A DNA stretch of 64,000 nucleotides, from contig NZ_JACJQO010000015.1 of NCBI RefSeq assembly GCF_014696715.1, forward strand, positions 124,001-188,000. The letters are read 5' to 3'. The stretch comes from Pseudanabaena sp. FACHB-2040. Its GTDB lineage: Bacteria; Cyanobacteriota; Cyanobacteriia; Phormidesmidales; Phormidesmidaceae. The notes below the pieces were generated by a model that did no database searches, was not told where the DNA came from, and saw only the letters and a program-made list of their open reading frames with translations. This document shows, one piece after another, positions 1 through 64,000 of the stretch; position 1 is the first letter of the stretch, and each line of letters begins with the position of its first letter. Both the position numbers and the translations under genes were made by a program.

Positions 1-826
1 AGCCCAATAGGTTTGGCTGCTCCGAGGCAAAGGCAGCTTCTGGCGAGTCAAACAAGCACTGTATGTTGACTTTTTCAAAGCTAGAGCCAGTCGCCTGCTG
101 ATGGTATGCCAGACAAGCTGCCAGAAAATACTGCTCCACTAGCAAACAGTCTCCCAGCTTGTTGTCCATTCGGGCAAAGGCTGCCTGATTGTGAGGGTGA
201 GTTGCCATCTGGAGCGCGAGATCGGCATAGTGGCGAATAAAGTCCACCCGATTGCCGCCAAAAATGCCGCAGCAGTATGCCTGACTGTAGCGCTGGGCAA
301 CAGCCCAGTGCCACTCATCTGGAAGCCATCCACCTGTAGCTTGAACAAGCTGATCAAAAGCTTCGGGGCGGTACCACCAGCAGGTAGCATCAACGTGGCC
401 AAACACAAAATACTCTGGGTTCTGGGCAAAGACGGGGGCGACATCGAGAGCCTGGGGCAACGCCTTCCACAAAAACACATCGCTATCTACGTGAATAAAG
501 GGATGGCTCTGGCTGCGGTAGGCCCACAGCTTGCCCAAAATCCACCAGGCTGGGTCTTGGTCATACAGAGCATTCAGCGCGGTTGAAACCGTATCAAACT
601 GAAGGCCGAGACCATCCACTAGCATTTTGGCTCCCTCATCATCGGTCACCAAAGTTGTTTCTGGATAATGCTTGCGGGCCGTTTCGAGAGAGAGAATCCA
701 GGCCAGCAAGTGGTGTTTCTCGCTCAACCAAATGGTTTGCCGATGCGCCTGAAAGGGCTTTGTCCAAAAAGACCAAACTGAGCGGGTAATGGATTGCCCC
801 TGAGCTGGGCTACTCAACGAGGTCAC
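1..826 (-). CDS. Glycosyltransferase-like protein (DUF6734-like), 3' end outside the window
   Basis: About 275 residues are visible and the frame is still open at base 1, so the C-terminus lies to the left. The reading frame runs from GTG at 826 through WSFWTKPF near the N-terminus, LVTDDEG, WWILGKLWAY and HVDSDVFLW, then VFGHVDATCWWYRP. This pattern (conserved early Trp residues, an Asp-x-Asp type metal site before FLW) resembles the DUF6734 family and nucleotide-sugar transferases in general; substrate unknown. The start is chosen because GTG overlaps the TGA of the upstream IPT/TIG gene by four bases (GTGA) and a GGAGG lies six bases before it, which implies translational coupling. No signal peptide. 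Family assignment is from memory of the motif, not a search. Confidence 0.62.
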   Translation of the reverse strand, partial: MTSLSSPAQGQSITRSVWSFWTKPFQAHRQTIWLSEKHHLLAWILSLETARKHYPETTLVTDDEGAKMLVDGLGLQFDTVSTALNALYDQDPAWWILGKLWAYRSQSHPFIHVDSDVFLWKALPQALDVAPVFAQNPEYFVFGHVDATCWWYRPEAFDQLVQATGGWLPDEWHWAVAQRYSQAYCCGIFGGNRVDFIRHYADLALQMATHPHNQAAFARMDNKLGDCLLVEQYFLAACLAYHQQATGSSFEKVNIQCLFDSPEAAFASEQPNLLG

Positions 827-2331
827 AGGAGCTGACCTCCAATCGCCCCGCCCGGGCCGTAGTAGCTGCTGGCTAATACGGTAAAAGAGTCTTGGCTAAT
901 GGCTTTGCCACCTGCAGTCTGCACCGAAATTTTTACTGGCCCAGGCGGGAGAGAGGGCACTCTAACGGCAAGCTGCGTTCCAGTAGAGAGACTAAGCACC
1001 GTAGCAGTTGTATTGCCAAATTGAACGATGACCGTTCCGGTGTTAAAGCCGCTGCCTGATAGCGTAATGCGGTCGCCTGCTCTGCCAGAGGTGGGCGAAA
1101 ATTGGCTAGCCGGTGGGCCAAAGGCAGGGGCTGCAGGGGGCAGCGGATCAACCACAAACTCGCGAATAAATTGATTGTTCGTGGGGGCTTGATCTAGCAG
1201 CGTGTTGTCTGGATCAACGGTAAAGCTAACCCGGTAAGCTCCCGGCTGATCTAGCCTCGCCGTAAAGCTAGTGGACGGATCTGCCGACCGCTGCTGTGCA
1301 AGCAGAGGCGCATGGAAGTAAGTTCCTTCGGCCACTAAGATGTCCGTTTCTCTGATCGGCAGATCCTCGCCAGGATCGACGGGCCGGAGGCTGGTTTGGG
1401 CGCTGGTATCGGGCAGGCGCTGAACGGCTCTAAAGACCTCCCATTTCACAGGGAATTTGCCGGTTCCGAGCGTGCCCTGATTGATCAGAGCAGCTTGAAA
1501 CGTAACCTCGTCCTGCACCCGGATTGAAGCAGACGGTTTGAGGGTAATATTCAACACGCAAAGCTCAACAACATCGGCCCGCCAAGGTCGGGTGTTGGTT
1601 TTTTGATCCTTCACCTTGACAGAGACAAGCCCGCTGCCCACGGCTCCTCTGGGCATCTCCACCGTGAGGCGAGTGCTGGTCCGTTCTCGAATGGTAGCTA
1701 GCCTGTCTTGAAAGTAAACTTCCACCTTGTCACTAGCCAGCCCCAGGTAGCCCCCGTCGATCATCACGATGCTGCCAGGAGAGCCACTTTCAGGCTGCAC
1801 CTGAGCAATGAAGGGCAGCTGCCGCCACAGGCGCAGCCGGGATTCATCTAGCCCCGTTTTGACAGACACTTCTGTGAGCGTAGCTGGGGTTTGTGTAGTG
1901 ACCTGCAAATCGTTGACCGTATGAATGCCTACGGTCTTTAGCTTTTGAATTTCTCCGGCCTGGATGTCGGGCAGGGTTTCTAACCGCTGGTCGGTGCCCG
2001 TTTCTAGATCGACTGACCTGCGCGTTTCCTGCACCTGGGTATCAAGCGCGGGGGTAAAGCCCAGCTTGAGCACGGTTGCCCCTGTTTGCCCTGGCGACAC
2101 CGTGCGAAACATTAGCCGACCGTTAGGGGCGTGGCGCACGTCTACCTGCAAGTCCAGGCTGAGCTGATTGACCATCATCGACAGGCGTCGATTTTGGGCC
2201 TTGAGAATTAATGTGTCTTGGGCCTGGTCTAGCTCCGCGGTGACAAGCTGAATTAGCTCAGAGAGTTCCCACTCTTCATTTGGCAGATCCGCCAGGGTAT
2301 TGGCGCTAGGGGTGTGATCGCTGTTTTGCAC
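823..2331 (-). CDS. IPT/TIG and CARDB domain protein without signal peptide
   Basis: 502 residues from a GTG start. The N-terminal 150 residues are predicted soluble and contain a helix-hairpin-like stretch (IQKLKTVGIHTVNDL). An IPT/TIG-like Ig fold follows at about 175-250 (FIAQVQPESGSPGSIVMIDG). A CARDB-like segment spans about 255-390 (LINQGTLGTGKFPVKWEVF, DPDNTLLDQAPTNNQF). A second IPT/TIG domain lies at about 410-490 (FSPTSGRAGDRITLSGSGFN). Such folds are usually extracellular or structural binding modules, yet there is no signal peptide. It is the third gene of a minus-strand set with the 418-aa and 120-aa proteins and is coupled by GTGA overlap to the glycosyltransferase-like gene. 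Function unknown; domain calls rest on visible motifs. Confidence 0.8.
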   Translation of the reverse strand: MQNSDHTPSANTLADLPNEEWELSELIQLVTAELDQAQDTLILKAQNRRLSMMVNQLSLDLQVDVRHAPNGRLMFRTVSPGQTGATVLKLGFTPALDTQVQETRRSVDLETGTDQRLETLPDIQAGEIQKLKTVGIHTVNDLQVTTQTPATLTEVSVKTGLDESRLRLWRQLPFIAQVQPESGSPGSIVMIDGGYLGLASDKVEVYFQDRLATIRERTSTRLTVEMPRGAVGSGLVSVKVKDQKTNTRPWRADVVELCVLNITLKPSASIRVQDEVTFQAALINQGTLGTGKFPVKWEVFRAVQRLPDTSAQTSLRPVDPGEDLPIRETDILVAEGTYFHAPLLAQQRSADPSTSFTARLDQPGAYRVSFTVDPDNTLLDQAPTNNQFIREFVVDPLPPAAPAFGPPASQFSPTSGRAGDRITLSGSGFNTGTVIVQFGNTTATVLSLSTGTQLAVRVPSLPPGPVKISVQTAGGKAISQDSFTVLASSYYGPGGAIGGQLL

Positions 2332-2353
2332 AGTAGCTACGGCACATTAGGAT

Positions 2354-2716
2354 TTAGCTTGAGCTGGAGGCAGGTGAATCGGGGTTGAGGGTTAAGGTCA
2401 TTCTAAAATGGCTCAATGCTACCGTTGATTTTGGCACCAGCGGCGAGGGCAATGCCGTCATCAGCCGGGAAGGGGACAAGGTTGCAGCAGGCTTCGAGGA
2501 GATCTGCCCCTGTGAGATATAAAAGTGAACGGGAATGTCAATCTCAATTTCATCCAGCATGAGCTGGGGCAGCGTGGCCCCTAGCGGCAGTTCCTTGAGG
2601 TGGGCTTGCGCTAAGAGTTCTGGCAGGGTATCGGGCGCTAGCTGCTGGGAGGCTGGGATGGTTGCGATCGCACCCGCTGCCAGTTCAACCAGCGTGCCAA
2701 AGTAAATAGAAGGCAT
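2354..2716 (-). CDS. Conserved hypothetical protein, 120 aa
   Basis: Small protein with no recognised domain. The first 80 residues have regular hydrophobic/acidic alternation (LPELLAQAHLKELPLGATLPQLMLDEIEIDIPVHFYI); the C-terminus is Ser/Pro-rich and ends in a run of serines. No signal peptide or membrane segment. It sits 22 bp upstream of the IPT/TIG gene and 140 bp downstream of the 418-aa gene on the same strand, so the three are probably co-transcribed. The gap before it holds two inverted repeats. Function not inferred. Confidence 0.6.
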   Translation of the reverse strand: MPSIYFGTLVELAAGAIATIPASQQLAPDTLPELLAQAHLKELPLGATLPQLMLDEIEIDIPVHFYISQGQISSKPAATLSPSRLMTALPSPLVPKSTVALSHFRMTLTLNPDSPASSSS

Positions 2717-2748
2717 TCAGTTTTCAGGAATAAATACTCATCGATCAG

Positions 2749-2776
2749 GGTGCGTCACCCGTTGCGGTGACGCACC
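2749..2776. repeat. Perfect 11-bp inverted repeat (hairpin)
   Basis: GGTGCGTCACC at 2749-2759 and GGTGACGCACC at 2766-2776 form a perfect stem with a six-base loop, between the 418-aa and 120-aa genes. No T-run follows on either strand, so a dispersed palindromic repeat is more likely than a terminator. Confidence 0.7.
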
Positions 2777-2820
2777 TACTGTTCTTGCGCGGAGAATTGG
2801 TACGAGCGATTGCTGGGAAT

Positions 2821-2850
2821 GTTGGGTTTTGCCGAGCTTCAACCCAACCT
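2821..2850. repeat. Dispersed palindromic repeat, GTTGGGTT...AACCCAAC type
   Basis: Arms GTTGGGTT (2821-2828) and AACCCAAC (2841-2848) flank a 12-base centre. A diverged relative occurs at 35285-35314 (GTAGGTTGG...CCCAAC). It resembles the common REP-like intergenic palindromes of cyanobacteria. It lies just after the stop side of the 418-aa gene. Confidence 0.6.
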
Positions 2851-2856
2851 ACAAAG

Positions 2857-4113
2857 CTAGATGATGGGTGCTAGATCTGACTCTTTTACAGTGCCGGTAC
2901 CGTCGTTGAGGGGCTTATAGTCGGTCTTGAACTTCAGAATGACTTGGCCGCTCATTTGGGTCAGCGTCTCGATATTGCCTACCGAGGTTTGATCCACCGT
3001 GCTGACATTGAGCTGGTTGTAGTAGGCATTCATGCTGGCGCTGCCCCAGCCCCAATAGGCACCGCCTCGGACGGAGCCGCCAAAGCTACTGCGGTTGGTG
3101 TTGGTAGTGCGTGAGGTGTTAGTTTCGCTGGAGGAAACCTGGAAGATGAGCTTGGTGTTGATCTCCCCCTCGGTGATCACAATTCGCGCCATGCCTTCCC
3201 GCGCCATCTGCCGCAGCTGGTTCATGCCATCTCTGGCGAGACCGTGCTTAATGGCAGCTTGAATGGTCACGAGATCGGCCGCTAGATAGCTGGTGCTGCC
3301 ATTGGCAGAAATGCCTCCAACCTGATCAAACTCAGAGCTATCAAACAGAAGCTGAGCCTCTTTTTCATTGATAACACCGTTCTCAACCAATCTCTCCAGG
3401 CCAAACACCTTGAGAATTTCGACTCGGTGCCCGCCTGTAATGGGGGCCAGGTAGTAGAGGCGCTTCAGGTGATAGGCGCGGCGCGGCTGGTCTTTTTTCA
3501 CCGCAAAGGCTGTCTCTTTGCCGTTGGAGGCTTCTGTAAACGTAAGCTGGGCCAGCTTTTCCTGCACCGCGTCTTCAGAGACATTGTCGGAGGCAAACTC
3601 CTTGAGGCTCTTGGTGATATCGGCCACCATCTCGCTATAGGCCTTCATCTGGTCGATGGTGGCCTTGATGATGGAGTTGAACGTGCCTGTGATCAGCCCT
3701 TGGGTAAAGTCGACAAAGGCCATTCCCACTTGCTGGGAGCCTCTCACAGCAGAGTCAAGGGCAGTATTGGTGGTGTCGCCCTCAGTTGTCAGCATTCGGG
3801 CCTCGCTGACAGGAGCGACCAGCCCCATCGATGCCGCACTGAGGTCACCCTCCTGGGGTCGCAGAAAGTCGAGCAGCGTATCTTGCACAATCGTGGTGAC
3901 ACCCTGGCGCAGCATTTGGCGCTCGGCATCATCACTACCCACCGTCTCTACGGTTTTTTCGATAACTTCCATCAGGCGATCGACCCCACTTGCGACGGCA
4001 GCATCAACTGGCTCGACCGCAAGCGCTTCAGTCTGAGCGGGCAAAGGTTCTGAGCCTTCTAGATTGGTGTTTTCAGTCTCGGAATTGTTGTTTGGCTTGC
4101 GAGTGCGAGTCAT
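2857..4113 (-). CDS. Hypothetical protein, 418 aa
   Basis: No recognised domain. Residues 1-40 are polar and disordered (Asn/Glu-rich). Residues 40-210 are mainly helical, with an amphipathic stretch (VDFTQGLITGTFNSIIKATI) and a likely coiled coil (KAYSEMVADITKSLKEFASD). The C-terminal third is Ser/Thr/Asn-rich, then ends in a beta-like segment (MSGQVILKFKTDYKP). There is no signal peptide or clear membrane helix. The ATG is preceded by AAGGA. It heads the minus-strand set that continues with the 120-aa, IPT/TIG and glycosyltransferase-like genes. No function is inferred; a multi-subunit structural role would be speculation. Confidence 0.75.
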   Translation of the reverse strand: MTRTRKPNNNSETENTNLEGSEPLPAQTEALAVEPVDAAVASGVDRLMEVIEKTVETVGSDDAERQMLRQGVTTIVQDTLLDFLRPQEGDLSAASMGLVAPVSEARMLTTEGDTTNTALDSAVRGSQQVGMAFVDFTQGLITGTFNSIIKATIDQMKAYSEMVADITKSLKEFASDNVSEDAVQEKLAQLTFTEASNGKETAFAVKKDQPRRAYHLKRLYYLAPITGGHRVEILKVFGLERLVENGVINEKEAQLLFDSSEFDQVGGISANGSTSYLAADLVTIQAAIKHGLARDGMNQLRQMAREGMARIVITEGEINTKLIFQVSSSETNTSRTTNTNRSSFGGSVRGGAYWGWGSASMNAYYNQLNVSTVDQTSVGNIETLTQMSGQVILKFKTDYKPLNDGTGTVKESDLAPII

Positions 4114-5105
4114 GAAATGAGGTCCTTCTTAAGAGTGCAGAACGATGTGGATACGGTTGTTGAAAGTCGTGACAGGAACCGTAGAAAGCTCGGTTTTGCC
4201 TTGATTTCAACCTATTAAAAAACTAGACAGAGATTACAAGTAACAGCCGCCATGGCTTATTAAGCTGTTTTTTTTGCCCTTCTACTTCTTGCTTTAATAT
4301 GTAGAAAAGCAAATTAACCAGCAGTAAATACACCCATTAATTTGAGCCGCAGTGTTAGCTAAGCTCAGTGCAAATTCCCCAAGTTTAGCTACGGAATTTT
4401 CCTGGCAAGACACAGAGGCCTAGGCCCAGCAAAGCACCTATAGTTCTCGTTAGGAGAATTGGTAAAGCGTTTCAACAGAATTTTGAAGCGTTAGCCTAGA
4501 AGCCGGTCCTTATTCAAATGAGTAGAGTACTGCCGAAGTTAGGCGCAAATCGAGAAGATCTGGGGTAGATGAGCGCGAGTAGCCCCAATTCAGTCTTAAA
4601 TGTTTAACAAGTTGACGCATGAGAGGAAATTTTGATGCGAGCAATTGACTCAGGTTGATTCACCCAGCAGCTAGAGGTTTACGGACTCGCCGCCCGATTA
4701 AAACCAGATAAAGATCTGGTACAAAAGGGACTAGACAACGTCAATTTGCGTGATTAGCTCTGGAAACTGCCGCAAAAACCAGGCGGACAATACTTGCCCC
4801 TTTTCAAAAGCGGTTGGGGGATACCTCTAAAAATGCTATCGGCACAAACTGTATCGATTTCTGTAACCATGAAAATAGTCTGCTGTTGAAGATAGAAAAT
4901 AACGATAAGTCCACAGCGTATTTTCTTAGATGTTTTGCGAAATTGCGCTTTTATCGGCTGAAGTTAAATTGGCGGCAGCGGCTCTCACCCACTACGAGAG
5001 GCAGCACTGCCCTTAGACTCATTCGTTGCAAAATCGGCCTTGCTCGCAGCCTTTAACAAAGCAGCGAGGCAGCCGATCCTCTCAACTCTGTGTAACCCCC
5101 CACCT
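4114..5105. other. 992-bp intergenic region, no supported gene
   Basis: This divergent spacer is AT-richer than its surroundings. Plus-strand codons around 4630-4830 give short protein-like stretches broken by stops (for example QQLEVYGLAARLKPDK), which could be a decayed gene but cannot be identified. No tRNA-like cloverleaf, transposon end or strong promoter was recognised. Confidence 0.4.
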
Positions 5106-5780
5106 ATGAACATTTCTACTCGCCTCCTTTCCCTGAGTGGAATCTTAATCATTGCTTCTGGGCTAGTTGCCTGCGCCGACCTGCAAATGCGGCCTCAGCC
5201 GGAACCCCTTCCTCCAGAACCGGTGCCTCCAGGCGCGGTGTCACCTGGCCCAAACGGCATGCATAGCTGGTCAGCTATGCTAGGCCCGACCTCGGTCCCA
5301 GCAGGCTGGCAGGTCATCCCCTGCGATAACCCGACCTTACTCTGCGTCTATGTAGATGGCGACATTGTTGGCACCGTTGAGCTGTTTACTGAAACTGTTG
5401 CTGGCTCAAGCTTTGGGGCTAAGCTGGCAGAGGCCGGAGGCGATCAGGATGTCGCTTTAAAGGCTTGGGCAACGGACTTTTATGCCTCAATGGAGCAAGA
5501 TCGGACAATGGGTGCTCCCACCCTCAAATTTTCTAGTCAGGCACCTGAGGTGGCCCCTGTTGGCAGCCTGTCCGGCATCCGCTACAGCTTCAGCACAAGC
5601 CATGACAACGGCACCCTGGCCGACTACAGCTTGGGTTACGCAGCTACCGACGGCACAACTCTGTACGTTATTGCAACTGGCTTGATTGTCGGTGACCCAA
5701 CCGGATCTTTCTCCGACTATGAGGCGATGCAGCAGTTTGAGCCTCACCTGGCCGAAATTATTGCGGGGTTAAACCTATGA
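5106..5780 (+). CDS. Putative lipoprotein, 224 aa
   Basis: The ATG at 5106 is preferred because it begins a clean lipoprotein signal: MNISTRLLSLSGILIIASG followed by the lipobox LVAC, with Cys at about residue 23. A Pro-rich linker follows. The globular part (about 60-224) contains MHSWSAMLGPTSVPAGWQVIPC and a Gly/Ala-rich C-terminal half. No catalytic motif is recognised. It overlaps the next gene by four bases (ATGA), so the two are translationally coupled; a lipoprotein/membrane-protein pair suggests an envelope role (inference). Confidence 0.75.
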   Translation: MNISTRLLSLSGILIIASGLVACADLQMRPQPEPLPPEPVPPGAVSPGPNGMHSWSAMLGPTSVPAGWQVIPCDNPTLLCVYVDGDIVGTVELFTETVAGSSFGAKLAEAGGDQDVALKAWATDFYASMEQDRTMGAPTLKFSSQAPEVAPVGSLSGIRYSFSTSHDNGTLADYSLGYAATDGTTLYVIATGLIVGDPTGSFSDYEAMQQFEPHLAEIIAGLNL

Positions 5781-6382
5781 CTCACGCAGTATCTCGACAG
5801 CTCCCATCGACTCAGTTCCTGCTGAAGTGGGTTCTCGCTAACCTGCTAGGCGGATTTTTGGTTGGGTTTCTTGAAAATAATGGGCTGCAGTTTGCCGCTA
5901 CCCTGCTGCTGACAGGGATCGTCCTAGGCACGCTGCAGTGGTGGGTGGTCAGGCAGGTGGTGCAGCAAGTACGATGGTGGCCTTTGGCTAGTGCCTTGGG
6001 CTGGATCGTCGGTAGCCTGATTCTGGCATCTAGCAGTAGCCTCTACACTCCTCCTGTCAACGCACTTTGGAACCAGTTTGGGCTGTGGGAGGTCTTTTGG
6101 CTCAACCTCATCACAGGGCCAATTCCAGTTCTAGTCATGGCTCTGGCTCAGGCGCTGGTGCTTGGCCGCCGGGTTCAACTTGTTGGATGGTTGCTGGCTA
6201 ATCTGGTGGCTGGTGTGGTTGAAGGCGGTGTCGGGGCGACGCTGTGTGCTGCTATCTGTCAGCCTTTACCTACGGCTCTAGTAGGTATCGTCAGTGGTTT
6301 GGCTTGGGCGGCCTATAGCGTAATTACCGGGGCTGCTCTGCTGTGGCTGCTAAAACGGCCTCAGGAGCTGAGCAATGGGTAA
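5777..6382 (+). CDS. Integral membrane protein, 201 aa
   Basis: Five or six hydrophobic helices are visible (for example LANLLGGFLVGFL, FAATLLLTGIVLGTLQWWVV, LVGWLLANLVAGVVEGGVG). Repeated Gly-rich helix pairs (ANLLGG..., ANLVAG...) suggest an internal duplication. No family is recognised. The start ATG overlaps the lipoprotein stop (ATGA). Confidence 0.7.
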   Translation: MTHAVSRQLPSTQFLLKWVLANLLGGFLVGFLENNGLQFAATLLLTGIVLGTLQWWVVRQVVQQVRWWPLASALGWIVGSLILASSSSLYTPPVNALWNQFGLWEVFWLNLITGPIPVLVMALAQALVLGRRVQLVGWLLANLVAGVVEGGVGATLCAAICQPLPTALVGIVSGLAWAAYSVITGAALLWLLKRPQELSNG

Positions 6383-6504
6383 TGCGATCGCACCTAGCCT
6401 AACCACCTATTCTCTCCTAACCTTCGCGGGTAGCCTCTGGTCAAACTAAGCGGCGGTCGCCCAAAAATTTATCTCTTCAGTCCTCTCAATCTTGATCAAG
6501 TTCT

Positions 6505-8415
6505 ATGAAGCGTTCTTTTCTTGCATTTTTGTTGCTGGGCATGATTCTGGTGACTAGCTTGAGCTGGCTCACAGCTCCCCAGACTCAAAGGGCCGTGGCT
6601 CAAACGCAGCCTATCCCCAGCCTGTTTCAGGCTCCTGCGGCTGATATCAGCACCCTGCAAGCGCAGCTCAAGGCTCAAAACTGGCAGGCTGCCGATGCCG
6701 AAACTCGTCGCATCTTAGAAGTTTATGTGCATCCCAACGGCGACCTCTTTAGCTCACCGCTGGCCACCAACATTCCCCCGGAAGTGCTGCAAACCCTTGA
6801 CCGGCTCTGGAGCGAGGCCAGCGGCGGACGCTTTGGCTTCAGTGCTCAAAAAGCGATTTGGGACCAGGCCAGAGCCCAGCACCCCAACAACACCGATACC
6901 GCTGCTAAAGCCTTTGGCGATCGTGTCGGCTGGACTCGCCCCACTCGCGATCCTGACAACTTCGTTGCCCCCGACTGGCTGACCGAGCTAGAGCTGAACT
7001 ATTCTCTGCAAGCTCCGGTGGGGCATCTGCCCTGGGCTGGGATCTCCTGGGAGCGCATCAACAATATCCTGACGGCTCAAGGCTGTGGCAGCTGCAGTAC
7101 CGACGCTCTATATCTGCAGGGCGAACGGTTTAACCGCCATCTGCCGGTACTCTTTAACTGGCTGACCACCGCCTTAGAAGCCCCAATACCTGCTGTCGGC
7201 TCGTGGGAGCGGCCTCGATTGGCCCATACCATTAATATTCAGGGGCTGTATCCTAACAACACCTGCCCGGTCTATACCCTGGCTCAGGCCATCAGCCCAG
7301 ATAGCACTGTGCTGGCCGTCAGCAGCTACAGCTACGAGCGCTCCTGCAGCGGCGGCCCTGAAAACAGCGCCTTGGCCCTGTGGAATGCCCAGCGCGGCAC
7401 CCGGATTGTCACGCTGCTGCGAGGACGAGCCATTGAAGGTTTTTCCTACTCAGGCCAGCCACAGGAACCGTCCAGCGAATCTGATCGGATCGTTGGCGAT
7501 GTGGCTAATGCCATAGCCTTTACTCCCGACGGGCGGCAAGTGGCAGCGGGTCTTTCCAACGGCACTGTGCGGCTGTGGACAACGGAGAGAGGGGAAGCCG
7601 TTAGAACCTTGAGCGGGCATCGGTATGCGGTGCGTGCGATCGCAATTAGCGCCGACGGACGCACTCTAGCCAGCGCCAGTGCCGACCAAACCCTCAAGCT
7701 CTGGAATCTGCAAACGGGGCAACTCCTACGCACCATCGCACTCGATCCTAACGATGGCATTCCCCTGACCCTACTGATTAGCCCCGATGGGCAGCGGCTA
7801 GCAACGGCCACCAACCGCAATACCCTCCAGCTTTGGAATGCCCAAACCGGCCAGCTAGTGCGTACCTTTGTCGATGAGGCCGTCAATCTACCGCCCGACA
7901 TGCCCATCGCCTTTAGCCCCGACGGTCAGAAGCTAGCAACTGCCGACATTGACTACAGCATTAAGCTGTGGAACGCCAACACCGGAGCCCGACTGATCAC
8001 GTTGAAGGGTCACAGCCAGCGGGTGCAGCACCTCGCCTTTAGCCCCGACAGCCAGCGCCTAGTCAGCAGCCAGGACAAAACAGCTTACCTGTGGAACCTG
8101 CAGACCAACCAGTCCATTCGCACCTTCGAACTGGTGCAGTCGGTAGGGCACCCGGTGCAGCTTAACAACCTGGGCTATGTGGCCTTTAGCCCCGATGGTA
8201 AAGTCCTAGCCACCAGCACCCTGCTGCAGCCCCCAGCCCAGAGCGAGCCCATTCCGCAACAGGGTGTTACTGTATGGGATCCCGCCACCGGCCAACCCCT
8301 GGTTCAAATCCACAACGTTGCCCAGTTCCAGTTCAGTCCTAATAGTCAGGTCCTGGTTGCTCGTGGGCAGGCAGTGCAGATTTGGCAGCCGTATAGCTCG
8401 CGGGTGGGGGGATAG
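6505..8415 (+). CDS. Exported GUN4-WD40 fusion protein
   Basis: 636 residues. Residues 1-33 are a signal peptide ending near RAVAQ. Residues about 50-190 match the GUN4 fold: LKAQNWQAADAETRRILE, a distal IPPEVLQTLDRLW, GGRFGFSAQKAIW, AFGDRVGW and APVGHLPW. From about 240 to the C-terminus run roughly seven WD40 blades (VRLWTTERGEAVRTLSGH, LKLWNLQTGQLLRTI, IKLWNANTGARLITLKGH). GUN4 proteins bind Mg-porphyrins and stimulate Mg-chelatase in the cytoplasm or stroma; here the domain follows an export signal, so a classical role is doubtful. Extra cysteines (GCGSC near 193) follow the GUN4 part. The first WD blades are degenerate. Confidence 0.85.
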   Translation: MKRSFLAFLLLGMILVTSLSWLTAPQTQRAVAQTQPIPSLFQAPAADISTLQAQLKAQNWQAADAETRRILEVYVHPNGDLFSSPLATNIPPEVLQTLDRLWSEASGGRFGFSAQKAIWDQARAQHPNNTDTAAKAFGDRVGWTRPTRDPDNFVAPDWLTELELNYSLQAPVGHLPWAGISWERINNILTAQGCGSCSTDALYLQGERFNRHLPVLFNWLTTALEAPIPAVGSWERPRLAHTINIQGLYPNNTCPVYTLAQAISPDSTVLAVSSYSYERSCSGGPENSALALWNAQRGTRIVTLLRGRAIEGFSYSGQPQEPSSESDRIVGDVANAIAFTPDGRQVAAGLSNGTVRLWTTERGEAVRTLSGHRYAVRAIAISADGRTLASASADQTLKLWNLQTGQLLRTIALDPNDGIPLTLLISPDGQRLATATNRNTLQLWNAQTGQLVRTFVDEAVNLPPDMPIAFSPDGQKLATADIDYSIKLWNANTGARLITLKGHSQRVQHLAFSPDSQRLVSSQDKTAYLWNLQTNQSIRTFELVQSVGHPVQLNNLGYVAFSPDGKVLATSTLLQPPAQSEPIPQQGVTVWDPATGQPLVQIHNVAQFQFSPNSQVLVARGQAVQIWQPYSSRVGG

Positions 8416-8487
8416 GGGAGATGGGGGAGACGCGGGGATAGGGGAGACGCGGGGACGCGGAGATAGGGGAGACGCGGAGATGAGGAA
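8403..8487. repeat. G-rich minisatellite
   Basis: Imperfect repeats built from GGGGAGACGCGG and GGGGATA blocks begin at the stop of the GUN4-WD40 gene and fill part of the spacer to the aldo/keto reductase. Related sequence appears inside the histidine kinase gene at about 13040-13110 and at its 3' end. Confidence 0.75.
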
Positions 8488-8627
8488 GGATAGGGAAGGG
8501 GGTGGGATTGAAACGGCTTTACTTCTCTGCTCTTTATACTCATTCCTTAAATAGCCGCTACCCCCATCCACTCATCCACCCATCCATAGGCGCTCTCTTC
8601 TCAAACTGGCGTTGCCTCCTCCACTCC

Positions 8628-9587
8628 CTAATTTCCTACGGCTTGCGGCAGTGCTGGGGCCAGTATTTGATCAATTTCCTTTAGTACGTCGTCGCTTAGG
8701 TGAATGCCAGAAGCGGCGGCGTTGTCTTCTACCTGCTCAGGGCGGCTGGCTCCGATAATGGCTGCTGATACTCGTTCATCGCGCAGCACCCAGGCCAGGG
8801 CTAGCTGGGCCATTGAGAGGTTGAGCTGCTGGGCGATGGGCTTGAGGTTTTGGACGGCGCTGAGAATACGATCGCTTCTCAAATTCTCCATGTAGCCATT
8901 CATTTGATCATTAGCGGCCCGAGAGTTTTGGGGTGGTGCTTCACCTGGCTTGTATTTGCCGGTGAGCACGCCCTGCCCCAAAGGCGACCAGACAATCTGG
9001 CCAATACCGTTGTCTGCACACAGGGGAAAGACCTCGGCCTCAGGCTTGCGCCACAGCATAGAGTACTGCGGCTGGCTGGAGACAAATCGCTCGACGCCGC
9101 TCATATCTAGAGCCGCCTGAATTTGGGCCGGGTTCCACTCGCTAAAGCCGATGTAACGGGCTTTGCCCTGCTGCACCACCTCGCTCAGAGCAGTCATGGT
9201 CTCTTCCAGCGGCGTATTTGTGTCGTAGCGATGGCACTGATAAAGATCAACATAGTCGGTGCGGAGACGCTGCAGCGAGGCGTCGATCTGCTTGCGGATC
9301 TGGGCTGCCGATAGGCCCTGATCGGTTGAAGACATGGGGAAGTAGACTTTGGTTGCGAGGACGTAGGAGTTGCGATCGCGCCCCTGCAACACTTCACCCA
9401 AGAACGATTCGGCAGCACCGCGCCCGTAGACATTGGCCGTGTCGATAAAGTTAATGCCAACGTCAAAAGCTTTGTGAACGCAGGCTGCGGCCTGCTGCTG
9501 CTCAACACCGCCCCCATAGGTTAACCAGGAGCCCAAACTGATTTCAGAAACCTTGAGTTCGCTGTTGCCAAGCTGCCGGTACTTCAT
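8628..9587 (-). CDS. Aldo/keto reductase
   Basis: 319 residues, the usual family length. The NADPH-dependent aldo/keto reductase fold is shown by the catalytic tetrad context: DTANVYG (Asp and Tyr near 50-55), ATKVYFP (Lys near 79) and QCHRYD (His near 119). The C-terminal NADPH-binding part has ASRPEQVEDN. The sequence type (MKYRQLGNSELKVSEISLG) is that of the KCNAB/YghZ-like group. Substrate unknown. Convergent with the GUN4-WD40 gene; likely monocistronic. Confidence 0.92.
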   Translation of the reverse strand: MKYRQLGNSELKVSEISLGSWLTYGGGVEQQQAAACVHKAFDVGINFIDTANVYGRGAAESFLGEVLQGRDRNSYVLATKVYFPMSSTDQGLSAAQIRKQIDASLQRLRTDYVDLYQCHRYDTNTPLEETMTALSEVVQQGKARYIGFSEWNPAQIQAALDMSGVERFVSSQPQYSMLWRKPEAEVFPLCADNGIGQIVWSPLGQGVLTGKYKPGEAPPQNSRAANDQMNGYMENLRSDRILSAVQNLKPIAQQLNLSMAQLALAWVLRDERVSAAIIGASRPEQVEDNAAASGIHLSDDVLKEIDQILAPALPQAVGN

Positions 9588-9728
9588 ACGCTAAAAGCCT
9601 TGGATTTGCCTATCCATCCTAGGAAGGCAGCCCGTTTACACCCCTCCGACTAGCGAGGGAGATTTTGGCTGGGGTGTTGGATCGCGCTGTGCTTGGCACC
9701 AATCTGCAAAGGCAGCCTTTTCAAGGGG

Positions 9729-10136
9729 CTAAATTCCGCCCAGCAGGGGATTGAGCAAGATGCCCAAAAAGGCCAATGTCCCCAAGATAGCTAAAACAAT
9801 GGATACCAAAAACGAGGGCGAACGCCGAGAGACATACATCAGGTCATCTCGCTGAATGCGGTGGAGTTGCCGCCGGTGGTCCATTGCGGCATAGAGCATG
9901 GCAACGGTGCCTAGCGCCACAAACGACAGGCCCAAAATCCGCGACAGCCGCACCGGAGTTTGATTGACGTTCAGGCCGTCTTGCAAAATGGTGACAAGGC
10001 GATCGAGGCCAAAGCCAAAGCTGATGAGGGACAGGGATGTGCGAATCCAGGCCATCAGCGTGCGCTCTTGGGCGGCGCGGTTGCGTTCTTTAGCCAGTTC
10101 AACGGCTAGGTTTGGGGTGGGATTGGCGTTATTCAT
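9729..10136 (-). CDS. DUF202 membrane protein, copy 1
   Basis: 135 residues with three membrane helices. It carries the DUF202 signature ELAKERNRAAQERTLMAWIRTSLSLISFGFG, here between residues 13 and 43. DUF202 proteins (YidH-like) are small inner-membrane proteins of unknown biochemical role. It diverges from the 10221 copy across 84 bp. Confidence 0.85.
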   Translation of the reverse strand: MNNANPTPNLAVELAKERNRAAQERTLMAWIRTSLSLISFGFGLDRLVTILQDGLNVNQTPVRLSRILGLSFVALGTVAMLYAAMDHRRQLHRIQRDDLMYVSRRSPSFLVSIVLAILGTLAFLGILLNPLLGGI

Positions 10137-10220
10137 AGGGGAAGGACAGAAGAAAATTACCGAAGAGCGTCAGCGGACCTGGAGACAGCGTAACCCGGCG
10201 ATTACAATCGGGTTGGATCT

Positions 10221-10649
10221 ATGTCGATACCAGCGATTGAAATAGCAACTGTGACTCCTCCTCAACCCAAACGCCCTACCGGAGCGACCAACGAGCTAGC
10301 CAAGGAGCGTAATCGGGCAGCGGCTGAGCGTACGTTGGCCTCGTGGATTGGCAATTGTTTGGCGCTAATTGGCTTTGGCATGGTTTTTGACCAAATCTAC
10401 ACGGAGTTGACTGTGCCATTTCCTATGGGACTAGCCCTGAGCGCTGGAAACATCCAAGCTCTGAGCCTGCTGTTTATCGGCACGGGTCTGTTGCTTCTGG
10501 TTTTAGCGCTAGCGCAGCATCGGTTAGCTGTCCAGGGCCTCGAACGGGAAGAATACGTGCGTCTGCCTATCAACGCTATGAATCGGATAGTGGTTGCAGC
10601 AGTAGTGCTGTTTGGGCTGATCAGCCTGGTTGAAATTTTGCTGCTGTAA
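10221..10649 (+). CDS. DUF202 membrane protein, copy 2 (divergent signature)
   Basis: 142 residues, three membrane helices. The entry motif NELAKERNRAAAERTLASW is conserved, but the usual AWIRTSL segment reads SWIGNCL, so the conserved Arg is missing. The rest (LIGFGMVFDQIYTEL and two C-terminal helices) is typical. Sandwiched between two oppositely oriented paralogues. Confidence 0.82.
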   Translation: MSIPAIEIATVTPPQPKRPTGATNELAKERNRAAAERTLASWIGNCLALIGFGMVFDQIYTELTVPFPMGLALSAGNIQALSLLFIGTGLLLLVLALAQHRLAVQGLEREEYVRLPINAMNRIVVAAVVLFGLISLVEILLL

Positions 10650-10682
10650 CGACTTGAGAAGCCAGACCACTAGAGTCTCCTG

Positions 10683-11093
10683 TCAAAAGACCGCTGCTTT
10701 GAGCGCGATGCCGACAAACGCGCCTATGCCGATGACGAGCAGCGCCACCGCCACAGTTGCCCCCAAAGGAGGACGGGAAGCGTATTGATACTCGGGCTGC
10801 TGCAGGCGCTGCATTTCCTGACAGTGATCAAGGGCTGCCATGATCACGGTAAAGGTGCCTAGCCCGACAAAGGTCAGCCCCAAAGAATAGCCCAGCCGCA
10901 CAGGATTAATCGTCTCGCTAAAGCGAGCCTGAAGCGCTACCGCGCCCTGGTCAATGCCAAAGCCAAAGCTGATCAGTATTGTGCTGGTGCGGATCCAGGC
11001 CAGCAGTGTGCGTTCTGCTGCTACGCGGTTACGCTCGCGGGCTAGCTCTGCCTGCCAGTCAATTGATTCGGGGCCGAGGGGGGTCATAGACAA
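10683..11093 (-). CDS. DUF202 membrane protein, copy 3
   Basis: 136 residues with an intact signature (ELARERNRVAAERTLLAW then IRTSTILISFGFG) and three membrane helices. It is closer to copy 1 than to copy 2 (shared GIDQGAVALQ versus GLDRLVTILQ region and NPVRLGYSLGL). Converges on copy 2 with a 33-bp gap. Confidence 0.85.
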   Translation of the reverse strand: MSMTPLGPESIDWQAELARERNRVAAERTLLAWIRTSTILISFGFGIDQGAVALQARFSETINPVRLGYSLGLTFVGLGTFTVIMAALDHCQEMQRLQQPEYQYASRPPLGATVAVALLVIGIGAFVGIALKAAVF

Positions 11094-11477
11094 ACGACCT
11101 CCGCACCTGCTTTCGGCTCCACGTATGCCTTTCGATATATAGACATTGCGCTAATCTTTCTCCACAGTCATTAGATATAGAAACATTTATATCAGCCTCT
11201 GAGATGCCGTCCCCTGAGCTGCTGCTGTGCCCAAGGCCGCTGATTGCTAACCGATCTGCTAGCAACCTGCTTCGAGTACTGTGGCCAGAGATGATGCGAT
11301 CGCAACCCCAGTTTGCCAATAAATGGGGCTTGCCCTTGCCCATTGTTGACGATCAGAAAAACATAGAGGTCGGCCCTAGTTCCTTGACCTTAAGCTCATG
11401 GATCCACCGCCCAGCCTCTTGAGCAATTTCAAAAAAGCGCTGCGAATTAAGCATTTCCAGGAGCAGGAGTAAAAAAT
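11094..11477. other. Intergenic region before the histidine kinase
   Basis: 384 bp of divergent promoter space. A HIP1 site lies near 11297, and AGGAG about ten bases before 11478 is the ribosome-binding site of the kinase. No gene is supported. Confidence 0.5.
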
Positions 11478-14400
11478 ATGAACGCAGTGCAGAGAGGGGC
11501 TGTTGCTGCAGCCCTTTTTGCCGGAGGGGGAGAAATGGGAACCCTGATTGGCTCCCATGATTGGTCACAGACTCCCCTAGGTCCGGTTGAGCACTGGTCT
11601 CAGAGCTTAAAAACTGCCGTTCGGATTATGCTCACCTCCCGCCAGGCCATGTTTGTCTGGTGGGGAGAAGAGCTGATCAATCTCTACAACGATGCCTACC
11701 AAGCCATTTTGGGCGGTAAGCACCCAATTGCCCTGGGCCAACCCGCTGCCGAGGTTTGGCACGAGATTTGGGATCAAGTGGGGCCTCGAGCAGAGCTGGC
11801 CATGCGCCAAAACGAGGGCACCTATGATGAAGCGCTCCTGCTGCTTATGGAGCGTAACGGCTATCCCGAAGAGACTTACTACACCTTTTCCTATAGCCCA
11901 GTCCCCAATGAGCAGGGAGATACCGGCGGCATCATCTGTGCCAATACCGACGACACTCAGCGCATTATCGGTGAGCGCCAGCTGGCCCTGCTCAAAGAAC
12001 TCGCTGCCAGCACAGCCGATGCCCGCACCTTTGACGCTGCGTGCACCCTCAGCGCTCACTGTCTAGCCAGCAACCCCTACGACTTTCCCTTTGCAGCAAT
12101 CTATCTAGTTGATTCACAGCAGCAGGCCACCCTGGCGGGCACCTGTGGCCTTGAGCCAGGCCATCCAGTCGCACCTCAGAGTGTCTCTTTGAGCGATGAG
12201 TCTTGGCCCTTTGCGACAGTCCTCGAAACCCACAAGCCCAGCTTAATCTCAGATCTCAGCAAGCGGTTTACCGACCTCCCCACCGGAGCCTGGGACCGTC
12301 CCCCTCAGCAGGCGGTTGTTGTGCCCATCTCCCCCACTGGACAGGCGGGCAAAGCAGGCATTTTGGTGGCGGGCCTCAACCCGTTCCGACTCTTTGATGA
12401 CAACTACCAGCGGTTTCTCAATCTAGTTTCAGCCCAAATTACCGCCAGCATTGCCAATGCCCAAGCTTATGAGGAAGAGCGCCAGCGAGCCGAGGCCCTA
12501 GCAGAAATCGATCGGGCCAAAACTGTCTTCTTTAGCAACGTCAGCCACGAGTTTCGCACACCACTGACTTTAATGCTGGGGCCGTTGGAGGAAGCGTTGG
12601 CGAGCTTGGGATGGGTGGATGAGTGGGAGAGTAGAAGAGTAGATGAGCCCCCCTCTACCCATCCACCCATCCACCCCTCTACTCATCTACCCATCCACCT
12701 ATCCACTCTGAAACACCAGCTCCAGCTCACCCATCGCAACAGCCTGCGCCTGCTGAAGCTGGTCAATACCCTGCTCGATTTTTCGCGCATTGAGGCCGGA
12801 CGCATTGAGGCGACTTACGAGGCGACCGATTTGGCCAGCTTTACAGCAGAACTGGCCAGTGTGTTTCGCTCTACTGTCGAGCAGGCCAGTCTGCGGCTGG
12901 AGGTAGACTGTCCGTCGCTATCCGAGCCGGTGTATGTGGATCGGGAGATGTGGGAGAAGATTATACTCAACCTGCTCTCTAATGCCTTCAAATTTACGCT
13001 TGCAGGCAAGATTCGGGTAAGTTTACATTGTGTGGAAAGAAGCGCGGGGAGCCAGATAGACGCGGAGCTACGGAGACACGGGAACGCGGGGAACCGAGCC
13101 GACGTGGGGGCAGCATTTCCCGATCTCTCTGCGTCTTCCCCACCTTGTGTAGTTTTAGAAGTCAGCGACACGGGCATCGGCATTCCCACCGAAGAAATTC
13201 CCCATTTGTTTGAGCGGTTTCACCGGGTCAAAGGGGCCCAGGGCCGCAGCTTCGAGGGGTCGGGCATTGGCCTTTCGCTGATTCAGGAGTTGGTGAAGCT
13301 GCACGGGGGCAGTCTGCAGGTCGAGAGTGTATTAGGTCAAGGCAGCACATTCACGGTATCGATCCCCATGGGGACTGCTCACTTGCCTCAGGAGCGGGTA
13401 AGCCAGGTGCGATCGCAAACCGTCATCGGCTCAGGGGCCATTCCCTATGTAGAAGAAGCTCTGCGCTGGCTGCCCGAATCTGCTCCAGATCCGTTAGAAG
13501 AGCAAGCCACCAATCTCCTTCCCACTTCGGCCTCCTGCCTCCCGACTCCTGCCTCTCATCGCCTCTCTGCCCGCATTCTCCTGGCTGACGACAATGCCGA
13601 CATGCGAGACTACGTGGGGCGTTTGCTGAAGCAGCAGTATGAGGTAGCGGCAGTTGCTGATGGCAAGGCCGCTCTAGCCACAATTGAGCAGCAGCGCCCC
13701 GACCTAGTGCTGCTCGATGTGATGATGCCAGAGGTAGACGGGTTTGGCGTCCTGCGACAGCTGCGAACCAACCCTAACACTTGCGACATCCCGATTATTC
13801 TGCTGTCGGCTCGGGCCGGAGAAGAGTCGCGCATGGAGGGCCTAGAAGCAGGCGCAGACGACTACCTGGTGAAGCCCTTTTCAGCCCGAGAACTGCTGGC
13901 GCGGGTTGAGGCCAGCCTCAAGCTAGCGCAGCTGCGGCGAGAAGCCACCCAGCGAGAACAAACCCTTAGACTAGCTGCAGAAACTGCGCAGCAAAGCGTA
14001 GAAAGCGTTTTATCAAGCATCAACGACGGATTTTTCATCCTCGACCGCAGCTGGCGCTTTACCTACTGCAACAGCCGCAACGCTGAGATTATTGGCCTTG
14101 CCCAAGAACAGGTGCTGGGCCAAGATGTTTGGGAGCTGTTTCCTGACGTGGTGGGCACTGAGGTCTATCGGCAATTCCAGCAGACAATGACTACCCAAAC
14201 AGCAGTGCAGTTTGAGTATTTTTACCCCACCTGGGAGCGCTGGTTTGAATACCGGCTCTACCCCTCTCCGGAGATGCTGACCGTCTTTGTCGCTGATGTG
14301 ACCGAGCGTAAACGTGCAGAAACTGCTCTGCAAGCCGCCGAAGAACGGCTGCGGGTGGCACTGCAAAATGCGCCTATCGCCGTCTTCAACCAAGATCAAA

Positions 14401-16871
14401 ACCTGCGCTACACCTGGATTTACAATCCTTCCCTTGGCTACCAAGCAGACGAAGTGCTTGGCAAACAGGACGCTGATCTGGTCTCTGCCGAGCAAGCAGC
14501 CGAGCTAACGCAGATCAAGCGCCAGGTCTTAAGGACAGGCGTCGGTACACGAGCAAACGTGCAGATCGCCCAAAATGGTCGAGATTCTTTCTTCGATTTG
14601 ACAGTAGAACCCCTATGGGGAGCTGACAACACCGTAGTTGGCGTGACCTGCGCCGCCATCGATATCTCAGAACTCAAGCAGACTGAGCTGGCCCTGCGCG
14701 AAAGCGAAGCCTTTAACCGGCAGGTGCTCGATAGCAGCAACGACTGTATCAAGGTTTTAGACCTGAAAGGGTACCTTCTATATATGGCCCCAGGGGGGCA
14801 GGCGCAGCTCAGTATTGCCGACATCAAGCCGTTCGTCAATTGTTCATGGATCGAGTTTTGGCAAGGGGTAGATCGGCAGGCGGCACTGATTGCGATGGAT
14901 GCTGCCAGAGCAGGGGGCGTGGGCACCTTTCAAGGCCACCGCCCTAGCGAAACCGGCGAGCCAAAATGGTGGGACAACAAGATAACAGCAATTCACGGAG
15001 CCACCGGACAGGTCGAACAGTTTTTGTGCATCTCTCGAGACATTACCGAGCGCAGGCTAGCCGAACTAGAGCGAGAGCAAACGCTGGCCCGTGAGCGCCA
15101 TTATGGCAACCAGCTACAGGGACTGACCACCGCCGCTCTAGCGATTAACTCTGCCCTGTCTGTGGAGGATGTCCTGCAGCTGATCACCGATCAGGCAGCA
15201 GCTATTGTAGGGTCTCACCAGTCCGTGACTAGCATGACTGTAGATCAAAATTGGGCCCAGGCTATTACCGCTGTTTACCTGTCCGATAAGTACGCACAGT
15301 GGCGAGACTACAATGAGAAATCTGATGGCTCCGGCATCTATGCCTGTGTCTGCCACCTCAACCGCCCCATGCGAATGACCCAGGCCGAACTCGAAGCCCA
15401 TCCCCGCTGGCGCAGCTTTGGTAAAGAGGGCCAAAATCACCCGCCCATGCGAGGTTGGCTGGCCGCTCCCCTGGTAGCCCGCGATGGCCACAACATGGGA
15501 TTGATCCAGCTTTCAGACAAACATGAGGGCGAATTTACCGCAGCAGACGAAGCAATTTTGGTGCAGTTGGCCCAAATGGCCTCGGTCGCCGTTGAGAATG
15601 CCCGGCTGTACGAAGCCGAGCAGCAGGCCCGCTCAGCCGCCGAAGCAGCCCGAGAAGAGGCGCAGGCCGCTAATAGGGTGAAAGATGAGTTTTTGGCAGT
15701 GCTTTCCCACGAACTCAGGTCGCCCCTCAACCCCATCCTCGGCTGGTCAAAACTCCTGCAGTCTAACCGACTTAGCCCGATTCAAACAGCCCAAGCCATC
15801 ACCGTCATTGAGCGCAATGCCAGACTCCAGTCTGAACTGATTGAGGACCTGCTCGATGTCTCTCGCATTCTGCAGGGCAAACTCAGGCTCACAATCAGCC
15901 CAGTCAGCCTAAGCTCGACCATCAGTGCTGCCATTGAAACAGTGCGGCTAGCAGCCGAGGCGAAGGGCATTGAAGTGAGGAGGCAGGAGGCAGAAGGCGG
16001 GAGTTCTCCGGTGCTTCACGCTCTCCGTCCGTTTTCCTCCCCCGTCACAGTTGCAGGCGACGCTACTCGCCTGCAGCAGGTGTTCTGGAATCTACTTTCT
16101 AATGCCGTCAAGTTCACCCCCGCAGGGGGTCGGGTTGAGGTGCGCCTAGAGTCTGTTGACCACCATGCTCAAGTCACGGTCAGCGACACTGGAGAGGGCA
16201 TCTCTCCAGCTGCTTTACCTAGGATATTTGACTATTTTCGACAGGCCGACAGCACAACGACGCGTAAGTTTGGCGGCTTAGGGCTGGGACTAGCCATTGT
16301 GCGGCATCTGGTCGAGCTACATGGGGGCACCATTTGGGCCGAGAGCCCAGGTGAGGGCCAAGGCGCGACTTTTACGCTGAGATTGCCGCTGTTTCGAGGC
16401 GGGAGTGCAGAAGCAGGGGAGGCATGCGATCGCAACTCCCCCTCTACTTCCCCTATCGCGCCCCTAGCTGGCAGGCAACTTCTAGTCGTTGACGACGAAA
16501 TCGATAGCCGCGAGTTTGTGGTCTTTTTGCTAGAGCAGGCCGGGGCCGAGGTTCGCTCAGCCGCAAATGCAGGCGAAGCCCTAGCAGCCCTGAGGCAGAC
16601 CCCCCCGGATGTGCTAGTCAGCGACATCGGTATGCCCGATTTAGATGGGTACATGCTGATCCGCCAGGTCAGAGCCCTGCAGCCAGAGCAGGGCGGGCAA
16701 ACCCCAGCAGTGGCCCTAACTGCTTACGCTGGAGAATTTGACCAGCAGCAGGCGATCCGGGCTGGATTTCAGCTGCACGTTTCTAAACCCGTGGAGCCGG
16801 ATGCATTGGTGAAGGCTGTTTGTAGCTTGATCAAGGGAGGGGACGCGGGGCGGGGAGATGGGGGAGCGTGA
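11478..16871 (+). CDS. Hybrid histidine kinase with two kinase cores and two receiver domains
   Basis: 1797 residues, no membrane segment. Domains in order: PAS-like 20-165; GAF 185-338; HisKA 346-455 with His357 (NVSHEFRTP); HATPase 500-640 (SDTGIGIP); receiver 697-815 with Asp747 (LLDVMMPE); three PAS regions about 840-1200; GAF 1215-1385; second HisKA with His1411 (LSHELRSP); second HATPase about 1525-1640 (SDTGEGISPAALP); final receiver 1665-1785 with Asp1716 (SDIGMPD). Both cores retain their phosphoacceptor and ATP-lid motifs, so both could be active. The protein looks like two hybrid kinases joined end to end. Several loops are encoded by simple repeats (see 12600-12708 and 13040-13140). 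It reaches the 3' end in a G-rich repeat that encodes the last residues. Ligands unknown. Confidence 0.93.
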   Translation: MNAVQRGAVAAALFAGGGEMGTLIGSHDWSQTPLGPVEHWSQSLKTAVRIMLTSRQAMFVWWGEELINLYNDAYQAILGGKHPIALGQPAAEVWHEIWDQVGPRAELAMRQNEGTYDEALLLLMERNGYPEETYYTFSYSPVPNEQGDTGGIICANTDDTQRIIGERQLALLKELAASTADARTFDAACTLSAHCLASNPYDFPFAAIYLVDSQQQATLAGTCGLEPGHPVAPQSVSLSDESWPFATVLETHKPSLISDLSKRFTDLPTGAWDRPPQQAVVVPISPTGQAGKAGILVAGLNPFRLFDDNYQRFLNLVSAQITASIANAQAYEEERQRAEALAEIDRAKTVFFSNVSHEFRTPLTLMLGPLEEALASLGWVDEWESRRVDEPPSTHPPIHPSTHLPIHLSTLKHQLQLTHRNSLRLLKLVNTLLDFSRIEAGRIEATYEATDLASFTAELASVFRSTVEQASLRLEVDCPSLSEPVYVDREMWEKIILNLLSNAFKFTLAGKIRVSLHCVERSAGSQIDAELRRHGNAGNRADVGAAFPDLSASSPPCVVLEVSDTGIGIPTEEIPHLFERFHRVKGAQGRSFEGSGIGLSLIQELVKLHGGSLQVESVLGQGSTFTVSIPMGTAHLPQERVSQVRSQTVIGSGAIPYVEEALRWLPESAPDPLEEQATNLLPTSASCLPTPASHRLSARILLADDNADMRDYVGRLLKQQYEVAAVADGKAALATIEQQRPDLVLLDVMMPEVDGFGVLRQLRTNPNTCDIPIILLSARAGEESRMEGLEAGADDYLVKPFSARELLARVEASLKLAQLRREATQREQTLRLAAETAQQSVESVLSSINDGFFILDRSWRFTYCNSRNAEIIGLAQEQVLGQDVWELFPDVVGTEVYRQFQQTMTTQTAVQFEYFYPTWERWFEYRLYPSPEMLTVFVADVTERKRAETALQAAEERLRVALQNAPIAVFNQDQNLRYTWIYNPSLGYQADEVLGKQDADLVSAEQAAELTQIKRQVLRTGVGTRANVQIAQNGRDSFFDLTVEPLWGADNTVVGVTCAAIDISELKQTELALRESEAFNRQVLDSSNDCIKVLDLKGYLLYMAPGGQAQLSIADIKPFVNCSWIEFWQGVDRQAALIAMDAARAGGVGTFQGHRPSETGEPKWWDNKITAIHGATGQVEQFLCISRDITERRLAELEREQTLARERHYGNQLQGLTTAALAINSALSVEDVLQLITDQAAAIVGSHQSVTSMTVDQNWAQAITAVYLSDKYAQWRDYNEKSDGSGIYACVCHLNRPMRMTQAELEAHPRWRSFGKEGQNHPPMRGWLAAPLVARDGHNMGLIQLSDKHEGEFTAADEAILVQLAQMASVAVENARLYEAEQQARSAAEAAREEAQAANRVKDEFLAVLSHELRSPLNPILGWSKLLQSNRLSPIQTAQAITVIERNARLQSELIEDLLDVSRILQGKLRLTISPVSLSSTISAAIETVRLAAEAKGIEVRRQEAEGGSSPVLHALRPFSSPVTVAGDATRLQQVFWNLLSNAVKFTPAGGRVEVRLESVDHHAQVTVSDTGEGISPAALPRIFDYFRQADSTTTRKFGGLGLGLAIVRHLVELHGGTIWAESPGEGQGATFTLRLPLFRGGSAEAGEACDRNSPSTSPIAPLAGRQLLVVDDEIDSREFVVFLLEQAGAEVRSAANAGEALAALRQTPPDVLVSDIGMPDLDGYMLIRQVRALQPEQGGQTPAVALTAYAGEFDQQQAIRAGFQLHVSKPVEPDALVKAVCSLIKGGDAGRGDGGA
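12600..12708. repeat. In-frame repeat insertion inside the first HisKA domain
   Basis: A G-rich block (GGGTGGATGAGTGGGAGAG) is followed by its C-rich complement type (CCCATCCACCCATCCACC and variants), together a long imperfect inverted repeat. It encodes about residues 374-410 of the kinase, rich in His/Pro/Ser/Thr, between the two HisKA helices. The reading frame is kept. Confidence 0.75.
13035..13145. repeat. In-frame minisatellite insertion inside the first HATPase domain
   Basis: The blocks GCGGGGA, GACGCGGAG and GGAGACACGGGAACGCGGGG match the intergenic minisatellite at 8403-8487. They encode roughly residues 520-556, between the strand ending SLHC and the ATP-binding motif VVLEVSDTGIGIP. 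The frame is maintained. Confidence 0.7.
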
Positions 16872-16908
16872 ACTTTTCGATTAACTCAGCTTTATTGAGC
16901 AGCCCATC

Positions 16909-17321
16909 TTACGAGGCTTTGATGGGCACGCTTTGCTTTGCCCATCTGCGGGGCTCACCTTCCTGCTTTCCTCGCGTCTTCCCCTTTCTGCGTTTCTCGC
17001 TTAATTCCCTCTGCCCTAGCCACTGCTCCACAGCCTGAGCTGCCATCGGTGGCGCAAACAAAAATCCCTGGCCAAACTCGCAGCCCAGTTCTCGCAGCCC
17101 CTCTAGATCGACGGAGGTTCCGATGCCTTCGGCAACGACATCCATACCTAGGCTGTGGGCCAGGGTTACGATCATCTGCACGGTTTCGCTGAAGCTACTA
17201 GGCACTTAATCACTACAGGAGCCTGGTCAGCTTCCCTTAGAGCACGGAAAACAAGGGTTTTGGAGCCACTGTACAGTTGTTTCAGCGAGCGATAGCCAAC
17301 AATGCTGGGCAGGAGATCCAC
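16909..17321 (-). pseudogene. Fusion pseudogene: Ser/Thr kinase 5' fragment joined to EAL-domain 3' fragment
   Basis: From GTG at 17321 the minus strand reads VDLLPSIVGYRSLKQLYSGS then TLVFRALREADQAPVVIKCL, the N-terminal glycine loop and beta-3 Lys region of the large cyanobacterial Ser/Thr kinase/AAA/GAF sensor proteins. Near 17203 homology stops and the frame runs into TGA. In another frame, 17205-16909 encodes the last strands of an EAL domain: MIVTLAHSLGMDVVAEGI, then LRELGCEFGQGFLF. The catalytic EAL and DFG-type motifs are absent. A deletion has therefore joined two unrelated genes. The extreme 3' end runs through a dispersed palindrome at 16921-16946. Not expected to be functional. 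Confidence 0.8.
16921..16946. repeat. Dispersed palindromic repeat, GATGGGCA...TGCCCATC type (copy 1)
   Basis: The 26-bp unit has arms GATGGGCA and TGCCCATC. The reverse complement differs by one base from the copy at 41571-41596, and similarity continues into flanking CAAAGCC. Here it supplies the stop-proximal codons of the EAL fragment. Confidence 0.75.
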
Positions 17322-17710
17322 AACCTATTTACCGAAATATAGAGCTCTGAGTCTAAAGCCTCTGGTGCCAATATACCTACTGATAGGATCAATCGCTGGA
17401 AGCAATTTGTAGAGTTTGGTCAAGCTGATGAGAACAGTCGCTAAAAATAAATTGTAGAGTTTTGGTCAAGTTGGGGAAAAGACCGTACTGCTGGGCCAGC
17501 GTTCGTTTCCTTAGCTGAAACCAGGGCATAGCAAAGGTTTTCAGCTAAAGCTAGGTGGGTATGGCTAGATACGTCCGTAGACCGACTCCGTAGATCTGCT
17601 GAGACCCTCTAAGTAGCTTCCACAGATTCCCGTAGAACAACGGTTTAGTCAACTTGCCTCTCGTCTGACAATGGGCATATCGCCTAAACCACTAGCCCCC
17701 GGAACCCAAG
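17322..17710. other. Intergenic region upstream of sigF
   Basis: 389 bp without a supported gene. A short direct repeat, TTGTAGAGTTTGGTCAAG near 17407 and TTGTAGAGTTTTGGTCAAG near 17452, is the only structure seen; it could be a regulator site or a small duplication. Confidence 0.45.
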
Positions 17711-18493
17711 ATGCCTGCCCTAACTTCTTCCCAAACCAAGCCCATTGAACTGCTCGTTGCTTACCACCAAAATCCTTCAATTGCCCTGCGTAATCAGCTA
17801 GTGCGGATGAATGTAGGTCTCGTACGCAAGGTCGTCCATCGGCTCAGCCAACAGTGCACCGAATCGTTTGAAGACCTAGAGCAAGTCGGCTACCTTGGCC
17901 TAATCAACGCAATTGAGCGTTTCGACCCTAAGCAGGGCAACGCTTTTAGTTCCTTTGCCGTACCCTATATCCGGGGCGAGATTCTGCACTATTTGCGCGA
18001 TCGCAGCGGCACCGTCAAAATTCCTCGGCGCTGGCAAGACCTGCAGCGGGCCGCCAAGCGGGTACGCGATACCCTCACCCAAGAACTGGGCCGCCTGCCT
18101 AAAGATGACGAAATTGCTTTGGAGTTGGGCGTTACCATTGCCGAGTGGCAGCAGGTGAAGCTGGCCAACAGCAACCGCTCACTGCTCAGCCTTGATGCTG
18201 CTGTTAGCAGTGGTGGAGAAGAGACCGGTACGACCCTGGGCGACCTCTTACCCAACCCTCAGGCTCAAAAACTCATGAGCTGGGAAGAAGACCGGGCACA
18301 GCTACAGCAGGCCCTGAATCAGCTTGAAGAAAAGACTCGCACGATTGTGGAGCAGGTTTACCTGAACGACGTGCCGCGCAAACAGGTAGCCGAGCAAATG
18401 GGCATTAGCTCTATGACAGTAGCCCGCCGTCTGCAGCGAGGCGTAGAGCAGCTAACCGTATTTCTCAATCAGCCCATCACCTCTAAGGGTTAG
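17711..18493 (+). CDS. sigF: RNA polymerase sigma factor, SigF type (group 3)
   Basis: 260 residues. Region 2 is clear: LRNQLVRMNVGLVRKVV, FEDLEQVGYLGLINAIERFD and FSSFAVPYIRGEILHYLRD (residues about 27-100). Region 3 follows (VKIPRRWQDLQ...LGRLPKDDEIA). Region 4 is a helix-turn-helix (PRKQVAEQMGISSMTVARRLQ, near 220-245). The absence of region 1 and the overall sequence fit cyanobacterial SigF, which in model species controls type IV pili, motility and stress genes. No anti-sigma gene is adjacent. Confidence 0.88.
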   Translation: MPALTSSQTKPIELLVAYHQNPSIALRNQLVRMNVGLVRKVVHRLSQQCTESFEDLEQVGYLGLINAIERFDPKQGNAFSSFAVPYIRGEILHYLRDRSGTVKIPRRWQDLQRAAKRVRDTLTQELGRLPKDDEIALELGVTIAEWQQVKLANSNRSLLSLDAAVSSGGEETGTTLGDLLPNPQAQKLMSWEEDRAQLQQALNQLEEKTRTIVEQVYLNDVPRKQVAEQMGISSMTVARRLQRGVEQLTVFLNQPITSKG

Positions 18494-18520
18494 ACCTAAT
18501 AGGCTCAAAGCCGTAACCAA

Positions 18521-18799
18521 TTATTCGAAGCTGGTGAGATTCCAGTACTCGTCTTCACTCACTAAGCCCGCTGTCAGCCAGTCATTCGCCAGATTAATCA
18601 AAGCTGCAATAGCAATCTCGCGATCAACAAACTGGCAGGCAGCGGCATGAGCGGATTGCCAGTCAGGATAAACCTCGGCATCATTCATGAAATCGGGCAG
18701 GTCAGGCGCGTAGCACTCAAAGGAAAATACCTGCTCATCGGCAACGATCTTAATCTGCCAACCGTGATGAGCGATGCGAGGAGAAGTGGTGGTTAACAT
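18521..18799 (-). CDS. Hypothetical protein, 92 aa
   Basis: The start is taken at MLTTTSPRIAHHGWQIKI (18799); an upstream start at 18832 is possible. Acidic small protein with WQIKIVADEQVFSFECYAPDLPDF and a helical C-terminal half ending in DEYWNLTSFE. No recognised domain. It lies convergent to sigF. Confidence 0.6.
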   Translation of the reverse strand: MLTTTSPRIAHHGWQIKIVADEQVFSFECYAPDLPDFMNDAEVYPDWQSAHAAACQFVDREIAIAALINLANDWLTAGLVSEDEYWNLTSFE

Positions 18800-18968
18800 A
18801 GCCGAGGTTCCTACAGAGATTTTTGAAATCAAAAGAGCAGGTAAGGTGTCCGGCTCTCTTGATTTGATTATTCCCAGGAAGTTCCCCGTAATAACACTGA
18901 GAATCTGCTGACAGATTTTTCAGGTTTGCAAATAGAGATTGCTTTGTAACTATCGGGTCAACGGGACG

Positions 18969-19247
18969 CTAGCGCACCTCAAAGTCTCGGGGCCGCTTTT
19001 CACCAGCAGCACGAGGCTGTCGGGGCGTAATCTTTTTACGAGGCCGCACATCTGATACGTCGATTTGCTCGGGCTCTCGGGCTTCTAGGAAGAAGACGCG
19101 GCGACCATCGGTAATGCGGTAGAGCGTAGAGCACTGGCAAAGCCAGCCCTGAGCCTCTAGCTGGGCAGCCCGCTGATCCCTGGCCTCACGAGCCTGGGTA
19201 GGTTCTTCCCAATCCGTCTCTACAAAGGTTTCTTGAATCAGGGGCAT
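18969..19247 (-). CDS. Hypothetical protein, 92 aa
   Basis: Highly charged protein: an acidic N-terminus, a central segment GWLCQCSTLYRITDGRRVFFLEA that could form a small beta sheet, and a basic tail (RPRKKITPRQPR). No recognised family. It follows the 1138-aa gene's end region on the same strand but is separated from the 18521 gene by 169 bp. Confidence 0.6.
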   Translation of the reverse strand: MPLIQETFVETDWEEPTQAREARDQRAAQLEAQGWLCQCSTLYRITDGRRVFFLEAREPEQIDVSDVRPRKKITPRQPRAAGEKRPRDFEVR

Positions 19248-19369
19248 GGAAGTTGACGAGCCTCACAAAAATGGCGTTTGTTCAGTTTAAGCGTTTGGGT
19301 TAATTTCGGGGCAATTTCGACCCAGAGCGAAGATCAGATCTGAGGTCGCGCTCCTTCACATACCAGCAG

Positions 19370-22300
19370 TCAGGAAAACAGCTCCCGGATCAGTGCATTC
19401 CGCCGCTCCTGGATATTTACAGTGGAACTAGCTGTGTCTTTATAGCGCAGCAGAACTGCTGTAGCTCGATTTAAGTAGCTATCGAGGTGGCCATTGTACC
19501 GCTTTTGCCAGGCCAGTAGAGTTTTGAGGGTGGCGTTTTGGCTGGGGTAATAGGGGTTTTGCAAGCGACTTAAGATATTTTCGATATCTGCGGCTAGGGG
19601 TGCTTGCTCGGCGGGCGATACACAGGAGAGGCGCAGCACCATGCAGGCAGCTGCAAAGATTTTGCCCAGATCGGCGATCTCGGTGACTCGGCGGGGGTAG
19701 AGGTCGCGAATAGATTCGACTTCGGGCGGTGAGTAAACCTGGGCCTGGCTGTCTCTAGTCAGCGGGCGGGTAATGCGGTAGATGCGCTCTCCGTCTTGTT
19801 TGCTCTTGTGAATTTCGCCGCCTTCTTCGGCAATCGCCCAGGCCATGTTGAGCAGGCGCATGGCGTGCCACAGCTTTGCATCCCAGTCGAGCGGTTCTGT
19901 CGCTGCTGTCTCAACGGCCTCAAATTCCTCAGCCTCATCGCTACAGAGCATATATAGACCCCGCGCAAAAAACAGATAGCAGGCGTTGGTGCCAAACAGG
20001 TAAATGTTGCGGGTGGGGTGGTTGGGCGATAGCTTGGGCAGCTGGTCGGGTGCGATCGCAAGCAGCCCCATATCCAGCACCAAAAAGTTGCGGGTAGACT
20101 GCAGTGCCTGCTGGTACTGCTCACCTCGGGCCTCGTAAATGGCAGGAATTTTTTCGATCCAGTAAGGGCCGAACCGATCCAAGTCTTCTTTGGGCAGCCC
20201 GCTCTTTTCTTTGATTTGGTAGTAGCACTGCCGCCCAGTTTCGGCATAGCTAATCAGAGCATGATCGCGTAGCTGTCGGGCCCAGTTCAAGCATTTCTCA
20301 GGAGAAAGCCTCCCTTCTCGGCCCATCAGCCCATCTAGATTGAGGTTTTCGGGGCTGGTGTAGGCCGCCATTAGATGAAACCAGCACTGCATCGCGGCAT
20401 AGCAGGCATAGATTTCGCTGTTACCGTCGGCGGCAGCGTAGAGTCGAGCTTTTTCGGCCAGATAGAGCCGCCCCCAGTGAACCGAGGCTTCTGTGCGCTG
20501 CTGTCCGGCAAAGCGTTCTGTGGGCAGAGCGCCCCGACTGGGCGGCACCAGCCGGGGGAAAAACAGCAGTAGCTTGGCCCGCAAAAAAGCAATGCGGCCC
20601 AGCAAATCGTAGTGGGGGTGAAACGTGCCTTGAGACACTTCGTTAATCACTACGTATTTACGCAACCGAATGCTGATGTGCTGTTGCGCCTGGTCGAGCG
20701 CCTGCCAGGCCCGCTGCACTAATTCTGCCCGGTTTAGGTCGGGTTGGCAGCGGGGAGGGAGATAGCGGAGTTTGCGATCTTGTGTGTCGTATAGGTAATA
20801 GTAGTTGGCCAGACAGATCAGGTAGCGAACAATCAGCTCACCCGAAAACACTTCAAACGAGGGCTCGGCCTGGGTGAGCTCCAAGCCCTGATCGACAAAC
20901 TCATCGAGCACCTGCAGTCGCTGCAGGTAACGGTGGGCAGTTCGGTAGATGCCCTCAGAGAGCAGCGCCTCGACAATGGAAAGACAGGCATCAAAGTAGA
21001 CGTAGGGATCGCTCTTTTTTAGCGGTGTGTTTCCGGAGCTGGGGGGCAAGATCTGCCGCCCAATCATGCCAATCATCGCTAGGGAAGAAAAAGGATAGCC
21101 CCGAAAATAAGACCAAGCCTGCTGCAGCGCCATCAGGCGTTCGGTGCGGTGGCACAGGTGCTCTACATACTTGCTCGGTAATACGCCCGCATTGCGAATT
21201 GCCTGCAGCCGGGCCTGCAGCGCTGCCTGGGCCTGAGCCAAGAGAAAATCAAAGCCGCAATAGTCGCCATGGCCAATCGGGTCGGAAAAGGCAAAGGCTT
21301 CGTAGGAGCCAAGCTGGGTGCGATCGCACGCCTGCAGCGTCTCCGCTACCGTCTTTTTATGACACAGCTTTACCAGGCTATGGGCCCACACTGGCGACGC
21401 CACATTGTCGCGAATAATAGCCTGAGTTGAGGTAACGTCGTGGGCTATTGAAAAGTACTCGCGCAGGCAGGGAATATCCTGCAGCAACGCCCGATTGATC
21501 ACTTTAATCACGTGGGAGAGCGCCCCACCAATGCCGGTGCTGCTGAGGGAAAAATCAATGCGGCGGCGATTTTGGCTAGTCAGTCCCTGAAAGATCTCGC
21601 TAACTGCAGGCTGGTAACCCTCCGGCACCTTGACATAAAACTCCGCCGTCACCAGCGTTGCCTCCTGAGAGGCCAGTTCATAGTCCCCTGGCCCCGGCAA
21701 ATCAGGCCCGCCGGGCTGATCAAGCAGCCGCAGAGCCGGGTGCAGCAGAGGCGGGTATGGCCCGGCCTGTTTGAGTACGTCTAACTCCCGATCAGCAAAG
21801 GGCAGCGGCCCAGAGGCAGTGAGGGTAATCCGCTTTAGATAGATGGGAAACTGATCGGTCAAGCGCTCGTTGGCTACCACGCTCTGGGCCAGCTTTGCCA
21901 CAAAGGCAGGCTGCAAATACTGGCGAACGTAGGAATCGACAATCGTACTGTCCATCACCGAGTTTTGCTGATTGCCGCTGCGGGCCAGCAGGCGGCGAAT
22001 TTCCCGCTTGGCCTTGAGAGTCAAGTTCTCCACGGTCTTGCTGCGGCTGGGAAAACGGCTTTCGTCCTGCCCCTTAGTGGTGCGATTAGGGAGATAATCC
22101 AACGCCTGTTCCACTGTTCGCGTGATCAGCTCATCCGCTGCCAGCAGAGTATTGAGGGTAGGTTCGGCCTTAGTAAAGTCCAGCCCAATCGCTGCTTTGT
22201 AAACCCGCAAAAGCATCTCATAGTTTTCTAGGCCCCCCACCGTTTGCAGAATTAGCAGGGCTCGCTGGAGTAAAGTGAGCCCGTCTCCAGCCGGAAGATT

Positions 22301-22684
22301 TAGCTGCTGCCGTTCGGTTGGGGTGAGGTCGATCAGCTTGTAGAGGACGGTCAGCACATCCTCTGCGGTCAATACTCGGGTGTAGGGTTCTTCCCAGCCC
22401 TGGTAGTCATCTGCCAAATGACGGCGCAGATCAACTAGCCTTTCAACGATAGCTCCAGTCGTGGTGCGGCCCAAACTACCCAGTTTTTTTTCTTTTTCTT
22501 CCCAAGGAATTTCTTCCTGAAGCAGCAGGCTAATCGTCTTACGCAGCTCCTTATTGCCTAAGCGCAAGCCAATACCCTGAGCGTTAGGAGACTCATGAAC
22601 TTTTTGCTTGATAGCTAAGCAGGCAGCCAAAAAATAGTAGAGCCGGCTGATGCGTTGAGAGTCGGCGTGATTGTCTGAGGGCAT
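19370..22684 (-). CDS. Large protein of unknown function, about 1104 aa
   Basis: The start at 22684 (MPSDNHADSQRISRLYYFL) is preferred over an upstream one at 22786, whose extra residues look non-homologous. The protein is soluble and rich in alpha helices, with Leu/Ala/Gln/Tyr-rich repeats in the C-terminal two thirds (RYLICLANYYYLYDTQDRKL; MAAYTSPENLNLDGLMGREG) that look like a TPR-like helical solenoid. No catalytic motif, Walker box, signal peptide or membrane helix is seen. No co-oriented partner is adjacent. Coding quality is high over the full length, with several HIP1 sites, so this is a real, long-resident gene. Function not inferred. Confidence 0.8.
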   Translation of the reverse strand: MPSDNHADSQRISRLYYFLAACLAIKQKVHESPNAQGIGLRLGNKELRKTISLLLQEEIPWEEKEKKLGSLGRTTTGAIVERLVDLRRHLADDYQGWEEPYTRVLTAEDVLTVLYKLIDLTPTERQQLNLPAGDGLTLLQRALLILQTVGGLENYEMLLRVYKAAIGLDFTKAEPTLNTLLAADELITRTVEQALDYLPNRTTKGQDESRFPSRSKTVENLTLKAKREIRRLLARSGNQQNSVMDSTIVDSYVRQYLQPAFVAKLAQSVVANERLTDQFPIYLKRITLTASGPLPFADRELDVLKQAGPYPPLLHPALRLLDQPGGPDLPGPGDYELASQEATLVTAEFYVKVPEGYQPAVSEIFQGLTSQNRRRIDFSLSSTGIGGALSHVIKVINRALLQDIPCLREYFSIAHDVTSTQAIIRDNVASPVWAHSLVKLCHKKTVAETLQACDRTQLGSYEAFAFSDPIGHGDYCGFDFLLAQAQAALQARLQAIRNAGVLPSKYVEHLCHRTERLMALQQAWSYFRGYPFSSLAMIGMIGRQILPPSSGNTPLKKSDPYVYFDACLSIVEALLSEGIYRTAHRYLQRLQVLDEFVDQGLELTQAEPSFEVFSGELIVRYLICLANYYYLYDTQDRKLRYLPPRCQPDLNRAELVQRAWQALDQAQQHISIRLRKYVVINEVSQGTFHPHYDLLGRIAFLRAKLLLFFPRLVPPSRGALPTERFAGQQRTEASVHWGRLYLAEKARLYAAADGNSEIYACYAAMQCWFHLMAAYTSPENLNLDGLMGREGRLSPEKCLNWARQLRDHALISYAETGRQCYYQIKEKSGLPKEDLDRFGPYWIEKIPAIYEARGEQYQQALQSTRNFLVLDMGLLAIAPDQLPKLSPNHPTRNIYLFGTNACYLFFARGLYMLCSDEAEEFEAVETAATEPLDWDAKLWHAMRLLNMAWAIAEEGGEIHKSKQDGERIYRITRPLTRDSQAQVYSPPEVESIRDLYPRRVTEIADLGKIFAAACMVLRLSCVSPAEQAPLAADIENILSRLQNPYYPSQNATLKTLLAWQKRYNGHLDSYLNRATAVLLRYKDTASSTVNIQERRNALIRELFS

Positions 22685-22786
22685 CGACTGCACACTAGAA
22701 GTTTTTGTTTCTGGAAGATTTCCCCTATCAGATTGAATCCCTCTTGAGCTGAAATTCCCACGTTCAACCCACTTATGTAGTATCAC

Positions 22787-23140
22787 AAGTCACAAAACGC
22801 TTGTTTTAGCTGCTATTCGTCTCTTTGGATACTAAATTCCTGGGTTGTTTTGCCCCATAGTGGAGCCAAGGTGGTGCGAGGAGATGACCACAGTGCTTCT
22901 AGGCAGAATACGACAGGCCTATAACGATAAAGCCAGGGAACCCTGCAGTGGTCGCCGCGAGTTCCCTGGACCGCATCACCGGAAGCGATGTTCCAATGAC
23001 TCTCAGCAGCTTATCCCACCAGAGAGGGATTTTCTTTAAGGAGAAACGTCTCTTTATAGCTTGCTAACATACCTAAGAGCCATTGTGAACAGCACCTTTC
23101 GGTTCCCGTATCCACATCTGGAACCTCAAGGAGAACGAAC
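22787..23140. other. Intergenic region with hairpin upstream of the zinc-ribbon gene
   Basis: About 350 bp. CCAGGGAAC (22933-22941) and GTTCCCTGG (22961-22969) form a perfect 9-bp stem with a 19-base loop. AAGGAG eight bases before 23141 is the ribosome-binding site of the next gene. No gene is supported here. Confidence 0.5.
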
Positions 23141-23350
23141 ATGGTTATGAATTCGCTCGAACCGCATCACCCTCACCATCCCCACCATCTGGAGTGCCCC
23201 GACTGCGGACGGCACACGGTAGTTACTCAAGGGGAAAGCCGCTATGTCTGCCTCAACTGCAGTTGGCGGCGCGACATCGACGATCAGTGGGGCGCTGGCT
23301 TCATTCCGATCACCGCTTTAGCAGGGCTGCTGCTTTTGCTGCTTTTATAA
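23141..23350 (+). CDS. Small zinc-ribbon membrane-anchored protein, 69 aa
   Basis: Histidine/proline-rich N-terminus (HHPHHPHH), then a zinc ribbon CPDCGRHTVV ... YVCLNCSWRR (two CxxC pairs, about residues 20-43), then a single C-terminal hydrophobic helix (ITALAGLLLLLLL). This suggests a tail-anchored metal-binding protein. Strong AAGGAG ribosome-binding site. Role unknown. Confidence 0.78.
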   Translation: MVMNSLEPHHPHHPHHLECPDCGRHTVVTQGESRYVCLNCSWRRDIDDQWGAGFIPITALAGLLLLLLL

Positions 23351-23520
23351 AGGGCATGAGGTATGAAGTCAAGTAGGGCGGGCAATGCCCGCTCTATGCG
23401 CGCGAGCTATTTCTAGCAGGGCTAGTTAAGCTCAGCCCAACCGCTCTAGAGCGGCTGCAACAACGGCCCTCGCGCTTCTCAAAACAAGCCATAATCAAGG
23501 CTGTCATTCAAGCCTTGAGC

Positions 23521-24570
23521 ATGCCTCGCCAGCCCTCTCTTCTGCCAGATGAAAATTACAGCGCCTTTTTAAGCGATCTGAAAGGACGGATTCGAGCCGC
23601 TCAGGTAAAGGCGGCTCTGGCAGTCAACACAGAGCTAATCCAGCTTTACTGGCAGATTGGCTCTGAGATTTTACGCAAACAGGAGCAGGAGGGCTGGGGC
23701 GCAAAAATCATCGATCGGTTGGCCGGCGATCTAAAACGGGAGTTTCCTGATATCAAAGGCTTTTCCCGCTCAAACCTGAAGTACATGCGGGCTTTTGCAG
23801 AGGCTTACCCAGAGGGGCAAATTGGCCAGCAGGTTGCTGGCCAAATTCCCTGGTTCCACAACTGCATGATTTTGGACAAGGTTAAAGACCCTCAAGCCAG
23901 GCTCTGGTATATCCAAAAAACCATCGAAAACGGCTGGAGCCGAAACACTTTGGTGATGCAGATCGAGAGCAGCCTTTACCAACGTCAAGGTGGGGCAGTG
24001 ACTAACTTCGATCGCACGCTTCCTACCCCTCAGTCTGATCTGGCCCAGCAGCTGATCAAAGACCCGTATAACTTCGACTTTTTATCGCTGGGCGCAGACG
24101 CTCAGGAGCGCGACTTAGAAAAAGCCCTAGTTGAGCGCATTAAAGATTTCCTGCTGGAGTTGGGCGTGGGGTTTGCTTTTGTGGGCAGCCAGTATCGCCT
24201 AGAGGTCGAGGGCGACGAATACTGGATTGACCTGCTGTTTTACCACCTCAAGCTGCGCTGCTACATCGTAATTGACCTGAAGGTGACTGAGTTTAAGCCG
24301 GAATACACCGGCAAAATGAATTTTTATGTGTCGGCAGTCGATGATCTGCTGCGCCACCGCGATGACCAACCCACAATTGGGATTGTTTTGTGCCGCTCGA
24401 AGAAGAAGACCGTGGCTGAATATGCCCTCCGCAACGTCAGCACCCCAATAGCGGTTTCAACACATCAGTTGCCGGAGCAGCTAAAGGCAAACCTGCCGAG
24501 CATTGAACAGCTTGAAAGGGAGGTCAATGCCGCCATAGCTGATTTAGCAAGCGACTCGGAGGTGGGGTAG
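23521..24570 (+). CDS. YhcG-type PD-(D/E)XK nuclease (DUF1016)
   Basis: 349 residues from ATG 23521. The N-terminal DUF1016 domain (about 15-160) shows LIQLYWQIGSEIL and FSRSNLKYMRAFAEAYP. The C-terminal nuclease domain (about 185-330) shows GDEYWIDLLFYH, then CYIVIDLKVTEF, the D...D-x-K core, and IGIVLCRSKKK. YhcG family proteins are widespread in defence islands and next to restriction systems or transposons; the exact substrate is poorly known. Here it stands alone with no methylase or restriction subunit. Confidence 0.9.
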   Translation: MPRQPSLLPDENYSAFLSDLKGRIRAAQVKAALAVNTELIQLYWQIGSEILRKQEQEGWGAKIIDRLAGDLKREFPDIKGFSRSNLKYMRAFAEAYPEGQIGQQVAGQIPWFHNCMILDKVKDPQARLWYIQKTIENGWSRNTLVMQIESSLYQRQGGAVTNFDRTLPTPQSDLAQQLIKDPYNFDFLSLGADAQERDLEKALVERIKDFLLELGVGFAFVGSQYRLEVEGDEYWIDLLFYHLKLRCYIVIDLKVTEFKPEYTGKMNFYVSAVDDLLRHRDDQPTIGIVLCRSKKKTVAEYALRNVSTPIAVSTHQLPEQLKANLPSIEQLEREVNAAIADLASDSEVG

Positions 24571-25078
24571 GGTTGGGTGCGATCGCACTTCCAACCAGAT
24601 AAAGTGTAGTTCTCTATTTCAAGCTGTTAGCTGTTAGCTGCTTGTTATTAATTGTTCATATTTTTAATAACTAATGACTTACAACGGTAATCAGTTGTCA
24701 ATAAAAACTTAAAGGTTTGTCAGTAAAGTTGTCATTTGTTACACATATCGGCTGGTAAAAGCTCTCTGTTCCTTTAGAAACAAGCTCAGCCATCTAGATA
24801 AATAAATCGTTAATCGTTAATAAGTCTATATCATTTGGTGGCATCCGCTCCCGAAAAAAGCTAGGCTATAAGCACGCCAAGGCAAAAAACCAATCATGAT
24901 CATAGCCGGTGGAGCATCCATGATAGGAAAATTACCTTGTTTTCTATTTGACTAGTCAGGAACAGCGGCAACACTGCAAAGGCTTTATACATAATTCAAA
25001 GAGTAATCCAGCTCACGGTTTTTAACCGATGTGTAATTTTACACACCAACCTTGATCACTGGTAAAGAAGGAAGGTCC
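24571..25078. other. AT-rich intergenic region
   Basis: About 500 bp, clearly AT-richer than the window average. It holds short repeats of TTAATCGTTAATAAG type near 24810 and no supported gene. Confidence 0.5.
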
Positions 25079-25675
25079 TTGGCAAACAGTCAACACCCTA
25101 GAACTATTGAAGAGTTTGAGCAGCGGCTAAGATCAAGATCAGAGGGCAAGAAGCTTGCATCTCATTATGCAATGGGGATCGCTAAGTCAAAATTCACCTA
25201 TCGGGAAAAGCAGCGGTTAATTAATCGGCTTTTGATAGACGGCGTGATTGACGAGACTTTTCTTGATCAGGTGTTACTCTGCGAAGACATTTGTGCTCGG
25301 CTCGATCGATGCCGTGAAAGGCGAGAGCACAACCTGTTTGAGTATATTAAAGCCCTAGAAGCGCCTGGGAAAGCCGTGCTAGAACCCATCAGAGACAAAG
25401 ATTGTCTTATGGAAAGCAGACTGTGTGAAAAGCACGGGGCAGTGGTTACTCAAGTGCTCTCTGCTGATCCATTTACGGCTGACAAAGACTTGACCATTTT
25501 GTTTTCCTATGAGGGGGTTTCTGCTGACAGCAAAAGCTGGCGAGAGCTAAAGCTACACTTCATTCTGACCAACAAGGATGGCGACATTGTTGAAGCCCTT
25601 GTTAAAGAGGTGAGGTCTCTCATAGAGTTGATTAAAACAATTCACTCTATAGATAGCATTGAGGAAACAGGCTAA
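25079..25675 (+). CDS. Hypothetical protein, about 198 aa
   Basis: The start is uncertain: TTG at 25079 follows GGAAGG, and a TTG at 25052 is also open. Residues 1-90 are helical and charged (RTIEEFEQRLRSRSEGKK, KQRLINRLLIDGVIDE). The C-terminal half looks like an alpha/beta fold (LTILFSYEGVSADSKSW, LKLHFILTNKDGDIVEAL). It has no HIP1 octamer over its length and lies in an AT-rich flank, unlike its neighbours, which may mean recent acquisition. No family recognised. Confidence 0.6.
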   Translation: MANSQHPRTIEEFEQRLRSRSEGKKLASHYAMGIAKSKFTYREKQRLINRLLIDGVIDETFLDQVLLCEDICARLDRCRERREHNLFEYIKALEAPGKAVLEPIRDKDCLMESRLCEKHGAVVTQVLSADPFTADKDLTILFSYEGVSADSKSWRELKLHFILTNKDGDIVEALVKEVRSLIELIKTIHSIDSIEETG

Positions 25676-25693
25676 GTCCATAAGATACAACAG

Positions 25694-25723
25694 TTCCCCC
25701 CGATCGCGACGGATCGGGGGGAA
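25694..25723. terminator. Strong hairpin between convergent genes, probable terminator
   Basis: TTCCCCCCGATC (25694-25705) and GATCGGGGGGAA (25712-25723) form a perfect 12-bp stem with a six-base loop. It sits 19 bp after the 25675 stop and before the convergent PRC-barrel gene, so it could serve either direction. No long T-run. Confidence 0.7.
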
Positions 25724-25780
25724 TTGCTTCAAAGGAGCGCTTTAACCCCTAAAGACTAATAGACAAACCTATGTTTGAAT

Positions 25781-26683
25781 CTACTTGTCTAAGGGATTGT
25801 TTACAGAGGGCTTACCCTTTGTCTTGACATCGAGCTCTTCCCGACGCACTGTCTCATTAGACTTGACGACGTCTTGATCGACTTCCTTACGAACCTGAAC
25901 GCTTTCGCGAACAAAGGTTTCCTTATGAATGTCAGGTGTCTCTTCGTACACCTCAACACGCTCGACTTCGCCTGACTTAAAAGTAGCAGCGTTGGGATCA
26001 ACTGCTTGCTGATTGCCTGGAGTCCGCTCGATAACTACCCGCTCTTTTTCGAGGGGAATAGCAACCTGAGCTGTCTCTGTCTCGACTCGCTTGCCAATAG
26101 CAACTTCGCCTGTCTTCTGGCGTTGCTTATTGGTGACCAGTCGCTCTTCATAGAGCTTCAGGCTCTGGTGATTGGTATCGCTCATGTTGTACAGAGCGGG
26201 CTCTTGATCGTAGCTATAGGACTTGCGATCAAAAGCCTTGCCAGGAGTAGCCGCTGCTGCCGCTGCAGTTGCTGCGGTTCCTGTGGCTGCTGTAGTCGCT
26301 GTCGTCGAGGTACCTGCCGTAGGCCGATAAATGCCTCGTACCTGCTCCTCGTAGTCGTCATCAATCTTTTGCAGACTGTCGTCTACATCAGGCAGATGCT
26401 CTACCTGCTCTTTGGTCAGGCTTCTTGCGTTTACTCGCTTACCTGTGTAGTCAATTTGAGCCAGTCCAATAGGCATCAAGACTTTCTTACCAAAAACCCA
26501 AAAACCCGTATCTACAATCAGATAACGGATACGGCCTTGCATTTCGTCAACGAGAATATCGCTGACTGTGCCGACTTTGTCTTCGCCTTGAGCGTAGACA
26601 TCAAAATTTTTGATGTCGCCCTGATCATCATTTAGAATATCGCTGTGATCAGCGTAAAAATCTTTCAGTTTAACTAGCGCCAT
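25781..26683 (-). CDS. PRC-barrel and DUF2382 (YsnF/AvaK-like) stress protein
   Basis: 300 residues. Residues 1-105 form a PRC-barrel (DVYAQGEDKVGTVSDILVDE, GRIRYLIVDTGFW, VLMPIGLAQIDY). An Ala/Thr-rich linker (about 125-150) follows. The DUF2382 domain (about 170-300) has the LKLYEERLVTNKQR start and the heptad-like V-x-I-E-R / VRKEVDQDVV pattern. Such proteins are found in cyanobacterial akinetes and in general stress regulons; molecular role unclear. Confidence 0.9.
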   Translation of the reverse strand: MALVKLKDFYADHSDILNDDQGDIKNFDVYAQGEDKVGTVSDILVDEMQGRIRYLIVDTGFWVFGKKVLMPIGLAQIDYTGKRVNARSLTKEQVEHLPDVDDSLQKIDDDYEEQVRGIYRPTAGTSTTATTAATGTAATAAAAAATPGKAFDRKSYSYDQEPALYNMSDTNHQSLKLYEERLVTNKQRQKTGEVAIGKRVETETAQVAIPLEKERVVIERTPGNQQAVDPNAATFKSGEVERVEVYEETPDIHKETFVRESVQVRKEVDQDVVKSNETVRREELDVKTKGKPSVNNPLDK

Positions 26684-27331
26684 GCTGTTTTCCTTTTAAC
26701 TTCGAACGTTACATCCATTATTAGAGAATATGCGCTCTGGCGTATCTTGCTAGGGAAGTAATCATGGAATAGATTTCTGTCAGCCATCCCACCCAATTGA
26801 CAGAGCAGTCCCTAGAACGAGGCTTATCCCCACGAGGGCATCTTCACGTTTAGTTCAACGCTTTTCAAGTCATAAATTCAAGTTTTGCAATTGCTCAGTT
26901 CCTTCCCCTATTCACTTACCTAAATTGCGCCTGAAAAGCTTGCAATAGCTTGATCAAAGCCCAATAACAAGCTCAGCCATAATCAGAGTTTAATTGTTAT
27001 TTAGATTACGTTCTCCGCAAATAAAAGGGTACCTATTGAGGCAGTTCTTTTGATCGATTTGACAATCCTTTATGGCACCCATTGACTATTTTATTTTGAC
27101 TGTAATAGCTTCTTTTTTAGTCGAACCGTTGATGCTTGACGTGGCAAAAATACACAAAACTCTTCCCCCTGCCTAAGGTTATATGTCTCAAGAAATAGTC
27201 CTCCCGACCCTTAAATCAGCAAGGCTAGCGCTTCACCCACTGCCAATCTGTCATCTGCACCCTCTTTGTGGGCATTTTGGAACGGGACAAGCTAATCTGG
27301 CAATATTGCTAGCGCCCCTCTATGTCTGTCT
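26684..27331. other. Divergent intergenic region
   Basis: About 650 bp, AT-rich, between the stress protein and the rhomboid gene. No gene, tRNA or clear repeat recognised. Confidence 0.5.
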
Positions 27332-28030
27332 ATGAGCGATCCCGAACTCCAGGCCAGGCTTAAACGATTGGCCGCCGAGGTTGAGCAAGAAACCTTTGCC
27401 CATCGATCCACCAAAGCCCCTCTAGAGCAGCCGCCTAAGGGCCAGGCCACCGCTTCTGCTCAAAACAGAGGAATGCTCGCTCGCTGGAAAAACAATGCCC
27501 TGTTGCCGGTGCAGATTTTAGCGATTTCCTGGGCTCAGGAGATTGTAGACCAGGTGTTTTTTCAGGGGCGGTGGAACCTGCCGGTACATCCTCGTGCACT
27601 TGAGGGCATTCCAGGAATTTTTCTATCGGCGTTTTCCCACGGTGGGTTTGGTCACCTGATCGGCAACAGTGTTGGCTTTCTCCTATTTAGCTGGTTGATT
27701 TTGGCCAAGAGCAGGCGCGACTTTTGGATTACTTTTTGCATTGGCTGGCTAGGCGGCGGCTTTGTGACCTGGCTGCTGGGCCCGCAGAGCGCCCACGGCC
27801 TGAGCGGAGTGATCTATACCCTATTCGGCTATCTCCTAGTGATCGGCTGGTTAGAGAAGCGCATTGTTCCGCTACTCATTTCAGTCTTCGTTTTGGTTAA
27901 CTACAGTGCCTTCATCTGGGGCATCTTCCCCACTCACCCTATGGTGGCTTGGTGGGGGCACCTCTTTGGGTTTGTCTTGGGTATCTTTGCAGCTTATGGA
28001 GTTTACCGAGAGCCTGCTCCTAAAGCTTAA
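27332..28030 (+). CDS. Rhomboid-family intramembrane serine protease
   Basis: 232 residues: a cytoplasmic N-terminus of about 60 residues, then six membrane helices. Family signatures are present: the HGGFGHLIGN motif in helix 2, the catalytic Ser in GLSGVIYTLFGY (helix 4), and the catalytic His in WWGHLFGFVLG (helix 6). An active protease is expected; substrate unknown. Not in an operon. Confidence 0.92.
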   Translation: MSDPELQARLKRLAAEVEQETFAHRSTKAPLEQPPKGQATASAQNRGMLARWKNNALLPVQILAISWAQEIVDQVFFQGRWNLPVHPRALEGIPGIFLSAFSHGGFGHLIGNSVGFLLFSWLILAKSRRDFWITFCIGWLGGGFVTWLLGPQSAHGLSGVIYTLFGYLLVIGWLEKRIVPLLISVFVLVNYSAFIWGIFPTHPMVAWWGHLFGFVLGIFAAYGVYREPAPKA

Positions 28031-28057
28031 GCAGTTGCCTTTGCCTGTCTGCAGAAA

Positions 28058-28082
28058 AGTCCCCACCTTTTAGGTAGGGACT
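28058..28082 (+). terminator. Hairpin after the rhomboid gene
   Basis: AGTCCCCACC (28058-28067) and GGTAGGGACT (28073-28082) pair over ten positions with one mismatch, 28 bp past the rhomboid stop. No following T-run; termination is inferred from position. Confidence 0.45.
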
Positions 28083-28096
28083 GGGTTCACGTGCAA

Positions 28097-28114
28097 TTTG
28101 CGTCGGGACGCAAA
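28097..28114. promoter_or_regulatory. Perfect palindrome upstream of arsR
   Basis: TTTGCGTC-GG-GACGCAAA, 8-bp arms with a 2-bp centre, about 130 bp before arsR. It could be an operator. It does not match the ATCAA/TTGAT form usual for ArsR sites. Confidence 0.4.
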
Positions 28115-28245
28115 CGTTAAATTATTCTCACCAAGCAAAGTTAATAGAGTATTAACGGCTTCTTGATACTGAGGCGCTGCCAAGCAGGGACAGACCCGAG
28201 AGGGTTTGCTACACTGCAACGGCACGCTTTCTTCAATTAAAGTTG

Positions 28246-28584
28246 ATGATAAAAACAGTTCAAAACTCACCAACAAAAGTTGTTTTGGGTTTCAAGGCCC
28301 TGTCTGACCCAATCCGAATTGGAGTTTTGGAGCTTTTGCGGGAGCAGGAGCTGTGTGTCTGCGACCTGTGTGAGCAGCTAGATGTAGCTCAATCTAAACT
28401 CTCTTTTCATCTCAAGATTCTTAAAGAAGCGGGGCTGATTAGAGGGCGACAAGAAAGCCGCTGGGTCTATTACAGCTTGAATCTGCCTGAGTTTGTCGTG
28501 TTAGAGCAGTACCTAGCAGAGTTTCGTCGCTTCAGCCCAATTTTGCCTGCCCGCGCCTGCTCAGACGGCAGTAACTCAAGATAA
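28246..28584 (+). CDS. arsR: ArsR-family arsenic-responsive repressor
   Basis: 112 residues from ATG 28246. It is a winged helix of ArsR/SmtB type: LSDPIRIGVLELL, then the metal-site motif ELCVCDLCEQL (As(III)-binding cysteines near residues 36-42), then SKLSFHLKILKEAGLI. A further Cys lies near the C-terminus (RACSDG). It immediately precedes acr3 and arsC, so it is the expected repressor of this set. Confidence 0.92.
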   Translation: MIKTVQNSPTKVVLGFKALSDPIRIGVLELLREQELCVCDLCEQLDVAQSKLSFHLKILKEAGLIRGRQESRWVYYSLNLPEFVVLEQYLAEFRRFSPILPARACSDGSNSR

Positions 28585-28621
28585 ATTGAGGTAGCGATTT
28601 CTGACTCGGGATGCCTGACTC

Positions 28622-28649
28622 TTGACAAATCAATTTTTTTTGAAATGAT
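28622..28649 (+). promoter_or_regulatory. Probable acr3 promoter with overlapping ArsR-like operator
   Basis: A TTGACA -35 (28622-28627) is followed, after 16 bp, by AATGAT (28644-28649) as a weak -10. The spacer holds an imperfect dyad ATCAA...TTGAAATGAT, the form known for ArsR/SmtB operators. Located 28 bp before acr3. Confidence 0.5.
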
Positions 28650-28676
28650 GTAAGGGTCAGAATCGCAACCCGGCCA

Positions 28677-29831
28677 ATGAGTATCAATCAAACTGAGATC
28701 AATCCAAAAGCTTTTCAGGCTGGCGGACAGCTCAACTTCTTCGAGCGCTATCTGACGCTCTGGGTGTTTCTCTGCATTATTGTGGGAATTTTGCTGGGGC
28801 GCTTATTTCCTGGCATAGCCGTCGCGCTAGATGCGATGAGCCTTTATCAGGTGTCGATCCCGATCGCCATCTGCCTCTTTTTTATGATGTATCCGATCAT
28901 GGTCAAGATTGACTTTGGTCAAGCCAAGCGGGCCGCTCAGGCTCCTCGACCCGTCGTGCTGACGCTGGTTGTGAACTGGGTGATTAAGCCGTTTACGATG
29001 GTGGCCTTTGCTCAGTTTTTCCTGGGCTGGCTGTTTAGGCCGCTGATTGAGGGTACGGAGTTGATTCGGGGAGCGCAGGTAGGCCTAGCTGATTCTTACA
29101 TTGCTGGCACAATTTTGCTGGGCATCGCGCCCTGTACGGCAATGGTGTTGATGTGGGGCTATCTGTCTTTTAGCAATCAGGGACACACCCTGGTAATGGT
29201 GGCGATTAACTCGTTGGCGATGCTGTTTCTCTATGCACCTCTAGGGCGCTGGCTGCTGGCAGCTAACAACCTGGCAGTGCCTTGGGAAACAATTGTGCTG
29301 TCGGTGCTGGTCTATGTGGGTCTGCCGCTGCTGGCTGGGGCGGTGTCGCGCAGCTGGATTTTGCAGAACAAGGGCCGGGCCTGGTTTGAGGACGTGTTTT
29401 TGAAGTATCTCAGCCCGGTAGCGGTGGTGGCGCTGCTGCTGACCCTGGTGCTGCTGTTCGCCTTTAAGGGTGATCTGATTGTGGAGAACCCGCTGCACAT
29501 TCTGCTGATCGCGGTGCCCCTGTTTATCCAGACCAACTTTATTTTTTTGATTTCTTACCTCGCTGCTCAAAAACTGGGCATGGTCTACGAAGATGCTGCC
29601 CCAGCAGCGCTGATTGGGGCTAGCAACCACTTTGAGGTTGCGATCGCAACCGCTGTTACCCTCTTTGGCCTTAACTCTGGCGCTGCCCTAGCCACAGTTG
29701 TCGGCGTGCTGATCGAAGTCCCTGTCATGCTGATGCTGGTCGAGGTTTGCAAGCGCACTGCTTTTTGGTTTCCCCGCGAGCCGGAGAAGGCGACGCTGCG
29801 GGATCCGCGCTGTACGAAGCCGTTGGGGTAG
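28677..29831 (+). CDS. acr3: Arsenite efflux transporter, ACR3 family
   Basis: 384 residues with ten predicted membrane helices. The ACR3 signatures include [16 protein letters not shown] with the essential Cys (near 157) and the N-terminal [12 protein letters not shown] segment. It exports arsenite (and possibly antimonite) across the plasma membrane. It lies between arsR and arsC on the same strand. ArsH, often encoded in cyanobacterial ars operons, is absent here. Confidence 0.94.
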
Positions 29832-29915
29832 AAGGTAAAGGGTGAAGGTTGAAGGGGTAGGAGGGGGGCCAGGAGTTAGGAATAGACAGCCTACGTAATC
29901 AAGGAGAACTCCACT

Positions 29916-30326
29916 ATGAAGCGTGTCATGTTTGTGTGCCGGAAGAATTCGGCTCGTTCTCAGATGGCGGAGGGGTTTGCAAAGACCTTGGGCGCTGGAA
30001 AGATTGCTGTCACCAGTTCGGGGCTGGAGGCTAGCCAGGTGCGGTCAGAAGCGATCGCAACGATGAGAGAGGTCGGCATCGATATTAGTGATCAGACTTC
30101 GAATGCGCTGAGTGAGTTTAGCCCTGAGGACTTTGATGCAGTGATCTCGCTCTGTGGCTGTGGGGTTAACCTGCCGCCGGAGTGGGTAGTGCGGGAGGTG
30201 TTTGAGGACTGGCAGCTAGACGACCCGGCAGAACAGCCCGAGATTTTTCCCCGCGTGCGCGATGAGGTCAAGGAGCGGGTTGAGGTGCTGATTGCTAAGC
30301 TAAGCCCAGAACCCGCTGCCATCTAA
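29916..30326 (+). CDS. arsC: Arsenate reductase, LMW-phosphatase type, glutaredoxin-linked cyanobacterial form
   Basis: 136 residues. The phosphatase-like loop is CRKNSARSQ with Cys8, and the later ISLCGCGVN supplies Cys80 and Cys82. These three cysteines occupy the positions known to be essential in the Synechocystis ArsC enzyme. Positions 13 and 35, Cys in that enzyme, are Ala and Ser here, so those two look dispensable. AAGGAG ribosome-binding site. Converts arsenate to arsenite for ACR3. Confidence 0.94.
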   Translation: MKRVMFVCRKNSARSQMAEGFAKTLGAGKIAVTSSGLEASQVRSEAIATMREVGIDISDQTSNALSEFSPEDFDAVISLCGCGVNLPPEWVVREVFEDWQLDDPAEQPEIFPRVRDEVKERVEVLIAKLSPEPAAI

Positions 30327-30405
30327 AGATTTTCCGATGTAGGAAAGCTGCTGATGGGTTGGCAGACAGCCCACTCAGCTCAACTTTAGACCAGGGCGAG
30401 AACTG

Positions 30406-30966
30406 TTAAATCAGGGTCAGGCGGTAGTCTTCGAAAGTTGCCTCAAAGCCGTTGCCCTCTGGAGAGGCGCACATGATACCCACCTGAAGCTCGCTGGGAT
30501 GCGCTAGATAGGCCAGCCTAAATGGGGTGTAGCCAGACACGGCATTATTCCAGTAGGCAAGGTGGATTGCCTCTTTACGACGCTCTACCCGAAGCTGGAG
30601 AAAGGCGGGGGGATCGGTTAGGGGCGTCATAGACCAGTCTGAGTAATCGTGGGTGACGACGGCACTCAGGTTTTGCACGCCCTCTACATATTCAATGCCG
30701 GTTTTGATCCAGTGCTTCTCATCGGCGCGGATCATTAGACCGGTCTGGTCGTAGAGGTCTTGATACTGGCCCCGAATTTTGACTTCGGCGATAAAGTCTG
30801 AGGCGGTGGTTTCAAAGAAGAAATGGCCGCTGTCGCGAATAAAGCCGTAGTGGGTGATGCGCCAAAAGTCTGTTTTAGGCGCGGTGGTCACGTTGATTTG
30901 ATTACCGGCTTGGGACCATTGGGCCGGTTCATTGAACCATTGCATAGCGGTAGATTTTCCTGTCAT
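30406..30966 (-). CDS. DUF1349 domain protein
   Basis: 186 residues. The concanavalin-like DUF1349 fold is indicated by MQWFNEPAQW, TDFWRITHYGFIRDSG, YDQTGLMIRAD and MCASPEGNGFEATFEDYRL. The family includes proteins annotated as regulation of enolase 1, but the role is not established. It lies 19 bp after devA on the same strand and may be co-transcribed. Confidence 0.85.
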   Translation of the reverse strand: MTGKSTAMQWFNEPAQWSQAGNQINVTTAPKTDFWRITHYGFIRDSGHFFFETTASDFIAEVKIRGQYQDLYDQTGLMIRADEKHWIKTGIEYVEGVQNLSAVVTHDYSDWSMTPLTDPPAFLQLRVERRKEAIHLAYWNNAVSGYTPFRLAYLAHPSELQVGIMCASPEGNGFEATFEDYRLTLI

Positions 30967-30985
30967 ATTCCTTGCTATAGGGTGA

Positions 30986-31657
30986 TTATGAGCTTAGCCG
31001 CCCGTCTTCAATATGCAGAGTGCGGTCGGCAATGTCGAGAATGCGGGTGTCGTGGGTGACGAGCAGAACAGTGCAGTGCTGCTGATGGGCGAGCTGCTGA
31101 ATCAGATTGACCACGTCGCGCCCTGAATGGCTGTCGAGAGAGGCTGTGGGTTCGTCGGCCAGCACAATTTTAGGAGCCGTGACTAGGGCACGTGCGATCG
31201 CAACTCGCTGCTTTTGGCCGCCTGAGAGCTGGTCGGGGTACTTGTGACTATGATCGCCTAGGCCAACAGTGGTGAGAATAGCTTGCGATCGCTGCCGTCG
31301 TTCGTGCCGAGATACGCCATGCAGCTTCAGCGCCATGCCCACGTTTTCCGCCGCCGTCAGACAGTCCAACAGGTTGTGAGACTGAAAGATAAAGCCAATC
31401 TGGTTACGCAGCCGCACGAGTTGACGCTTTCGTGCGCCTCTAAGTTCTTGGCCTAGGATCTGCAGGCTGCCCTCTTGCACTGAGCGCAAAGCGCCCATAA
31501 GAGTGAGCAGCGTTGTCTTGCCGCTGCCCGATGGCCCGGTCAGCAGCACAATCTCGCTGGGGTGAAGCGCCAGGCTAATGTCGGTCAGCACTGGGCGGCG
31601 GAGGGTGCCTTTGCCGAAGGTGTGGTGCAGGTTTTGGATGGTGACGGTGGGGGGCAT
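30986..31657 (-). CDS. devA: DevA-type ABC transporter ATPase
   Basis: 223 residues. Walker [13 protein letters not shown] (about 39-50), signature [16 protein letters not shown] (about 145-160), Walker [11 protein letters not shown], then the H-loop LLVTHDTRI. Closest in character to DevA of the DevBCA exporters (MacB-like group). It forms the ATPase with DevC and DevB encoded directly upstream. Such exporters feed glycolipids or other envelope molecules to TolC; the substrate here is unknown. Confidence 0.92.
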
Positions 31658-31682
31658 GGGGGAGTGGGGGAGTGGGGGAGTG
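31657..31682. repeat. GGGGGAGTG tandem repeat between devC and devA
   Basis: Three near-perfect copies fill the 25-bp gap from the devC stop to the devA start codon, directly abutting the devA ATG. The same style of G-rich repeat lies next to start codons at 32886, 41510 and 46681. Confidence 0.7.
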
Positions 31683-32885
31683 TTAGAAGACGTCGGCGGG
31701 GTCGGCGGAGCGGAGGCGGCGCATTGCGATCGCGCCTGAGACGTTGCACATGAGCAGGGTGAGCAGGAAGACTTGCAGGGCGACGGTGCTGCGCATGACT
31801 AGGGGGATGCGGGTGAGGATGGTCAGGATTTGGTAGAGGCCGAGGGAGGTGAGGTAACCGGGGATAAAGCCGAGGATGGCCAGGAAAATGGCTTCTAGGA
31901 GGACGACTCGCAGCAGGGCGCTGTCGCTATAGCCCATGGCTTTGAGGGTGGCGTATTCGGGTAGGTGGTCGCTGATGTCGGTGTAGAGCACCTGATAGAC
32001 AATCACGATGCCGACGACAAAGCCGACGATGCCGCCGAAGCGAAAGATAATGCCGATGGGGTCGCTGGCTGTGAACTGGCGTTCTTTGCCAATGAGTTCA
32101 TCTAGGGTGAGGATACTGATGCTGTCGGGCAGGTGGGCTTGCAGCTGAGTCTGTACGGTTGCGGGGTCGCTGCCCGGTTCTAGGGTGAGCACGCCTAGGG
32201 TGACCTGCTGCAGGGTAGTGGGGCCAAACCATTGGGTGTAGTTCCAGTCGCTCATTACGACGGTGCCTTTTTCGACGACGGTGCTGCCCAGGCTAAACAG
32301 GCCGACAACTTGAACTTGGCGGTTCGCCATCAGGGTCTGCACCTCTCCCGAAGTGGCCAAAAGCTGAGGAACATCGCCCAGAGAAGGCTGCGAGAGACGG
32401 TCAAAGAGCACATTGCTGGCCCCGCTGAGGCGATTGAGCTGACTGTCTACTTCAGGCAGGTTGAGCACAGGCTGAGTCGGGTTAAAGGCAATTACGCGCA
32501 CTTGATTACCAAAGAGATCGCTTGGGCTTTCACCCTCAGGGGCCTGCTCAAGCTGGGCTGGGTTAGTCCAGTTGACTGTGTTCATGTAGAGGGGGGCTGC
32601 GATCGCAACTCCGTCCACTGCATTTGCCTGAATCAGGTGCGCCCGAGGGAAGGGAACCGGCAACCGTAGACTAGGACTAAACGAAGACACTAAAAACAAA
32701 TCTCCCCGCAGGTTTTCGTGCAGGGTAGTGGCCCCTTCAGAGATCAGTGACTCTAGCCCCATCATGGTGAACATGAGAATGTTGGCAAAGCTGACTCCAG
32801 TAATGGCAACCGCAAGGCGCACTTTTTGATGGGAGAGCTGCGCCCAGGAGAGGGGCTTGTCGAAGGGGAGTTTGGGAAGGGGCAT
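31683..32885 (-). CDS. devC: DevC-type ABC transporter permease
   Basis: 400 residues from ATG 32885 (MPLPKLPFDKPLSWAQLSHQ), the normal DevC start; an upstream ATG at 32960 would only translate repeat DNA. Four membrane helices: one near residue 25-45 and three in the C-terminal half (FRFGGIVGFVVGIVIVYQVL, LLEAIFLAILGFIPGYLTSL, VFLLTLLMCNVSGAIAMR), with a large periplasmic domain between. Second gene of devB-devC-devA. Confidence 0.92.
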   Translation of the reverse strand: MPLPKLPFDKPLSWAQLSHQKVRLAVAITGVSFANILMFTMMGLESLISEGATTLHENLRGDLFLVSSFSPSLRLPVPFPRAHLIQANAVDGVAIAAPLYMNTVNWTNPAQLEQAPEGESPSDLFGNQVRVIAFNPTQPVLNLPEVDSQLNRLSGASNVLFDRLSQPSLGDVPQLLATSGEVQTLMANRQVQVVGLFSLGSTVVEKGTVVMSDWNYTQWFGPTTLQQVTLGVLTLEPGSDPATVQTQLQAHLPDSISILTLDELIGKERQFTASDPIGIIFRFGGIVGFVVGIVIVYQVLYTDISDHLPEYATLKAMGYSDSALLRVVLLEAIFLAILGFIPGYLTSLGLYQILTILTRIPLVMRSTVALQVFLLTLLMCNVSGAIAMRRLRSADPADVF

Positions 32886-32925
32886 GGGTGGATGGGTGGA
32901 TGGGTGGGGGGAAGGCAAGACGCCT
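32886..32925. repeat. GGGTGGAT tandem repeat upstream of devC
   Basis: The repeats abut the devC ATG on its 5' side. They would encode a Pro/Ser/His-rich extension if an upstream start were used. Confidence 0.65.
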
Positions 32926-32972
32926 GAGGAGACGCGTGACGAGATTTTGAGCTTGGTCACGCTGTAGAGCGG

Positions 32973-34151
32973 CTATGGGCGGGCGCTGGTGACTTGGGTA
33001 TTGGCGTCGATGGCGACCCGTACCTGCATACCAGTCAGGGCGGCAACCTGCTGGCTAGCGGCTGGATCGAGGCGAATTTTGACGGTGACAACGCGAGCAT
33101 TGACGTCTTGGGTAGGGTCGGTTGAGGTTTCACCAAAGCTGGCGGTGCCGATTTGCAGACCCACCTGATCGACGGTGCCTTTGAGGTCGGAGTCGATGCC
33201 GCCATATTCGCTGGTGACAGTGACGCTCTGGCCCAAGCGCACTTTACGGATGTCGGTTTCGTAGATTTCGGCGATCACCATCATCTGGCTAGTCTGGGCC
33301 AGTTCGACAATGCCTTGCTGGGTGTTGACCTGTTCCCCGATCTGGGTATTGATTTTAAGGATTTGTCCAGCAACAGGAGCCCGCACCAGCACGTCATCAA
33401 GGTCGGCTTGCCGCTGGGCTACCTGGGTCTGAGACTGCTGGAGCTGGGCTTGTGCGATCGCAATATCCTCTGGACGCACCTGCCGCAGTTCGACTAGCCG
33501 AGCCTGTTCTTCAACGAGTTGCGCTCTTAGGGTGGTTTCGGTTTCATTAAGTTCGGCCTGCCTTTGGGTTAGGTCAGCTTGAGCCGTGTCGTAGTCACGC
33601 TGGGCGATATCTAGCTCGGAGCGGCTGATTGCGCCGACGGCTTCTAGCTGCCGGTAGCGCTGGTACTCTAGCTGAGAAGTTTGTAGGGTGGCTTGCGATC
33701 GCGCCACAGCTGCCCGCCGCTGCTCCGCTTGGGTCAGAAGCTGCGCCTCCAGACGGTCAATCCTGGCCTGTTGCGCCTCTAGGCTAGAAAGCTGGCTGCC
33801 TTTTTGGGTTTTGGTCAGCTCTGCCTGCCGCTGCTCTACCAAGGCACGAGCCGCCTGAAGTTCGGCTCGGCGGCGATCAGCCCCTTGCAGCACCGCAATT
33901 ACTTGGCCTGCCTCGACTTGGTCACCTTCTGCAACGCGGATCTCATTAACTCGGCTATCCGCTGCATTAGGCACCGACACCCGAATCACTTCACCCTGCG
34001 GCTCAATCCGCCCTAAGGCAACCACCGAATTAGCCTCAACAACGACCGGGGCAGCCACTTCTTCGGTTTGGGAAAAGGGCAGCGCACATCCGGCAGACAG
34101 TGTGAGGATAGCAGCCGTTGCTGCGGCGCGTAGTGTTATCTGCTGAATCAT
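32973..34151 (-). CDS. devB: DevB-type periplasmic adaptor (HlyD family)
   Basis: 392 residues from ATG 34151. It begins with MIQQITLRAAATAAILTLSAGC, a lipoprotein-like signal with Cys near 22. The biotinyl-lipoyl-like domain is VVALGRIEPQGEVIRVSVP, a long coiled coil of about 140 residues follows (RQAELTKTQKGSQLSSLEAQ ...), then the barrel domain (VRAPVAGQILKINTQIGEQV). It bridges DevAC to an outer-membrane TolC. First gene of the operon. The ORF could extend 67 codons upstream, but those codons lie in repeat-rich DNA. Confidence 0.92.
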   Translation of the reverse strand: MIQQITLRAAATAAILTLSAGCALPFSQTEEVAAPVVVEANSVVALGRIEPQGEVIRVSVPNAADSRVNEIRVAEGDQVEAGQVIAVLQGADRRRAELQAARALVEQRQAELTKTQKGSQLSSLEAQQARIDRLEAQLLTQAEQRRAAVARSQATLQTSQLEYQRYRQLEAVGAISRSELDIAQRDYDTAQADLTQRQAELNETETTLRAQLVEEQARLVELRQVRPEDIAIAQAQLQQSQTQVAQRQADLDDVLVRAPVAGQILKINTQIGEQVNTQQGIVELAQTSQMMVIAEIYETDIRKVRLGQSVTVTSEYGGIDSDLKGTVDQVGLQIGTASFGETSTDPTQDVNARVVTVKIRLDPAASQQVAALTGMQVRVAIDANTQVTSARP

Positions 34152-34575
34152 GGGTCTTTGGGGAAGCTCGACCTTACGAAGGTATGCCAGTCGCACCTGC
34201 GTTCCCCACCTGCAGTTGGCTGCCATCTGGGGGAACTTGCCCTCACCCAACTGGGTGAGCCTGCTCGTAGGATGTAGCGCTTTAGGCGATTTCGCTACTT
34301 TGAATGGGTCCCCCGGCAGCTTGCCCCGAGCCATGCGAGGTTCTGATGTCAAAGCCTTACACTCCCCAACTTATCGCGGGCAACTGCCTGGGTTTCTTGG
34401 CAGTTTGGATAGTGGCTCTGCTAGGGCTAATCGAGATTCGCCAGCAGTCAGTCTTGGCGGCAAAACCAACCTGTAACTGTCCTTTACATGCTTATCTCTG
34501 GAAAAAGGTAGCTCTGCAGTGAAGCTGAAGTGTTAGAAAACCCCCAACCTTCAACTAAAATCTTTGACGAAATCT
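34152..34575. other. Divergent spacer with dispersed palindrome
   Basis: 424 bp between devB and the first repeat-protein gene. CTCACCCA-AC-TGGGTGAG at 34242-34259 is a palindrome related to the longer one at 37044-37067. Near 34550 lies AACTAAAATCTTTGAC, which is also the empty site of the MITE at 35334. No gene supported. Confidence 0.6.
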
Positions 34576-35220
34576 ATGGCCCCCCTACAACAGCCCATAT
34601 TTGTCGGTAAAGTTCTTGGCCTTGCTCTAAGCCTTGTGTGCGCCCCCGCCCTGTTAATAGGTCGGCCTGTCCATAGCCCTGGAGGGTCAGCATTACAGCA
34701 GCTATCAGCCAATGCCCTTGCCCAAACCAGCCAGCGCTACCAAAGCAGCCCTACAGCCCAACAAGACTTTGACGAAGACGCTGGGCTAGAGCAGCCAGAA
34801 AACATTAGAACTGCCCTTTTTCAAGCCGTCTACATCAATCGGGCAGGCAACTTATTGGGCACGTTTGTCAATGTGCCTGGAGGAAAGATTAAGGTTTACG
34901 CCAGCGGCCAAATTGAGATCGAAGCACGAGACTACACAACCGAAGTAACCTATTACAACAATGGTCGCCTACGGACGGTTGGCAATTCTCGGTTGACCTA
35001 TTTCAACGATGGCCGCATTCGCAGCATTGGTAGGATCAGCTTTAGCTACTATGGCAACGGGCGGCTTAGAACTTTAGGCGGCTTGCGGTTTGATTATTTC
35101 AATAACGGTCGGCTGCGAGACATCGATAATGTGTTTTTTGAATACAGCAGCGATGGCGTGATCAAGCGCATCAGCACCAGCCAAACTAACAGCGGCATTC
35201 GCGTTATCGTCGTGGATTAG
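34576..35220 (+). CDS. Secreted beta-repeat protein, tandem copy 1
   Basis: 214 residues from ATG 34576. Signal peptide about 1-25 (FVGKVLGLALSLVCAPALL). A disordered Gln/Asp-rich stretch follows to about 75. Five or six short repeats of about 20 residues then appear, of the pattern Y-x-N-x-G-R-L-R-x-x-G (VTYYNNGRLRTVGNSRLTYF, FSYYGNGRLRTLGGLRFDYF). These should build a beta-solenoid or hairpin stack. It is closely similar to copy 2. Function unknown; exported, probably periplasmic. Confidence 0.82.
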   Translation: MAPLQQPIFVGKVLGLALSLVCAPALLIGRPVHSPGGSALQQLSANALAQTSQRYQSSPTAQQDFDEDAGLEQPENIRTALFQAVYINRAGNLLGTFVNVPGGKIKVYASGQIEIEARDYTTEVTYYNNGRLRTVGNSRLTYFNDGRIRSIGRISFSYYGNGRLRTLGGLRFDYFNNGRLRDIDNVFFEYSSDGVIKRISTSQTNSGIRVIVVD

Positions 35221-35284
35221 GTGCACAGCTACGCGAAGCCGCACCCCTGACGCTATGCATTCTGCTTGTGTCTAATCCTTTTTT

Positions 35285-35314
35285 GTAGGTTGGTGTCAAG
35301 CTTGCGTTACCCAA
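35285..35314. repeat. Diverged dispersed palindrome, GTAGGTTGG...CCCAAC type
   Basis: Related to the element at 2821-2850, in the spacer between the tandem genes. Confidence 0.5.
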
Positions 35315-35333
35315 CAAACCCTCGAACTAAAAT

Positions 35334-35424
35334 GGGAGTGTTCAGACTTTTGTGTAAATTCCGATTTTTGAAACGAGAGAGCAAGGGTTTGAGCCCAGCT
35401 ATCCCCAACTTTCTGAACACTCCC
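35334..35424. mobile_element. 91-bp MITE with IS256-like ends
   Basis: Perfect 13-bp terminal inverted repeats, GGGAGTGTTCAGA (35334-35346) and TCTGAACACTCCC (35412-35424). The termini continue CTTTTGTGTAAA, as in IS256-family ends. The element is flanked on both sides by the 8-bp direct repeat ACTAAAAT (35326-35333 and 35425-35432), the target duplication. The paralogous spacer upstream of copy 1 (near 34550) has the single, uninterrupted AACTAAAATCTTTGAC, which is the empty site. No transposase is encoded, so it must be mobilised in trans. It inserted just upstream of the copy 2 start. Confidence 0.85.
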
Positions 35425-35446
35425 ACTAAAATCTTTGACAAAACCT

Positions 35447-36088
35447 ATGGTCCCCCTACAACAGCCCATATTTGTCGGTAAAGTTCTTGGCCTTGCTCTA
35501 AGCCTTCTGTGTGCCCCTGCCCTGCTAGCAGATGGATCTCATAGCCGTGTAGGGTCAGCCTTACAGCAGCTATCGACCAATGCTCTTGCCCAGACCAGCC
35601 AGCGCGACCAGAACAGCCCTCCAGCCCGACAAGACTTTGACGAAGACGCTGGGCTAGAGCAGCCAGAAGACATTAGAACTGCCCTTTTTCAGGCCGTCTA
35701 CGTCAATCGGGCGGGCGATGTGCTGGGCACGTTTGTTAATGTGCCTGGAGCGAAGATTAAGGTGTATGCCAGCGGCCAAATTGAGTTCGAAGCACGAGAC
35801 TACACAACCGAAGTGACCTATTACGACAATGGTCGTCCACGGGTGATTGGCAATTCTCGGTTGACCTATTACAACGATGGCAGCATTCGCAGCATTGGTG
35901 GAATCAACTTTAGCTACTACAACAATAGTCGGCTCAGAAACCTGGGCAGCTTGCGGTTCGTTTATTTCAATAGCGGTCGGCTGCAAAACATTGATAATGT
36001 GTCTTTTGAATACGACAGTGATGGCGTGCTTAAGCGCATCAGCGCCAGCCAAACCAGCAGCGGCATTCGCGTTATCGTCGTGGACTAA
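35447..36088 (+). CDS. Secreted beta-repeat protein, tandem copy 2
   Basis: 213 residues. Same architecture as copy 1: signal peptide, Gln/Asp-rich linker, and the Y-x-N-x-G-R-x-R repeats (TYYDNGRPRVIGNSRLTYY, FSYYNNSRLRNLGSLRFVYF). Most residues are identical to copy 1, including the ends ISAS..SGIRVIVVD. Some repeat Gly residues are Ser here, so copy 2 is diverging. The 91-bp MITE lies 22 bp before its start. Confidence 0.82.
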   Translation: MVPLQQPIFVGKVLGLALSLLCAPALLADGSHSRVGSALQQLSTNALAQTSQRDQNSPPARQDFDEDAGLEQPEDIRTALFQAVYVNRAGDVLGTFVNVPGAKIKVYASGQIEFEARDYTTEVTYYDNGRPRVIGNSRLTYYNDGSIRSIGGINFSYYNNSRLRNLGSLRFVYFNSGRLQNIDNVSFEYDSDGVLKRISASQTSSGIRVIVVD

Positions 36089-36126
36089 GTGCGTGGGAAC
36101 AACGCACTTTTAACCGTGAAAGTGGG

Positions 36127-36291
36127 TTAATCCTCTTCTAGTTCAAAGTCTGCTTTGGTTGCACCGCAGGTGGGGCATACCCAATCTTCTGGGATCTCCT
36201 CAAAGGGAGTGCCGGGCACAATGCCGCTATCTGGGTCGCCTTCTGCTGGGTTGTATACATAACTGCAGATGGTGCATACGTAGCGCTGCAT
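36127..36291 (-). CDS. Rubredoxin
   Basis: 54 residues: [32 protein letters not shown] and ATKADFE. The two CxxC pairs (Cys6/9 and Cys39/42) form the Fe(Cys)4 centre. It is a soluble form without the C-terminal membrane anchor of the PSII-assembly rubredoxin RubA. Electron carrier; partner unknown. Easily missed because of its size. Confidence 0.93.
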
Positions 36292-36475
36292 AAGTTTAAG
36301 CTCTATACAAGTTAATGCAGCTCATCTTAGGTTCGAGTACTATGGCTGACATCGACCGTAGGTAAGGCCAGTTCTATTGAGATATCTAAGCACAGGCAAA
36401 GCCTTTTGCCGGCAATTGCTATTCCACAAGAAATTGAGGCTTTGCAAGAAATTGAAGCAATGTATTAATTCTTAC

Positions 36476-36504
36476 TTGTCTTTGAGGATCAGATGATCTA
36501 CTAT
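36476..36504 (+). promoter_or_regulatory. Sigma70-type promoter
   Basis: TTGTCT (36476-36481), 17-bp spacer, TACTAT (36499-36504). A transcript would begin near 36511 and run into the structured leader before the 36723 gene. Confidence 0.55.
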
Positions 36505-36510
36505 CAATCC

Positions 36511-36722
36511 TCATAGCTGTGTCTCGCAGCTTGTTTTTCCCCGAAAACCTGGTCTGACGCTACCGGAAGGTGATTGGACCCACCTACCGATAGCTGACCC
36601 GACAGCAGTTACCGCCTGCTGCACGGGCTGCCTTATTTTAGGCTGCCCTGCTGCTCGCTTATGTCTGGCCCGACCCGTTTTTCGGGGATTCCTAACCCAA
36701 AAGTTAAAGGAATCCCCTTGAA
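36511..36722 (+). ncRNA. Candidate structured leader RNA with competing hairpins
   Basis: About 212 nt from the predicted start to the ATG. Visible stems: AGCTG/CAGCT near 36514-36530; a long-range closing stem TCCCCGAAAA (36537-36546) with TTTTTCGGGGA (36678-36688); inside it CAGCAG/CTGCTG and GGGCTGCC/GGCTGCCC (one mismatch). The 3' half of the closing stem (GGGGATTCC) can instead pair with GGAATCCCC just before the ATG, with TAAC/GTTA in between. The two folds are mutually exclusive, as in riboswitches or attenuators. No known class is recognised; an independent ncRNA is also possible. Confidence 0.45.
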
Positions 36723-37007
36723 ATGCTGCAAATTCAATACTTTCTGTCGTCTCCTCTAGGGGAGGCGGCACTGCCGCCTGCGCCTGTTAATCCACCTGTG
36801 CAGCCGGGGCGCAAGCGCTTACGCCTGTACCTAGTCGGCTCTGAAGCGGATGCTCAACATGCGGTCGATACCCTGCACGTGCTGGGCTTTGCCGAGCGCT
36901 TTGAGTGGACTCAAGTGATCGACCTGCCTTCAAATGGGTTTGCGGTCTACCCTTATCCAGGGGATGTGCTGCGGTATTTGAGACGCGATATGACAGGTCA
37001 GCGCTGA
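36723..37007 (+). CDS. Small conserved hypothetical protein, 94 aa
   Basis: N-terminal 30 residues Pro-rich (LPPAPVNPPVQPG); the rest is a compact alpha/beta unit (KRLRLYLVGSEADAQHAVDT, LHVLGFAERFEWTQVIDLP). No recognised domain. It directly follows the structured leader, so its expression is probably controlled there. Confidence 0.65.
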   Translation: MLQIQYFLSSPLGEAALPPAPVNPPVQPGRKRLRLYLVGSEADAQHAVDTLHVLGFAERFEWTQVIDLPSNGFAVYPYPGDVLRYLRRDMTGQR

Positions 37008-37043
37008 CGCGATCGCAAAGTCTAGCGTTAGCACCCGTGCGGC

Positions 37044-37067
37044 TGGCTCACCCAGTTGGGTGAGCCA
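37044..37067. repeat. Perfect palindrome with 11-bp arms
   Basis: TGGCTCACCCA-GT-TGGGTGAGCCA. The same core occurs at 34242-34259. It follows the small 36723 gene, so it could also act as a terminator, though no T-run is seen. Confidence 0.6.
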
Positions 37068-37188
37068 GTTGGGCCCCTGCTTACCCCTAACTGTAGGAAG
37101 CTCAAACCCAGCAAACCCGCGATGCTAGAGAACGTAACTCAAGTCCCCCGGAGATAGCCCCATATCTGCCATACCCCCCAAACCCCAG

Positions 37189-37848
37189 CTATACCAGCCC
37201 CCGCCGCACTGCCACTACTGCTGCCTGCACGCGATCGCTCACCACTAGCTTGTTCATGATGCCTTTGACGTAGGTCTTGACGGTATTGGGGCTGAGGTAG
37301 AGCTTTTGGCCTATTTCGGTATTGCTAAAGCCTTCCACAATCAGCTCCAAGACTTCTAGCTCTCGATCTGACAACAGCCCATCTCCACCCCCAGCGGCCT
37401 TAGGCCGAGCAGGAGCCAGATTTTGCATCACCTTTTGAGCAATTTGAGGATCGAGGTAGGCTGCTCCAGTCGCCGCTACGCGAATGGCGTTGGCCAAGGC
37501 ATCGACATCGGTGCCTTTGATACAGTAGGCATCGGCCCCGCTGGAAAAGGCGGCAATGATCTCGGTTTCGTCGGTATGAGAGGTAAGCATCACAACTCGT
37601 ACAGTGGGAGCAGCTGCTTTGATGGCCTGGGTTGCTGCAATGCCGTCCATTACGGGCATCCCCACGTCCATCAGCACCACGTCGGGCTGAAGAGCAGTCG
37701 CCTGCTCAAGGCCCTGTTGACCGTCTACCGCTTCTCCCAGCAGCAGCAAATCTGGCTGACTTGCGATCGCAGCCGTCAGCCCCAGCCGCATCATCGGGTC
37801 ATCGTCTACAATCAGCAGCTTGAGGGAAGCAGGAGAGCGGGTCGTCAT
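37189..37848 (-). CDS. NarL/FixJ-type response regulator
   Basis: 219 residues from ATG 37848. Receiver domain 10-125: LLIVDDDPMMRLGL, phospho-Asp in VVLMDVGMP, VVMLTSHT, and Lys in YCIKGTD. LuxR-type helix-turn-helix at the C-terminus: LSDRELEVLELIVEGFSNTE and SPNTVKTYVKGIMNKL. It is transcribed divergently from the histidine kinase at 37906 across 57 bp, so the two are probably partners. Confidence 0.92.
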   Translation of the reverse strand: MTTRSPASLKLLIVDDDPMMRLGLTAAIASQPDLLLLGEAVDGQQGLEQATALQPDVVLMDVGMPVMDGIAATQAIKAAAPTVRVVMLTSHTDETEIIAAFSSGADAYCIKGTDVDALANAIRVAATGAAYLDPQIAQKVMQNLAPARPKAAGGGDGLLSDRELEVLELIVEGFSNTEIGQKLYLSPNTVKTYVKGIMNKLVVSDRVQAAVVAVRRGLV

Positions 37849-37905
37849 GCTGGCTAAGCGTTGAAACAAAGCTCATTTTAGAGGTAATCGAAAGGACACG
37901 ATGCC

Positions 37906-39327
37906 ATGCCCTTCTCCGCTTTGCAAAAGCGTCTACGGCTGATCCAAATCCGGCCTCAGTCGACTTTGCCGCTATCTAAGGAGTATCTCACCTGGCAGCA
38001 GCAATTCATCCAGGATCGCCTGCGGCTGGTGATCTGGATTTCGACTGTGTTTTTAGGGATTTTGGCAGTGCTCCACCTGGGTCTAATCCTGCCAGCCCTC
38101 AACCGCGTTGGACAGGAAGATCCCACCTTAAGAAACGATCGCATTCTCTTCACGCTCTGTGTGCTGGCAGCTCAAGAGCTGGGGCTGCTGCTAAATTTGC
38201 TGCTGCTGCGCTATCCTGCTTCCACTCGGTATGTGCGGCTGGCCTTTTTGGGCTATGCAGGTGCGGTGCTGCTGGTGCCCCAACTGCAGCACATGCTGAT
38301 TGGCGAAACCTTTCTAGACCTAGGCGGGTGGGTGATTTTCTTCATGCTGCAGGCAGTGCTGATTCCGGTGCGGTGGCAGTGGCACCTGATCTCTCAGCTC
38401 AGCCTGCTCAGCCTGACGTTGCTCTCGTTCTTTGTCTTTAACTTTGATACGCCAGGTACAGAAGAGGGCATGCAGCTAACCGTCTACATCTTCTTTGTGG
38501 TGTTGGTCTGCTGCATTTTCTTTGTAGCGAACCTTGGTGTTTATCTCTACGAACGGCTCTTAATTCGAGAATTTGAACTGCGGCAACAGCTTCAGCTATT
38601 TCTCCATGCGGTGTCCCATGATTTGCGTAACCCGGTTACTGGCACGCTGATGCTGCTGAAAAATCTGCACCGCAATGGTCAAGGAGAAGTCTCTCTGAGC
38701 CCGCCTATGATTAGCCAGATGATCGATAGCCAAGAACGTCAGCTGCGGCTGATCAACTCGCTGCTAGAGGCCCATGTTCAGGAGGTGCAGGGTATTGTGC
38801 TGCAGACCCAACCGCTGCCTCTAGCGCCCTTTGTGCAGACTATCATTGGTGATTTGCAGCCCCAGATCGATCAGGAACAGAGCCACATTGTCGAGCGAGT
38901 TTCCCCCGACCTGCCGCCCCTGATGGGCGATCCGCTGCAGCTACGGCGAGTCTACGAAAACATGATCTCCAACGCTCTGCAGTACAACCGCTCCGGCGTT
39001 TGCATTACGCTTGATGCTCAGCTCAGGGGCCGCTGGCTACACTGCACCGTGAGCGACAACGGCCAGGGCATCGGCCCCCTTGAGAGTGATGGGATATCCT
39101 CGGAGCGCAGCATTTTTGATCGCTACAGCCGGGGGATCAGCCGTAGGCAGCCGCTCCATCTGGGGCTAGGACTGCACATTTGCCAGCAAATCATTGAGGC
39201 TCATGGCGGCAAAATTGGCGTTGATAGCCAGCTCGGCCAGGGCACTACGTTTTGGTTCACGCTGCCGATTTATGCACCTCAGTCAGATCTAACAGCCCAG
39301 CCGCAGCTTCCCAAGCTCCAGTGCTGA
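37906..39327 (+). CDS. Membrane-bound sensor histidine kinase
   Basis: 473 residues. About six membrane helices between 40 and 215 (LRLVIWISTVFLGILAVLHL ... IFFVVLVCCIFFVANLGVYL) form the sensor. HisKA at about 225-295 with the phosphoacceptor in HAVSHDLRNPVTG. HATPase at about 330-455 with MISNALQYN, VSDNGQGI and LGLGLHICQQI. Probable partner of the NarL-type regulator encoded divergently. Confidence 0.92.
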   Translation: MPFSALQKRLRLIQIRPQSTLPLSKEYLTWQQQFIQDRLRLVIWISTVFLGILAVLHLGLILPALNRVGQEDPTLRNDRILFTLCVLAAQELGLLLNLLLLRYPASTRYVRLAFLGYAGAVLLVPQLQHMLIGETFLDLGGWVIFFMLQAVLIPVRWQWHLISQLSLLSLTLLSFFVFNFDTPGTEEGMQLTVYIFFVVLVCCIFFVANLGVYLYERLLIREFELRQQLQLFLHAVSHDLRNPVTGTLMLLKNLHRNGQGEVSLSPPMISQMIDSQERQLRLINSLLEAHVQEVQGIVLQTQPLPLAPFVQTIIGDLQPQIDQEQSHIVERVSPDLPPLMGDPLQLRRVYENMISNALQYNRSGVCITLDAQLRGRWLHCTVSDNGQGIGPLESDGISSERSIFDRYSRGISRRQPLHLGLGLHICQQIIEAHGGKIGVDSQLGQGTTFWFTLPIYAPQSDLTAQPQLPKLQC

Positions 39328-39331
39328 GCCA

Positions 39332-39418
39332 CTAGCCACCAAACAGAGCAAGGCCGATCAGCGTAACGAAGCTGGCTAGGGAGGATAGGGTCAATATCAG
39401 CAGGTTGTGGTTTTCCAT
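39332..39418 (-). CDS. Possible 28-aa single-span membrane peptide
   Basis: It reads MENHNLLILTLSSLASFVTL then IGLALFGG: a short polar start and one hydrophobic helix, in the style of small photosystem or cytochrome b6f subunits. It matches none of those from memory, and no clear ribosome-binding site precedes it. Weakly supported. Confidence 0.35.
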   Translation of the reverse strand: MENHNLLILTLSSLASFVTLIGLALFGG

Positions 39419-39505
39419 TGCAGATACAGCGATTTTTGGATCGGTAAGCTACAGGTTTGGGTGGGAGGGTGAATGGGTGGGGAAGGCTGATATGGGCAAC
39501 TTGGC

Positions 39506-40738
39506 TCAAGCGTAAAACCCGGGTGTTGGGTATTGCTGGTTTAGCGCCCAGTTGCCCACTTCGCGCAGCTTGTAGTCCACTGGGTCGTGCAGGGTGAAGG
39601 TGCGTAGGTTGCGCCAGTAGCGGTCAAACCCGTGCTGACGACTGGTGGCGCGGGCTCCCATCAGGTCAAACATTTGGTTGGTAATGGCTAGACCGGCCTG
39701 CGTTGCTGCGATTTTGGCGGTTGCGATCGCAACCGCACACTCCCCTCGCTGCTGTTCGGTTAAGTCCCAGCCTCGGTCCCAAGCTGTCTGCATCTGGTCA
39801 GCGGCTCGATCGACCAGCGCTTCTGCCCCGCTGAGGCCCACCCACAGTTCACCAAAGCGGTGCAGCCGGTAGGGATCTTCAGTAGCCGCCTCGATGCCAG
39901 AGGTGGGCCAAGGCCGGGTTTGGGTCTGGGCATAGTCACGGGCTGCAGCCAGCGCGCCTTGAGCAATGCCGACGTAGATATTGGCCAGATTGAACTGGGC
40001 TAGGCAGGCCCGAAAGGTCTGAAACGGGTGCCCCGGCTGGCGCGGCGTGAGAATTTCTTCGGGGTAAACCGTTACCGAGTCGAAGGTGACGCTGCCGCTG
40101 TCGGTCTGGCGCTGGCCGATGTTGTCCCAGTCGTCATGACAGGTCAGGCCCGCCCGACTGGTGGGAATGACCACTACCGTAAACGCCTCTTCCCCCGGCA
40201 CAACGGCAGTGGTGGGCAGGTAGTCTGAGTTTTTTGCCCCAGAGCAAAAGCTCTTGGTGCCATTGAGCCGGTAGCCGCTGTCATCCCGGGTCAGCACCAG
40301 CCGTCGATCGAGAGGATTGAGCGCGTTGCACCAAAACCAGTTATGGCGGGCAGTTTCGCTGTAGTAGTAGCGCTCTTGAGCCTCGCTGCCGTAGAGCTGG
40401 GGAATGATCACCCCCAGAGGGTGGTAGGAAAAGACGTGGGCCAGCGAAGCATCGACCTTAGCAATTTCTCGCACTACCTGAGCCACCGTGATCCAGCTTG
40501 CCCCAGCTCCGCCATACTCAGCCGGAATCGCTAGCCGCAGCAGCCCGCTGGCCCGGATGCGATCGCGTTCTGCTTGGGGGGTGCCGCCCTGCCGATCGCG
40601 CTCGGCTGCTGTCGCAGCAAATTCAGCCGCCAGTTCTCGGGCAATAGTGACTGGGTTTTCGGGCAGGGAAATCTCGGGGCAGGGCGCGGCCTGGCCCTTT
40701 AGATCAGGGGATCTAGGAATAGAAGGGGTCACAGTCAT
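39506..40738 (-). CDS. Acyl-CoA dehydrogenase-like flavoprotein (SfnB/DszC group)
   Basis: 410 residues. N-terminal helical domain (AAEYGGAGASWITVAQVVRE), beta domain (FCSGAKNSDYLPTTAVVPGE, DDWDNIGQRQTDSGSV) and C-terminal helical bundle with GARATSRQHGFDRYWRNLRTF. The last motif and the context are those of flavin-dependent sulfur-acquisition monooxygenases related to DszC/SfnB, rather than fatty-acid enzymes. It ends the ssu operon 18 bp after ssuB, so a role in sulfur scavenging from organosulfur compounds is inferred. Confidence 0.88.
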   Translation of the reverse strand: MTVTPSIPRSPDLKGQAAPCPEISLPENPVTIARELAAEFAATAAERDRQGGTPQAERDRIRASGLLRLAIPAEYGGAGASWITVAQVVREIAKVDASLAHVFSYHPLGVIIPQLYGSEAQERYYYSETARHNWFWCNALNPLDRRLVLTRDDSGYRLNGTKSFCSGAKNSDYLPTTAVVPGEEAFTVVVIPTSRAGLTCHDDWDNIGQRQTDSGSVTFDSVTVYPEEILTPRQPGHPFQTFRACLAQFNLANIYVGIAQGALAAARDYAQTQTRPWPTSGIEAATEDPYRLHRFGELWVGLSGAEALVDRAADQMQTAWDRGWDLTEQQRGECAVAIATAKIAATQAGLAITNQMFDLMGARATSRQHGFDRYWRNLRTFTLHDPVDYKLREVGNWALNQQYPTPGFYA

Positions 40739-40756
40739 GTTCTCTAAAACCTCAGC

Positions 40757-41509
<753 letters not shown>

Positions 41510-41556
41510 GGGTGGAGGAGTAGGGAGTGGAGGAGTAGGGAGTGGAAGGGTGGATG
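41510..41556. repeat. G-rich tandem repeat upstream of ssuB
   Basis: Two copies of a GGAGGAGTAGGGAGT-type unit, then GGAAGGGTGGATGAG, abut the ssuB ATG on its 5' side. Confidence 0.65.
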
Positions 41557-41570
41557 AGTAAGCCGTGTAG

Positions 41571-41596
41571 GATGGGCAAAGCGAAGCGTGCCCATC
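41571..41596. repeat. Dispersed palindromic repeat, GATGGGCA...TGCCCATC type (copy 2)
   Basis: Differs by one base from the reverse complement of 16921-16946 and shares the following CAAAGCC. Located between ssuC and ssuB. Confidence 0.75.
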
Positions 41597-41659
41597 AAAG
41601 CCCATAGCCGTAGAGCGCATAGCGCCAAAGGTGCAGTGCCTACACACAGCCATGCCCCC

Positions 41660-42577
41660 TCACCCTGAAATGTAGGTGTCTTGCCAGCGAAGCAGGCGCT
41701 TACCCAGGGCGGCCAGCAGCGAGTCGGTCAGCTTACCCAATATGGCAAACAGCAGCAGGCTAGCCAGGATAATGGCGGGTCGGCCTGTGGTCTGCCCGTC
41801 TATTAACAAAAAGCCCAGACCCTGACTGGCTCCCATCAGCTCGGCTGCCACCACAAACATCCAGCCGAGGCTTAAGCCATTACGCAGGCCCACTATATAC
41901 GAAGGCAACGTCGCCGGGAAAAACACCCGACGAATCAGCTGAATCTGGCTTAGACGGTAGATCTTGCCCACTTCCACCAGCTTGCGATCGACATTTTGAA
42001 TGCCGCTCATCAGGTTGAGGTAGACCGGGAAAAACACCCCCACAGCAATCAGCGCTACCTTCGAGGTTTCAAAAATTCCTAGCCAGAGAATAAACAGGGG
42101 CACCCAGGCCAATGAAGGAATGTTGCGTAACGCCTGCAGCAGCGGGTCAAAGTAGCGGTAGGCCGTGGGGGAGTAGCCGGTTAATGCCCCCAGGAGCGTG
42201 GCCGCTAGAGTGCCCACGCCAAAGCCTACCCCCACCCGAAAGAGCGTAACGCCAATGTGGCGCACCAGCTCACCGCTAGTTGCTAGCCCCCAAATCGTGG
42301 CCGTTACTGTCGTGGGGGCGGGCAGCAGGTTGGGCGGAAACACCCCCAGCCGGGACAGCAGCTCCCACACAATCAGCAGCCCTAGTGGCAAGATCCAACC
42401 CTGGTAGCGGCCCTGCAGCTGCCAAGAGCGACGATGGGCAGGCGCTCTGGGGCTAGTCTTTGACCCTTGCCCCCAACCCGTCAGCCAACTGCGAGAATTT
42501 GGCGCTTTGGCTGGGGAACGACCGTTTTGCACCTGTGACAACTGGGCGAAATGAGAGGATTTTGTGTAAAAGCCCAT
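41660..42577 (-). CDS. ssuC: Sulfonate ABC transporter permease
   Basis: 305 residues, about six membrane helices after a basic N-terminus of about 55 residues that is longer than usual. The BPD permease motif is present (MSGIQNVDRKLVEVGKIYRL, ... LPSYIVGLRNGLSLGWMFVV). Follows ssuA by 8 bp, so co-transcribed. Confidence 0.93.
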   Translation of the reverse strand: MGFYTKSSHFAQLSQVQNGRSPAKAPNSRSWLTGWGQGSKTSPRAPAHRRSWQLQGRYQGWILPLGLLIVWELLSRLGVFPPNLLPAPTTVTATIWGLATSGELVRHIGVTLFRVGVGFGVGTLAATLLGALTGYSPTAYRYFDPLLQALRNIPSLAWVPLFILWLGIFETSKVALIAVGVFFPVYLNLMSGIQNVDRKLVEVGKIYRLSQIQLIRRVFFPATLPSYIVGLRNGLSLGWMFVVAAELMGASQGLGFLLIDGQTTGRPAIILASLLLFAILGKLTDSLLAALGKRLLRWQDTYISG

Positions 42578-42585
42578 AGGGCCTC

Positions 42586-43632
42586 CTAGCGACGAGCAAC
42601 TTTCTCGATGTACTGCGGATCAATCAGATCGCTAACCACCTGCTCAACATCGGTCGAGGCCGGAATTACCCCGCTTTTCTTCAGCACGTCCCCAGCAGCC
42701 GAAATGGTGTCTATCTGCACCGGGCCAATCACTGAGTTGGACAGGTCTGTGCGCTCTAGCTGCTTGGCGGCAACTGCAGGCGTCAGCTTGGCCTCTTTTT
42801 CTAAAATGGCGGCCAGCTCAGCAGGATTAGCTACAGCCCACTGTCTTGCCTGCTCGTAAGCGGCCAATACCCGCTCAACATAGGCCGGATACTGGGTGGC
42901 AAAGTCTTCTCGTACGTTGAGCACGCCATAGGTATTAAAGTCAGGGTTGCGGTAAAACAGGGTAGAACCCTGCTCCAGTTCGGTTGCGGCCATGTGCGGG
43001 TCAAGCCCAGCCCAAGCCGCCACATCGCCTCGCTCTAGCGCCGCCCTGCCGTCGGGGTGCTGCAGCTGCACGATCTCAAGGTCTTGCTCAGATAGGCCAA
43101 CTTGGTCGAGCGATCGCAATAGGAATATATAAGGATCGGTGCCTCGGGTAGCGGCTACTCGCTGGCCCTTGAGGTCTTCAACCCGGCTGATGCCGGAATT
43201 GGGGCGCGTTACTAGGGCAGTCCACTCTGGCTTGGAGTAGACGTAGACAGATTTGATTGGGTTGCCGTTGGCCTTAGCCAGCAGCGCCGCCGCGCCAGCA
43301 GTAGAGCCAAAGTCAATGCTGCGGCTGTTGAGCAGTTCTAGGGCTTTGTTGCTGCCCTGGCTTTGGGTCCACTCAACTCGGATGCCGTCTTTGCCCAGGT
43401 CTTCTTCTAGCCAGCCTTTATCTTTTAGCACCAGGCTGACCGGGTTGTAATAGGCAAAATCTATCCGCACCGCCTCGGGGTTAGCGGCTGTAGTTGAGCT
43501 TTGGGCGCAGCTATTGAGCACTGAAAAGCAAAAGATGGCAGTGAGGGCGATCAGCCATGTCGGCAGGCGAAGCGGGTTCAATCGTCTCAGCCAGCGGTTG
43601 CCAAAGTTAGCGTTGGAAATACTACGAACCAT
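42586..43632 (-). CDS. ssuA: Sulfonate-binding periplasmic protein
   Basis: 348 residues. N-terminal signal about 25-45 with Cys (ALTAIFCFSVLNSCAQSST), consistent with a lipoprotein. NMT1/SsuA-type fold: RIDFAYYNPVSLVLKDKGWL, FGSTAGAAALLAKANGNPIK, AATRGTDPYIFLLRSL. Captures sulfonates for SsuBC. Preceded by the 48-bp repeats. Confidence 0.92.
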   Translation of the reverse strand: MVRSISNANFGNRWLRRLNPLRLPTWLIALTAIFCFSVLNSCAQSSTTAANPEAVRIDFAYYNPVSLVLKDKGWLEEDLGKDGIRVEWTQSQGSNKALELLNSRSIDFGSTAGAAALLAKANGNPIKSVYVYSKPEWTALVTRPNSGISRVEDLKGQRVAATRGTDPYIFLLRSLDQVGLSEQDLEIVQLQHPDGRAALERGDVAAWAGLDPHMAATELEQGSTLFYRNPDFNTYGVLNVREDFATQYPAYVERVLAAYEQARQWAVANPAELAAILEKEAKLTPAVAAKQLERTDLSNSVIGPVQIDTISAAGDVLKKSGVIPASTDVEQVVSDLIDPQYIEKVARR

Positions 43633-43666
43633 AGGTTTGAACTTGCAAAAGTTAAGGATGTATACG

Positions 43667-43811
43667 AGTCGTGGCCCCTTAAGCGTCTAGAAACCGGGTT
43701 TCTACTCTGCTGTCAGTCGTGGCCCCTTAAGCGTCTAGAAACCGGGTTTCTACTCTGCTGCCAGTCGTGGTCTCTGAAGCCCAGAAGAAACCCGGTTTCT
43801 GGCTTCTCACG
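43667..43811. repeat. 48-bp tandem repeats, each with the palindrome AGAAACCGGGTTTCT
   Basis: Unit 1 starts at 43667 and unit 2 at 43715, nearly identical; a third diverged unit starts at 43763. Each holds AGAAACCGGGTTTCT or a close variant (AGAAACCCGGTTTCT), a palindrome common in cyanobacterial intergenic DNA. They occupy the ssuD-ssuA gap and could act as an mRNA processing or stability element. Confidence 0.8.
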
Positions 43812-44948
43812 TTAGCTGGCGCTGGCAGGAATCTTTTCGTTGGCAATGATTTCGCCTAGGGGGCTGATGTAGCGGCTGGGTGCGGCTTTGGGCAGGTTTT
43901 TCAGAGGCAGCTTGGGAAACACCAGTTCGGCAAAGCGGTAGGCTTCTTCTAAGTGGGGGTAGCCAGAGAAGATAAAAGTATCGATGCCTAGGTCGGCATA
44001 TTCCTGAATGCGAGCCGCAACCTGATCGGGGTCGCCCACTAGTGCGGTTCCCGCCCCGCCTCGCACTAGGCCAACCCCAGCCCAGAGGTTAGGACTGACC
44101 TCTAGGTTGTCTCGGCCTCCGTGGTGCAAGGCCACCATGCGCCGCTGTCCCTCAGAGTCGGCGGTTGCTAGAGCAGCTTGGGCCGCAGCGATAGTCTCAT
44201 CATCGAGGTGGTGGATCAGTCGATTGGCGGCTTCCCAGGCTTCGGCTTCGCTCTCGCGCACAATCACGTGCAGGCGAATGCCAAAGCGCAAAGTGCGGCC
44301 ATGTTGGGCGGCTAGGCTGCGAACCTCGGCAATCTTTTCGGCGACCAGGGCCGGGGGCTCGCCCCAAGTGAGGTAGAGATCGACGTGTTTGGCGGCGACT
44401 TCTTTTGCGATCGCACTCGACCCCCCAAAGTACAGCGGCGGATACGGAGCCTGCACAGGCGGAAAGAGCAGTTTCGCCCCCTTAACCGAGAGGTGCTTGC
44501 CCTCAAAGTCCACGACCTCGCCCTGCATCACCCCGCGCCAGACGTGCAGAAACTCATCGGTCAACTCGTAGCGGGCTGTTTTGTCTAAATGCAGCCCATC
44601 TCCGGCCAGCTCTGATGGATCACCCCCCGTCACAACATTGACCAGCAGCCGCCCCTGCGACAGCCGATCAAAGGTCGCAGCCATGCGAGCCGCCATTCCC
44701 GACGATGAGATGCCGGGGCGCACCGCCACCAGAAACTTCATTTTCTGAGTGACCGCAATCAGCGAAGCGGCCGTAATCCAGGCATCTTCGCAGGATTTGC
44801 CGGTAGGCAGCAATGCCCCTGCATAACCCAGGTGATCGATGGCAACGGCCAGCTGCCGCAGATAGTCGGGGGTAATGGCGCGCCCCCCGACTGCCGTGCC
44901 CAGGTAACGACCATCGCCGTGGGTGGGGATAAACCAGAGCACATCCAT
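43812..44948 (-). CDS. ssuD: FMNH2-dependent alkanesulfonate monooxygenase
   Basis: 378 residues, the usual SsuD length. The start at 44948 is fixed by [17 protein letters not shown] and an AAGGAG seven bases upstream; longer starts are rejected. Luciferase-like TIM barrel: [76 protein letters not shown]. It cleaves alkanesulfonates to sulfite and aldehyde. First gene of ssuD-ssuA-ssuC-ssuB. Confidence 0.95.
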
Positions 44949-45009
44949 AGCAAACTCCTTCATAGCGTCCGCGCTTTGGACAACGTTCGAAAAATCTGAG
45001 AAGAGAAAA

Positions 45010-45096
45010 GGCACAGGGAGGGATTAGGAGCCTGAACGCGCATATCAGAGAGGTGGCGTAACCATTTCCCATGCGAGTGAGTGAGCTCCCTGTGCC
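45010..45096 (-). promoter_or_regulatory. Structured element in the ssuD leader
   Basis: GGCACAGGGAG and CTCCCTGTGCC form a perfect 11-bp closing stem around a 65-nt interior. Inside, CGCAT/ATGCG can pair. A 27-codon ORF starts within it ([16 protein letters not shown] ...) and its stop overlaps the ssuD ribosome-binding site. With a promoter predicted at 45211-45239, the element lies in the untranslated leader. A sulfur-responsive riboswitch or leader-peptide attenuator is a reasonable reading; no known class is recognised. Confidence 0.5.
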
Positions 45097-45179
45097 AAAG
45101 CTGTTCATTGCTGACTTCCTGTGAACTCCTTTAGCCGCCAGGTTCAAACCAGACAGCCCTTTAGGAATCTCCGCAAATT

Positions 45180-45193
45180 CGGTAGGAATACCG
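45180..45193. promoter_or_regulatory. Palindrome CGGTA-GGAA-TACCG
   Basis: Perfect 5-bp arms just downstream of the predicted ssuD start point. Similar ACCGGT half-sites lie upstream of the rhodanese gene near 49423. Could be an operator for a sulfur regulator (inference). Confidence 0.35.
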
Positions 45194-45210
45194 TTATTTG
45201 ATTGGCAATG

Positions 45211-45239
45211 AGTATGTCACAATCTCATTTCGCTTTCAA
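45211..45239 (-). promoter_or_regulatory. Predicted ssuD operon promoter
   Basis: On the minus strand TTGAAA (45239-45234), 17-bp spacer, CATACT (45216-45211). The start point would be near 45204, giving a leader of about 255 nt. The rest of the spacer to 45450 holds no gene. Confidence 0.5.
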
Positions 45240-45450
45240 GTAAATTGAAATACAATTTTGATTCGGCTCAATGCAACACCACGGCAGGGGTCATCCTCCC
45301 CCTGATTAGGAATGCGGGAAAACGACCCATTCTGGCAATTAGAGCGCAGTTAGCCTTAAAAAATCCTGCTGAGCTAGCCCAAGCAGATCCCAACCCGTGT
45401 TAGACCGTAGGAGCGCCTGACAGGATGAGTTAAAAGCTGTTTAACCCAAA

Positions 45451-46089
45451 ATGAAACGAATCTGGTTGGGCCTGGTGTGCCCTCTGTTGGTCTTTACGTT
45501 TCTGGCGGTGCTGGTTGCTGCCAACCCCGATGCCCTGACGTGGGACATTTCTCTAATGCGAATCCTTCACCCCTACGCCAATCCCAGGCTGGATCGGGTG
45601 GCTGCGATCGCAACCGATTTCGGCACAGAATGGGGCGTTATTCCCGCCACGCTCTTGCTAATCGCTCTAGCTCTGTGGCGGCAGCGCTGGCGCATTGCTA
45701 CCTACCTGGGCCTGACGCTAGTCGGCAGCAGCCTGCTCAACCGCACCCTCAAAGAGATTTGGCACCGCGCCCGCCCCGCTCTGTGGGAAGCGCTCAAACC
45801 CCACCTTGACTTCAGCTTCCCCAGCGGCCACGCCATGTCTAGCATGACCTTTGTGGCAGCCCTAATCTTGATCAACTGGCACCAGCCGCTCAGACCCTGG
45901 CTGATCGCCTACGGCGGCCTATTCGTTGCCGTCATCGGCTGGACTCGCCTATATTTGGGCGTGCATTTTCCGAGCGACATCCTGGCAGGCTGGATGCTCT
46001 CAATTGCCTTCACTGTAGGCGTAGGGCTGGTTGTGTTTGGAGATAGGCCAATACCGGATTCTGTAGAGCCAGTAGCGAACGATGAATGA
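45451..46089 (+). CDS. PAP2-family membrane phosphatase
   Basis: 212 residues, six membrane helices. The three catalytic motifs are present: KEIWHRARP (Lys and Arg), FSFPSGHAMSS and RLYLGVHFPSDILAG. It dephosphorylates a lipid phosphate such as phosphatidic acid or undecaprenyl diphosphate; which is unknown. Confidence 0.93.
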   Translation: MKRIWLGLVCPLLVFTFLAVLVAANPDALTWDISLMRILHPYANPRLDRVAAIATDFGTEWGVIPATLLLIALALWRQRWRIATYLGLTLVGSSLLNRTLKEIWHRARPALWEALKPHLDFSFPSGHAMSSMTFVAALILINWHQPLRPWLIAYGGLFVAVIGWTRLYLGVHFPSDILAGWMLSIAFTVGVGLVVFGDRPIPDSVEPVANDE

Positions 46090-46227
46090 CCGATGACGGG
46101 CGTGATTCAGCATTGGTTAGACTAAACACACTTGCTTGTTGCGATCGCATTCGCCTATGTCCGACCCTGCCACCGAGACCCTGCAACCACTGCTAGAACC
46201 GGCACAGTCAGACGAGGTGATTTTTCC

Positions 46228-46677
46228 TCAAAACATTAGCCCACCCTTTACCGTACTGGGCATCGAAACCAGCACATAAAGCACGCCCGTTCCCATTAGA
46301 GTAACCACCAGACTAAAGAGCAAAATCCAGCGGCTGCTGGGTTCGTAGGTGTCGCGCTCAATAGCCCGCTGCACCGAAAAGTAATGCCAGGTTGAGAGCA
46401 GCACAGTCAGCAAACCAATGCAGGCCAGCATTAAACCCAGTGCCCAGCCATAGCCAGTACCGGGAACATCGGGCGAGATTAGGTAGCGCAGCCGAGCAAT
46501 CAGCACGCCAAAACCAATCAGGGCAATGGCAGTACGCATCCAGGCCAAATAGGTGCGTTCGTTGGCCAAATGGTCGCGGATGCGCGAGCTGGACATCGTT
46601 TTAGCCGGGGACGGAGCGCTAGCTTGAGCAGCCGGTTCCTTTAGAGAGGCTTCAAACGGGGCATCGGAATTGGTCAT
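46228..46677 (-). CDS. DUF202 membrane protein, copy 4
   Basis: 149 residues from ATG 46677 (MTNSDAPFEASLKEPAAQ); a longer start would read into a G-rich repeat. Signature RDHLANERTYLAWMRTAIAL, then IGFG, and three membrane helices. Last gene of the rhodanese/YeeE operon, unlike the other three paralogues. Confidence 0.85.
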   Translation of the reverse strand: MTNSDAPFEASLKEPAAQASAPSPAKTMSSSRIRDHLANERTYLAWMRTAIALIGFGVLIARLRYLISPDVPGTGYGWALGLMLACIGLLTVLLSTWHYFSVQRAIERDTYEPSSRWILLFSLVVTLMGTGVLYVLVSMPSTVKGGLMF

Positions 46678-46680
46678 TTC

Positions 46681-46704
46681 AGGGAGTGGGCGAGTGGGCG
46701 AGTG
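46681..46704. repeat. G-rich repeat upstream of DUF202 copy 4
   Basis: AGGGAGTGGGCGAGTGGGCG lies just 5' of the start codon. Confidence 0.55.
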
Positions 46705-46715
46705 GCAGAGAAGAT

Positions 46716-47879
46716 CTAGTTCGACAGGCCAAAACTTGAGCGTAGCCTGACACCGAGGCCAGTGCCCAGCAGCGCAAAGGCAATCCACAGCCAGCCGTGC
46801 AGACTGGTGGAGGCTATGCCGCTAAAGTAGGCTCCCACGTTGCAGCCAAAGGCTAGCCAGGCTCCATAGCCCATCAGCAGGCCGCCGATCAGCGCGGCTA
46901 TAACCGCCAGCTTCGACGGGGGTTGGCGCAGTGCAAGCCGTCCAGCTAGGGCTGCCGCCAGAGACGCTCCCAGCACAATACCGAAATTCATTACCGAAGT
47001 TACGTCTGCAAATACGCTTGCCTGCAGCATTTGAGCGATCGCATCTTGACTCCAGAACTCACTGCTCTGCGGGTTCCAACCTAGAAGTTGAGCGATCTTG
47101 GCGCTCCACAAGGTAAAGCCCCAGGTCACGCCCCAGGGCCGACCGGCCAATACCAGGGTCAGGGTGTTGAGCAGGGCTAGTGCGATCGCACCCCACACCA
47201 GCGACCACGGGCCATAGAGAAAAGACCGCCAAGACAGCGGCTGCCACAGGGGCGTCTTCTCTGCCGCCAAGCGCTGCCAGTACCAGAGTCCGGCCGCCAA
47301 AGCTCCCAAAATAACGAGTTGTAGGGCCACTCCAGGCCAGCCCCACTGCACCAGAGAAATCGGTTCAGTTTTGGGTAGGCCCTGCCACAGGCCGTTGCTC
47401 AGCGTTCCCAAAAAGGAGCCTGTGCCAAAGGTCAGCAGGGTTAGCAGCATCATCGAGCTGCCGCCGCCAATGGTATAGAGGGTGCCGCAGGCACAGCCGC
47501 TGCCAAGCTGCATCCCCACCCCAAAGAGAAAAGCCCCGACCGCACCCTGCACCGCCACCGGAGCCACGGCCCCGCGCCCCACCTGATGCAGCAGTAGCGG
47601 CGCAAACAGAACCGTCGCCAGAGCCAGCATTAGCACCTGAGACAGCACGCCCCGCACATCGCGATTTACCAACAACCGGCGGTAAGACGAAGCAAAGCCA
47701 AAGCTGGCATGGTAGAGCGTCAGCCCCAGAAGCGTACCGATGAGAAACAGGGCGCTCTGCTTCCAGCCAAAGGGCAGCAGGCCCACCGTCAGCCCAGTCA
47801 GCAGAGCCAGCAGAATGAAGATCAAGGTGGTTTGCGATCGCGGCTTCAGCTGCTCTGGAAAATTAACGGACGAAGTCAT
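46716..47879 (-). CDS. YeeE/YedE (TsuA-like) sulfur-compound transporter
   Basis: 387 residues, about ten membrane helices. Signature loops QLGSGCACGTLYTIGGGS and AFGCNVGAYFSGIAS carry the cysteines that in the TsuA family line the thiosulfate path. Encoded between an exported rhodanese and DUF202. Thiosulfate or related sulfur uptake is inferred. Confidence 0.9.
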   Translation of the reverse strand: MTSSVNFPEQLKPRSQTTLIFILLALLTGLTVGLLPFGWKQSALFLIGTLLGLTLYHASFGFASSYRRLLVNRDVRGVLSQVLMLALATVLFAPLLLHQVGRGAVAPVAVQGAVGAFLFGVGMQLGSGCACGTLYTIGGGSSMMLLTLLTFGTGSFLGTLSNGLWQGLPKTEPISLVQWGWPGVALQLVILGALAAGLWYWQRLAAEKTPLWQPLSWRSFLYGPWSLVWGAIALALLNTLTLVLAGRPWGVTWGFTLWSAKIAQLLGWNPQSSEFWSQDAIAQMLQASVFADVTSVMNFGIVLGASLAAALAGRLALRQPPSKLAVIAALIGGLLMGYGAWLAFGCNVGAYFSGIASTSLHGWLWIAFALLGTGLGVRLRSSFGLSN

Positions 47880-47894
47880 CGCGGGTACCGACAG

Positions 47895-48137
47895 TTACGA
47901 CACGAGAGAAAATGAAACGGCTCGCCCTCTACCCCTGCGCGGCTTGGGCTGACCGCCATCATCGTTAGGAGCAGGGGTAGGCGAAGGAGTAGGGGTGGGT
48001 ATGCAGGCGGTTTCCGTATCAAGCCGTGAGGCTGTAGTTAAATTGCTGCTAGGGGTGCTTCTAGGGGCAGCCCCCACCGGCCCTGTGAAGCTAATAGTGA
48101 CTACGGCAATCAGCAAAATCAGGCATTTCAACATCAA
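47895..48137 (-). CDS. Small exported protein, 80 aa
   Basis: N-terminal signal (MLKCLILLIAVVTISFTGPV), then a disordered Thr/Pro-rich segment (PTPTPSPTPAPN) and a basic tail. Lies 15 bp before the YeeE gene on the same strand. No family recognised. Confidence 0.5.
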   Translation of the reverse strand: MMLKCLILLIAVVTISFTGPVGAAPRSTPSSNLTTASRLDTETACIPTPTPSPTPAPNDDGGQPKPRRGRGRAVSFSLVS

Positions 48138-48232
48138 AGCAGCTCCATCAATGAGGGTAAATAATGAGGCAGAAAAGCTGCCTACATCGCTATGAGCAAC
48201 CGCAGGCAGCCCGAATCGTCCACAGGAAGACT

Positions 48233-49183
48233 TTAGAGATCAGGGTCAACCCCAGTCTCCACCGGCAAATCGAGCTGGGCCGAATACTCCGTCCAAGATC
48301 CTTCATAGACCCGCACGTTGGGGTAGCCCAGCAGGTGCTTCAGCACCCCGTACTGCAGCGAGGCTTCCCGTCCGGTGCTGCAGGTCACAACAATGTCGTC
48401 ATTTTTGCTAATGCCGCGTCGATCCAGCAGCGCCTGAATTTCGCTTAAGGGCTTTAGCTGGTGGGGGTTGTCATCACCAACGGTAAAGCTGGGCCAGGGA
48501 ATATTTTTTGCACCGGGAATATGTCCGTTGCGAATGAATACGTCCTGCTCACCCGAAAAGAGGGCAGACGGACGCGGATCAATGAACTTAACCGACTGAT
48601 CCCTGACGTACTGGCGCACCTGGTCCAGCGTGACCCGCACCGAAGGATCATCCTTCACCGTAAAGTTACCTGCTGCATATTGGGGAAACTCGCGGGTGAC
48701 GGGTAGCCCTGCCCCTTGATAGCCCTTAAATCCGCCATCGAGAACGGCTAAGTCTTTGTGGCCGCTGCGCTCCAGCAGATAGGCCACCATTGAGGCACCC
48801 AAGACATTGGGGCCATCAGAGTAAACCACCACCTTGCTGGTATCGCTCACGCCTGACTGAGCAAACAGCGAGCCGAGCTTCTCTAGCTCCCAATACTGCA
48901 CCGGCAGGCGACCGTTGGGCCCACGAAATGTGCCATCGGCAATGTGAACAGCGTTGGGCACGTGCCCTTGAATGTAGTCCAGTGGATTGATCCGTACATC
49001 TAAGATGCGAAGGTTGGCATCGTTAGCGTGCTGCGACAGCCACTCGGGGCTGACATACTCCAGGCTAGTGGGGTTAGCGGCGCGACCCGGCAGAGAAACG
49101 CCCGGAATCAGAATTACTACCGCCAGCAGAGACGCTAAAAAGGTGGCTACAGCAGGCACCCATCGACCTAAACGAATTTGCAT
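48233..49183 (-). CDS. Exported two-domain thiosulfate sulfurtransferase (rhodanese)
   Basis: 316 residues. Signal peptide about 1-36. First rhodanese domain about 45-155 (inactive-type, IYSDGPN position has no Cys). Second domain about 180-300 with active-site loop VTCSTGREASLQ. Transfers sulfane sulfur outside the cytoplasm. First gene of rhodanese-80 aa-YeeE-DUF202, consistent with sulfur import. Confidence 0.92.
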   Translation of the reverse strand: MQIRLGRWVPAVATFLASLLAVVILIPGVSLPGRAANPTSLEYVSPEWLSQHANDANLRILDVRINPLDYIQGHVPNAVHIADGTFRGPNGRLPVQYWELEKLGSLFAQSGVSDTSKVVVYSDGPNVLGASMVAYLLERSGHKDLAVLDGGFKGYQGAGLPVTREFPQYAAGNFTVKDDPSVRVTLDQVRQYVRDQSVKFIDPRPSALFSGEQDVFIRNGHIPGAKNIPWPSFTVGDDNPHQLKPLSEIQALLDRRGISKNDDIVVTCSTGREASLQYGVLKHLLGYPNVRVYEGSWTEYSAQLDLPVETGVDPDL

Positions 49184-49506
49184 AATTGTCTCCTTCTCTA
49201 CAGGTGTTTTAGATATCCAGAGCAGGCCAACTACGCCTGCTGAGAAGCGGGTGAAGCGGCAGGTAGAGGCCCAGCTGTGGGCCGTTGGTCAGTGCTATTG
49301 ACGTTAAAGCAACGCTCAAATCAAAATTTAGCAGCAATCGAATCTTACTTGAACTGGAATTCGAATGTAAATCAGTTGAAAATATTTTTAGGGTGTGTCA
49401 ATATTCAAAAACCGATAAGCCGACCGGTTTACCGGTATATGCATTTATAAAAGGAATTTGAGATAAAGGCTCAGCAGTAGAGCTCTCTCAAGACACACAC
49501 GAAGTT
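49184..49506. other. Divergent promoter region, rhodanese versus 49507 gene
   Basis: 323 bp. ACCGGT occurs twice at 49423-49436, two bases apart (ACCGGTTTACCGGT), near TTTATAAAAGG. This is a likely regulator site for one or both directions. No gene. Confidence 0.5.
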
Positions 49507-49839
49507 ATGATTTTCTCAACGCTCTCATCTCAACCTTCTGCGAACAGGCTTCTCTCCAGCCAGCCCCAGACGCGCCTGCGACTGCGAATCTTTGCTCCTG
49601 ACTCCGTAGGCATCACTAGAGCGCTGGAAGAGTTGAGGGCCTGTTGCGGCATTTTGCTGCAGGCTGCACCAGCTCGATATCTGACCCGACAAGCCCCTCT
49701 CAGCACCAGCAGTTTGGCATTCGATCTAGATTTGCAAGGCCCTATCAACAGCATTCAACAGGCCTTGCGCCAGCTGCAAACCTTTCCCGTCACCATTCAG
49801 GGCAGAGCTAACCCCGATGGCGATGGCTGGCATTGTTAA
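49507..49839 (+). CDS. Hypothetical protein, 110 aa
   Basis: TRLRLRIFAPDS followed by a helix and LAFDLDLQGPINSIQQALRQ gives a beta-alpha-beta-beta-alpha-beta pattern, as in small ferredoxin-like or NIL-type modules. A true NIL assignment is uncertain. Ends in WHC. Divergent from the rhodanese gene. Confidence 0.6.
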   Translation: MIFSTLSSQPSANRLLSSQPQTRLRLRIFAPDSVGITRALEELRACCGILLQAAPARYLTRQAPLSTSSLAFDLDLQGPINSIQQALRQLQTFPVTIQGRANPDGDGWHC

Positions 49840-49903
49840 TGCATTTTGTCTTCACGCAGGTTCAGAGCCCAATATTTCCTCAGCTTTCCTCTCTGGTGAC
49901 TCT

Positions 49904-50146
49904 ATGGCAATTCCCATCCCCTACAGCGCTGCTGCCGAGGCTCCTGCTGCTGCATCCCCTCCACCCAAGCCGCGCCAGCGGCTACCTCACCGCTGGAGTC
50001 ATGGCCGTGGTTATGGTGTCATTGTGCTGCTGGCTCCGCTGGTTCTAGGCAGCTTTTTGCTAGTGCATCTACATGCTGTTTTTCAGAGGTGGCTGCAAAT
50101 GGCTTCATTTACCTTTCAAGCCTCTTTTGAGGAAACCCACGACTAA
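49904..50146 (+). CDS. Small single-span membrane protein, 80 aa
   Basis: Start set at MAIPIPYSAAAEAP. A Pro/Ala-rich N-terminus is followed by a membrane helix (GVIVLLAPLVLGSFLLVHLH) and a short tail. Downstream of the 49507 gene with a 64-bp gap, so probably co-transcribed. Confidence 0.5.
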   Translation: MAIPIPYSAAAEAPAAASPPPKPRQRLPHRWSHGRGYGVIVLLAPLVLGSFLLVHLHAVFQRWLQMASFTFQASFEETHD

Positions 50147-50415
50147 CTCCTACCGCTTTGAAACGCTGCAAGTCCATGCCAGCTTGGCCTAGCCGCACTT
50201 TCCCCACAATTACTATGCCTTTTGAGTGGAGGCAGATATGGCGGGTCCTCAATATCTAGTTAGTTGGTTTCGGCGCATCCTAGGCTGCAATGTGGCGGCT
50301 GTCGTAAATATTCGGCCAAAATTAAGAATTTAGAAGCTAACCAGGCAAGCTACCCACAAATGTCCCTATTCTCTGAAGGAGCCGTTTTGCTGCTTATCGA
50401 GACTTAGGGTTACCC

Positions 50416-51480
50416 ATGCAAATTGATTTTCATCACGGCGTCACCTATGTCTGCGCCCGCCTGGCCGGATTTGAGCACGCTGCGGCTAACATCGTGGCCT
50501 ACTGCGCCCAGTACGTCGATGACTCTATTAGTGCAGGGCTGATTCGGTTTGACAATGGGGCCATGTTTAACCGCATTAGCTCAGCGCATAAGATGTTGGA
50601 CTACCGCAACTTTCGGGAGCTAGCCAACAGCCGAGTCTGGATTCCGTTTCACTTTCTTCCCGGCAATGGCGGCCTGCCTGCCGGACAAGACCCTGAGGGC
50701 AGCTTTGTAGATAAGCTCATCTGCCGCCCCAATAGCCCAGTTGCCCAAGCAATGGTGCAGGAGTGCATCCGCCATCGGCACAAGCCCTATGGGCTATATC
50801 GCCTCGGCATTACTCTGCACGTTTATGCCGATACCTGGGCTCATCAGGGATTTGCTGGGGTTAACCATCGGATCAACTGTGCCAATGATTTAGTAGACAG
50901 CAACAATATTCCCGATCAGAGCCTGATCAACCGGCTTCAGAGCTTTTTCATTGGGGAAGCTTTGCCGCTAGGGCATGGATCTGTTTTGGGCAACCCTGAC
51001 AAGCCCTTTTTACGCTGGGGCTACACCAATGGGCGCGGAGAAAAGGTTGTGCGAGACAACCCCAGAGACTTTTTAGAAGCCGCTGACCAGATGTATCAAG
51101 CAATGCAGCGATTTCGGGCAGCCGATCCAGAGGCTCCGGTGTCGGGCTTGCCTGAGCCAGATAGATCGTTAATCGCTCACATGCTGTCGTCTATTACCGA
51201 TATTAAGGGGGAGATGCGTCACCAAACCTGGCTAACCGCCATTGCCGCTGGGAAGTTTAGCTTTGGCCCAGCAAAAATCAGCTACGCGGCCAAAGGCCGG
51301 GGATCTTGGAAGTATCAGGCGCTGCGCGTAGAAGAAGGTTGCGATCGCAATGACACCAAAATTCCCTACTCCCCTGATTTCCTCAGCAGCCACTGGAAGC
51401 TGTTTCACGATGCGCTGAAGGCTCATCACTTCTTTATCATCCACGAGCTTCTGCCTCAGTACGGTATTTGCGTAGCGTAG
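50416..51480 (+). CDS. DUF6765-like protein
   Basis: 354 residues, no signal peptide. MQIDFHHGVTYVCARLAGFEHAAA, YCAQYVDDS, SSAHKMLDYRN and LGITLHVYADTWAHQGFAG match the DUF6765 type. The spaced His/Asp residues resemble metal-dependent S1/P1 nuclease or phospholipase C folds, but enzymatic activity is not established. Standalone gene. Confidence 0.82.
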   Translation: MQIDFHHGVTYVCARLAGFEHAAANIVAYCAQYVDDSISAGLIRFDNGAMFNRISSAHKMLDYRNFRELANSRVWIPFHFLPGNGGLPAGQDPEGSFVDKLICRPNSPVAQAMVQECIRHRHKPYGLYRLGITLHVYADTWAHQGFAGVNHRINCANDLVDSNNIPDQSLINRLQSFFIGEALPLGHGSVLGNPDKPFLRWGYTNGRGEKVVRDNPRDFLEAADQMYQAMQRFRAADPEAPVSGLPEPDRSLIAHMLSSITDIKGEMRHQTWLTAIAAGKFSFGPAKISYAAKGRGSWKYQALRVEEGCDRNDTKIPYSPDFLSSHWKLFHDALKAHHFFIIHELLPQYGICVA

Positions 51481-51526
51481 GTTTCGCACACACAGATTTG
51501 CGGGTGCGATCGCATCTTCAAAAACC

Positions 51527-52174
51527 TTACTTGGTGTCAGCAACACTGTTCCTACTGAGTGATGGAACGTTTTGATTGGATGATTCATAGGGAGGGCGAT
51601 ACATCCCTGTCATGGAATAGGTGTCAGTAATTTTGATCGAGCAATATTCCTGAAAGCCGTGACGTTTGTAGAAGGAAAGATTGCGGGAGTTAGAAGAGAC
51701 TAGGTAGCACGGAAGCTGATGTTGGTCTGCATAATCAAGAGCAGGCTGGATTAAACTATGCCCTAAACCCTGTCCCCGCGCCGAGGATTTCAGCCCCAGA
51801 AAAAACACCTCACATCGACTTTGCTGCGGTTCGTGTTTGCCAACTTGCTCAATCAGATATTGCCAAAATTGAGCCATTTCTTCTCCAACTCGCTCTGCAA
51901 TGATTTGAGCAATCTCCTTCAGCATCTGTTCAAACGTCTCATCAAAAATATCCACGTCCGCTGGATACCATAGGCAAGCGCCTTGCAGATTGGGTGCTAA
52001 AGCAATTCTGCCGCGTTTTCTAGCATCTGCTACAAATGGTTCAAAAAACGCTTGTATGCTGGATAAGCGACCACTGCTTTGATTAAAGACCATCTCAAAG
52101 CTTGGATCATCGGCAAAGGATTCTGCCAACACCTGAGCAAGCGTACTGATCGAAGAAGTAGAGACTTCTAGCAT
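51527..52174 (-). CDS. GNAT-family N-acetyltransferase
   Basis: 215 residues from ATG 52174. Acetyl-CoA-binding motif A: FLGLKSSARGQGLGHSLIQP; motif B: LVSSNSRNLSFYKRHGF. Substrate unknown. It lies 64 bp downstream of the DNA glycosylase on the same strand. Confidence 0.87.
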   Translation of the reverse strand: MLEVSTSSISTLAQVLAESFADDPSFEMVFNQSSGRLSSIQAFFEPFVADARKRGRIALAPNLQGACLWYPADVDIFDETFEQMLKEIAQIIAERVGEEMAQFWQYLIEQVGKHEPQQSRCEVFFLGLKSSARGQGLGHSLIQPALDYADQHQLPCYLVSSNSRNLSFYKRHGFQEYCSIKITDTYSMTGMYRPPYESSNQNVPSLSRNSVADTK

Positions 52175-52237
52175 CGATGGATTCCTCACAGGCTGGGTGA
52201 AATTTAACGAAGGTTATAGGTCACGATCCTCATGATG

Positions 52238-52897
52238 CTAGTTGGGCAGTAATTCGAGACTGCGCCATAAATACCAGGTGGCAATCGTACAGTAGGGCTT
52301 CCACTTCTGCCCTATCTGCTCAACTGCTTTCTTATCTGGTAAGTCTGCTAATTGATAGGCTCGACGAACGGCTGTCCGAACGCCTAAATCATCGGCTGGC
52401 AAAACATCCCAACGATGTAGTCGAAAAATCAGCAGCATTTGTGCTGTCCATCGGCCAATGCCTTTGACCTGCGTCAGCTGTTGAATCACCGCTTCATCGT
52501 TCATCTCCTTTAGCTCGTCTAATGTGGGCAATCCTTCTAAAACTTTCTGTGCCAAGTCTTTGAGGTAAACGACTTTAGAGCGAGATAGCCCTGCCCGTCT
52601 CAGCGCGTCATCATCCGTGTTGAGAACATCTTCTGCTGTGGGAAACGATTGCTCTGGATAAAGCTCTAGAAACCGACGATAGATAGCTGCGGCTGCTTTT
52701 CCTGAGATTTGTTGATAGATAATTGATTCACACAAGCTTAAGAATACGTCGCCAGTTTGCTGTTCCTGTATTAGGGTACAGTCACCAACCTGGTCGACGA
52801 TGGCTGCTAGTACGGCATCCGCTTGTCTAAGTACCTCAATCGCAGTTTTGTAATCAGGGTGAGTGAAACCCTGCTCTGCTATACGGTTAGTCTTCAT
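52238..52897 (-). CDS. DNA-3-methyladenine glycosylase, AlkA/HhH-GPD type
   Basis: 219 residues. SLCESIIYQQISGKAAAAIY, then the helix-hairpin-helix LTQVKGIGRWTAQMLLIF and catalytic Asp in DVLPADDLGVRTAV. Removes alkylated bases. Seven bp after the Ogt gene, so the two form an alkylation-repair pair. Confidence 0.92.
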   Translation of the reverse strand: MKTNRIAEQGFTHPDYKTAIEVLRQADAVLAAIVDQVGDCTLIQEQQTGDVFLSLCESIIYQQISGKAAAAIYRRFLELYPEQSFPTAEDVLNTDDDALRRAGLSRSKVVYLKDLAQKVLEGLPTLDELKEMNDEAVIQQLTQVKGIGRWTAQMLLIFRLHRWDVLPADDLGVRTAVRRAYQLADLPDKKAVEQIGQKWKPYCTIATWYLWRSLELLPN

Positions 52898-52904
52898 TAG
52901 GTGA

Positions 52905-53450
52905 TCAGCCTACTACAGGCAAGGTAACGCCTTCGTGGTTGAGAAGCCATTGCTTACGCTCAAGTCCACCTCCGTATCCTACTAATTTCGCATTTGCCCC
53001 AATGACGCGATGGCAGGGAACCACGATCGCAACTGGGTTGACTGCGTTTGCCAAGCCCACAGCGCGGGCAGCTGTGGGTTTTCCGATCTTTGCTGCCAGT
53101 TCTCCATAGGCGATTGTCTCTCCGCTCGGAATCGCTCGGAGCGCTGACCAAACCTGTTGCTGAAAAGGCGTTCCTTCTGCACTGACAGGAATGCGGTCGA
53201 GCGCTTGATAGTCCCCTGCAAAGTAGGCTTGGAGTAATTCCGTGAAACCCTGTGGATTCTTGGCTCGACGCATTTGAAATTGCCCATAGCGTCGCGTGAG
53301 CCGTTGCATCAACTGGGGTCGCTCGCTCTCGTAGTAAAGGGCACAGAGGGCTGATTGATCGGCCACTAACACTAATAGGAGTGCCCCAATTTCTGTCTTT
53401 AACTCATCCCATAACAGTTCCATCTTATTCATGCCTAAATACAGCTGCAT
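52905..53450 (-). CDS. ogt: Methylated-DNA--protein-cysteine methyltransferase (Ogt type)
   Basis: About 181 residues; ATGs at 53450, 53432 and 53423 are all possible. The core is FQQVWSALRAIPSGETIAYG, then the helix ARAVGLANAVNP and the acceptor Cys in IVVPCHRVIG. It repairs O6-methylguanine by suicide transfer. Divergent from the TetR gene across the repeated operator. Confidence 0.93.
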   Translation of the reverse strand: MQLYLGMNKMELLWDELKTEIGALLLVLVADQSALCALYYESERPQLMQRLTRRYGQFQMRRAKNPQGFTELLQAYFAGDYQALDRIPVSAEGTPFQQQVWSALRAIPSGETIAYGELAAKIGKPTAARAVGLANAVNPVAIVVPCHRVIGANAKLVGYGGGLERKQWLLNHEGVTLPVVG

Positions 53451-53510
53451 GGGAGCAAACGGCAAGAGATTCTAAACCTCTTCGTGCGCTACACTAACGT
53501 TTTGCTTGCA

Positions 53511-53560
53511 TTTTTGTCGGACTCGTCAAGAATATACGTTTTTGTCGGACTCGTCAAGAA
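53511..53560. promoter_or_regulatory. Two 28-bp-spaced direct repeats, likely TetR operator
   Basis: Two identical 22-bp copies, beginning at 53511 and 53539, share the core TTGTCGGACTCGTCAA, which is itself a near-palindrome. They lie in the 120-bp gap between ogt (minus) and tetR (plus), placed to control both. Confidence 0.75.
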
Positions 53561-53583
53561 CGAAACTCTAGCCACTCACTACC

Positions 53584-54162
53584 ATGCCTCGACCTCGTTC
53601 TTTTGACTCAGATGCTGTGACCGATAAGCTATGTGAGTATTTTTGGGAACATGGGTACAGCGCCGTGTCTCTGGATGATCTAGCGCGGCAGTTAGGGATA
53701 AAGCGCGGCAGCTTGTTCAATGCCTTTGGCTCTAAGGAGGCGCTGCTCTATGCTGCGTTTGAGCGGTATGGGCGAACATTTCAAGGCAATTACAAAACCG
53801 CTCATCGGGGCAGGAAGGCGATTGTGGAGTATTTTGATAATGCGATCGCACTTGCGACCAATCAAGGAATGGGACGAGGCTGCTTCTTAGTGAATTTGCT
53901 CATGTCTCAAGAAATTCCAACTCCTGAGCTTCAGCAAGCCCTCGATCAAGATGTTGCGTTTATCAGAGAATTTTTTACCGACCATTTGCATCAGGCTCAG
54001 CAGGAGCAGGATCTGCTTCCTACCGTATCTATTGCCGCCGGGGTTGATGCGCTGTTTGGAGCAATGGTCGGGTTATTTGCCCTAGCTCGAATGAGAGCAA
54101 GCCCTGTCATGGTAGAAGAATTTGTTCACAACAATCTAAGGGGATTGTTTACTGCGTATTAG
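53584..54162 (+). CDS. TetR-family transcriptional regulator
   Basis: 192 residues. N-terminal helix-turn-helix: LCEYFWEHGYSAVSLDDLAR, then QLGIKRGSLFNAFGSKEALL. The C-terminal ligand domain is helical (AIALATNQGMGRGCFLVNLL, ... IAAGVDALFGAMVGLFALAR), with a Cys in the GCF motif. Probably controls itself and the ogt/glycosylase/GNAT genes through the direct repeats (inference). Confidence 0.92.
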   Translation: MPRPRSFDSDAVTDKLCEYFWEHGYSAVSLDDLARQLGIKRGSLFNAFGSKEALLYAAFERYGRTFQGNYKTAHRGRKAIVEYFDNAIALATNQGMGRGCFLVNLLMSQEIPTPELQQALDQDVAFIREFFTDHLHQAQQEQDLLPTVSIAAGVDALFGAMVGLFALARMRASPVMVEEFVHNNLRGLFTAY

Positions 54163-54557
54163 ACGATACCTCTATTTTGGTCAGCCGACGAAGAACTAAA
54201 CGCTCTGTTTCAAGAACTCTCATAGTCGAACACCTCGCTATTGGTGTCTAACAACTCAAATCAGCGGCCGCAGAAAGCTCAAAACAAGCAGAGAAAGCAA
54301 CACTCAGTCTGCCTGCTGCATTAGACGACAAAACGCAATATTTTGTGATCAGAATTCCTGTGGCGCTCAGTTTTACAGGTAAAACAGCCTCAGCAAAAGG
54401 ATTATTGGCATGCTGAGACTCAGCAGGCGCTTAGTCTTGCTCCTACCCGGCTCACTATACTTGCTCTGCGAGATGATTACAGCAACAAGCAGAACTTAGG
54501 ATAGGACAATCTGCCTCAAAGAGGCACTGGCTTTGGGATCACATTTGGAGAGAGACT
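54163..54557. other. Intergenic region after tetR
   Basis: About 395 bp with no supported gene, tRNA or clear repeat. Confidence 0.5.
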
Positions 54558-54773
54558 ATGAGGGGCAAAGACGGACGCGATCGCAAGGAAACCCGGTATG
54601 AGTTCAATCAGCGCGAGCTCAACCGCGTCAACGCTAACCGGCAGTATCAGCGGCGGTGCAGTGAATGCCTTCACTGGAGAGGCACTTCCCTCAACGACAT
54701 CAGCGCTTATTGCGCTCAGCACCATAGAAGCACCCCTTGCACCTACCACTGCTCTCTATGGCAGCACCGATGA
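54558..54773 (+). CDS. Doubtful small ORF, 71 aa
   Basis: A GGAGAGAG motif precedes the ATG. Basic N-terminus (MRGKDGRDRKETRYEFNQRE), then Cys/His residues (CSECLHW, YCAQHH, CTYHC) that could bind zinc. No homologue recognised. Overlapping frames and a minus-strand fragment compete for this DNA. Confidence 0.3.
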   Translation: MRGKDGRDRKETRYEFNQRELNRVNANRQYQRRCSECLHWRGTSLNDISAYCAQHHRSTPCTYHCSLWQHR

Positions 54774-54935
54774 TGGGGCGGCTGACGAGTCGTCATCTGA
54801 GTTGTCTTCCTCAAAGACAAAATCTAGATTCTTGGCCGGTTCTATGTATTCTTCAGCCGTAAAAATTGTGTTGCAGCGCTTGCACCTGGCAATGCCCTGA
54901 GAAAGGCGATGGGTGTTTTGTGTTGTTGGGCAGTT
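54756..54935 (-). pseudogene. Possible zinc-ribbon gene remnant
   Basis: The frame reads GIARCKRCNTIFTAEEYIEP then an acidic tail (FEEDNSDDDSSAAP). It resembles the start of a small zinc-ribbon protein, but no ATG, GTG or TTG is available before a TAA upstream; only an ATT could start it. Probably a decayed gene. Confidence 0.35.
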
Positions 54936-54959
54936 TTACGCCGTGCCCACGGCGGGAGA

Positions 54960-55208
54960 TTAGAGACCGAGAGCCCTTTTCAGCTTGGTCAGATCGGCAC
55001 CCTCAACCGTGAACTCGTTGCCCGAGACCATTGTGACCTTCCATGAATCGGGGTTAGTCTTATTGATTTCCGAGATTTGGCTCAGGTTGATGACGTATTC
55101 GCCGTTTTGAATTTCCAGCATTGGTTGATTCCTTTGATTTGACTGTTGGGGCTGTGGTGTCGGGGCTGGTCGCTGCCCATAATTAACCACATCTTGTAGG
55201 TTAGCCAT
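54960..55208 (-). CDS. Small hypothetical protein, 82 or 53 aa
   Basis: The start is either 55208 (Gln/Pro-rich extension) or 55121, which has AAAGGA six bases upstream. The shared core MLEIQNGEYVINLSQISEIN ... EFTVEGADLTKLKRALGL is a compact beta-rich unit. No family recognised. Confidence 0.6.
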   Translation of the reverse strand: MANLQDVVNYGQRPAPTPQPQQSNQRNQPMLEIQNGEYVINLSQISEINKTNPDSWKVTMVSGNEFTVEGADLTKLKRALGL

Positions 55209-55648
55209 CCCGGCCGACTGTGGACAATCCCGCCACCGCCTCCGACACGGTAAGTGGTTTCAGCAACCAGCTTACTGCCACAATCTACTGAACCAGGCTG
55301 TAAAAACTAGCCCTGTATTGAGCTGTTCTACGAGATAGCCTCCTAAGATCAATGGACCATCTCCGAAATCAGCCTCACCCGGACTGAATTAGATCTTAGT
55401 CTTTACACCTGAGTCTACCGCCTGCCATGAGCAATCTAAAGGCCTACTCCATCGCTAGGCTTACCATTGCCATCGCTACCGCCCTGGCCAAATGGCCTTA
55501 AGCCAGAATGATGACGTAGTAGCTCAGGCTAGGCTTTCCCCTTGGCAGGTTGAATCACTTCAATCCGCTGGCATCCCCAATATCTCAAACAGTTTTAAGG
55601 CTGCGACAGCAATAGCTTGGTTTTGACGCTCAATATTGAAAGATTGTT
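55209..55648. other. Upstream region of the 55649-61443 operon
   Basis: 440 bp divergent spacer. No gene recognised. The promoter of the five-gene operon must lie here, but no convincing -35/-10 pair was seen. Confidence 0.5.
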
Positions 55649-56365
55649 ATGGTGCAGGCGATTCGTCCACTGATTGAGGCCCAATATGCAGAGCAGGTGC
55701 AGGCCTTTGAGTACTCCCCCTGGTTTCAGCGCTTAGAGCAGGGTCAGGCCTCCCTGCAGGAGTACGATGCCTTTATTTTTAACCTTTGCCAGACTCACCT
55801 GAAGAGTCCGCAAATTTTGGCCTTTCTCTACGCAGTGGCACCGCCGCAGGCCGCGCCCCAGATCAAACACAATTTACTGGAAGAACTGGGGCTAGATGAG
55901 GTGGCCATCTGCCACCCTGATCTACTGTATCAACTGGCAACGGCGGCGGGGTTTGATCGCGATCGCCAAACTCGTCTGGCCGAGGCGGCGCAGGCTCAAA
56001 TTCGTCAGCTCTGCACCGATCCGCTGCTGTTTGGCACGATGCAGGAACTGGGGCTGTCAGTGCTCTTGGAGGTGACCTGCTTTGAGTGGATGCTCTCTCG
56101 CCTAGCCAGTCGCATTGGCCATGCTCTAGCGGCCTATCGCGGTCTGCCGCCCGCGAGTCTAGCCTGGTTTGATCACCATTCTGAAGTCGATATTCGCCAC
56201 GCCGAGGAAGGTTTAGACAGCGTTGAGCAATACCTGGCCTATTACGAGATCGAGGCCGAGGATCTAGAGACCATTCTCGACATTACCTTCCGCGAGAACA
56301 TTTTTATCAAGCGATACTTCGCCGACCTGCCCCCTCTTGCCGAATCTTCCCATGAGAATCGTTGA
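55649..56365 (+). CDS. HDO-type (haem-oxygenase-like diiron) oxidase
   Basis: 238 residues, helical bundle of the iron-containing redox family. Metal-ligand context: HNLLEELGLDE (Glu), FEWMLSR (Glu) and HHSEVDIRHAEEGLD (His, Asp, His, Glu). Relatives such as UndA and BesC use diiron and oxygen to cleave or decarboxylate fatty acids or amino acids. First gene of the operon; its end overlaps the next gene by 14 bp. Substrate unknown. Confidence 0.87.
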   Translation: MVQAIRPLIEAQYAEQVQAFEYSPWFQRLEQGQASLQEYDAFIFNLCQTHLKSPQILAFLYAVAPPQAAPQIKHNLLEELGLDEVAICHPDLLYQLATAAGFDRDRQTRLAEAAQAQIRQLCTDPLLFGTMQELGLSVLLEVTCFEWMLSRLASRIGHALAAYRGLPPASLAWFDHHSEVDIRHAEEGLDSVEQYLAYYEIEAEDLETILDITFRENIFIKRYFADLPPLAESSHENR

Positions 56366-57518
56366 CGCTACCCTGTTTGCCCTGCAAATTCCTTTTGTCG
56401 AAGCCTTTGCCCACAGTGTGCGATCGCGCAGCTACTCAGATTCCATCGTGGTGCGGCTGCGGGCCGAAGACGGCACCGTCGGCTATGGTGAGGCAGTGGC
56501 GCGGCCTTACGTCACCGGGGAGACGGTGGACGGCTGTTTGCAGTTTATGGAACGCACCCTATGGCCTGCGGTTCAAGCCACCGACTATCTCCGGTGGACA
56601 GGACAGAATCCGATCGCCTGGCTAGCGTCGTTGGCCCTACCTGCCGATGCTGATAGTTTGGCAACCCCTGGCGTAGTGGCCTGGCATGGGGCTCGCTGTG
56701 GCTTTGAGCTAGCCCTGGTCGATTGTTTGCTGAAATCTGCCGGGGTTTCGCTGGGGGACCTCTTGCCGCCTCGGCACCCGGTCACCTACAGCGGCGTGAT
56801 CACGGCCAGCAGCGTTGAGGGAGCGGTGAAACATGCCAGGCGATTCAAGCAATTTGGCCTGCCCCACGTGAAGGTGAAGATCACGGGGGAGGCGGATCGG
56901 GAACGGCTGGCGGCGATTCGCGCGGTGGTGGGGCCGCAGGTCTCGTTGCGGGTAGATGGCAATGGGGCCTACTCGGTGGAAAGTGCGATCGCTACCTGTG
57001 AGGCCCTAGCAGAATTTCAGATCGACAGCGCCGAGCAAATGATTTCGCGCGGTCATCCTCAGGATTTAGCAACGGTTCAGGCGAACTCAACTATTCCCCA
57101 AATGGCCGATGAGTCGCTGATTACCCTGGCGGATGCCGAGGCGCTAATTGCGGCCAGGGCCTGCAAAAGCTTTAATCTGCGGCTGTCAAAATGTGGGGGA
57201 CTAGGGCCAACCTTGGCCATTGCTGAGCTGGCTCAAGCCACTGGCATTCAGGTGCAGGTGGGCTGCCAGGTGGGCGAGACGGCAATTCTCTCCGCCGCAG
57301 GGCGGCACTTGGCGGCCTATTTGCCGGAGATCAGCTTTTGCGAAGGCTCCTACGGCAGTCTGCTATTGCGGGAAGATCTCAGTCGTCGCCCCATTCACTT
57401 TGGCCATCAAGGTTTGGCTAAGCCTTTGAAGGGGCCAGGGTTGGGGGTAGAGATTCAAGATGCCCTGCTGGAAAAATACGCCCAGCAAATAATTTCACTG
57501 ACAACTAAGGCGGTGTGA
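56352..57518 (+). CDS. Enolase-superfamily enzyme, dipeptide-epimerase/muconate-cycloisomerase type
   Basis: 388 residues from ATG 56352 (MRIVDATLFALQIPFVEAFA). Capping domain then barrel with acid/base Lys in HVKVKI, metal-site Asp in RVDGNGAYS, Glu in SAEQMIS, Asp/Glu in MADESLITL and second Lys in LRLSKCGGLG. This set fits dipeptide epimerases and o-succinylbenzoate-synthase-like enzymes; in context, amino-acid or acyl-amino-acid racemisation is likely. Confidence 0.88.
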   Translation: MRIVDATLFALQIPFVEAFAHSVRSRSYSDSIVVRLRAEDGTVGYGEAVARPYVTGETVDGCLQFMERTLWPAVQATDYLRWTGQNPIAWLASLALPADADSLATPGVVAWHGARCGFELALVDCLLKSAGVSLGDLLPPRHPVTYSGVITASSVEGAVKHARRFKQFGLPHVKVKITGEADRERLAAIRAVVGPQVSLRVDGNGAYSVESAIATCEALAEFQIDSAEQMISRGHPQDLATVQANSTIPQMADESLITLADAEALIAARACKSFNLRLSKCGGLGPTLAIAELAQATGIQVQVGCQVGETAILSAAGRHLAAYLPEISFCEGSYGSLLLREDLSRRPIHFGHQGLAKPLKGPGLGVEIQDALLEKYAQQIISLTTKAV

Positions 57519-57519
57519 G

Positions 57520-59172
57520 ATGATAGCCGGACTGTATACCCTCGGCCTCCACTGGCAGGGTCGAGCCCTGAAACAACGGCTAGAGGCTGCCACCCAAGAG
57601 CCTGAGCTGGCCCAACAGCAGCTATTGCGCCAGTTGCTCAGCCGCCATGGAGACACTCAGTTTGGCCGCGAGCATCACTTTGATCAGATTCGCACCCCGC
57701 TAGACTACCGCCACGCAGTGCCCATCCGCGACTACGAAGGCTTTCGGCCCTATGTGCAGCAGATGATGGCAGGCCAGGAAAAGATTTTGGTGAATGAGCC
57801 CGTGCGGATGTTTACCTTGACCAGCGGCACCACTGGGCAGCCCAAATATATTCCCGTCACCGCTGAGGTAGAGCGGGGCGGGTCACAGCTAATGCGGCAG
57901 TGGCTCTACCGAATTTTGCAAGATCACCCAACATTTTTGAGCCGGGCGGTGGTGGGGATTGTCAGCCCAGCGATCGAAGGCTATACCTCAGGCGGCATTC
58001 CCTACGGCAGCCTGTCTGGGCGAATCTACCAGCAGATCCCAGCTTTGATTCGTCGCACCTACGCCATCCCTTACCAGGTGTTTGAGATTCCCGACTACGA
58101 TCGCCGCTACTGGGCCATTGCCCGCTATGCCCTGGCGCGGCAGGTGTCCTTCCTGGGTACGCCCAACCCCAGTACCCTCAAGCGGCTGGCCACGGTGATG
58201 ACTCACCAGGCAGAATCGCTGATCCAGGCCATTTACGACGGCACCGATGGCGAGGGCATCTCGGCCCAGCGGCCCCAGCCTAAGCGAGCCAAACAGCTAG
58301 AACAAATCTTCAATACCACGGGGGCATTACGGCCTCGGGACTGCTGGCCCCATCTGGATCTGCTGGGCTGCTGGACGGGCGGTTCGGTGGGGGCACAGGC
58401 CCGACAACTCACTGGTGACTACGGTCCACTGCCGATTCGAGATCTAGGCTATCTGGCCAGTGAAGCCCGAATCACCCTGCCCTACCAGAACAATACTCCC
58501 GCTGGCCTGTTAGATCTGACCCTGAATGTCTATGAATTCATTCCAGAAGCCAGCGCTGACCAGGTCGACCCGCCGATTTTGCTCAGCCATGAGCTAGAAC
58601 GGGGGCAGTGCTACCAGATTCTGTTGACCACTCCCGGTGGTCTCTACCGCTATCACATCAATGACGTGGTGGAGGTGACGGACTTCTATCACCGATCACC
58701 CGTCATTGCCTTTTTGCGTAAGGGCCGGGACATGAGTAACCTGACCGGGGAGAAGCTACATGTGAACCATGTGCTGGCTGCGATCGCAACCCTACAACGC
58801 CAGTTTCACCTGACGGTGGCCTCCTACCGGCTGGTGGCAAATGCCCAAAACCTGCGCTACGAGCTGTACTGGGAAATGTCAGATGTCCCCAGCCACGACT
58901 GGATCGAGCCATTGTTGTCAGCCCTGGATACGGCCTTGGCCCAAAACAACGTTGAATACGGTCAAAAACGTGCCTCTCGACGGTTAAACGCCCCCTGTCT
59001 CCATCGCATGAAACCGGGCTGGGCTGAGGCTACTCAACGCTGGGCCATAGCTCATGGTCAGCGGGAGGTACAGTACAAATGGCAGGTTCTCACCCAGCAG
59101 CCCCTACCGCTGGATACCGAAGCGATTGTGCAAACCTATGAGCTGACGCTGCCCTATGCCCACCCCCACTGA
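57520..59172 (+). CDS. GH3-family acyl-amido synthetase
   Basis: 550 residues. ATP-binding motif FTLTSGTTGQPKYIPVT (near 99-115), then the GH3 signatures LDLLGCWTGGSVGAQA, LGYLASEARITLPY, LYRYHINDVVEVTDF and NLTGEKLHVNHV. GH3 enzymes adenylate a carboxylic acid and join it to an amine, usually an amino acid. Starts one base after the epimerase stop, so tightly coupled. Confidence 0.92.
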   Translation: MIAGLYTLGLHWQGRALKQRLEAATQEPELAQQQLLRQLLSRHGDTQFGREHHFDQIRTPLDYRHAVPIRDYEGFRPYVQQMMAGQEKILVNEPVRMFTLTSGTTGQPKYIPVTAEVERGGSQLMRQWLYRILQDHPTFLSRAVVGIVSPAIEGYTSGGIPYGSLSGRIYQQIPALIRRTYAIPYQVFEIPDYDRRYWAIARYALARQVSFLGTPNPSTLKRLATVMTHQAESLIQAIYDGTDGEGISAQRPQPKRAKQLEQIFNTTGALRPRDCWPHLDLLGCWTGGSVGAQARQLTGDYGPLPIRDLGYLASEARITLPYQNNTPAGLLDLTLNVYEFIPEASADQVDPPILLSHELERGQCYQILLTTPGGLYRYHINDVVEVTDFYHRSPVIAFLRKGRDMSNLTGEKLHVNHVLAAIATLQRQFHLTVASYRLVANAQNLRYELYWEMSDVPSHDWIEPLLSALDTALAQNNVEYGQKRASRRLNAPCLHRMKPGWAEATQRWAIAHGQREVQYKWQVLTQQPLPLDTEAIVQTYELTLPYAHPH

Positions 59173-59632
59173 TGGTCTGCGGCTGCATCGGCTGGGGCCG
59201 AGTCGGCATCCGGTGCCCTGGCTGTGGGTGCTGACCCTGCTATTTTTGCTGCGGGTGCTGGGGCAGGTGCTGGTGGCCTGCTGTCAGGTGCCCTTTTTGC
59301 CCCCCATGGCCCACTGGTATTCAGGCCTGCTTCCCTACCCGCTGCTGTTGCCCAGCCAGCTGCTGATTCTGGGGCTCCAAGTCAAAATCAATCGTGACCT
59401 AGCCCAGGAACGGGGCTGGTTTCAACAGCCTCGCCCCCGCCTCGGTCAAGGCCTACAGTACGTGAGCTACGGCTACGCCCTGGTGATGGTGATTCGCTAC
59501 GGCATCACCATGAGTCTTTATCCAGAGCGTCGCTGGCTTGGGGAGGGCACTATTCCCATTGTGTTTCACTGGCTGCTGGCTGCCTATCTCTGGCTCTGGG
59601 GCTGGGGCCATCGTCGGGGGAGGCCGCTATGA
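59156..59632 (+). CDS. Integral membrane protein, 158 aa
   Basis: Four membrane helices (WLWVLTLLFLLRVLGQVLVA, LLPYPLLLPSQLLILGL, ... WLLAAYLWLWGWG). No family recognised. Overlaps GH3 by 17 bp and the next gene by four (ATGA). Confidence 0.75.
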   Translation: MPTPTDGLRLHRLGPSRHPVPWLWVLTLLFLLRVLGQVLVACCQVPFLPPMAHWYSGLLPYPLLLPSQLLILGLQVKINRDLAQERGWFQQPRPRLGQGLQYVSYGYALVMVIRYGITMSLYPERRWLGEGTIPIVFHWLLAAYLWLWGWGHRRGRPL

Positions 59633-61443
59633 GAGTAGGGATTTTTCGCCATCGCGCTCGGCTGTTCTCTCACAAGCGGCTCTGGCTGTGGCTGCTGGCG
59701 GGGCTGACTGCGCTGCTGCTGTTAGTTATTGGTCGGGGCAGTGCGATCGCAGCTGCCTGGTTGGGCCACCAGTTAGACTATCCCCCCGCCAGCTATGGCG
59801 TCCGTTTAGAACGCCGGGTGAGCGTGACCGCCCCCGATGGCACGGCGCTGGTTGCCGATGTCTACCATCCCCGTACGGCCGCAGCTACACCCACCATTCT
59901 GGTCCGCATTCCCTACTCCAAACAGATTAAACACATCCTGTTTGCCCGCACTGTTGGCCATCTTTGGGCCAGTCACGGTTACACCACGGTGATCCAGGGA
60001 ACCCGAGGCCGCTATGAGTCGGGCGGCAGCTACGATCCGCCCTTTTTGAACGAGGCCCAAGATGGGCGGGCCACGCTGCAGTGGATCGCCCAGCAGCCCT
60101 GGTACGACGGGCATATCGGCATGTGGGGCGGCTCCTACTTTGGCTATACCCAGTGGGTGCTGGCCGACCAGGTTGATCCGGGGTTGTCAGCCCTGATGCC
60201 GCAGATTTGCAGCACCGACTTCTATCGCATGTTCTACCCCGGCGGCGCGTTTTCCCTAGAGAGCGCCCTTTACTGGGCGACCCTCAGCTACGGCCCACGG
60301 GATATTCCCCTCCCCCAAGAGCAGCTACAGCAGGGCTATGAGGGGTGGCCCCTGCTAGAGGCCGATGACCGAGCGGTGCAGAATATTCCGTTTTTTGATA
60401 CCTGGGTCAGCCACACCGATCGCGATCGCTACTGGCAAGCGGTCGATGGCAGCGATCGCAACCGCCAGCTCCAGGCTCCGGCCCTGCTGATGGCCGGCTG
60501 GTACGATCCGTTTTTACCCACCCAACTGGCAGACTTTCAACAGATTCGCGCCAACGCGGCCCCCCCGGTCGCCGAGGCCACCCGCCTGATCATTGGGCCT
60601 TGGACCCACGCCAACACCGTCACCTTCCCCGACGGTAGCCGCCCCCGCAACTACCGCTTCGAAAGTATTGGTCCCAGCCTGCCGTGGTTTGATCAGCAGC
60701 TCAAGGGCGCTGCTGAGACGGCCCAGCCCAGCCCGGTGCTGATCTACGTCATGGGCGCTAACACCTGGCGCGGAGAATCGACCTGGCCCCTGCCCCGCAC
60801 CCGCTACACGCCCTACTACCTGCACAGCAACGGCCAGGCGAATACTCTCAACGGCGACGGCCTTCTCAGTCTGGAGATTCCCGGGGAGGAAGAAGCCAGC
60901 GATCGCTTTGTTTACAACCCGCAAAACCCAGTGCCCAGTGCTGGGGGAACCATGCTGGGGCCAAACGCAGGCATTCAGCCTCAAACTATGATTGAAGAGC
61001 GGGAGGATGTGCTGGTCTATACCACCCCGCCCCTGACCGACGCGATCGAAGTGACGGGGCCAGTGCAACTGCGGCTCCAGGTTTCGACCACGGCTCCCCA
61101 TAGCGATTTCACAGCCAAACTGGTGGATGTGTATCCCGATGGAACGGGTTATAACGTCTCCGAAGGGATTCTTCGGCGGGGTTATAGCAATAACATTCTA
61201 GAGGAAACTCAGGTACCCACCGAAATCACGATCGATCTCTGGCCCACCAGCCAAGTCTTCTTCCCAGGCCATCGCATTCGCCTAGAAGTTTCTAGCAGCA
61301 GCTATCCCCGCTTCGACCGCAATCCCAATACGGGCCGCGATATTCCCACCGAGCGCCAGCCAGTCGCCGCGACCCAGACTGTCTACCACCACACCGCTGC
61401 TGTCTCCCAGCTGATTTTGCCGATTATTCCAGCGGGAGGATAG
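59629..61443 (+). CDS. CocE/NonD-family membrane-anchored hydrolase
   Basis: 604 residues. One N-terminal membrane helix (about 22-47), then an alpha/beta-hydrolase domain: VSVTAPDGTALVADVYHPRT, nucleophile Ser in MWGGSYFGYTQW, Asp in GWYDPF and His in GPWTHANT, then the C-terminal jelly-roll (VTGPVQLRLQVSTTAPHSDF). The family hydrolyses esters or amides including acyl-amino acids. Faces outside the membrane if the helix is an uncleaved signal. Last operon gene. Confidence 0.92.
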   Translation: MRVGIFRHRARLFSHKRLWLWLLAGLTALLLLVIGRGSAIAAAWLGHQLDYPPASYGVRLERRVSVTAPDGTALVADVYHPRTAAATPTILVRIPYSKQIKHILFARTVGHLWASHGYTTVIQGTRGRYESGGSYDPPFLNEAQDGRATLQWIAQQPWYDGHIGMWGGSYFGYTQWVLADQVDPGLSALMPQICSTDFYRMFYPGGAFSLESALYWATLSYGPRDIPLPQEQLQQGYEGWPLLEADDRAVQNIPFFDTWVSHTDRDRYWQAVDGSDRNRQLQAPALLMAGWYDPFLPTQLADFQQIRANAAPPVAEATRLIIGPWTHANTVTFPDGSRPRNYRFESIGPSLPWFDQQLKGAAETAQPSPVLIYVMGANTWRGESTWPLPRTRYTPYYLHSNGQANTLNGDGLLSLEIPGEEEASDRFVYNPQNPVPSAGGTMLGPNAGIQPQTMIEEREDVLVYTTPPLTDAIEVTGPVQLRLQVSTTAPHSDFTAKLVDVYPDGTGYNVSEGILRRGYSNNILEETQVPTEITIDLWPTSQVFFPGHRIRLEVSSSSYPRFDRNPNTGRDIPTERQPVAATQTVYHHTAAVSQLILPIIPAGG

Positions 61444-61681
61444 CCCCTAGAATTAGTGGAATGAGTAACCGTCCTTTGCCGCAAACAACTGTAGCTTGCT
61501 GCTATTCATTTACCCTATCTCGCCTGTAGAAATTCGGGCTAGATCGGGGTACCGAAATCACCGTGGTGCGCCGGTTTAGGAACCGAGTGATGGCTCATAA
61601 CCTGTGCTGATCGAGCCCTGGACATCCAAGCGGCTCTACCTGTTTTTTGCAGGGCTACCGGTGGCGCATAGGAGGGCAGCC

Positions 61682-61987
61682 CTAGTCCAAGCCCATTTGA
61701 TCCTGGGAACGAAGAACTTGCGATACGAGATCTGCCCAACCTTCTTTTTGAGAGCACTGAGCTAGATGAAATTCGATCAAAAACTGGTTGTCGCCATTAG
61801 TCTCCGAGAGGAATTTGGCAGAGAATATGGCGAATAACTGCTGCCAAGTGCCCTTGCAGCGTAGATCACAATGCTTTCTCATCTCTGCCTCGAAAGCATC
61901 GTCATGAGTCAGGGGCAGCGCCCGCTTAACTTTGTGCGGTGCCTTCCAAAGCTGGTGAACTCTTTCCTTAAGGGCCGTCATTTTCAT
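61682..61987 (-). CDS. Hypothetical protein, 101 aa
   Basis: Helical, basic N-terminus (KERVHQLWKAPHKVKRALPL), then CDLRC and GTWQQLFAIFSAKFL. No strong ribosome-binding site and no family recognised. Upstream DNA carries a HIP1 site. Confidence 0.45.
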   Translation of the reverse strand: MKMTALKERVHQLWKAPHKVKRALPLTHDDAFEAEMRKHCDLRCKGTWQQLFAIFSAKFLSETNGDNQFLIEFHLAQCSQKEGWADLVSQVLRSQDQMGLD

Positions 61988-62134
61988 GAGCTAACGCTTA
62001 AGGTGCGATCGCATCCACCTGACTCCAGCAGAGCTTTTCTGCCTAGATCTAGATTTTCCGTGACTTTTAATGATTATTACAACCATCGAAAGTGACTGAA
62101 GTAGTTAACAGTGAAGGCTATAGCATGGCACCCC

Positions 62135-63898
62135 TCAAGAAGCAGTTTCTGAAACTTTGACAAATTCTAGAACGCTTTCGCCCCGGTGTTTGTAGTTGTG
62201 CTTAATGTCGATCTGGTGCTTTTGGTGATGGGCATGGATCTCGTCAGCTCGATCTGTTAATGCCTGCTCAATCTTCTTCTGAGCCTTGGTAAAGGACTTG
62301 AGGACGTTGATGGAGATAGCCCACTTATCGTCATAGCGATTTGCAGCATCGTTGTAGGCCATGATCGCGTCGATAGCTGCATTGATCAGCTGCTCCGATT
62401 CCCCCCGCCTAGAGCGCGCGTGAGGCTTCTTAGATTCCTGAGTAGTTTTGGGAGAAGTTTTGGGGGTGGCAGGTGTAGATCTGGGTGCCGCAGGGGTAGC
62501 CCCATTTTGAGAAGCCCCGACAGACTGCTGCTGCCCAACCTGGAGGGCGATGAGCTGCTGCATGACATCGATCAGCCCGCCAATTTTGTCTTCTAGGGTG
62601 GAAGTGATCGGTTGCTCGAGTGCTGCACTGGCTTGTTCACGAGCTTCCGCAATCGGTGGTGTTATGGCTTCCTCTCGCTCCGCTTCAGGTTCTGCGGGTT
62701 GCTGCGCTAGCCCTCGAAGTTGACCCTGAATCCATCTTACAAGCTGGTTCATTTGCTCATGCTGGTTGCCCTCAAAGCCCAGCACCTCAAAGATCGATTC
62801 TAGATGGGCCTTGTCTTCCCTCGTGACTTGGATGCGGGTCGTCTTCATTGATTTTTTGGGTAATGGTTGACTAAGGGTTCCAGTTTGCGGCTGTTGGGCC
62901 TGGTGCTTGGCATAGGACTGGGAGAATACTTCAATGGGTGTGATGCCTCCATGTCCTAACTTGATGCCCTTGCGCTTGCCGCCGTACTGAGCAATAACGC
63001 TATCGGCAATTTCGTAGTCGCTGTAGTGCCGACTGGTCGCCAGAGAACGTCTCAGCTCTGGGTTCTCTACCTCCATCACGGCATAGTGGCCCTGGATAGC
63101 TGCCTTAAACTCTGTCTCGTTGACGTTAGGCGGGCAGTACCAAAAGGTTGCAATGGTGGCATAAACCGCTCTGAACAGGTGTGTGTAGAGGTTGTCTTTG
63201 CCCTCTCGTTTAGGCACCAGGGTGGTGAAGTTGCGATCGCACGCCACCTCCACTGCCCGACCGAAGCGTTGGCTCACCTCAGCGACCTCTAGCCCCACAG
63301 CTTCGGGCAATTCATGGCGGACTTTGGCGAGGGCTTCAATCACCCGTTCAGCCGTAGTCAGCGTGGGAATCTCAAAAGAGAGTTGCTGCAGTTCTCCCCG
63401 GCGCTTCAATGCTCCAGTGAAGGTAACGCTCCACTGTGATTTCTTCTCAAACTTAGCCGTGCTGAGGATTTCGCTAGAGCGTCTTCCGGTCAGTACAGCT
63501 AGGCCTGCACAGATATCGGCCCAGTCGGGCTTCTCCAGCAGCCGCACTGCCTGAGCCACAATGCTGTCGGGCCTGACGATGAACTGAACGCTTTCATTGC
63601 GATCTGCGACTGACTTCTGCTTATCCAGATTTAGCGCTGTCCACTGGTCGGTTGTGAAATTGATGTGCTCAAGGCTGAAGTGGTCTGGGCTGAGGTAGGT
63701 CTTGAGGTAGCGGCGAGTAATATCCATCGGCCCCTGCTGCTGACGTAGGGTTGCTAAACCTCGGCTGCTCCACCAGTCCTGCAGCTCCCGATTGATGGCC
63801 TGTGCTTCGGCTCTGCCGTCTGAGGTGTCTGGAAGGGCTTTGATGCGAGGTATCCACGTCTCAATCAGGGGTTTCTCTAGCCAAGCTCTACGTCCCAT
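62135..63898 (-). CDS. Protelomerase (telomere resolvase)-family protein
   Basis: 587 residues. The N-terminal 110 residues are helical. A tyrosine-recombinase-like core follows: ICAGLAVLTGRRSSEIL with Arg139/140, a beta-hairpin with FTGALKRRGEL (Lys165), YTHLFRAVYATIA with His240 and Arg243, and TSRHYSDYEIAD with His291 and candidate nucleophile Tyr292 or Tyr295. This order matches telomere resolvases such as TelK and TelA, which break and rejoin a palindromic site into covalently closed hairpins. A Gln/Ala/Pro-rich linker (about 390-495) leads to a C-terminal helical domain. Cyanobacterial members are known by sequence but their function is not established to my knowledge. Confidence 0.82.
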   Translation of the reverse strand: MGRRAWLEKPLIETWIPRIKALPDTSDGRAEAQAINRELQDWWSSRGLATLRQQQGPMDITRRYLKTYLSPDHFSLEHINFTTDQWTALNLDKQKSVADRNESVQFIVRPDSIVAQAVRLLEKPDWADICAGLAVLTGRRSSEILSTAKFEKKSQWSVTFTGALKRRGELQQLSFEIPTLTTAERVIEALAKVRHELPEAVGLEVAEVSQRFGRAVEVACDRNFTTLVPKREGKDNLYTHLFRAVYATIATFWYCPPNVNETEFKAAIQGHYAVMEVENPELRRSLATSRHYSDYEIADSVIAQYGGKRKGIKLGHGGITPIEVFSQSYAKHQAQQPQTGTLSQPLPKKSMKTTRIQVTREDKAHLESIFEVLGFEGNQHEQMNQLVRWIQGQLRGLAQQPAEPEAEREEAITPPIAEAREQASAALEQPITSTLEDKIGGLIDVMQQLIALQVGQQQSVGASQNGATPAAPRSTPATPKTSPKTTQESKKPHARSRRGESEQLINAAIDAIMAYNDAANRYDDKWAISINVLKSFTKAQKKIEQALTDRADEIHAHHQKHQIDIKHNYKHRGESVLEFVKVSETAS

Positions 63899-63928
63899 GT
63901 ACTGAGGGCTCCTAGGTGTTCATCTAAT

Positions 63929-63966
63929 CCAAATCTATATCCATATACCAAATCTGCATCCATATC
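63929..63966. repeat. Two 19-bp tandem iterons upstream of the protelomerase gene
   Basis: CCAAATCTATATCCATATA (63929-63947) and CCAAATCTGCATCCATATC (63948-63966) agree at 16 of 19 positions, head to tail, about 30 bp upstream of the start codon. Placement suits an autoregulatory operator. Confidence 0.7.
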
Positions 63967-63972
63967 AGGCCA

Positions 63973-63989
63973 AACAGCTTTTGGCTGTT
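63973..63989. promoter_or_regulatory. Small palindrome upstream of the iterons
   Basis: AACAGC-TTTTG-GCTGTT, 6-bp arms, six bases beyond the iterons. The window ends before more context is visible. Confidence 0.4.
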
Positions 63990-64000
63990 CAGATAACACA

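Follow-up and report, generated by a model that had tools for sequence, protein, structure and literature searches.

A five-gene unit joining a GH3-type amido synthetase to an enolase-superfamily enzyme in cyanobacteria, with a core kept in other bacterial phyla

Gene content of the locus

The window, by which we mean the whole 64,000-nucleotide stretch analysed here, lies within contig 15 of a cyanobacterial genome of 6.3 Mb and carries a locus of five genes, HDO, ENO, GH3, MEM and COC, all of which overlap or abut (Table 1). The first-pass annotation had listed overlaps of 14, 17 and 4 bp together with a 1-bp gap, and recomputed coordinates matched these values exactly; its family labels for HDO, ENO, GH3 and CocE were borne out by profile matches, and MEM matches none. 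The ATG assigned to ENO is common to its homologues; translation might alternatively begin farther upstream, at a TTG at 56337. Promoter and terminator scans returned nothing that scored above shuffled sequence. A TetR gene (53584-54162) lies upstream, 1.5 kb off, and was left outside the unit.

Table 1. Coordinates and family assignments of the five genes, in window positions
Gene	Position	Strand	Assignment
HDO	55649-56365	+	PF14518, E 1.1e-17
ENO	56352-57518	+	388 aa from ATG 56352; MR_MLE_C, E 5.3e-45; enolase superfamily, muconate-lactonizing subgroup
GH3	57520-59172	+	550 aa; acyl acid amido synthetase-like; PF03321, PF23571, PF23572
MEM	59156-59632	+	158-aa membrane protein; four long helices; no Pfam family
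COC	59629-61443	+	604 aa; CocE/NonD (S15) hydrolase; PF02129 and PF08530, TIGR00976 above cut-off

Catalytic features of the encoded proteins

The AlphaFold model of HDO (pLDDT 92) has its best PDB fold match in CADD (E 1.7e-6), followed by HrmI, PqqC and UndA, and the putative ligands E79, H89, E146, H177, D181 and H184, with E78 as an alternative to E79, are invariant in 23 of 23 sequences. This heme-oxygenase-like fold and the putative set of three histidines and three carboxylates, a 3H/3C arrangement described for HDOs (PMC13108848), place the protein in the HDO superfamily alongside CADD/PabS, UndA, HrmI and PqqC-like enzymes; with at most about 20% identity to the solved members, however, it constitutes a subfamily of its own.

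ENO shares its subgroup, both lysines and the metal-binding residues with the L-Ala-D/L-Glu (dipeptide) epimerases and with the protein of structure 2P88, which together with 3JVA is its nearest solved structure and which we take to be an N-succinyl-arginine racemase. Residues K174xK176, D202, E228, D253 and K280 are invariant in all 35 sequences compared, as are H21, R26, R51, Y53, R277 and E331. The catalytic lysine pair and the Asp/Glu/Asp metal ligands of a dipeptide epimerase are present in every one of the 35; the two-lysine mechanism is that of YkfB. Unlike those epimerases, however, none of the 35 carries a DxD motif at the eighth strand, and the family has its own invariant H21, R26, RxYVTGE, N-x-R and VGE signatures; the same position reads DFD in the B. 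subtilis epimerase and DLD in the other enolase of the window's genome. The hint in the first-pass annotation that ENO might be a dipeptide epimerase accordingly gives way to a separate subfamily. Nor is ENO the ordinary epimerase of this genome, as a separate, DLD-bearing epimerase-like gene sits on contig 7. In dipeptide epimerases the DxD motif binds the free alpha-ammonium group of the substrate, and a substrate that is N-acylated would therefore fit an enzyme that lacks it. The best NCBIfam profile for ENO is the muconate cycloisomerase family, at 135.8 bits and below cut-off.

The GH3 of the locus is the only GH3 gene in the genome. It has the three GH3 domains and, by alignment, retains the three nucleotide-binding motifs (TSGTTGQPK, LASE and GLYRYHIND), a combination that identifies it as an acyl acid amido synthetase.

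COC exceeds the TIGR00976 cut-off by a wide margin (405.3 against 66.3 bits), which assigns it to the CocE/NonD family, and it aligns with cocaine esterase at 360 bits with the Ser/Asp/His catalytic motifs kept. The full-length S15/PepX_C architecture and these motifs are common to cocaine esterase CocE and the alpha-amino acid ester hydrolases, but COC differs from both in being membrane-anchored, with an N-terminal hydrophobic anchor at residues 17-35 by hydropathy, in being paired or fused with MEM, and in its linkage to ENO and GH3. MEM itself has no Pfam match and no sequence match in the PDB, and a fold search with its AlphaFold model (pLDDT 82) was likewise without a match. Adjacency, overlap and fusion nevertheless tie it to CocE: in the acidobacterial locus L145, MEM is fused in frame to CocE, and the fusion is followed by a fatty-acid-hydroxylase (FAH) gene, GH3 and ENO. 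Loci in Rokubacteria and gammaproteobacteria have MEM with ENO and GH3 and no adjoining CocE.

Distribution and mobility of the unit

Bacterial genomes were scanned for ENO with two peptide patterns, one IPFVEAF-like and the other PYVTGETV, a basis on which the scan picks out this ENO subfamily, and 42 ENO-bearing loci were recovered. The first-pass annotation had asked whether the gene order is unique to this genome; it is kept in distant cyanobacteria, and the core of the unit recurs in other phyla. The complete five-gene order is found in 11 further cyanobacterial loci, seven in the Leptolyngbya/Nodosilinea group to which the window's locus belongs (L052-L057 and L059) and four in the Calothrix group (L063-L066; CocE is split over two reading frames in L064), and L058 has the first four genes before its contig ends. 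Flanking genes differ among the loci that share this order. HDO, ENO and GH3 occur without an adjoining CocE in Phormidium, Halomicronema, Omnitrophota, Pyrinomonadaceae (Acidobacteriota), Rokubacteria, where the locus also has MEM, and a deltaproteobacterial-type phylum. Whole or partial, the unit is present in at least nine bacterial phyla, although several of the loci are metagenome assemblies that may be misassigned, and those of Gemmatimonadota and Latescibacterota are suspiciously alike.

Searching 386 Cyanobacteriota genomes with GH3 brought up one distant relative, the Tanganyikabacteria genome G001, with HDO, ENO and GH3 in the same order. MEM is present in only two of these 386 sampled genomes, that of the window (G000) and G001, both of which have HDO-ENO-GH3. 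The MEM-CocE pair of G001 shares a contig with HDO-ENO-GH3 at a distance of about 23 kb, and its members are 48% (MEM) and 47% (CocE) identical to the Calothrix copies. Two distant lineages thus hold all five families, even where these do not form a single cluster.

With ENO in 7 of the 77 nearest-relative genomes, the unit is sporadic, and in other groups ENO was found in 5/95, 5/347, 6/284 and 2/321 genomes (about 0.6-5%). The first-pass annotation had also raised the question of close homologues in unrelated contexts; ENO, its GH3 clade and MEM hardly occur elsewhere. A plasmid or viral origin was considered and rejected, plasmids having yielded no HDO or MEM match and remote enolases only, and viral contigs no HDO relative. 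The five-gene unit is mobile and is inherited as one metabolic module.

An ENO-GH3 core with variable partners

Among the 22 loci with all three of HDO, ENO and GH3, the pairwise tree distances of these genes correlate at 0.978-0.985, a level reached in none of 2000 permutations, and still at 0.96-0.97 when distant pairs alone are considered. GH3 is found in 27 of 29 ENO-bearing genomes, and a GH3 of any kind, as detected with the present GH3 query, in 52 of 386 cyanobacterial genomes. In a 56-row GH3 tree (deep-node support 86-92; root not fixed), the common cyanobacterial GH3 stands apart as a clade of its own with support 100, and GH3s that occur in ENO genomes unlinked to ENO (planctomycetes, G453 and Streptomyces) group near the linked ones. 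The ENO family is absent from the 13 genomes that hold only the common cyanobacterial GH3, where the best match reached 142 bits against at least 340 for family members. The correspondence is imperfect, because the non-photosynthetic relatives G004, G018, G050 and G053 carry a GH3 near the ENO type and have no ENO. ENO and GH3 constitute the invariant core of the unit and HDO is replaceable; at the window's locus, the five genes almost certainly act as one functional unit.

What replaces HDO at some loci is an FAH protein, fused to GH3 in L033, L090 and L152 and located beside GH3 or ENO, unfused to GH3, in L144, L145 and L150. Of 57 loci, 29 have HDO and 6 have FAH, and since none has both, the two appear to fill one slot, in a count that is confounded by lineage and contig ends. 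The best NCBIfam profile for these proteins is OlsE, the ornithine-lipid headgroup hydroxylase of the fatty acid hydroxylase superfamily, at 169.7 bits in L090 and 182.1 bits in L033, although the scores fall far below the OlsE cut-off of 475 and the window's locus has no such protein. The substrate of OlsE is ornithine lipid, whose amino-acid headgroup it hydroxylates (PMC3972451).

Other partners recur as well, among them ICMT-type methyltransferases (L067, L074, L092, L148, L149 and L113), LCM methyltransferases (L071 and L033), P450s (L068-L070, L087, L074, L149 and L113) and MMPL/HAE3 exporters (L074 and L113). L113 is a second cluster, with HDO, P450, MMPL and ICMT genes, in a genome whose ENO-GH3 pair is L075. 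Methyltransferases of the ICMT and LCM types and MMPL exporters, which recur in this way, suit a product that is a hydrophobic acid. The order GH3-S33 hydrolase-ENO makes up a third arrangement, seen in Kutzneria and, in varied form, in planctomycetes and one deltaproteobacterial-type genome.

A proposed pathway and its alternatives

We propose, at a probability of about 0.5, that the unit specifies a pathway in which an N-acyl amino acid is made by GH3, epimerised by ENO, oxygenated by HDO or FAH and cleaved outside by MEM-CocE. In the substrates and order of steps that we infer, GH3 would use ATP to activate a free carboxylic acid, probably a fatty acid, and would join an amino acid to it, yielding an aminolipid-like N-acyl amino acid. 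By taking off and re-adding the alpha proton of the N-acylated amino acid, ENO would invert its configuration, in a direction that is likewise presumed, and HDO, or elsewhere the OlsE-like enzyme of fatty-acid-hydroxylase fold, would oxygenate the molecule or its precursor. MEM, in the role envisaged for it, would combine with the membrane-anchored CocE as an extracytoplasmic hydrolase, and an ester or amide of the product would be cleaved, presumably at or outside the membrane.

The conserved gene order, the congruent HDO, ENO and GH3 trees, the co-occurrence of the families and the fusions speak for this pathway, as does the fact that GH3 relatives, namely OlsH and the plant GH3s, make N-acyl amino acids. 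Against it, the similarities to OlsE and OlsH lie far under the respective cut-offs; the substrate of HDO is unreadable from sequence and its nearest fold, CADD, makes p-aminobenzoate, which it does by sacrificing its own tyrosine; ENO could perform cycloisomerisation or elimination rather than epimerisation; and at many loci HDO-ENO-GH3 is not accompanied by CocE and MEM, so that cleavage is not an obligatory linked step. The first-pass annotation had envisaged an amide that is made, stereochemically edited and cleaved outside the cell. The gene families, the OlsE-like hydroxylase, the carboxyl methyltransferases and the MMPL exporter agree with that picture, but its core contracts to ENO and GH3 with HDO as a replaceable part, and its epimerisation, oxidation and cleavage steps are putative.

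A possible, if on balance doubtful, alternative is that the unit yields a natural product or signal of small-molecule type and not a membrane lipid. GH3 would then conjugate an aromatic or short acid, as plant GH3s do with hormones, ENO and HDO would beforehand tailor a non-proteinogenic building block, and CocE would either release the active form outside, following a prodrug logic, or degrade it. The sporadic occurrence of ENO (7/77 relatives and about 0.6-5% elsewhere) is typical of specialised metabolism, natural-product pathways are the usual setting of HDOs, the P450s at these loci resemble terpene and RiPP P450s, and the Kutzneria versions adjoin FAA hydrolase, MFS exporter and SDR genes. 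The operon, however, has no NRPS, PKS or carrier protein, and the OlsE-like fusion and the MMPL/HpnN-like exporter indicate lipids.

We consider it unlikely that ENO is instead a cycloisomerase, lyase or dehydratase making the acid that GH3 activates, as OSB synthase acts before OSB activation. The muconate cycloisomerase profile points in this direction, and the catalytic residues of ENO are common to all these reactions; yet the closest solved structures are those of a racemase and of dipeptide epimerases, and no obvious precursor-making gene recurs beside ENO. Less plausible still is an operon for scavenging or catabolising N-acyl amino acids or esters from outside, in which CocE would cleave, ENO would convert D to L forms and GH3 would detoxify the released acids. 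An exported hydrolase (by its hydropathy-based anchor) and a racemase-like enzyme would suit such a role, whereas GH3 is synthetic and ATP-consuming, CocE is the most dispensable part of a unit whose constant core is ENO-GH3, and there is no uptake transporter. Chance adjacency of unrelated housekeeping genes, which could appeal to how common each named family by itself is in bacteria, is refuted by conservation across phyla, and the gene order, trees, co-occurrence, permuted arrangements and fusions leave it a negligible probability.

Returning to the proposed N-acyl amino acid pathway, a further-reaching and distinctly speculative view is that its products are extracellular molecules of the N-acyl D-amino acid kind, an undescribed but widely shared class of aminolipids, signals or prodrugs that an ENO-GH3 core builds, that interchangeable HDO and OlsE-like iron oxygenases oxygenate and that an MEM-CocE complex activates or removes at the membrane.

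Relation to described systems

The pathway seems so far to have been described by nobody. The first-pass annotation had known of no such system, and literature searches, whose coverage stopped short of subscription journals, likewise found no description of this five-gene set; nor, unrelated matches aside, did they find a paper in which GH3 is combined with heme-oxygenase-like enzymes, with the enolase superfamily or, in cyanobacteria, with CocE. An aminolipid review mentions neither GH3, racemases nor cyanobacteria (PMC11631085), and no ENO link could be established for the GH3 of the rubiginone cluster. Bacterial GH3s are widespread, and OlsH is the only one for which we found a described role; the present analysis links an entire clade of GH3s to a partner that resembles racemases, a pairing that yields testable substrates for the clade. 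If correct, the pathway would bring stereochemical editing into the synthesis of N-acyl amino acids or aminolipids, and would at once provide roles for three orphan groups, namely an HDO subfamily, an enolase subfamily and a membrane family.

The nearest described system is the planctomycete OlsH/OlsI ornithine-lipid pathway, in which a GH3-family enzyme also couples an amino acid with a fatty acid and the operon likewise includes a methyltransferase and an alpha/beta-hydrolase-fold protein, but for which no ENO, HDO or MEM is reported (PMC12493201). It follows from the same work that N-acyl amino acids can be products of bacterial GH3s, most of which have roles that are still open (PMC12493201). 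The window's GH3 was considered as an OlsH and rejected, at 96.7 bits against a cut-off of 620 for NF052613, with the true OlsH of L114 as positive control at 887.8 bits; OlsI (NF052614) is unmatched in the operon, whose hydrolase is of the CocE/S15 type. In the planctomycete G456, a true OlsH (887.8 bits) and an ENO-type GH3 lie side by side.

Variation among ENO, HDO and GH3 loci

The source genome also encodes, independently of the operon, a DLD-bearing enolase-superfamily protein that is epimerase-like by its match to DgcA (see table). In genome G454, a second cluster joining HDO to P450, MMPL exporter and ICMT methyltransferase genes lies apart from the ENO-GH3 pair (L075), and the module can thus be both split and extended. 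Two Kutzneria loci (L088, L093) have the order GH3-S33 hydrolase-ENO within a cluster that includes an FAA hydrolase, an MFS exporter and an SDR, possibly an actinobacterial natural-product version. At L068-L070 and L087, ENO occurs without HDO and downstream of a HAD-family phosphatase; these neighbourhoods are near-identical between MAGs that carry the labels Gemmatimonadota and Latescibacterota, a likeness suggestive of transfer or of an error in binning.

The window's ResT/TelK telomere-resolvase catalytic domain belongs to a single-copy gene, no long palindrome was found in the 11 kb around it, and the control, Synechococcus elongatus, likewise has one such protein. In Calothrix sp. PCC 7716, CocE appears split, possibly through decay.

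Coordinates of additional features
Feature	Location	Strand	Remark
Second enolase-superfamily protein	L121 (source genome, contig 7) 4733-5785	-	DLD motif; DgcA 178.8 bits
HDO / P450-MMPL-ICMT cluster	L113 (G454 contig 51) 2225-8118		
ResT/TelK-domain protein, 587 aa	window 62135-63898	-	domain match E 5.8e-34
CocE, apparently in two reading frames	L064 13253-14579		Calothrix sp. PCC 7716

Follow-up and report, generated by a model that had tools for sequence, protein, structure and literature searches.

Does a protelomerase-like gene in a cyanobacterium mark a linear replicon with hairpin ends, or does it point to some other use of the enzyme? The question is raised by the 64,000-nucleotide stretch of the Pseudanabaena sp. 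FACHB-2040 genome analysed here (the window), in which the original prediction had placed a protelomerase-family protein on a chromosome-like locus. Hairpin telomeres are documented in Borrelia, in Agrobacterium and related Rhizobiaceae plasmids, in a few phage-plasmids and in small Nostoc plasmids. The full explanation that best accounts for our observations, and which we regard as probable, is that the window gene encodes a hairpin-telomere resolvase from a cyanobacterial clade with odd-centred substrates. The features of the locus are given in Table 1.

Table 1. Resolvase gene, protein domains and upstream repeats, in window coordinates
Feature	Position	Strand	Basis or remark
Telomere resolvase (protelomerase) family gene, 587 aa	62135..63898	-	ORF, PF16684, TelA match
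Catalytic region, aa 61-329, with R140, K165, H240, R243, H271, Y292	62912..63718	-	Profile and alignment
PF16684 match proper, aa 108-273	63080-63577	-	Pfam
Conserved middle segment, putatively RHH-like, aa 352-400	62699..62845	-	Deduced from unfused partner proteins
Low-complexity Gln/Ala/Pro linker, aa 401-494	62417..62698	-	Varies among relatives
Conserved C-terminal domain, aa 495-577	62168..62416	-	HMMs; weak phrog_34828 match
19-bp-period repeat, copy 1, gene sense ATATGGATATAGATTTGG	63929..63946	.	At -48 from start codon
19-bp-period repeat, copy 2	63948..63965	.	At -67
Short inverted repeat AACAGC-n5-GCTGTT	63973..63989	.	Within chance

The assignment to the protelomerase family is borne out by the comparison of the protein with PF16684 (ResT-TelK_cat), which it matches with 117.7 bits (E = 5.8e-34, cut-off 27) as the sole PF16684 protein in the 6.28-Mb, 44-contig draft genome. 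A phmmer search against the PDB recovered TelA (9e-8) and TelK (2e-4), and the comparison of a predicted structure with TelK and TelA that had been proposed as a check gave the same answer, since Foldseek matches with E < 0.001 were TelA entries and TelK and nothing else; the underlying AlphaFold full-length model, built from six sequences, has a mean pLDDT of 54 with a poor catalytic region and is of supporting use only. Searches for a Pfam match to the general phage-integrase family, for a DEXDc helicase-related Pfam match above cut-off (a trait of CyRepA and CyRepX) and, by alignment, for viral relatives returned none. Against the TelA equivalog NF052462 the protein scores 49.6 bits, far below the 800-bit cut-off.

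MAFFT alignment to TelK and TelN places the residues R140, K165, R243, H271 and Y292 of the window protein on R275, K300, R383, H416 and Y425 of TelK, which we take to be its catalytic residues. The catalytic set of TelA is Arg255/Lys286/Tyr363/Arg366/His394/Tyr405, and H240 of the window protein occupies the position of Tyr363 (PMC3558466). The order R, K, H/K/Y, R, H, Y that the family requires is found here as R140, K165, H240, R243, H271 and Y292, and these residues are invariant across 11 close relatives. The recombinase-type residues R139/140, K165, H240, R243 and Y292 had been read correctly from the sequence alone, and the catalytic tyrosine, whose loss had been named as evidence against resolvase activity, is retained. 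The catalytic histidine, H271, had been missed, and the listed H291 is Asn in some relatives; Y295, listed as a second tyrosine candidate, is Phe in TelK. Judged from its sequence, the window protein is a member of the telomere resolvase family with an intact active site, and resolvase activity is a well-supported prediction from homology.

Among known systems, TelA of Agrobacterium (PDB 4dwp, 4e0p, 4f43) is the best match in both sequence and fold, sharing the catalytic domain and active-site residues, whereas it differs from the window clade in the even 6-bp centre TCATGA of its target and in having no RHH-linker-CTD tail. TelK of phiKO2 and TelN of N15 likewise share the catalytic core and the R-K-R-H-Y positions; in contrast to the window gene, their genes have an even-centred target palindrome about 166 bp upstream. 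Such proximity of target and gene, as found in N15 and phiKO2, is not universal in the PF16684 family.

The long Gln/Ala/Pro linker and extra C-terminal domain, which had been noted as unfamiliar among classical resolvases, proved to be real and conserved. With HMMs built for this analysis, the C-terminal domain was found as a fused part of the large cyanobacterial resolvases; next to six small resolvases of 295-354 aa (L025, L026, L027, L028/L056, L054 and L093), hosted by Nostoc-type and other small plasmids, it is encoded by an adjacent ORF of its own. The HMM search did not detect it in TelN or TelK. The separate proteins match phrog_34828, which has no assigned function, and a weak, sub-threshold RHH_1 match lies at the N-termini of the unfused partners from Chondrocystis plasmid5 and Stanieria. 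The middle segment may thus be ribbon-helix-helix-like, and the natural reading is that the window protein would be a fusion of a small resolvase with a partner of the form RHH-linker-CTD. A model of the C-terminal domain (pLDDT 79) found no structural neighbour, which does not prove a new fold. The occurrence of this domain in both fused and unfused form points to a resolvase partner protein that is undescribed in the literature searched.

Upstream of the gene, the two head-to-tail repeats that had been reported are genuine: the 18-mer copies are identical at 16 of 18 positions with a period of 19, and a pair of this quality was reached in none of 200 Markov shuffles. Apart from this pair, the 6.28-Mb genome contains no mismatch-free copy. 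The accompanying palindrome fared differently, its 6-bp arm being reached by 26% of shuffles and thus standing at chance level. The repeat is kept at exactly -48 in the congener CoB13 (74% amino acid identity), where a different upstream gene lies beside it, and the Coleofasciculus gene is preceded by a related copy; it showed no significant conservation at the genes of L. boryana pLBX and pLBY, NIES-3755, FPU101, Phormidesmis RL_2_1 or Chondrocystis. On the 6.75-kb FPU101 contig, the 11-mer GAATTGGATTG occurs in exactly three copies, two of them less than 350 bp from the hairpin end and one just upstream of the gene. This arrangement suggests that the resolvase may bind both its own promoter and telomere-proximal sites, and the pair of 19-bp repeats next to the start codon is probably an operator, with predicted binding sites for autoregulation by the resolvase.

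Proteins of the PF16684 family are scattered, being present in 15 of the 386 cyanobacterial genomes sampled, and a homologue of the window protein was found in 28 of the 63 genomes of the window's family, often in multiple copies, some of them distant. Plasmid-borne relatives occur in Leptolyngbya, Chondrocystis, Gloeothece and others, and the 'protelomerase family protein' of L. boryana pLBX and IU 594 p2 has the same architecture as the window protein, with 46% identity over 99% of its length. In a maximum-likelihood tree, the window protein falls in a seven-row clade (starred in the tree) with FPU101, ColeoS288, NIES-3755, FACHB-63 and L. boryana, which is nested in a 23-row clade (support 98/98); this larger clade includes each of the four odd-hairpin cases as well as three linear replicons that have terminal inverted repeats. 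The cyanobacterial clade of the window resolvase lives mainly on plasmids and linear chromids. The 473.8-kb Gloeothece PCC 7822 plasmid Cy782202, recorded as linear, has several protelomerase-like places (L047 5229-7784), and no palindrome was seen at its ends.

The relatives carry signs of linearity. Chondrocystis NIES-4102 plasmid2 (123,154 bp) has the same 189-bp perfect hairpin palindrome at its start and end, together with an inverted repeat of at least 3 kb at the ends, while plasmid3 of this strain has a 93-bp palindrome at one end and a 45-bp palindrome forms the end of the FPU101 contig. Two contigs of one genome, of 774,507 and 156,025 bp, have exact terminal inverted repeats of 10,726 and 9,716 bp, respectively, and a 107-kb contig of the clade has inverted ends with 84% identity; the hairpin tip itself is absent from the clade contigs with long terminal inverted repeats. 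A window-like resolvase gene is present on both the 774.5-kb (G439:C2: L213, L236, L247-L250) and the 156-kb contig (G439:C4: L212, L232, L251-L253).

The largest case concerns a closed genome of 4,681,111 bp (G027) with dnaA at base 382, which contains a perfect palindrome of 6,159 bp (G027:C1 2110111-2116269; L030 7112-13270) carrying one resolvase gene per arm, head-to-head, and located at 45% of the circumference from dnaA. Palindromes that are perfect over such a length are normally unstable in bacterial DNA. The simplest reading is that this chromosome would be linear, bounded by hairpin tips and terminal inverted repeats of 3.08 kb, and that the assembler closed it into a false circle, the palindrome probably being a concealed chromosome end.

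All four telomere palindromes of the clade are centred on a base, as TATC-A-GATA or GTTC-W-GAAC, with the centres GCATATTATC-A-GATAATATGC, TATTATATC-A-GATATAATA, TTTATTATC-A-GATAATAAA and AGTTC-A/T-GAACT. The telomeres of N15 and phiKO2, recovered by the same palindrome scan, are both even-centred, as are two hairpin plasmids that do not belong to the clade, G072:C53 and C59. All known protelomerases make cuts 6 bp apart (PMC3558466), and a dyad located on a base pair implies that symmetric cuts would be spaced by an odd number of base pairs. The odd centre is drawn from four palindromes in assembled sequence rather than in reads, and with so few assembly-derived cases the odd spacing is a prediction rather than a demonstration. 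We consider it a finely balanced matter whether the clade, including the window protein, resolves base-centred telomeres with cuts 5 or 7 bp apart and maintains hairpin replicons up to chromid or chromosome size in free-living cyanobacteria, the cases named by this reading being the 774-kb replicon and the 4.68-Mb chromosome whose sole 'circular' join is the 6.16-kb palindrome.

By analogy with TelA and TelK, a resolvase dimer would bind the palindromic junction left by replication of a hairpin end, Y292 would cleave both strands, and each end would fold back and be resealed as a covalently closed hairpin. In the clade, the substrate would be a palindrome centred on a base with a TC-A/T-GA core, cut with an odd spacing. 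The RHH-like segment and C-terminal domain would be the counterpart of the separate accessory protein in small linear plasmids, and probably provide further contacts with DNA or link resolution to regulation. If true, an odd-centred telomere breaks the sole spacing rule common to all studied resolvases and offers a direct test of hairpin folding in the active site; linear replicons would be common in Leptolyngbya-like cyanobacteria, some of them would be of very large size, and they would lie concealed in published 'circular' assemblies.

Part of this picture is already known. NCBI labels relatives 'protelomerase family protein', and PMC5987646 describes pNPM8-10 of Nostoc sp. N6 as cyanobacterial linear plasmids with terminal inverted repeats and closed hairpin ends of tip AAATTAACRGAC, and cites a linear chromosome of Cyanothece 51142; no resolvase is named in that description of the plasmids. 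The tip AAATTAACRGAC is also found on G072:C53, where it is an even palindrome and the resolvase lies outside the window clade. No paper on odd-centred telomeres, on a fused or split C-terminal domain or on similarly large resolvase-bearing linear replicons of cyanobacteria was found in the literature searched, which took in few subscription journals.

In the organism itself, the gene is carried by contig C15 (191,961 bp), one end of which is 4 kb away. The search for long perfect palindromes resembling resolvase targets that the original prediction had suggested came back empty: none of the 44 contigs (a short one being masked) has a hairpin palindrome at either end, and no palindrome scored >=11 in the region up to 2.5 kb from the gene. 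The label 'chromosome-like' was likewise not established, as neither a tRNA nor a ParA-like gene is present on C15 and dispersed repeats mark where the contig stops. The linear hairpin replicon that had been proposed is thus upheld for the clade, in which relatives have hairpin or long inverted ends, and is unproven for this organism, where a present or recent linear replicon for the enzyme to act on may still be supposed. The C15 end near the gene was considered as a telomere and rejected, its last 113-116 bases being common to four other contig ends and representing a break in a repeat as long as the assembler's word; the assembly in general breaks at dispersed repeats of about 113 bases. 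A 5.8-kb block of four to five genes (window 55623-61449), which ends about 0.7 kb before the 3' end of the gene, shares 85% identity with a section of a 196-kb extrachromosomal contig from another genus (G431:C2), which suggests that the block was transferred recently.

The circular-looking carriers within the clade, namely L. boryana p2 (the IU 594 homologue being borne on a 553-kb plasmid record marked circular), NIES-3755 plasmid1 and G388:C2 (direct overlap of ends), make a stranded gene a serious rival: the enzyme would be intact, but integration or loss of its linear plasmid would have left the gene on a circular replicon or a chromosome that has no telomere. This agrees with the telomere-free assembly and repeat-bounded contig described above, and also with the congener, whose gene and repeat stand beside a different histidine kinase, so that the gene moves between sites together with its repeat. 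However, the active site, domains and promoter repeat have all been kept, which suggests continuing selection, and hairpin tips are often lost in draft assemblies, being missing from the long-repeat contigs of the clade too. We hold stranding to be quite possible, if somewhat on the doubtful side. The same circular records could be taken to favour a site-specific recombinase that uses this active site for dimer resolution or inversion on circular plasmids and forms no hairpins, the more so as mutation can turn TelA to Cre-like recombination (PMC12270096); the four hairpin-type palindromic ends of the clade and its several replicons that have terminal inverted repeats, together with the missing Pfam match to the phage-integrase family, render this quite unlikely.

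A role as replication initiator or copy-control protein, in which the catalytic fold would bind upstream iterons and start plasmid replication with hairpin formation secondary or lost, draws on the head-to-tail repeats adjoining the gene, on AT-rich, iteron-like tracts with which the NIES-3755 plasmid begins, 1.5 kb away from its gene, and on members in circular plasmid records. It is unlikely, as the window has two repeat copies only, DNA binding alone needs no conserved catalytic tyrosine, Chondrocystis plasmid2 encodes its own ParAB, and the known cyanobacterial Rep proteins CyRepA and CyRepX are helicase-like rather than resolvase-like (PMC10899382), so that identity with the plasmid Rep CyRepX, which belongs to another family, was rejected. 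The plasmid pANL of S. elongatus has no annotated resolvase. Finally, the palindromes and inverted ends of the relatives might be false and the clade devoid of linear replicons, given that the evidence consists of assemblies rather than reads and that assemblers can mirror contig ends. We regard such an artefact as very unlikely: the centre TATCAGATA recurs in independent assemblies, no such palindromes occur at seven control contig starts of G072 or at the contig ends of G000, the scan that found them also recovers the two phage telomeres, and the Nostoc N6 hairpin plasmids, whose tip is shared by G072:C53, were shown from reads (PMC5987646). A hairpin-telomere resolvase with odd-centred substrates is the reading that we retain.

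Several further observations were made on the linear elements and on the window. Small linear plasmids with terminal inverted repeats, namely G072:C59 (L061/L027), G072:C53 (L029/L060), G121:C6 (L025/L062) and Chondrocystis plasmid5 (L093), form a phage-plasmid-like group in which two have even-centred hairpin tips and three pair a small resolvase with a separate gene for the C-terminal domain. Eight resolvase-bearing contigs (L040:146, L080:187, L045:100, L207:124, L206:16793, L208:144, L211:163 and L204:27) share an imperfect inverted repeat of 33 bp, about TGAAACCCTTGCTATGTAAGGGTTTCAG, at a distance of 27-190 bp from the contig end; its candidacy as a telomere-specific element was rejected, as it is also found in unrelated plasmid contigs and on C15. 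Elsewhere in the window, a sulfonate-use cluster at 39506-45014 encodes an FMNH2-dependent alkanesulfonate monooxygenase and a DszC/SfnB-like oxidoreductase, and a gene for an ACR3 arsenite exporter is located at 28677-29831.
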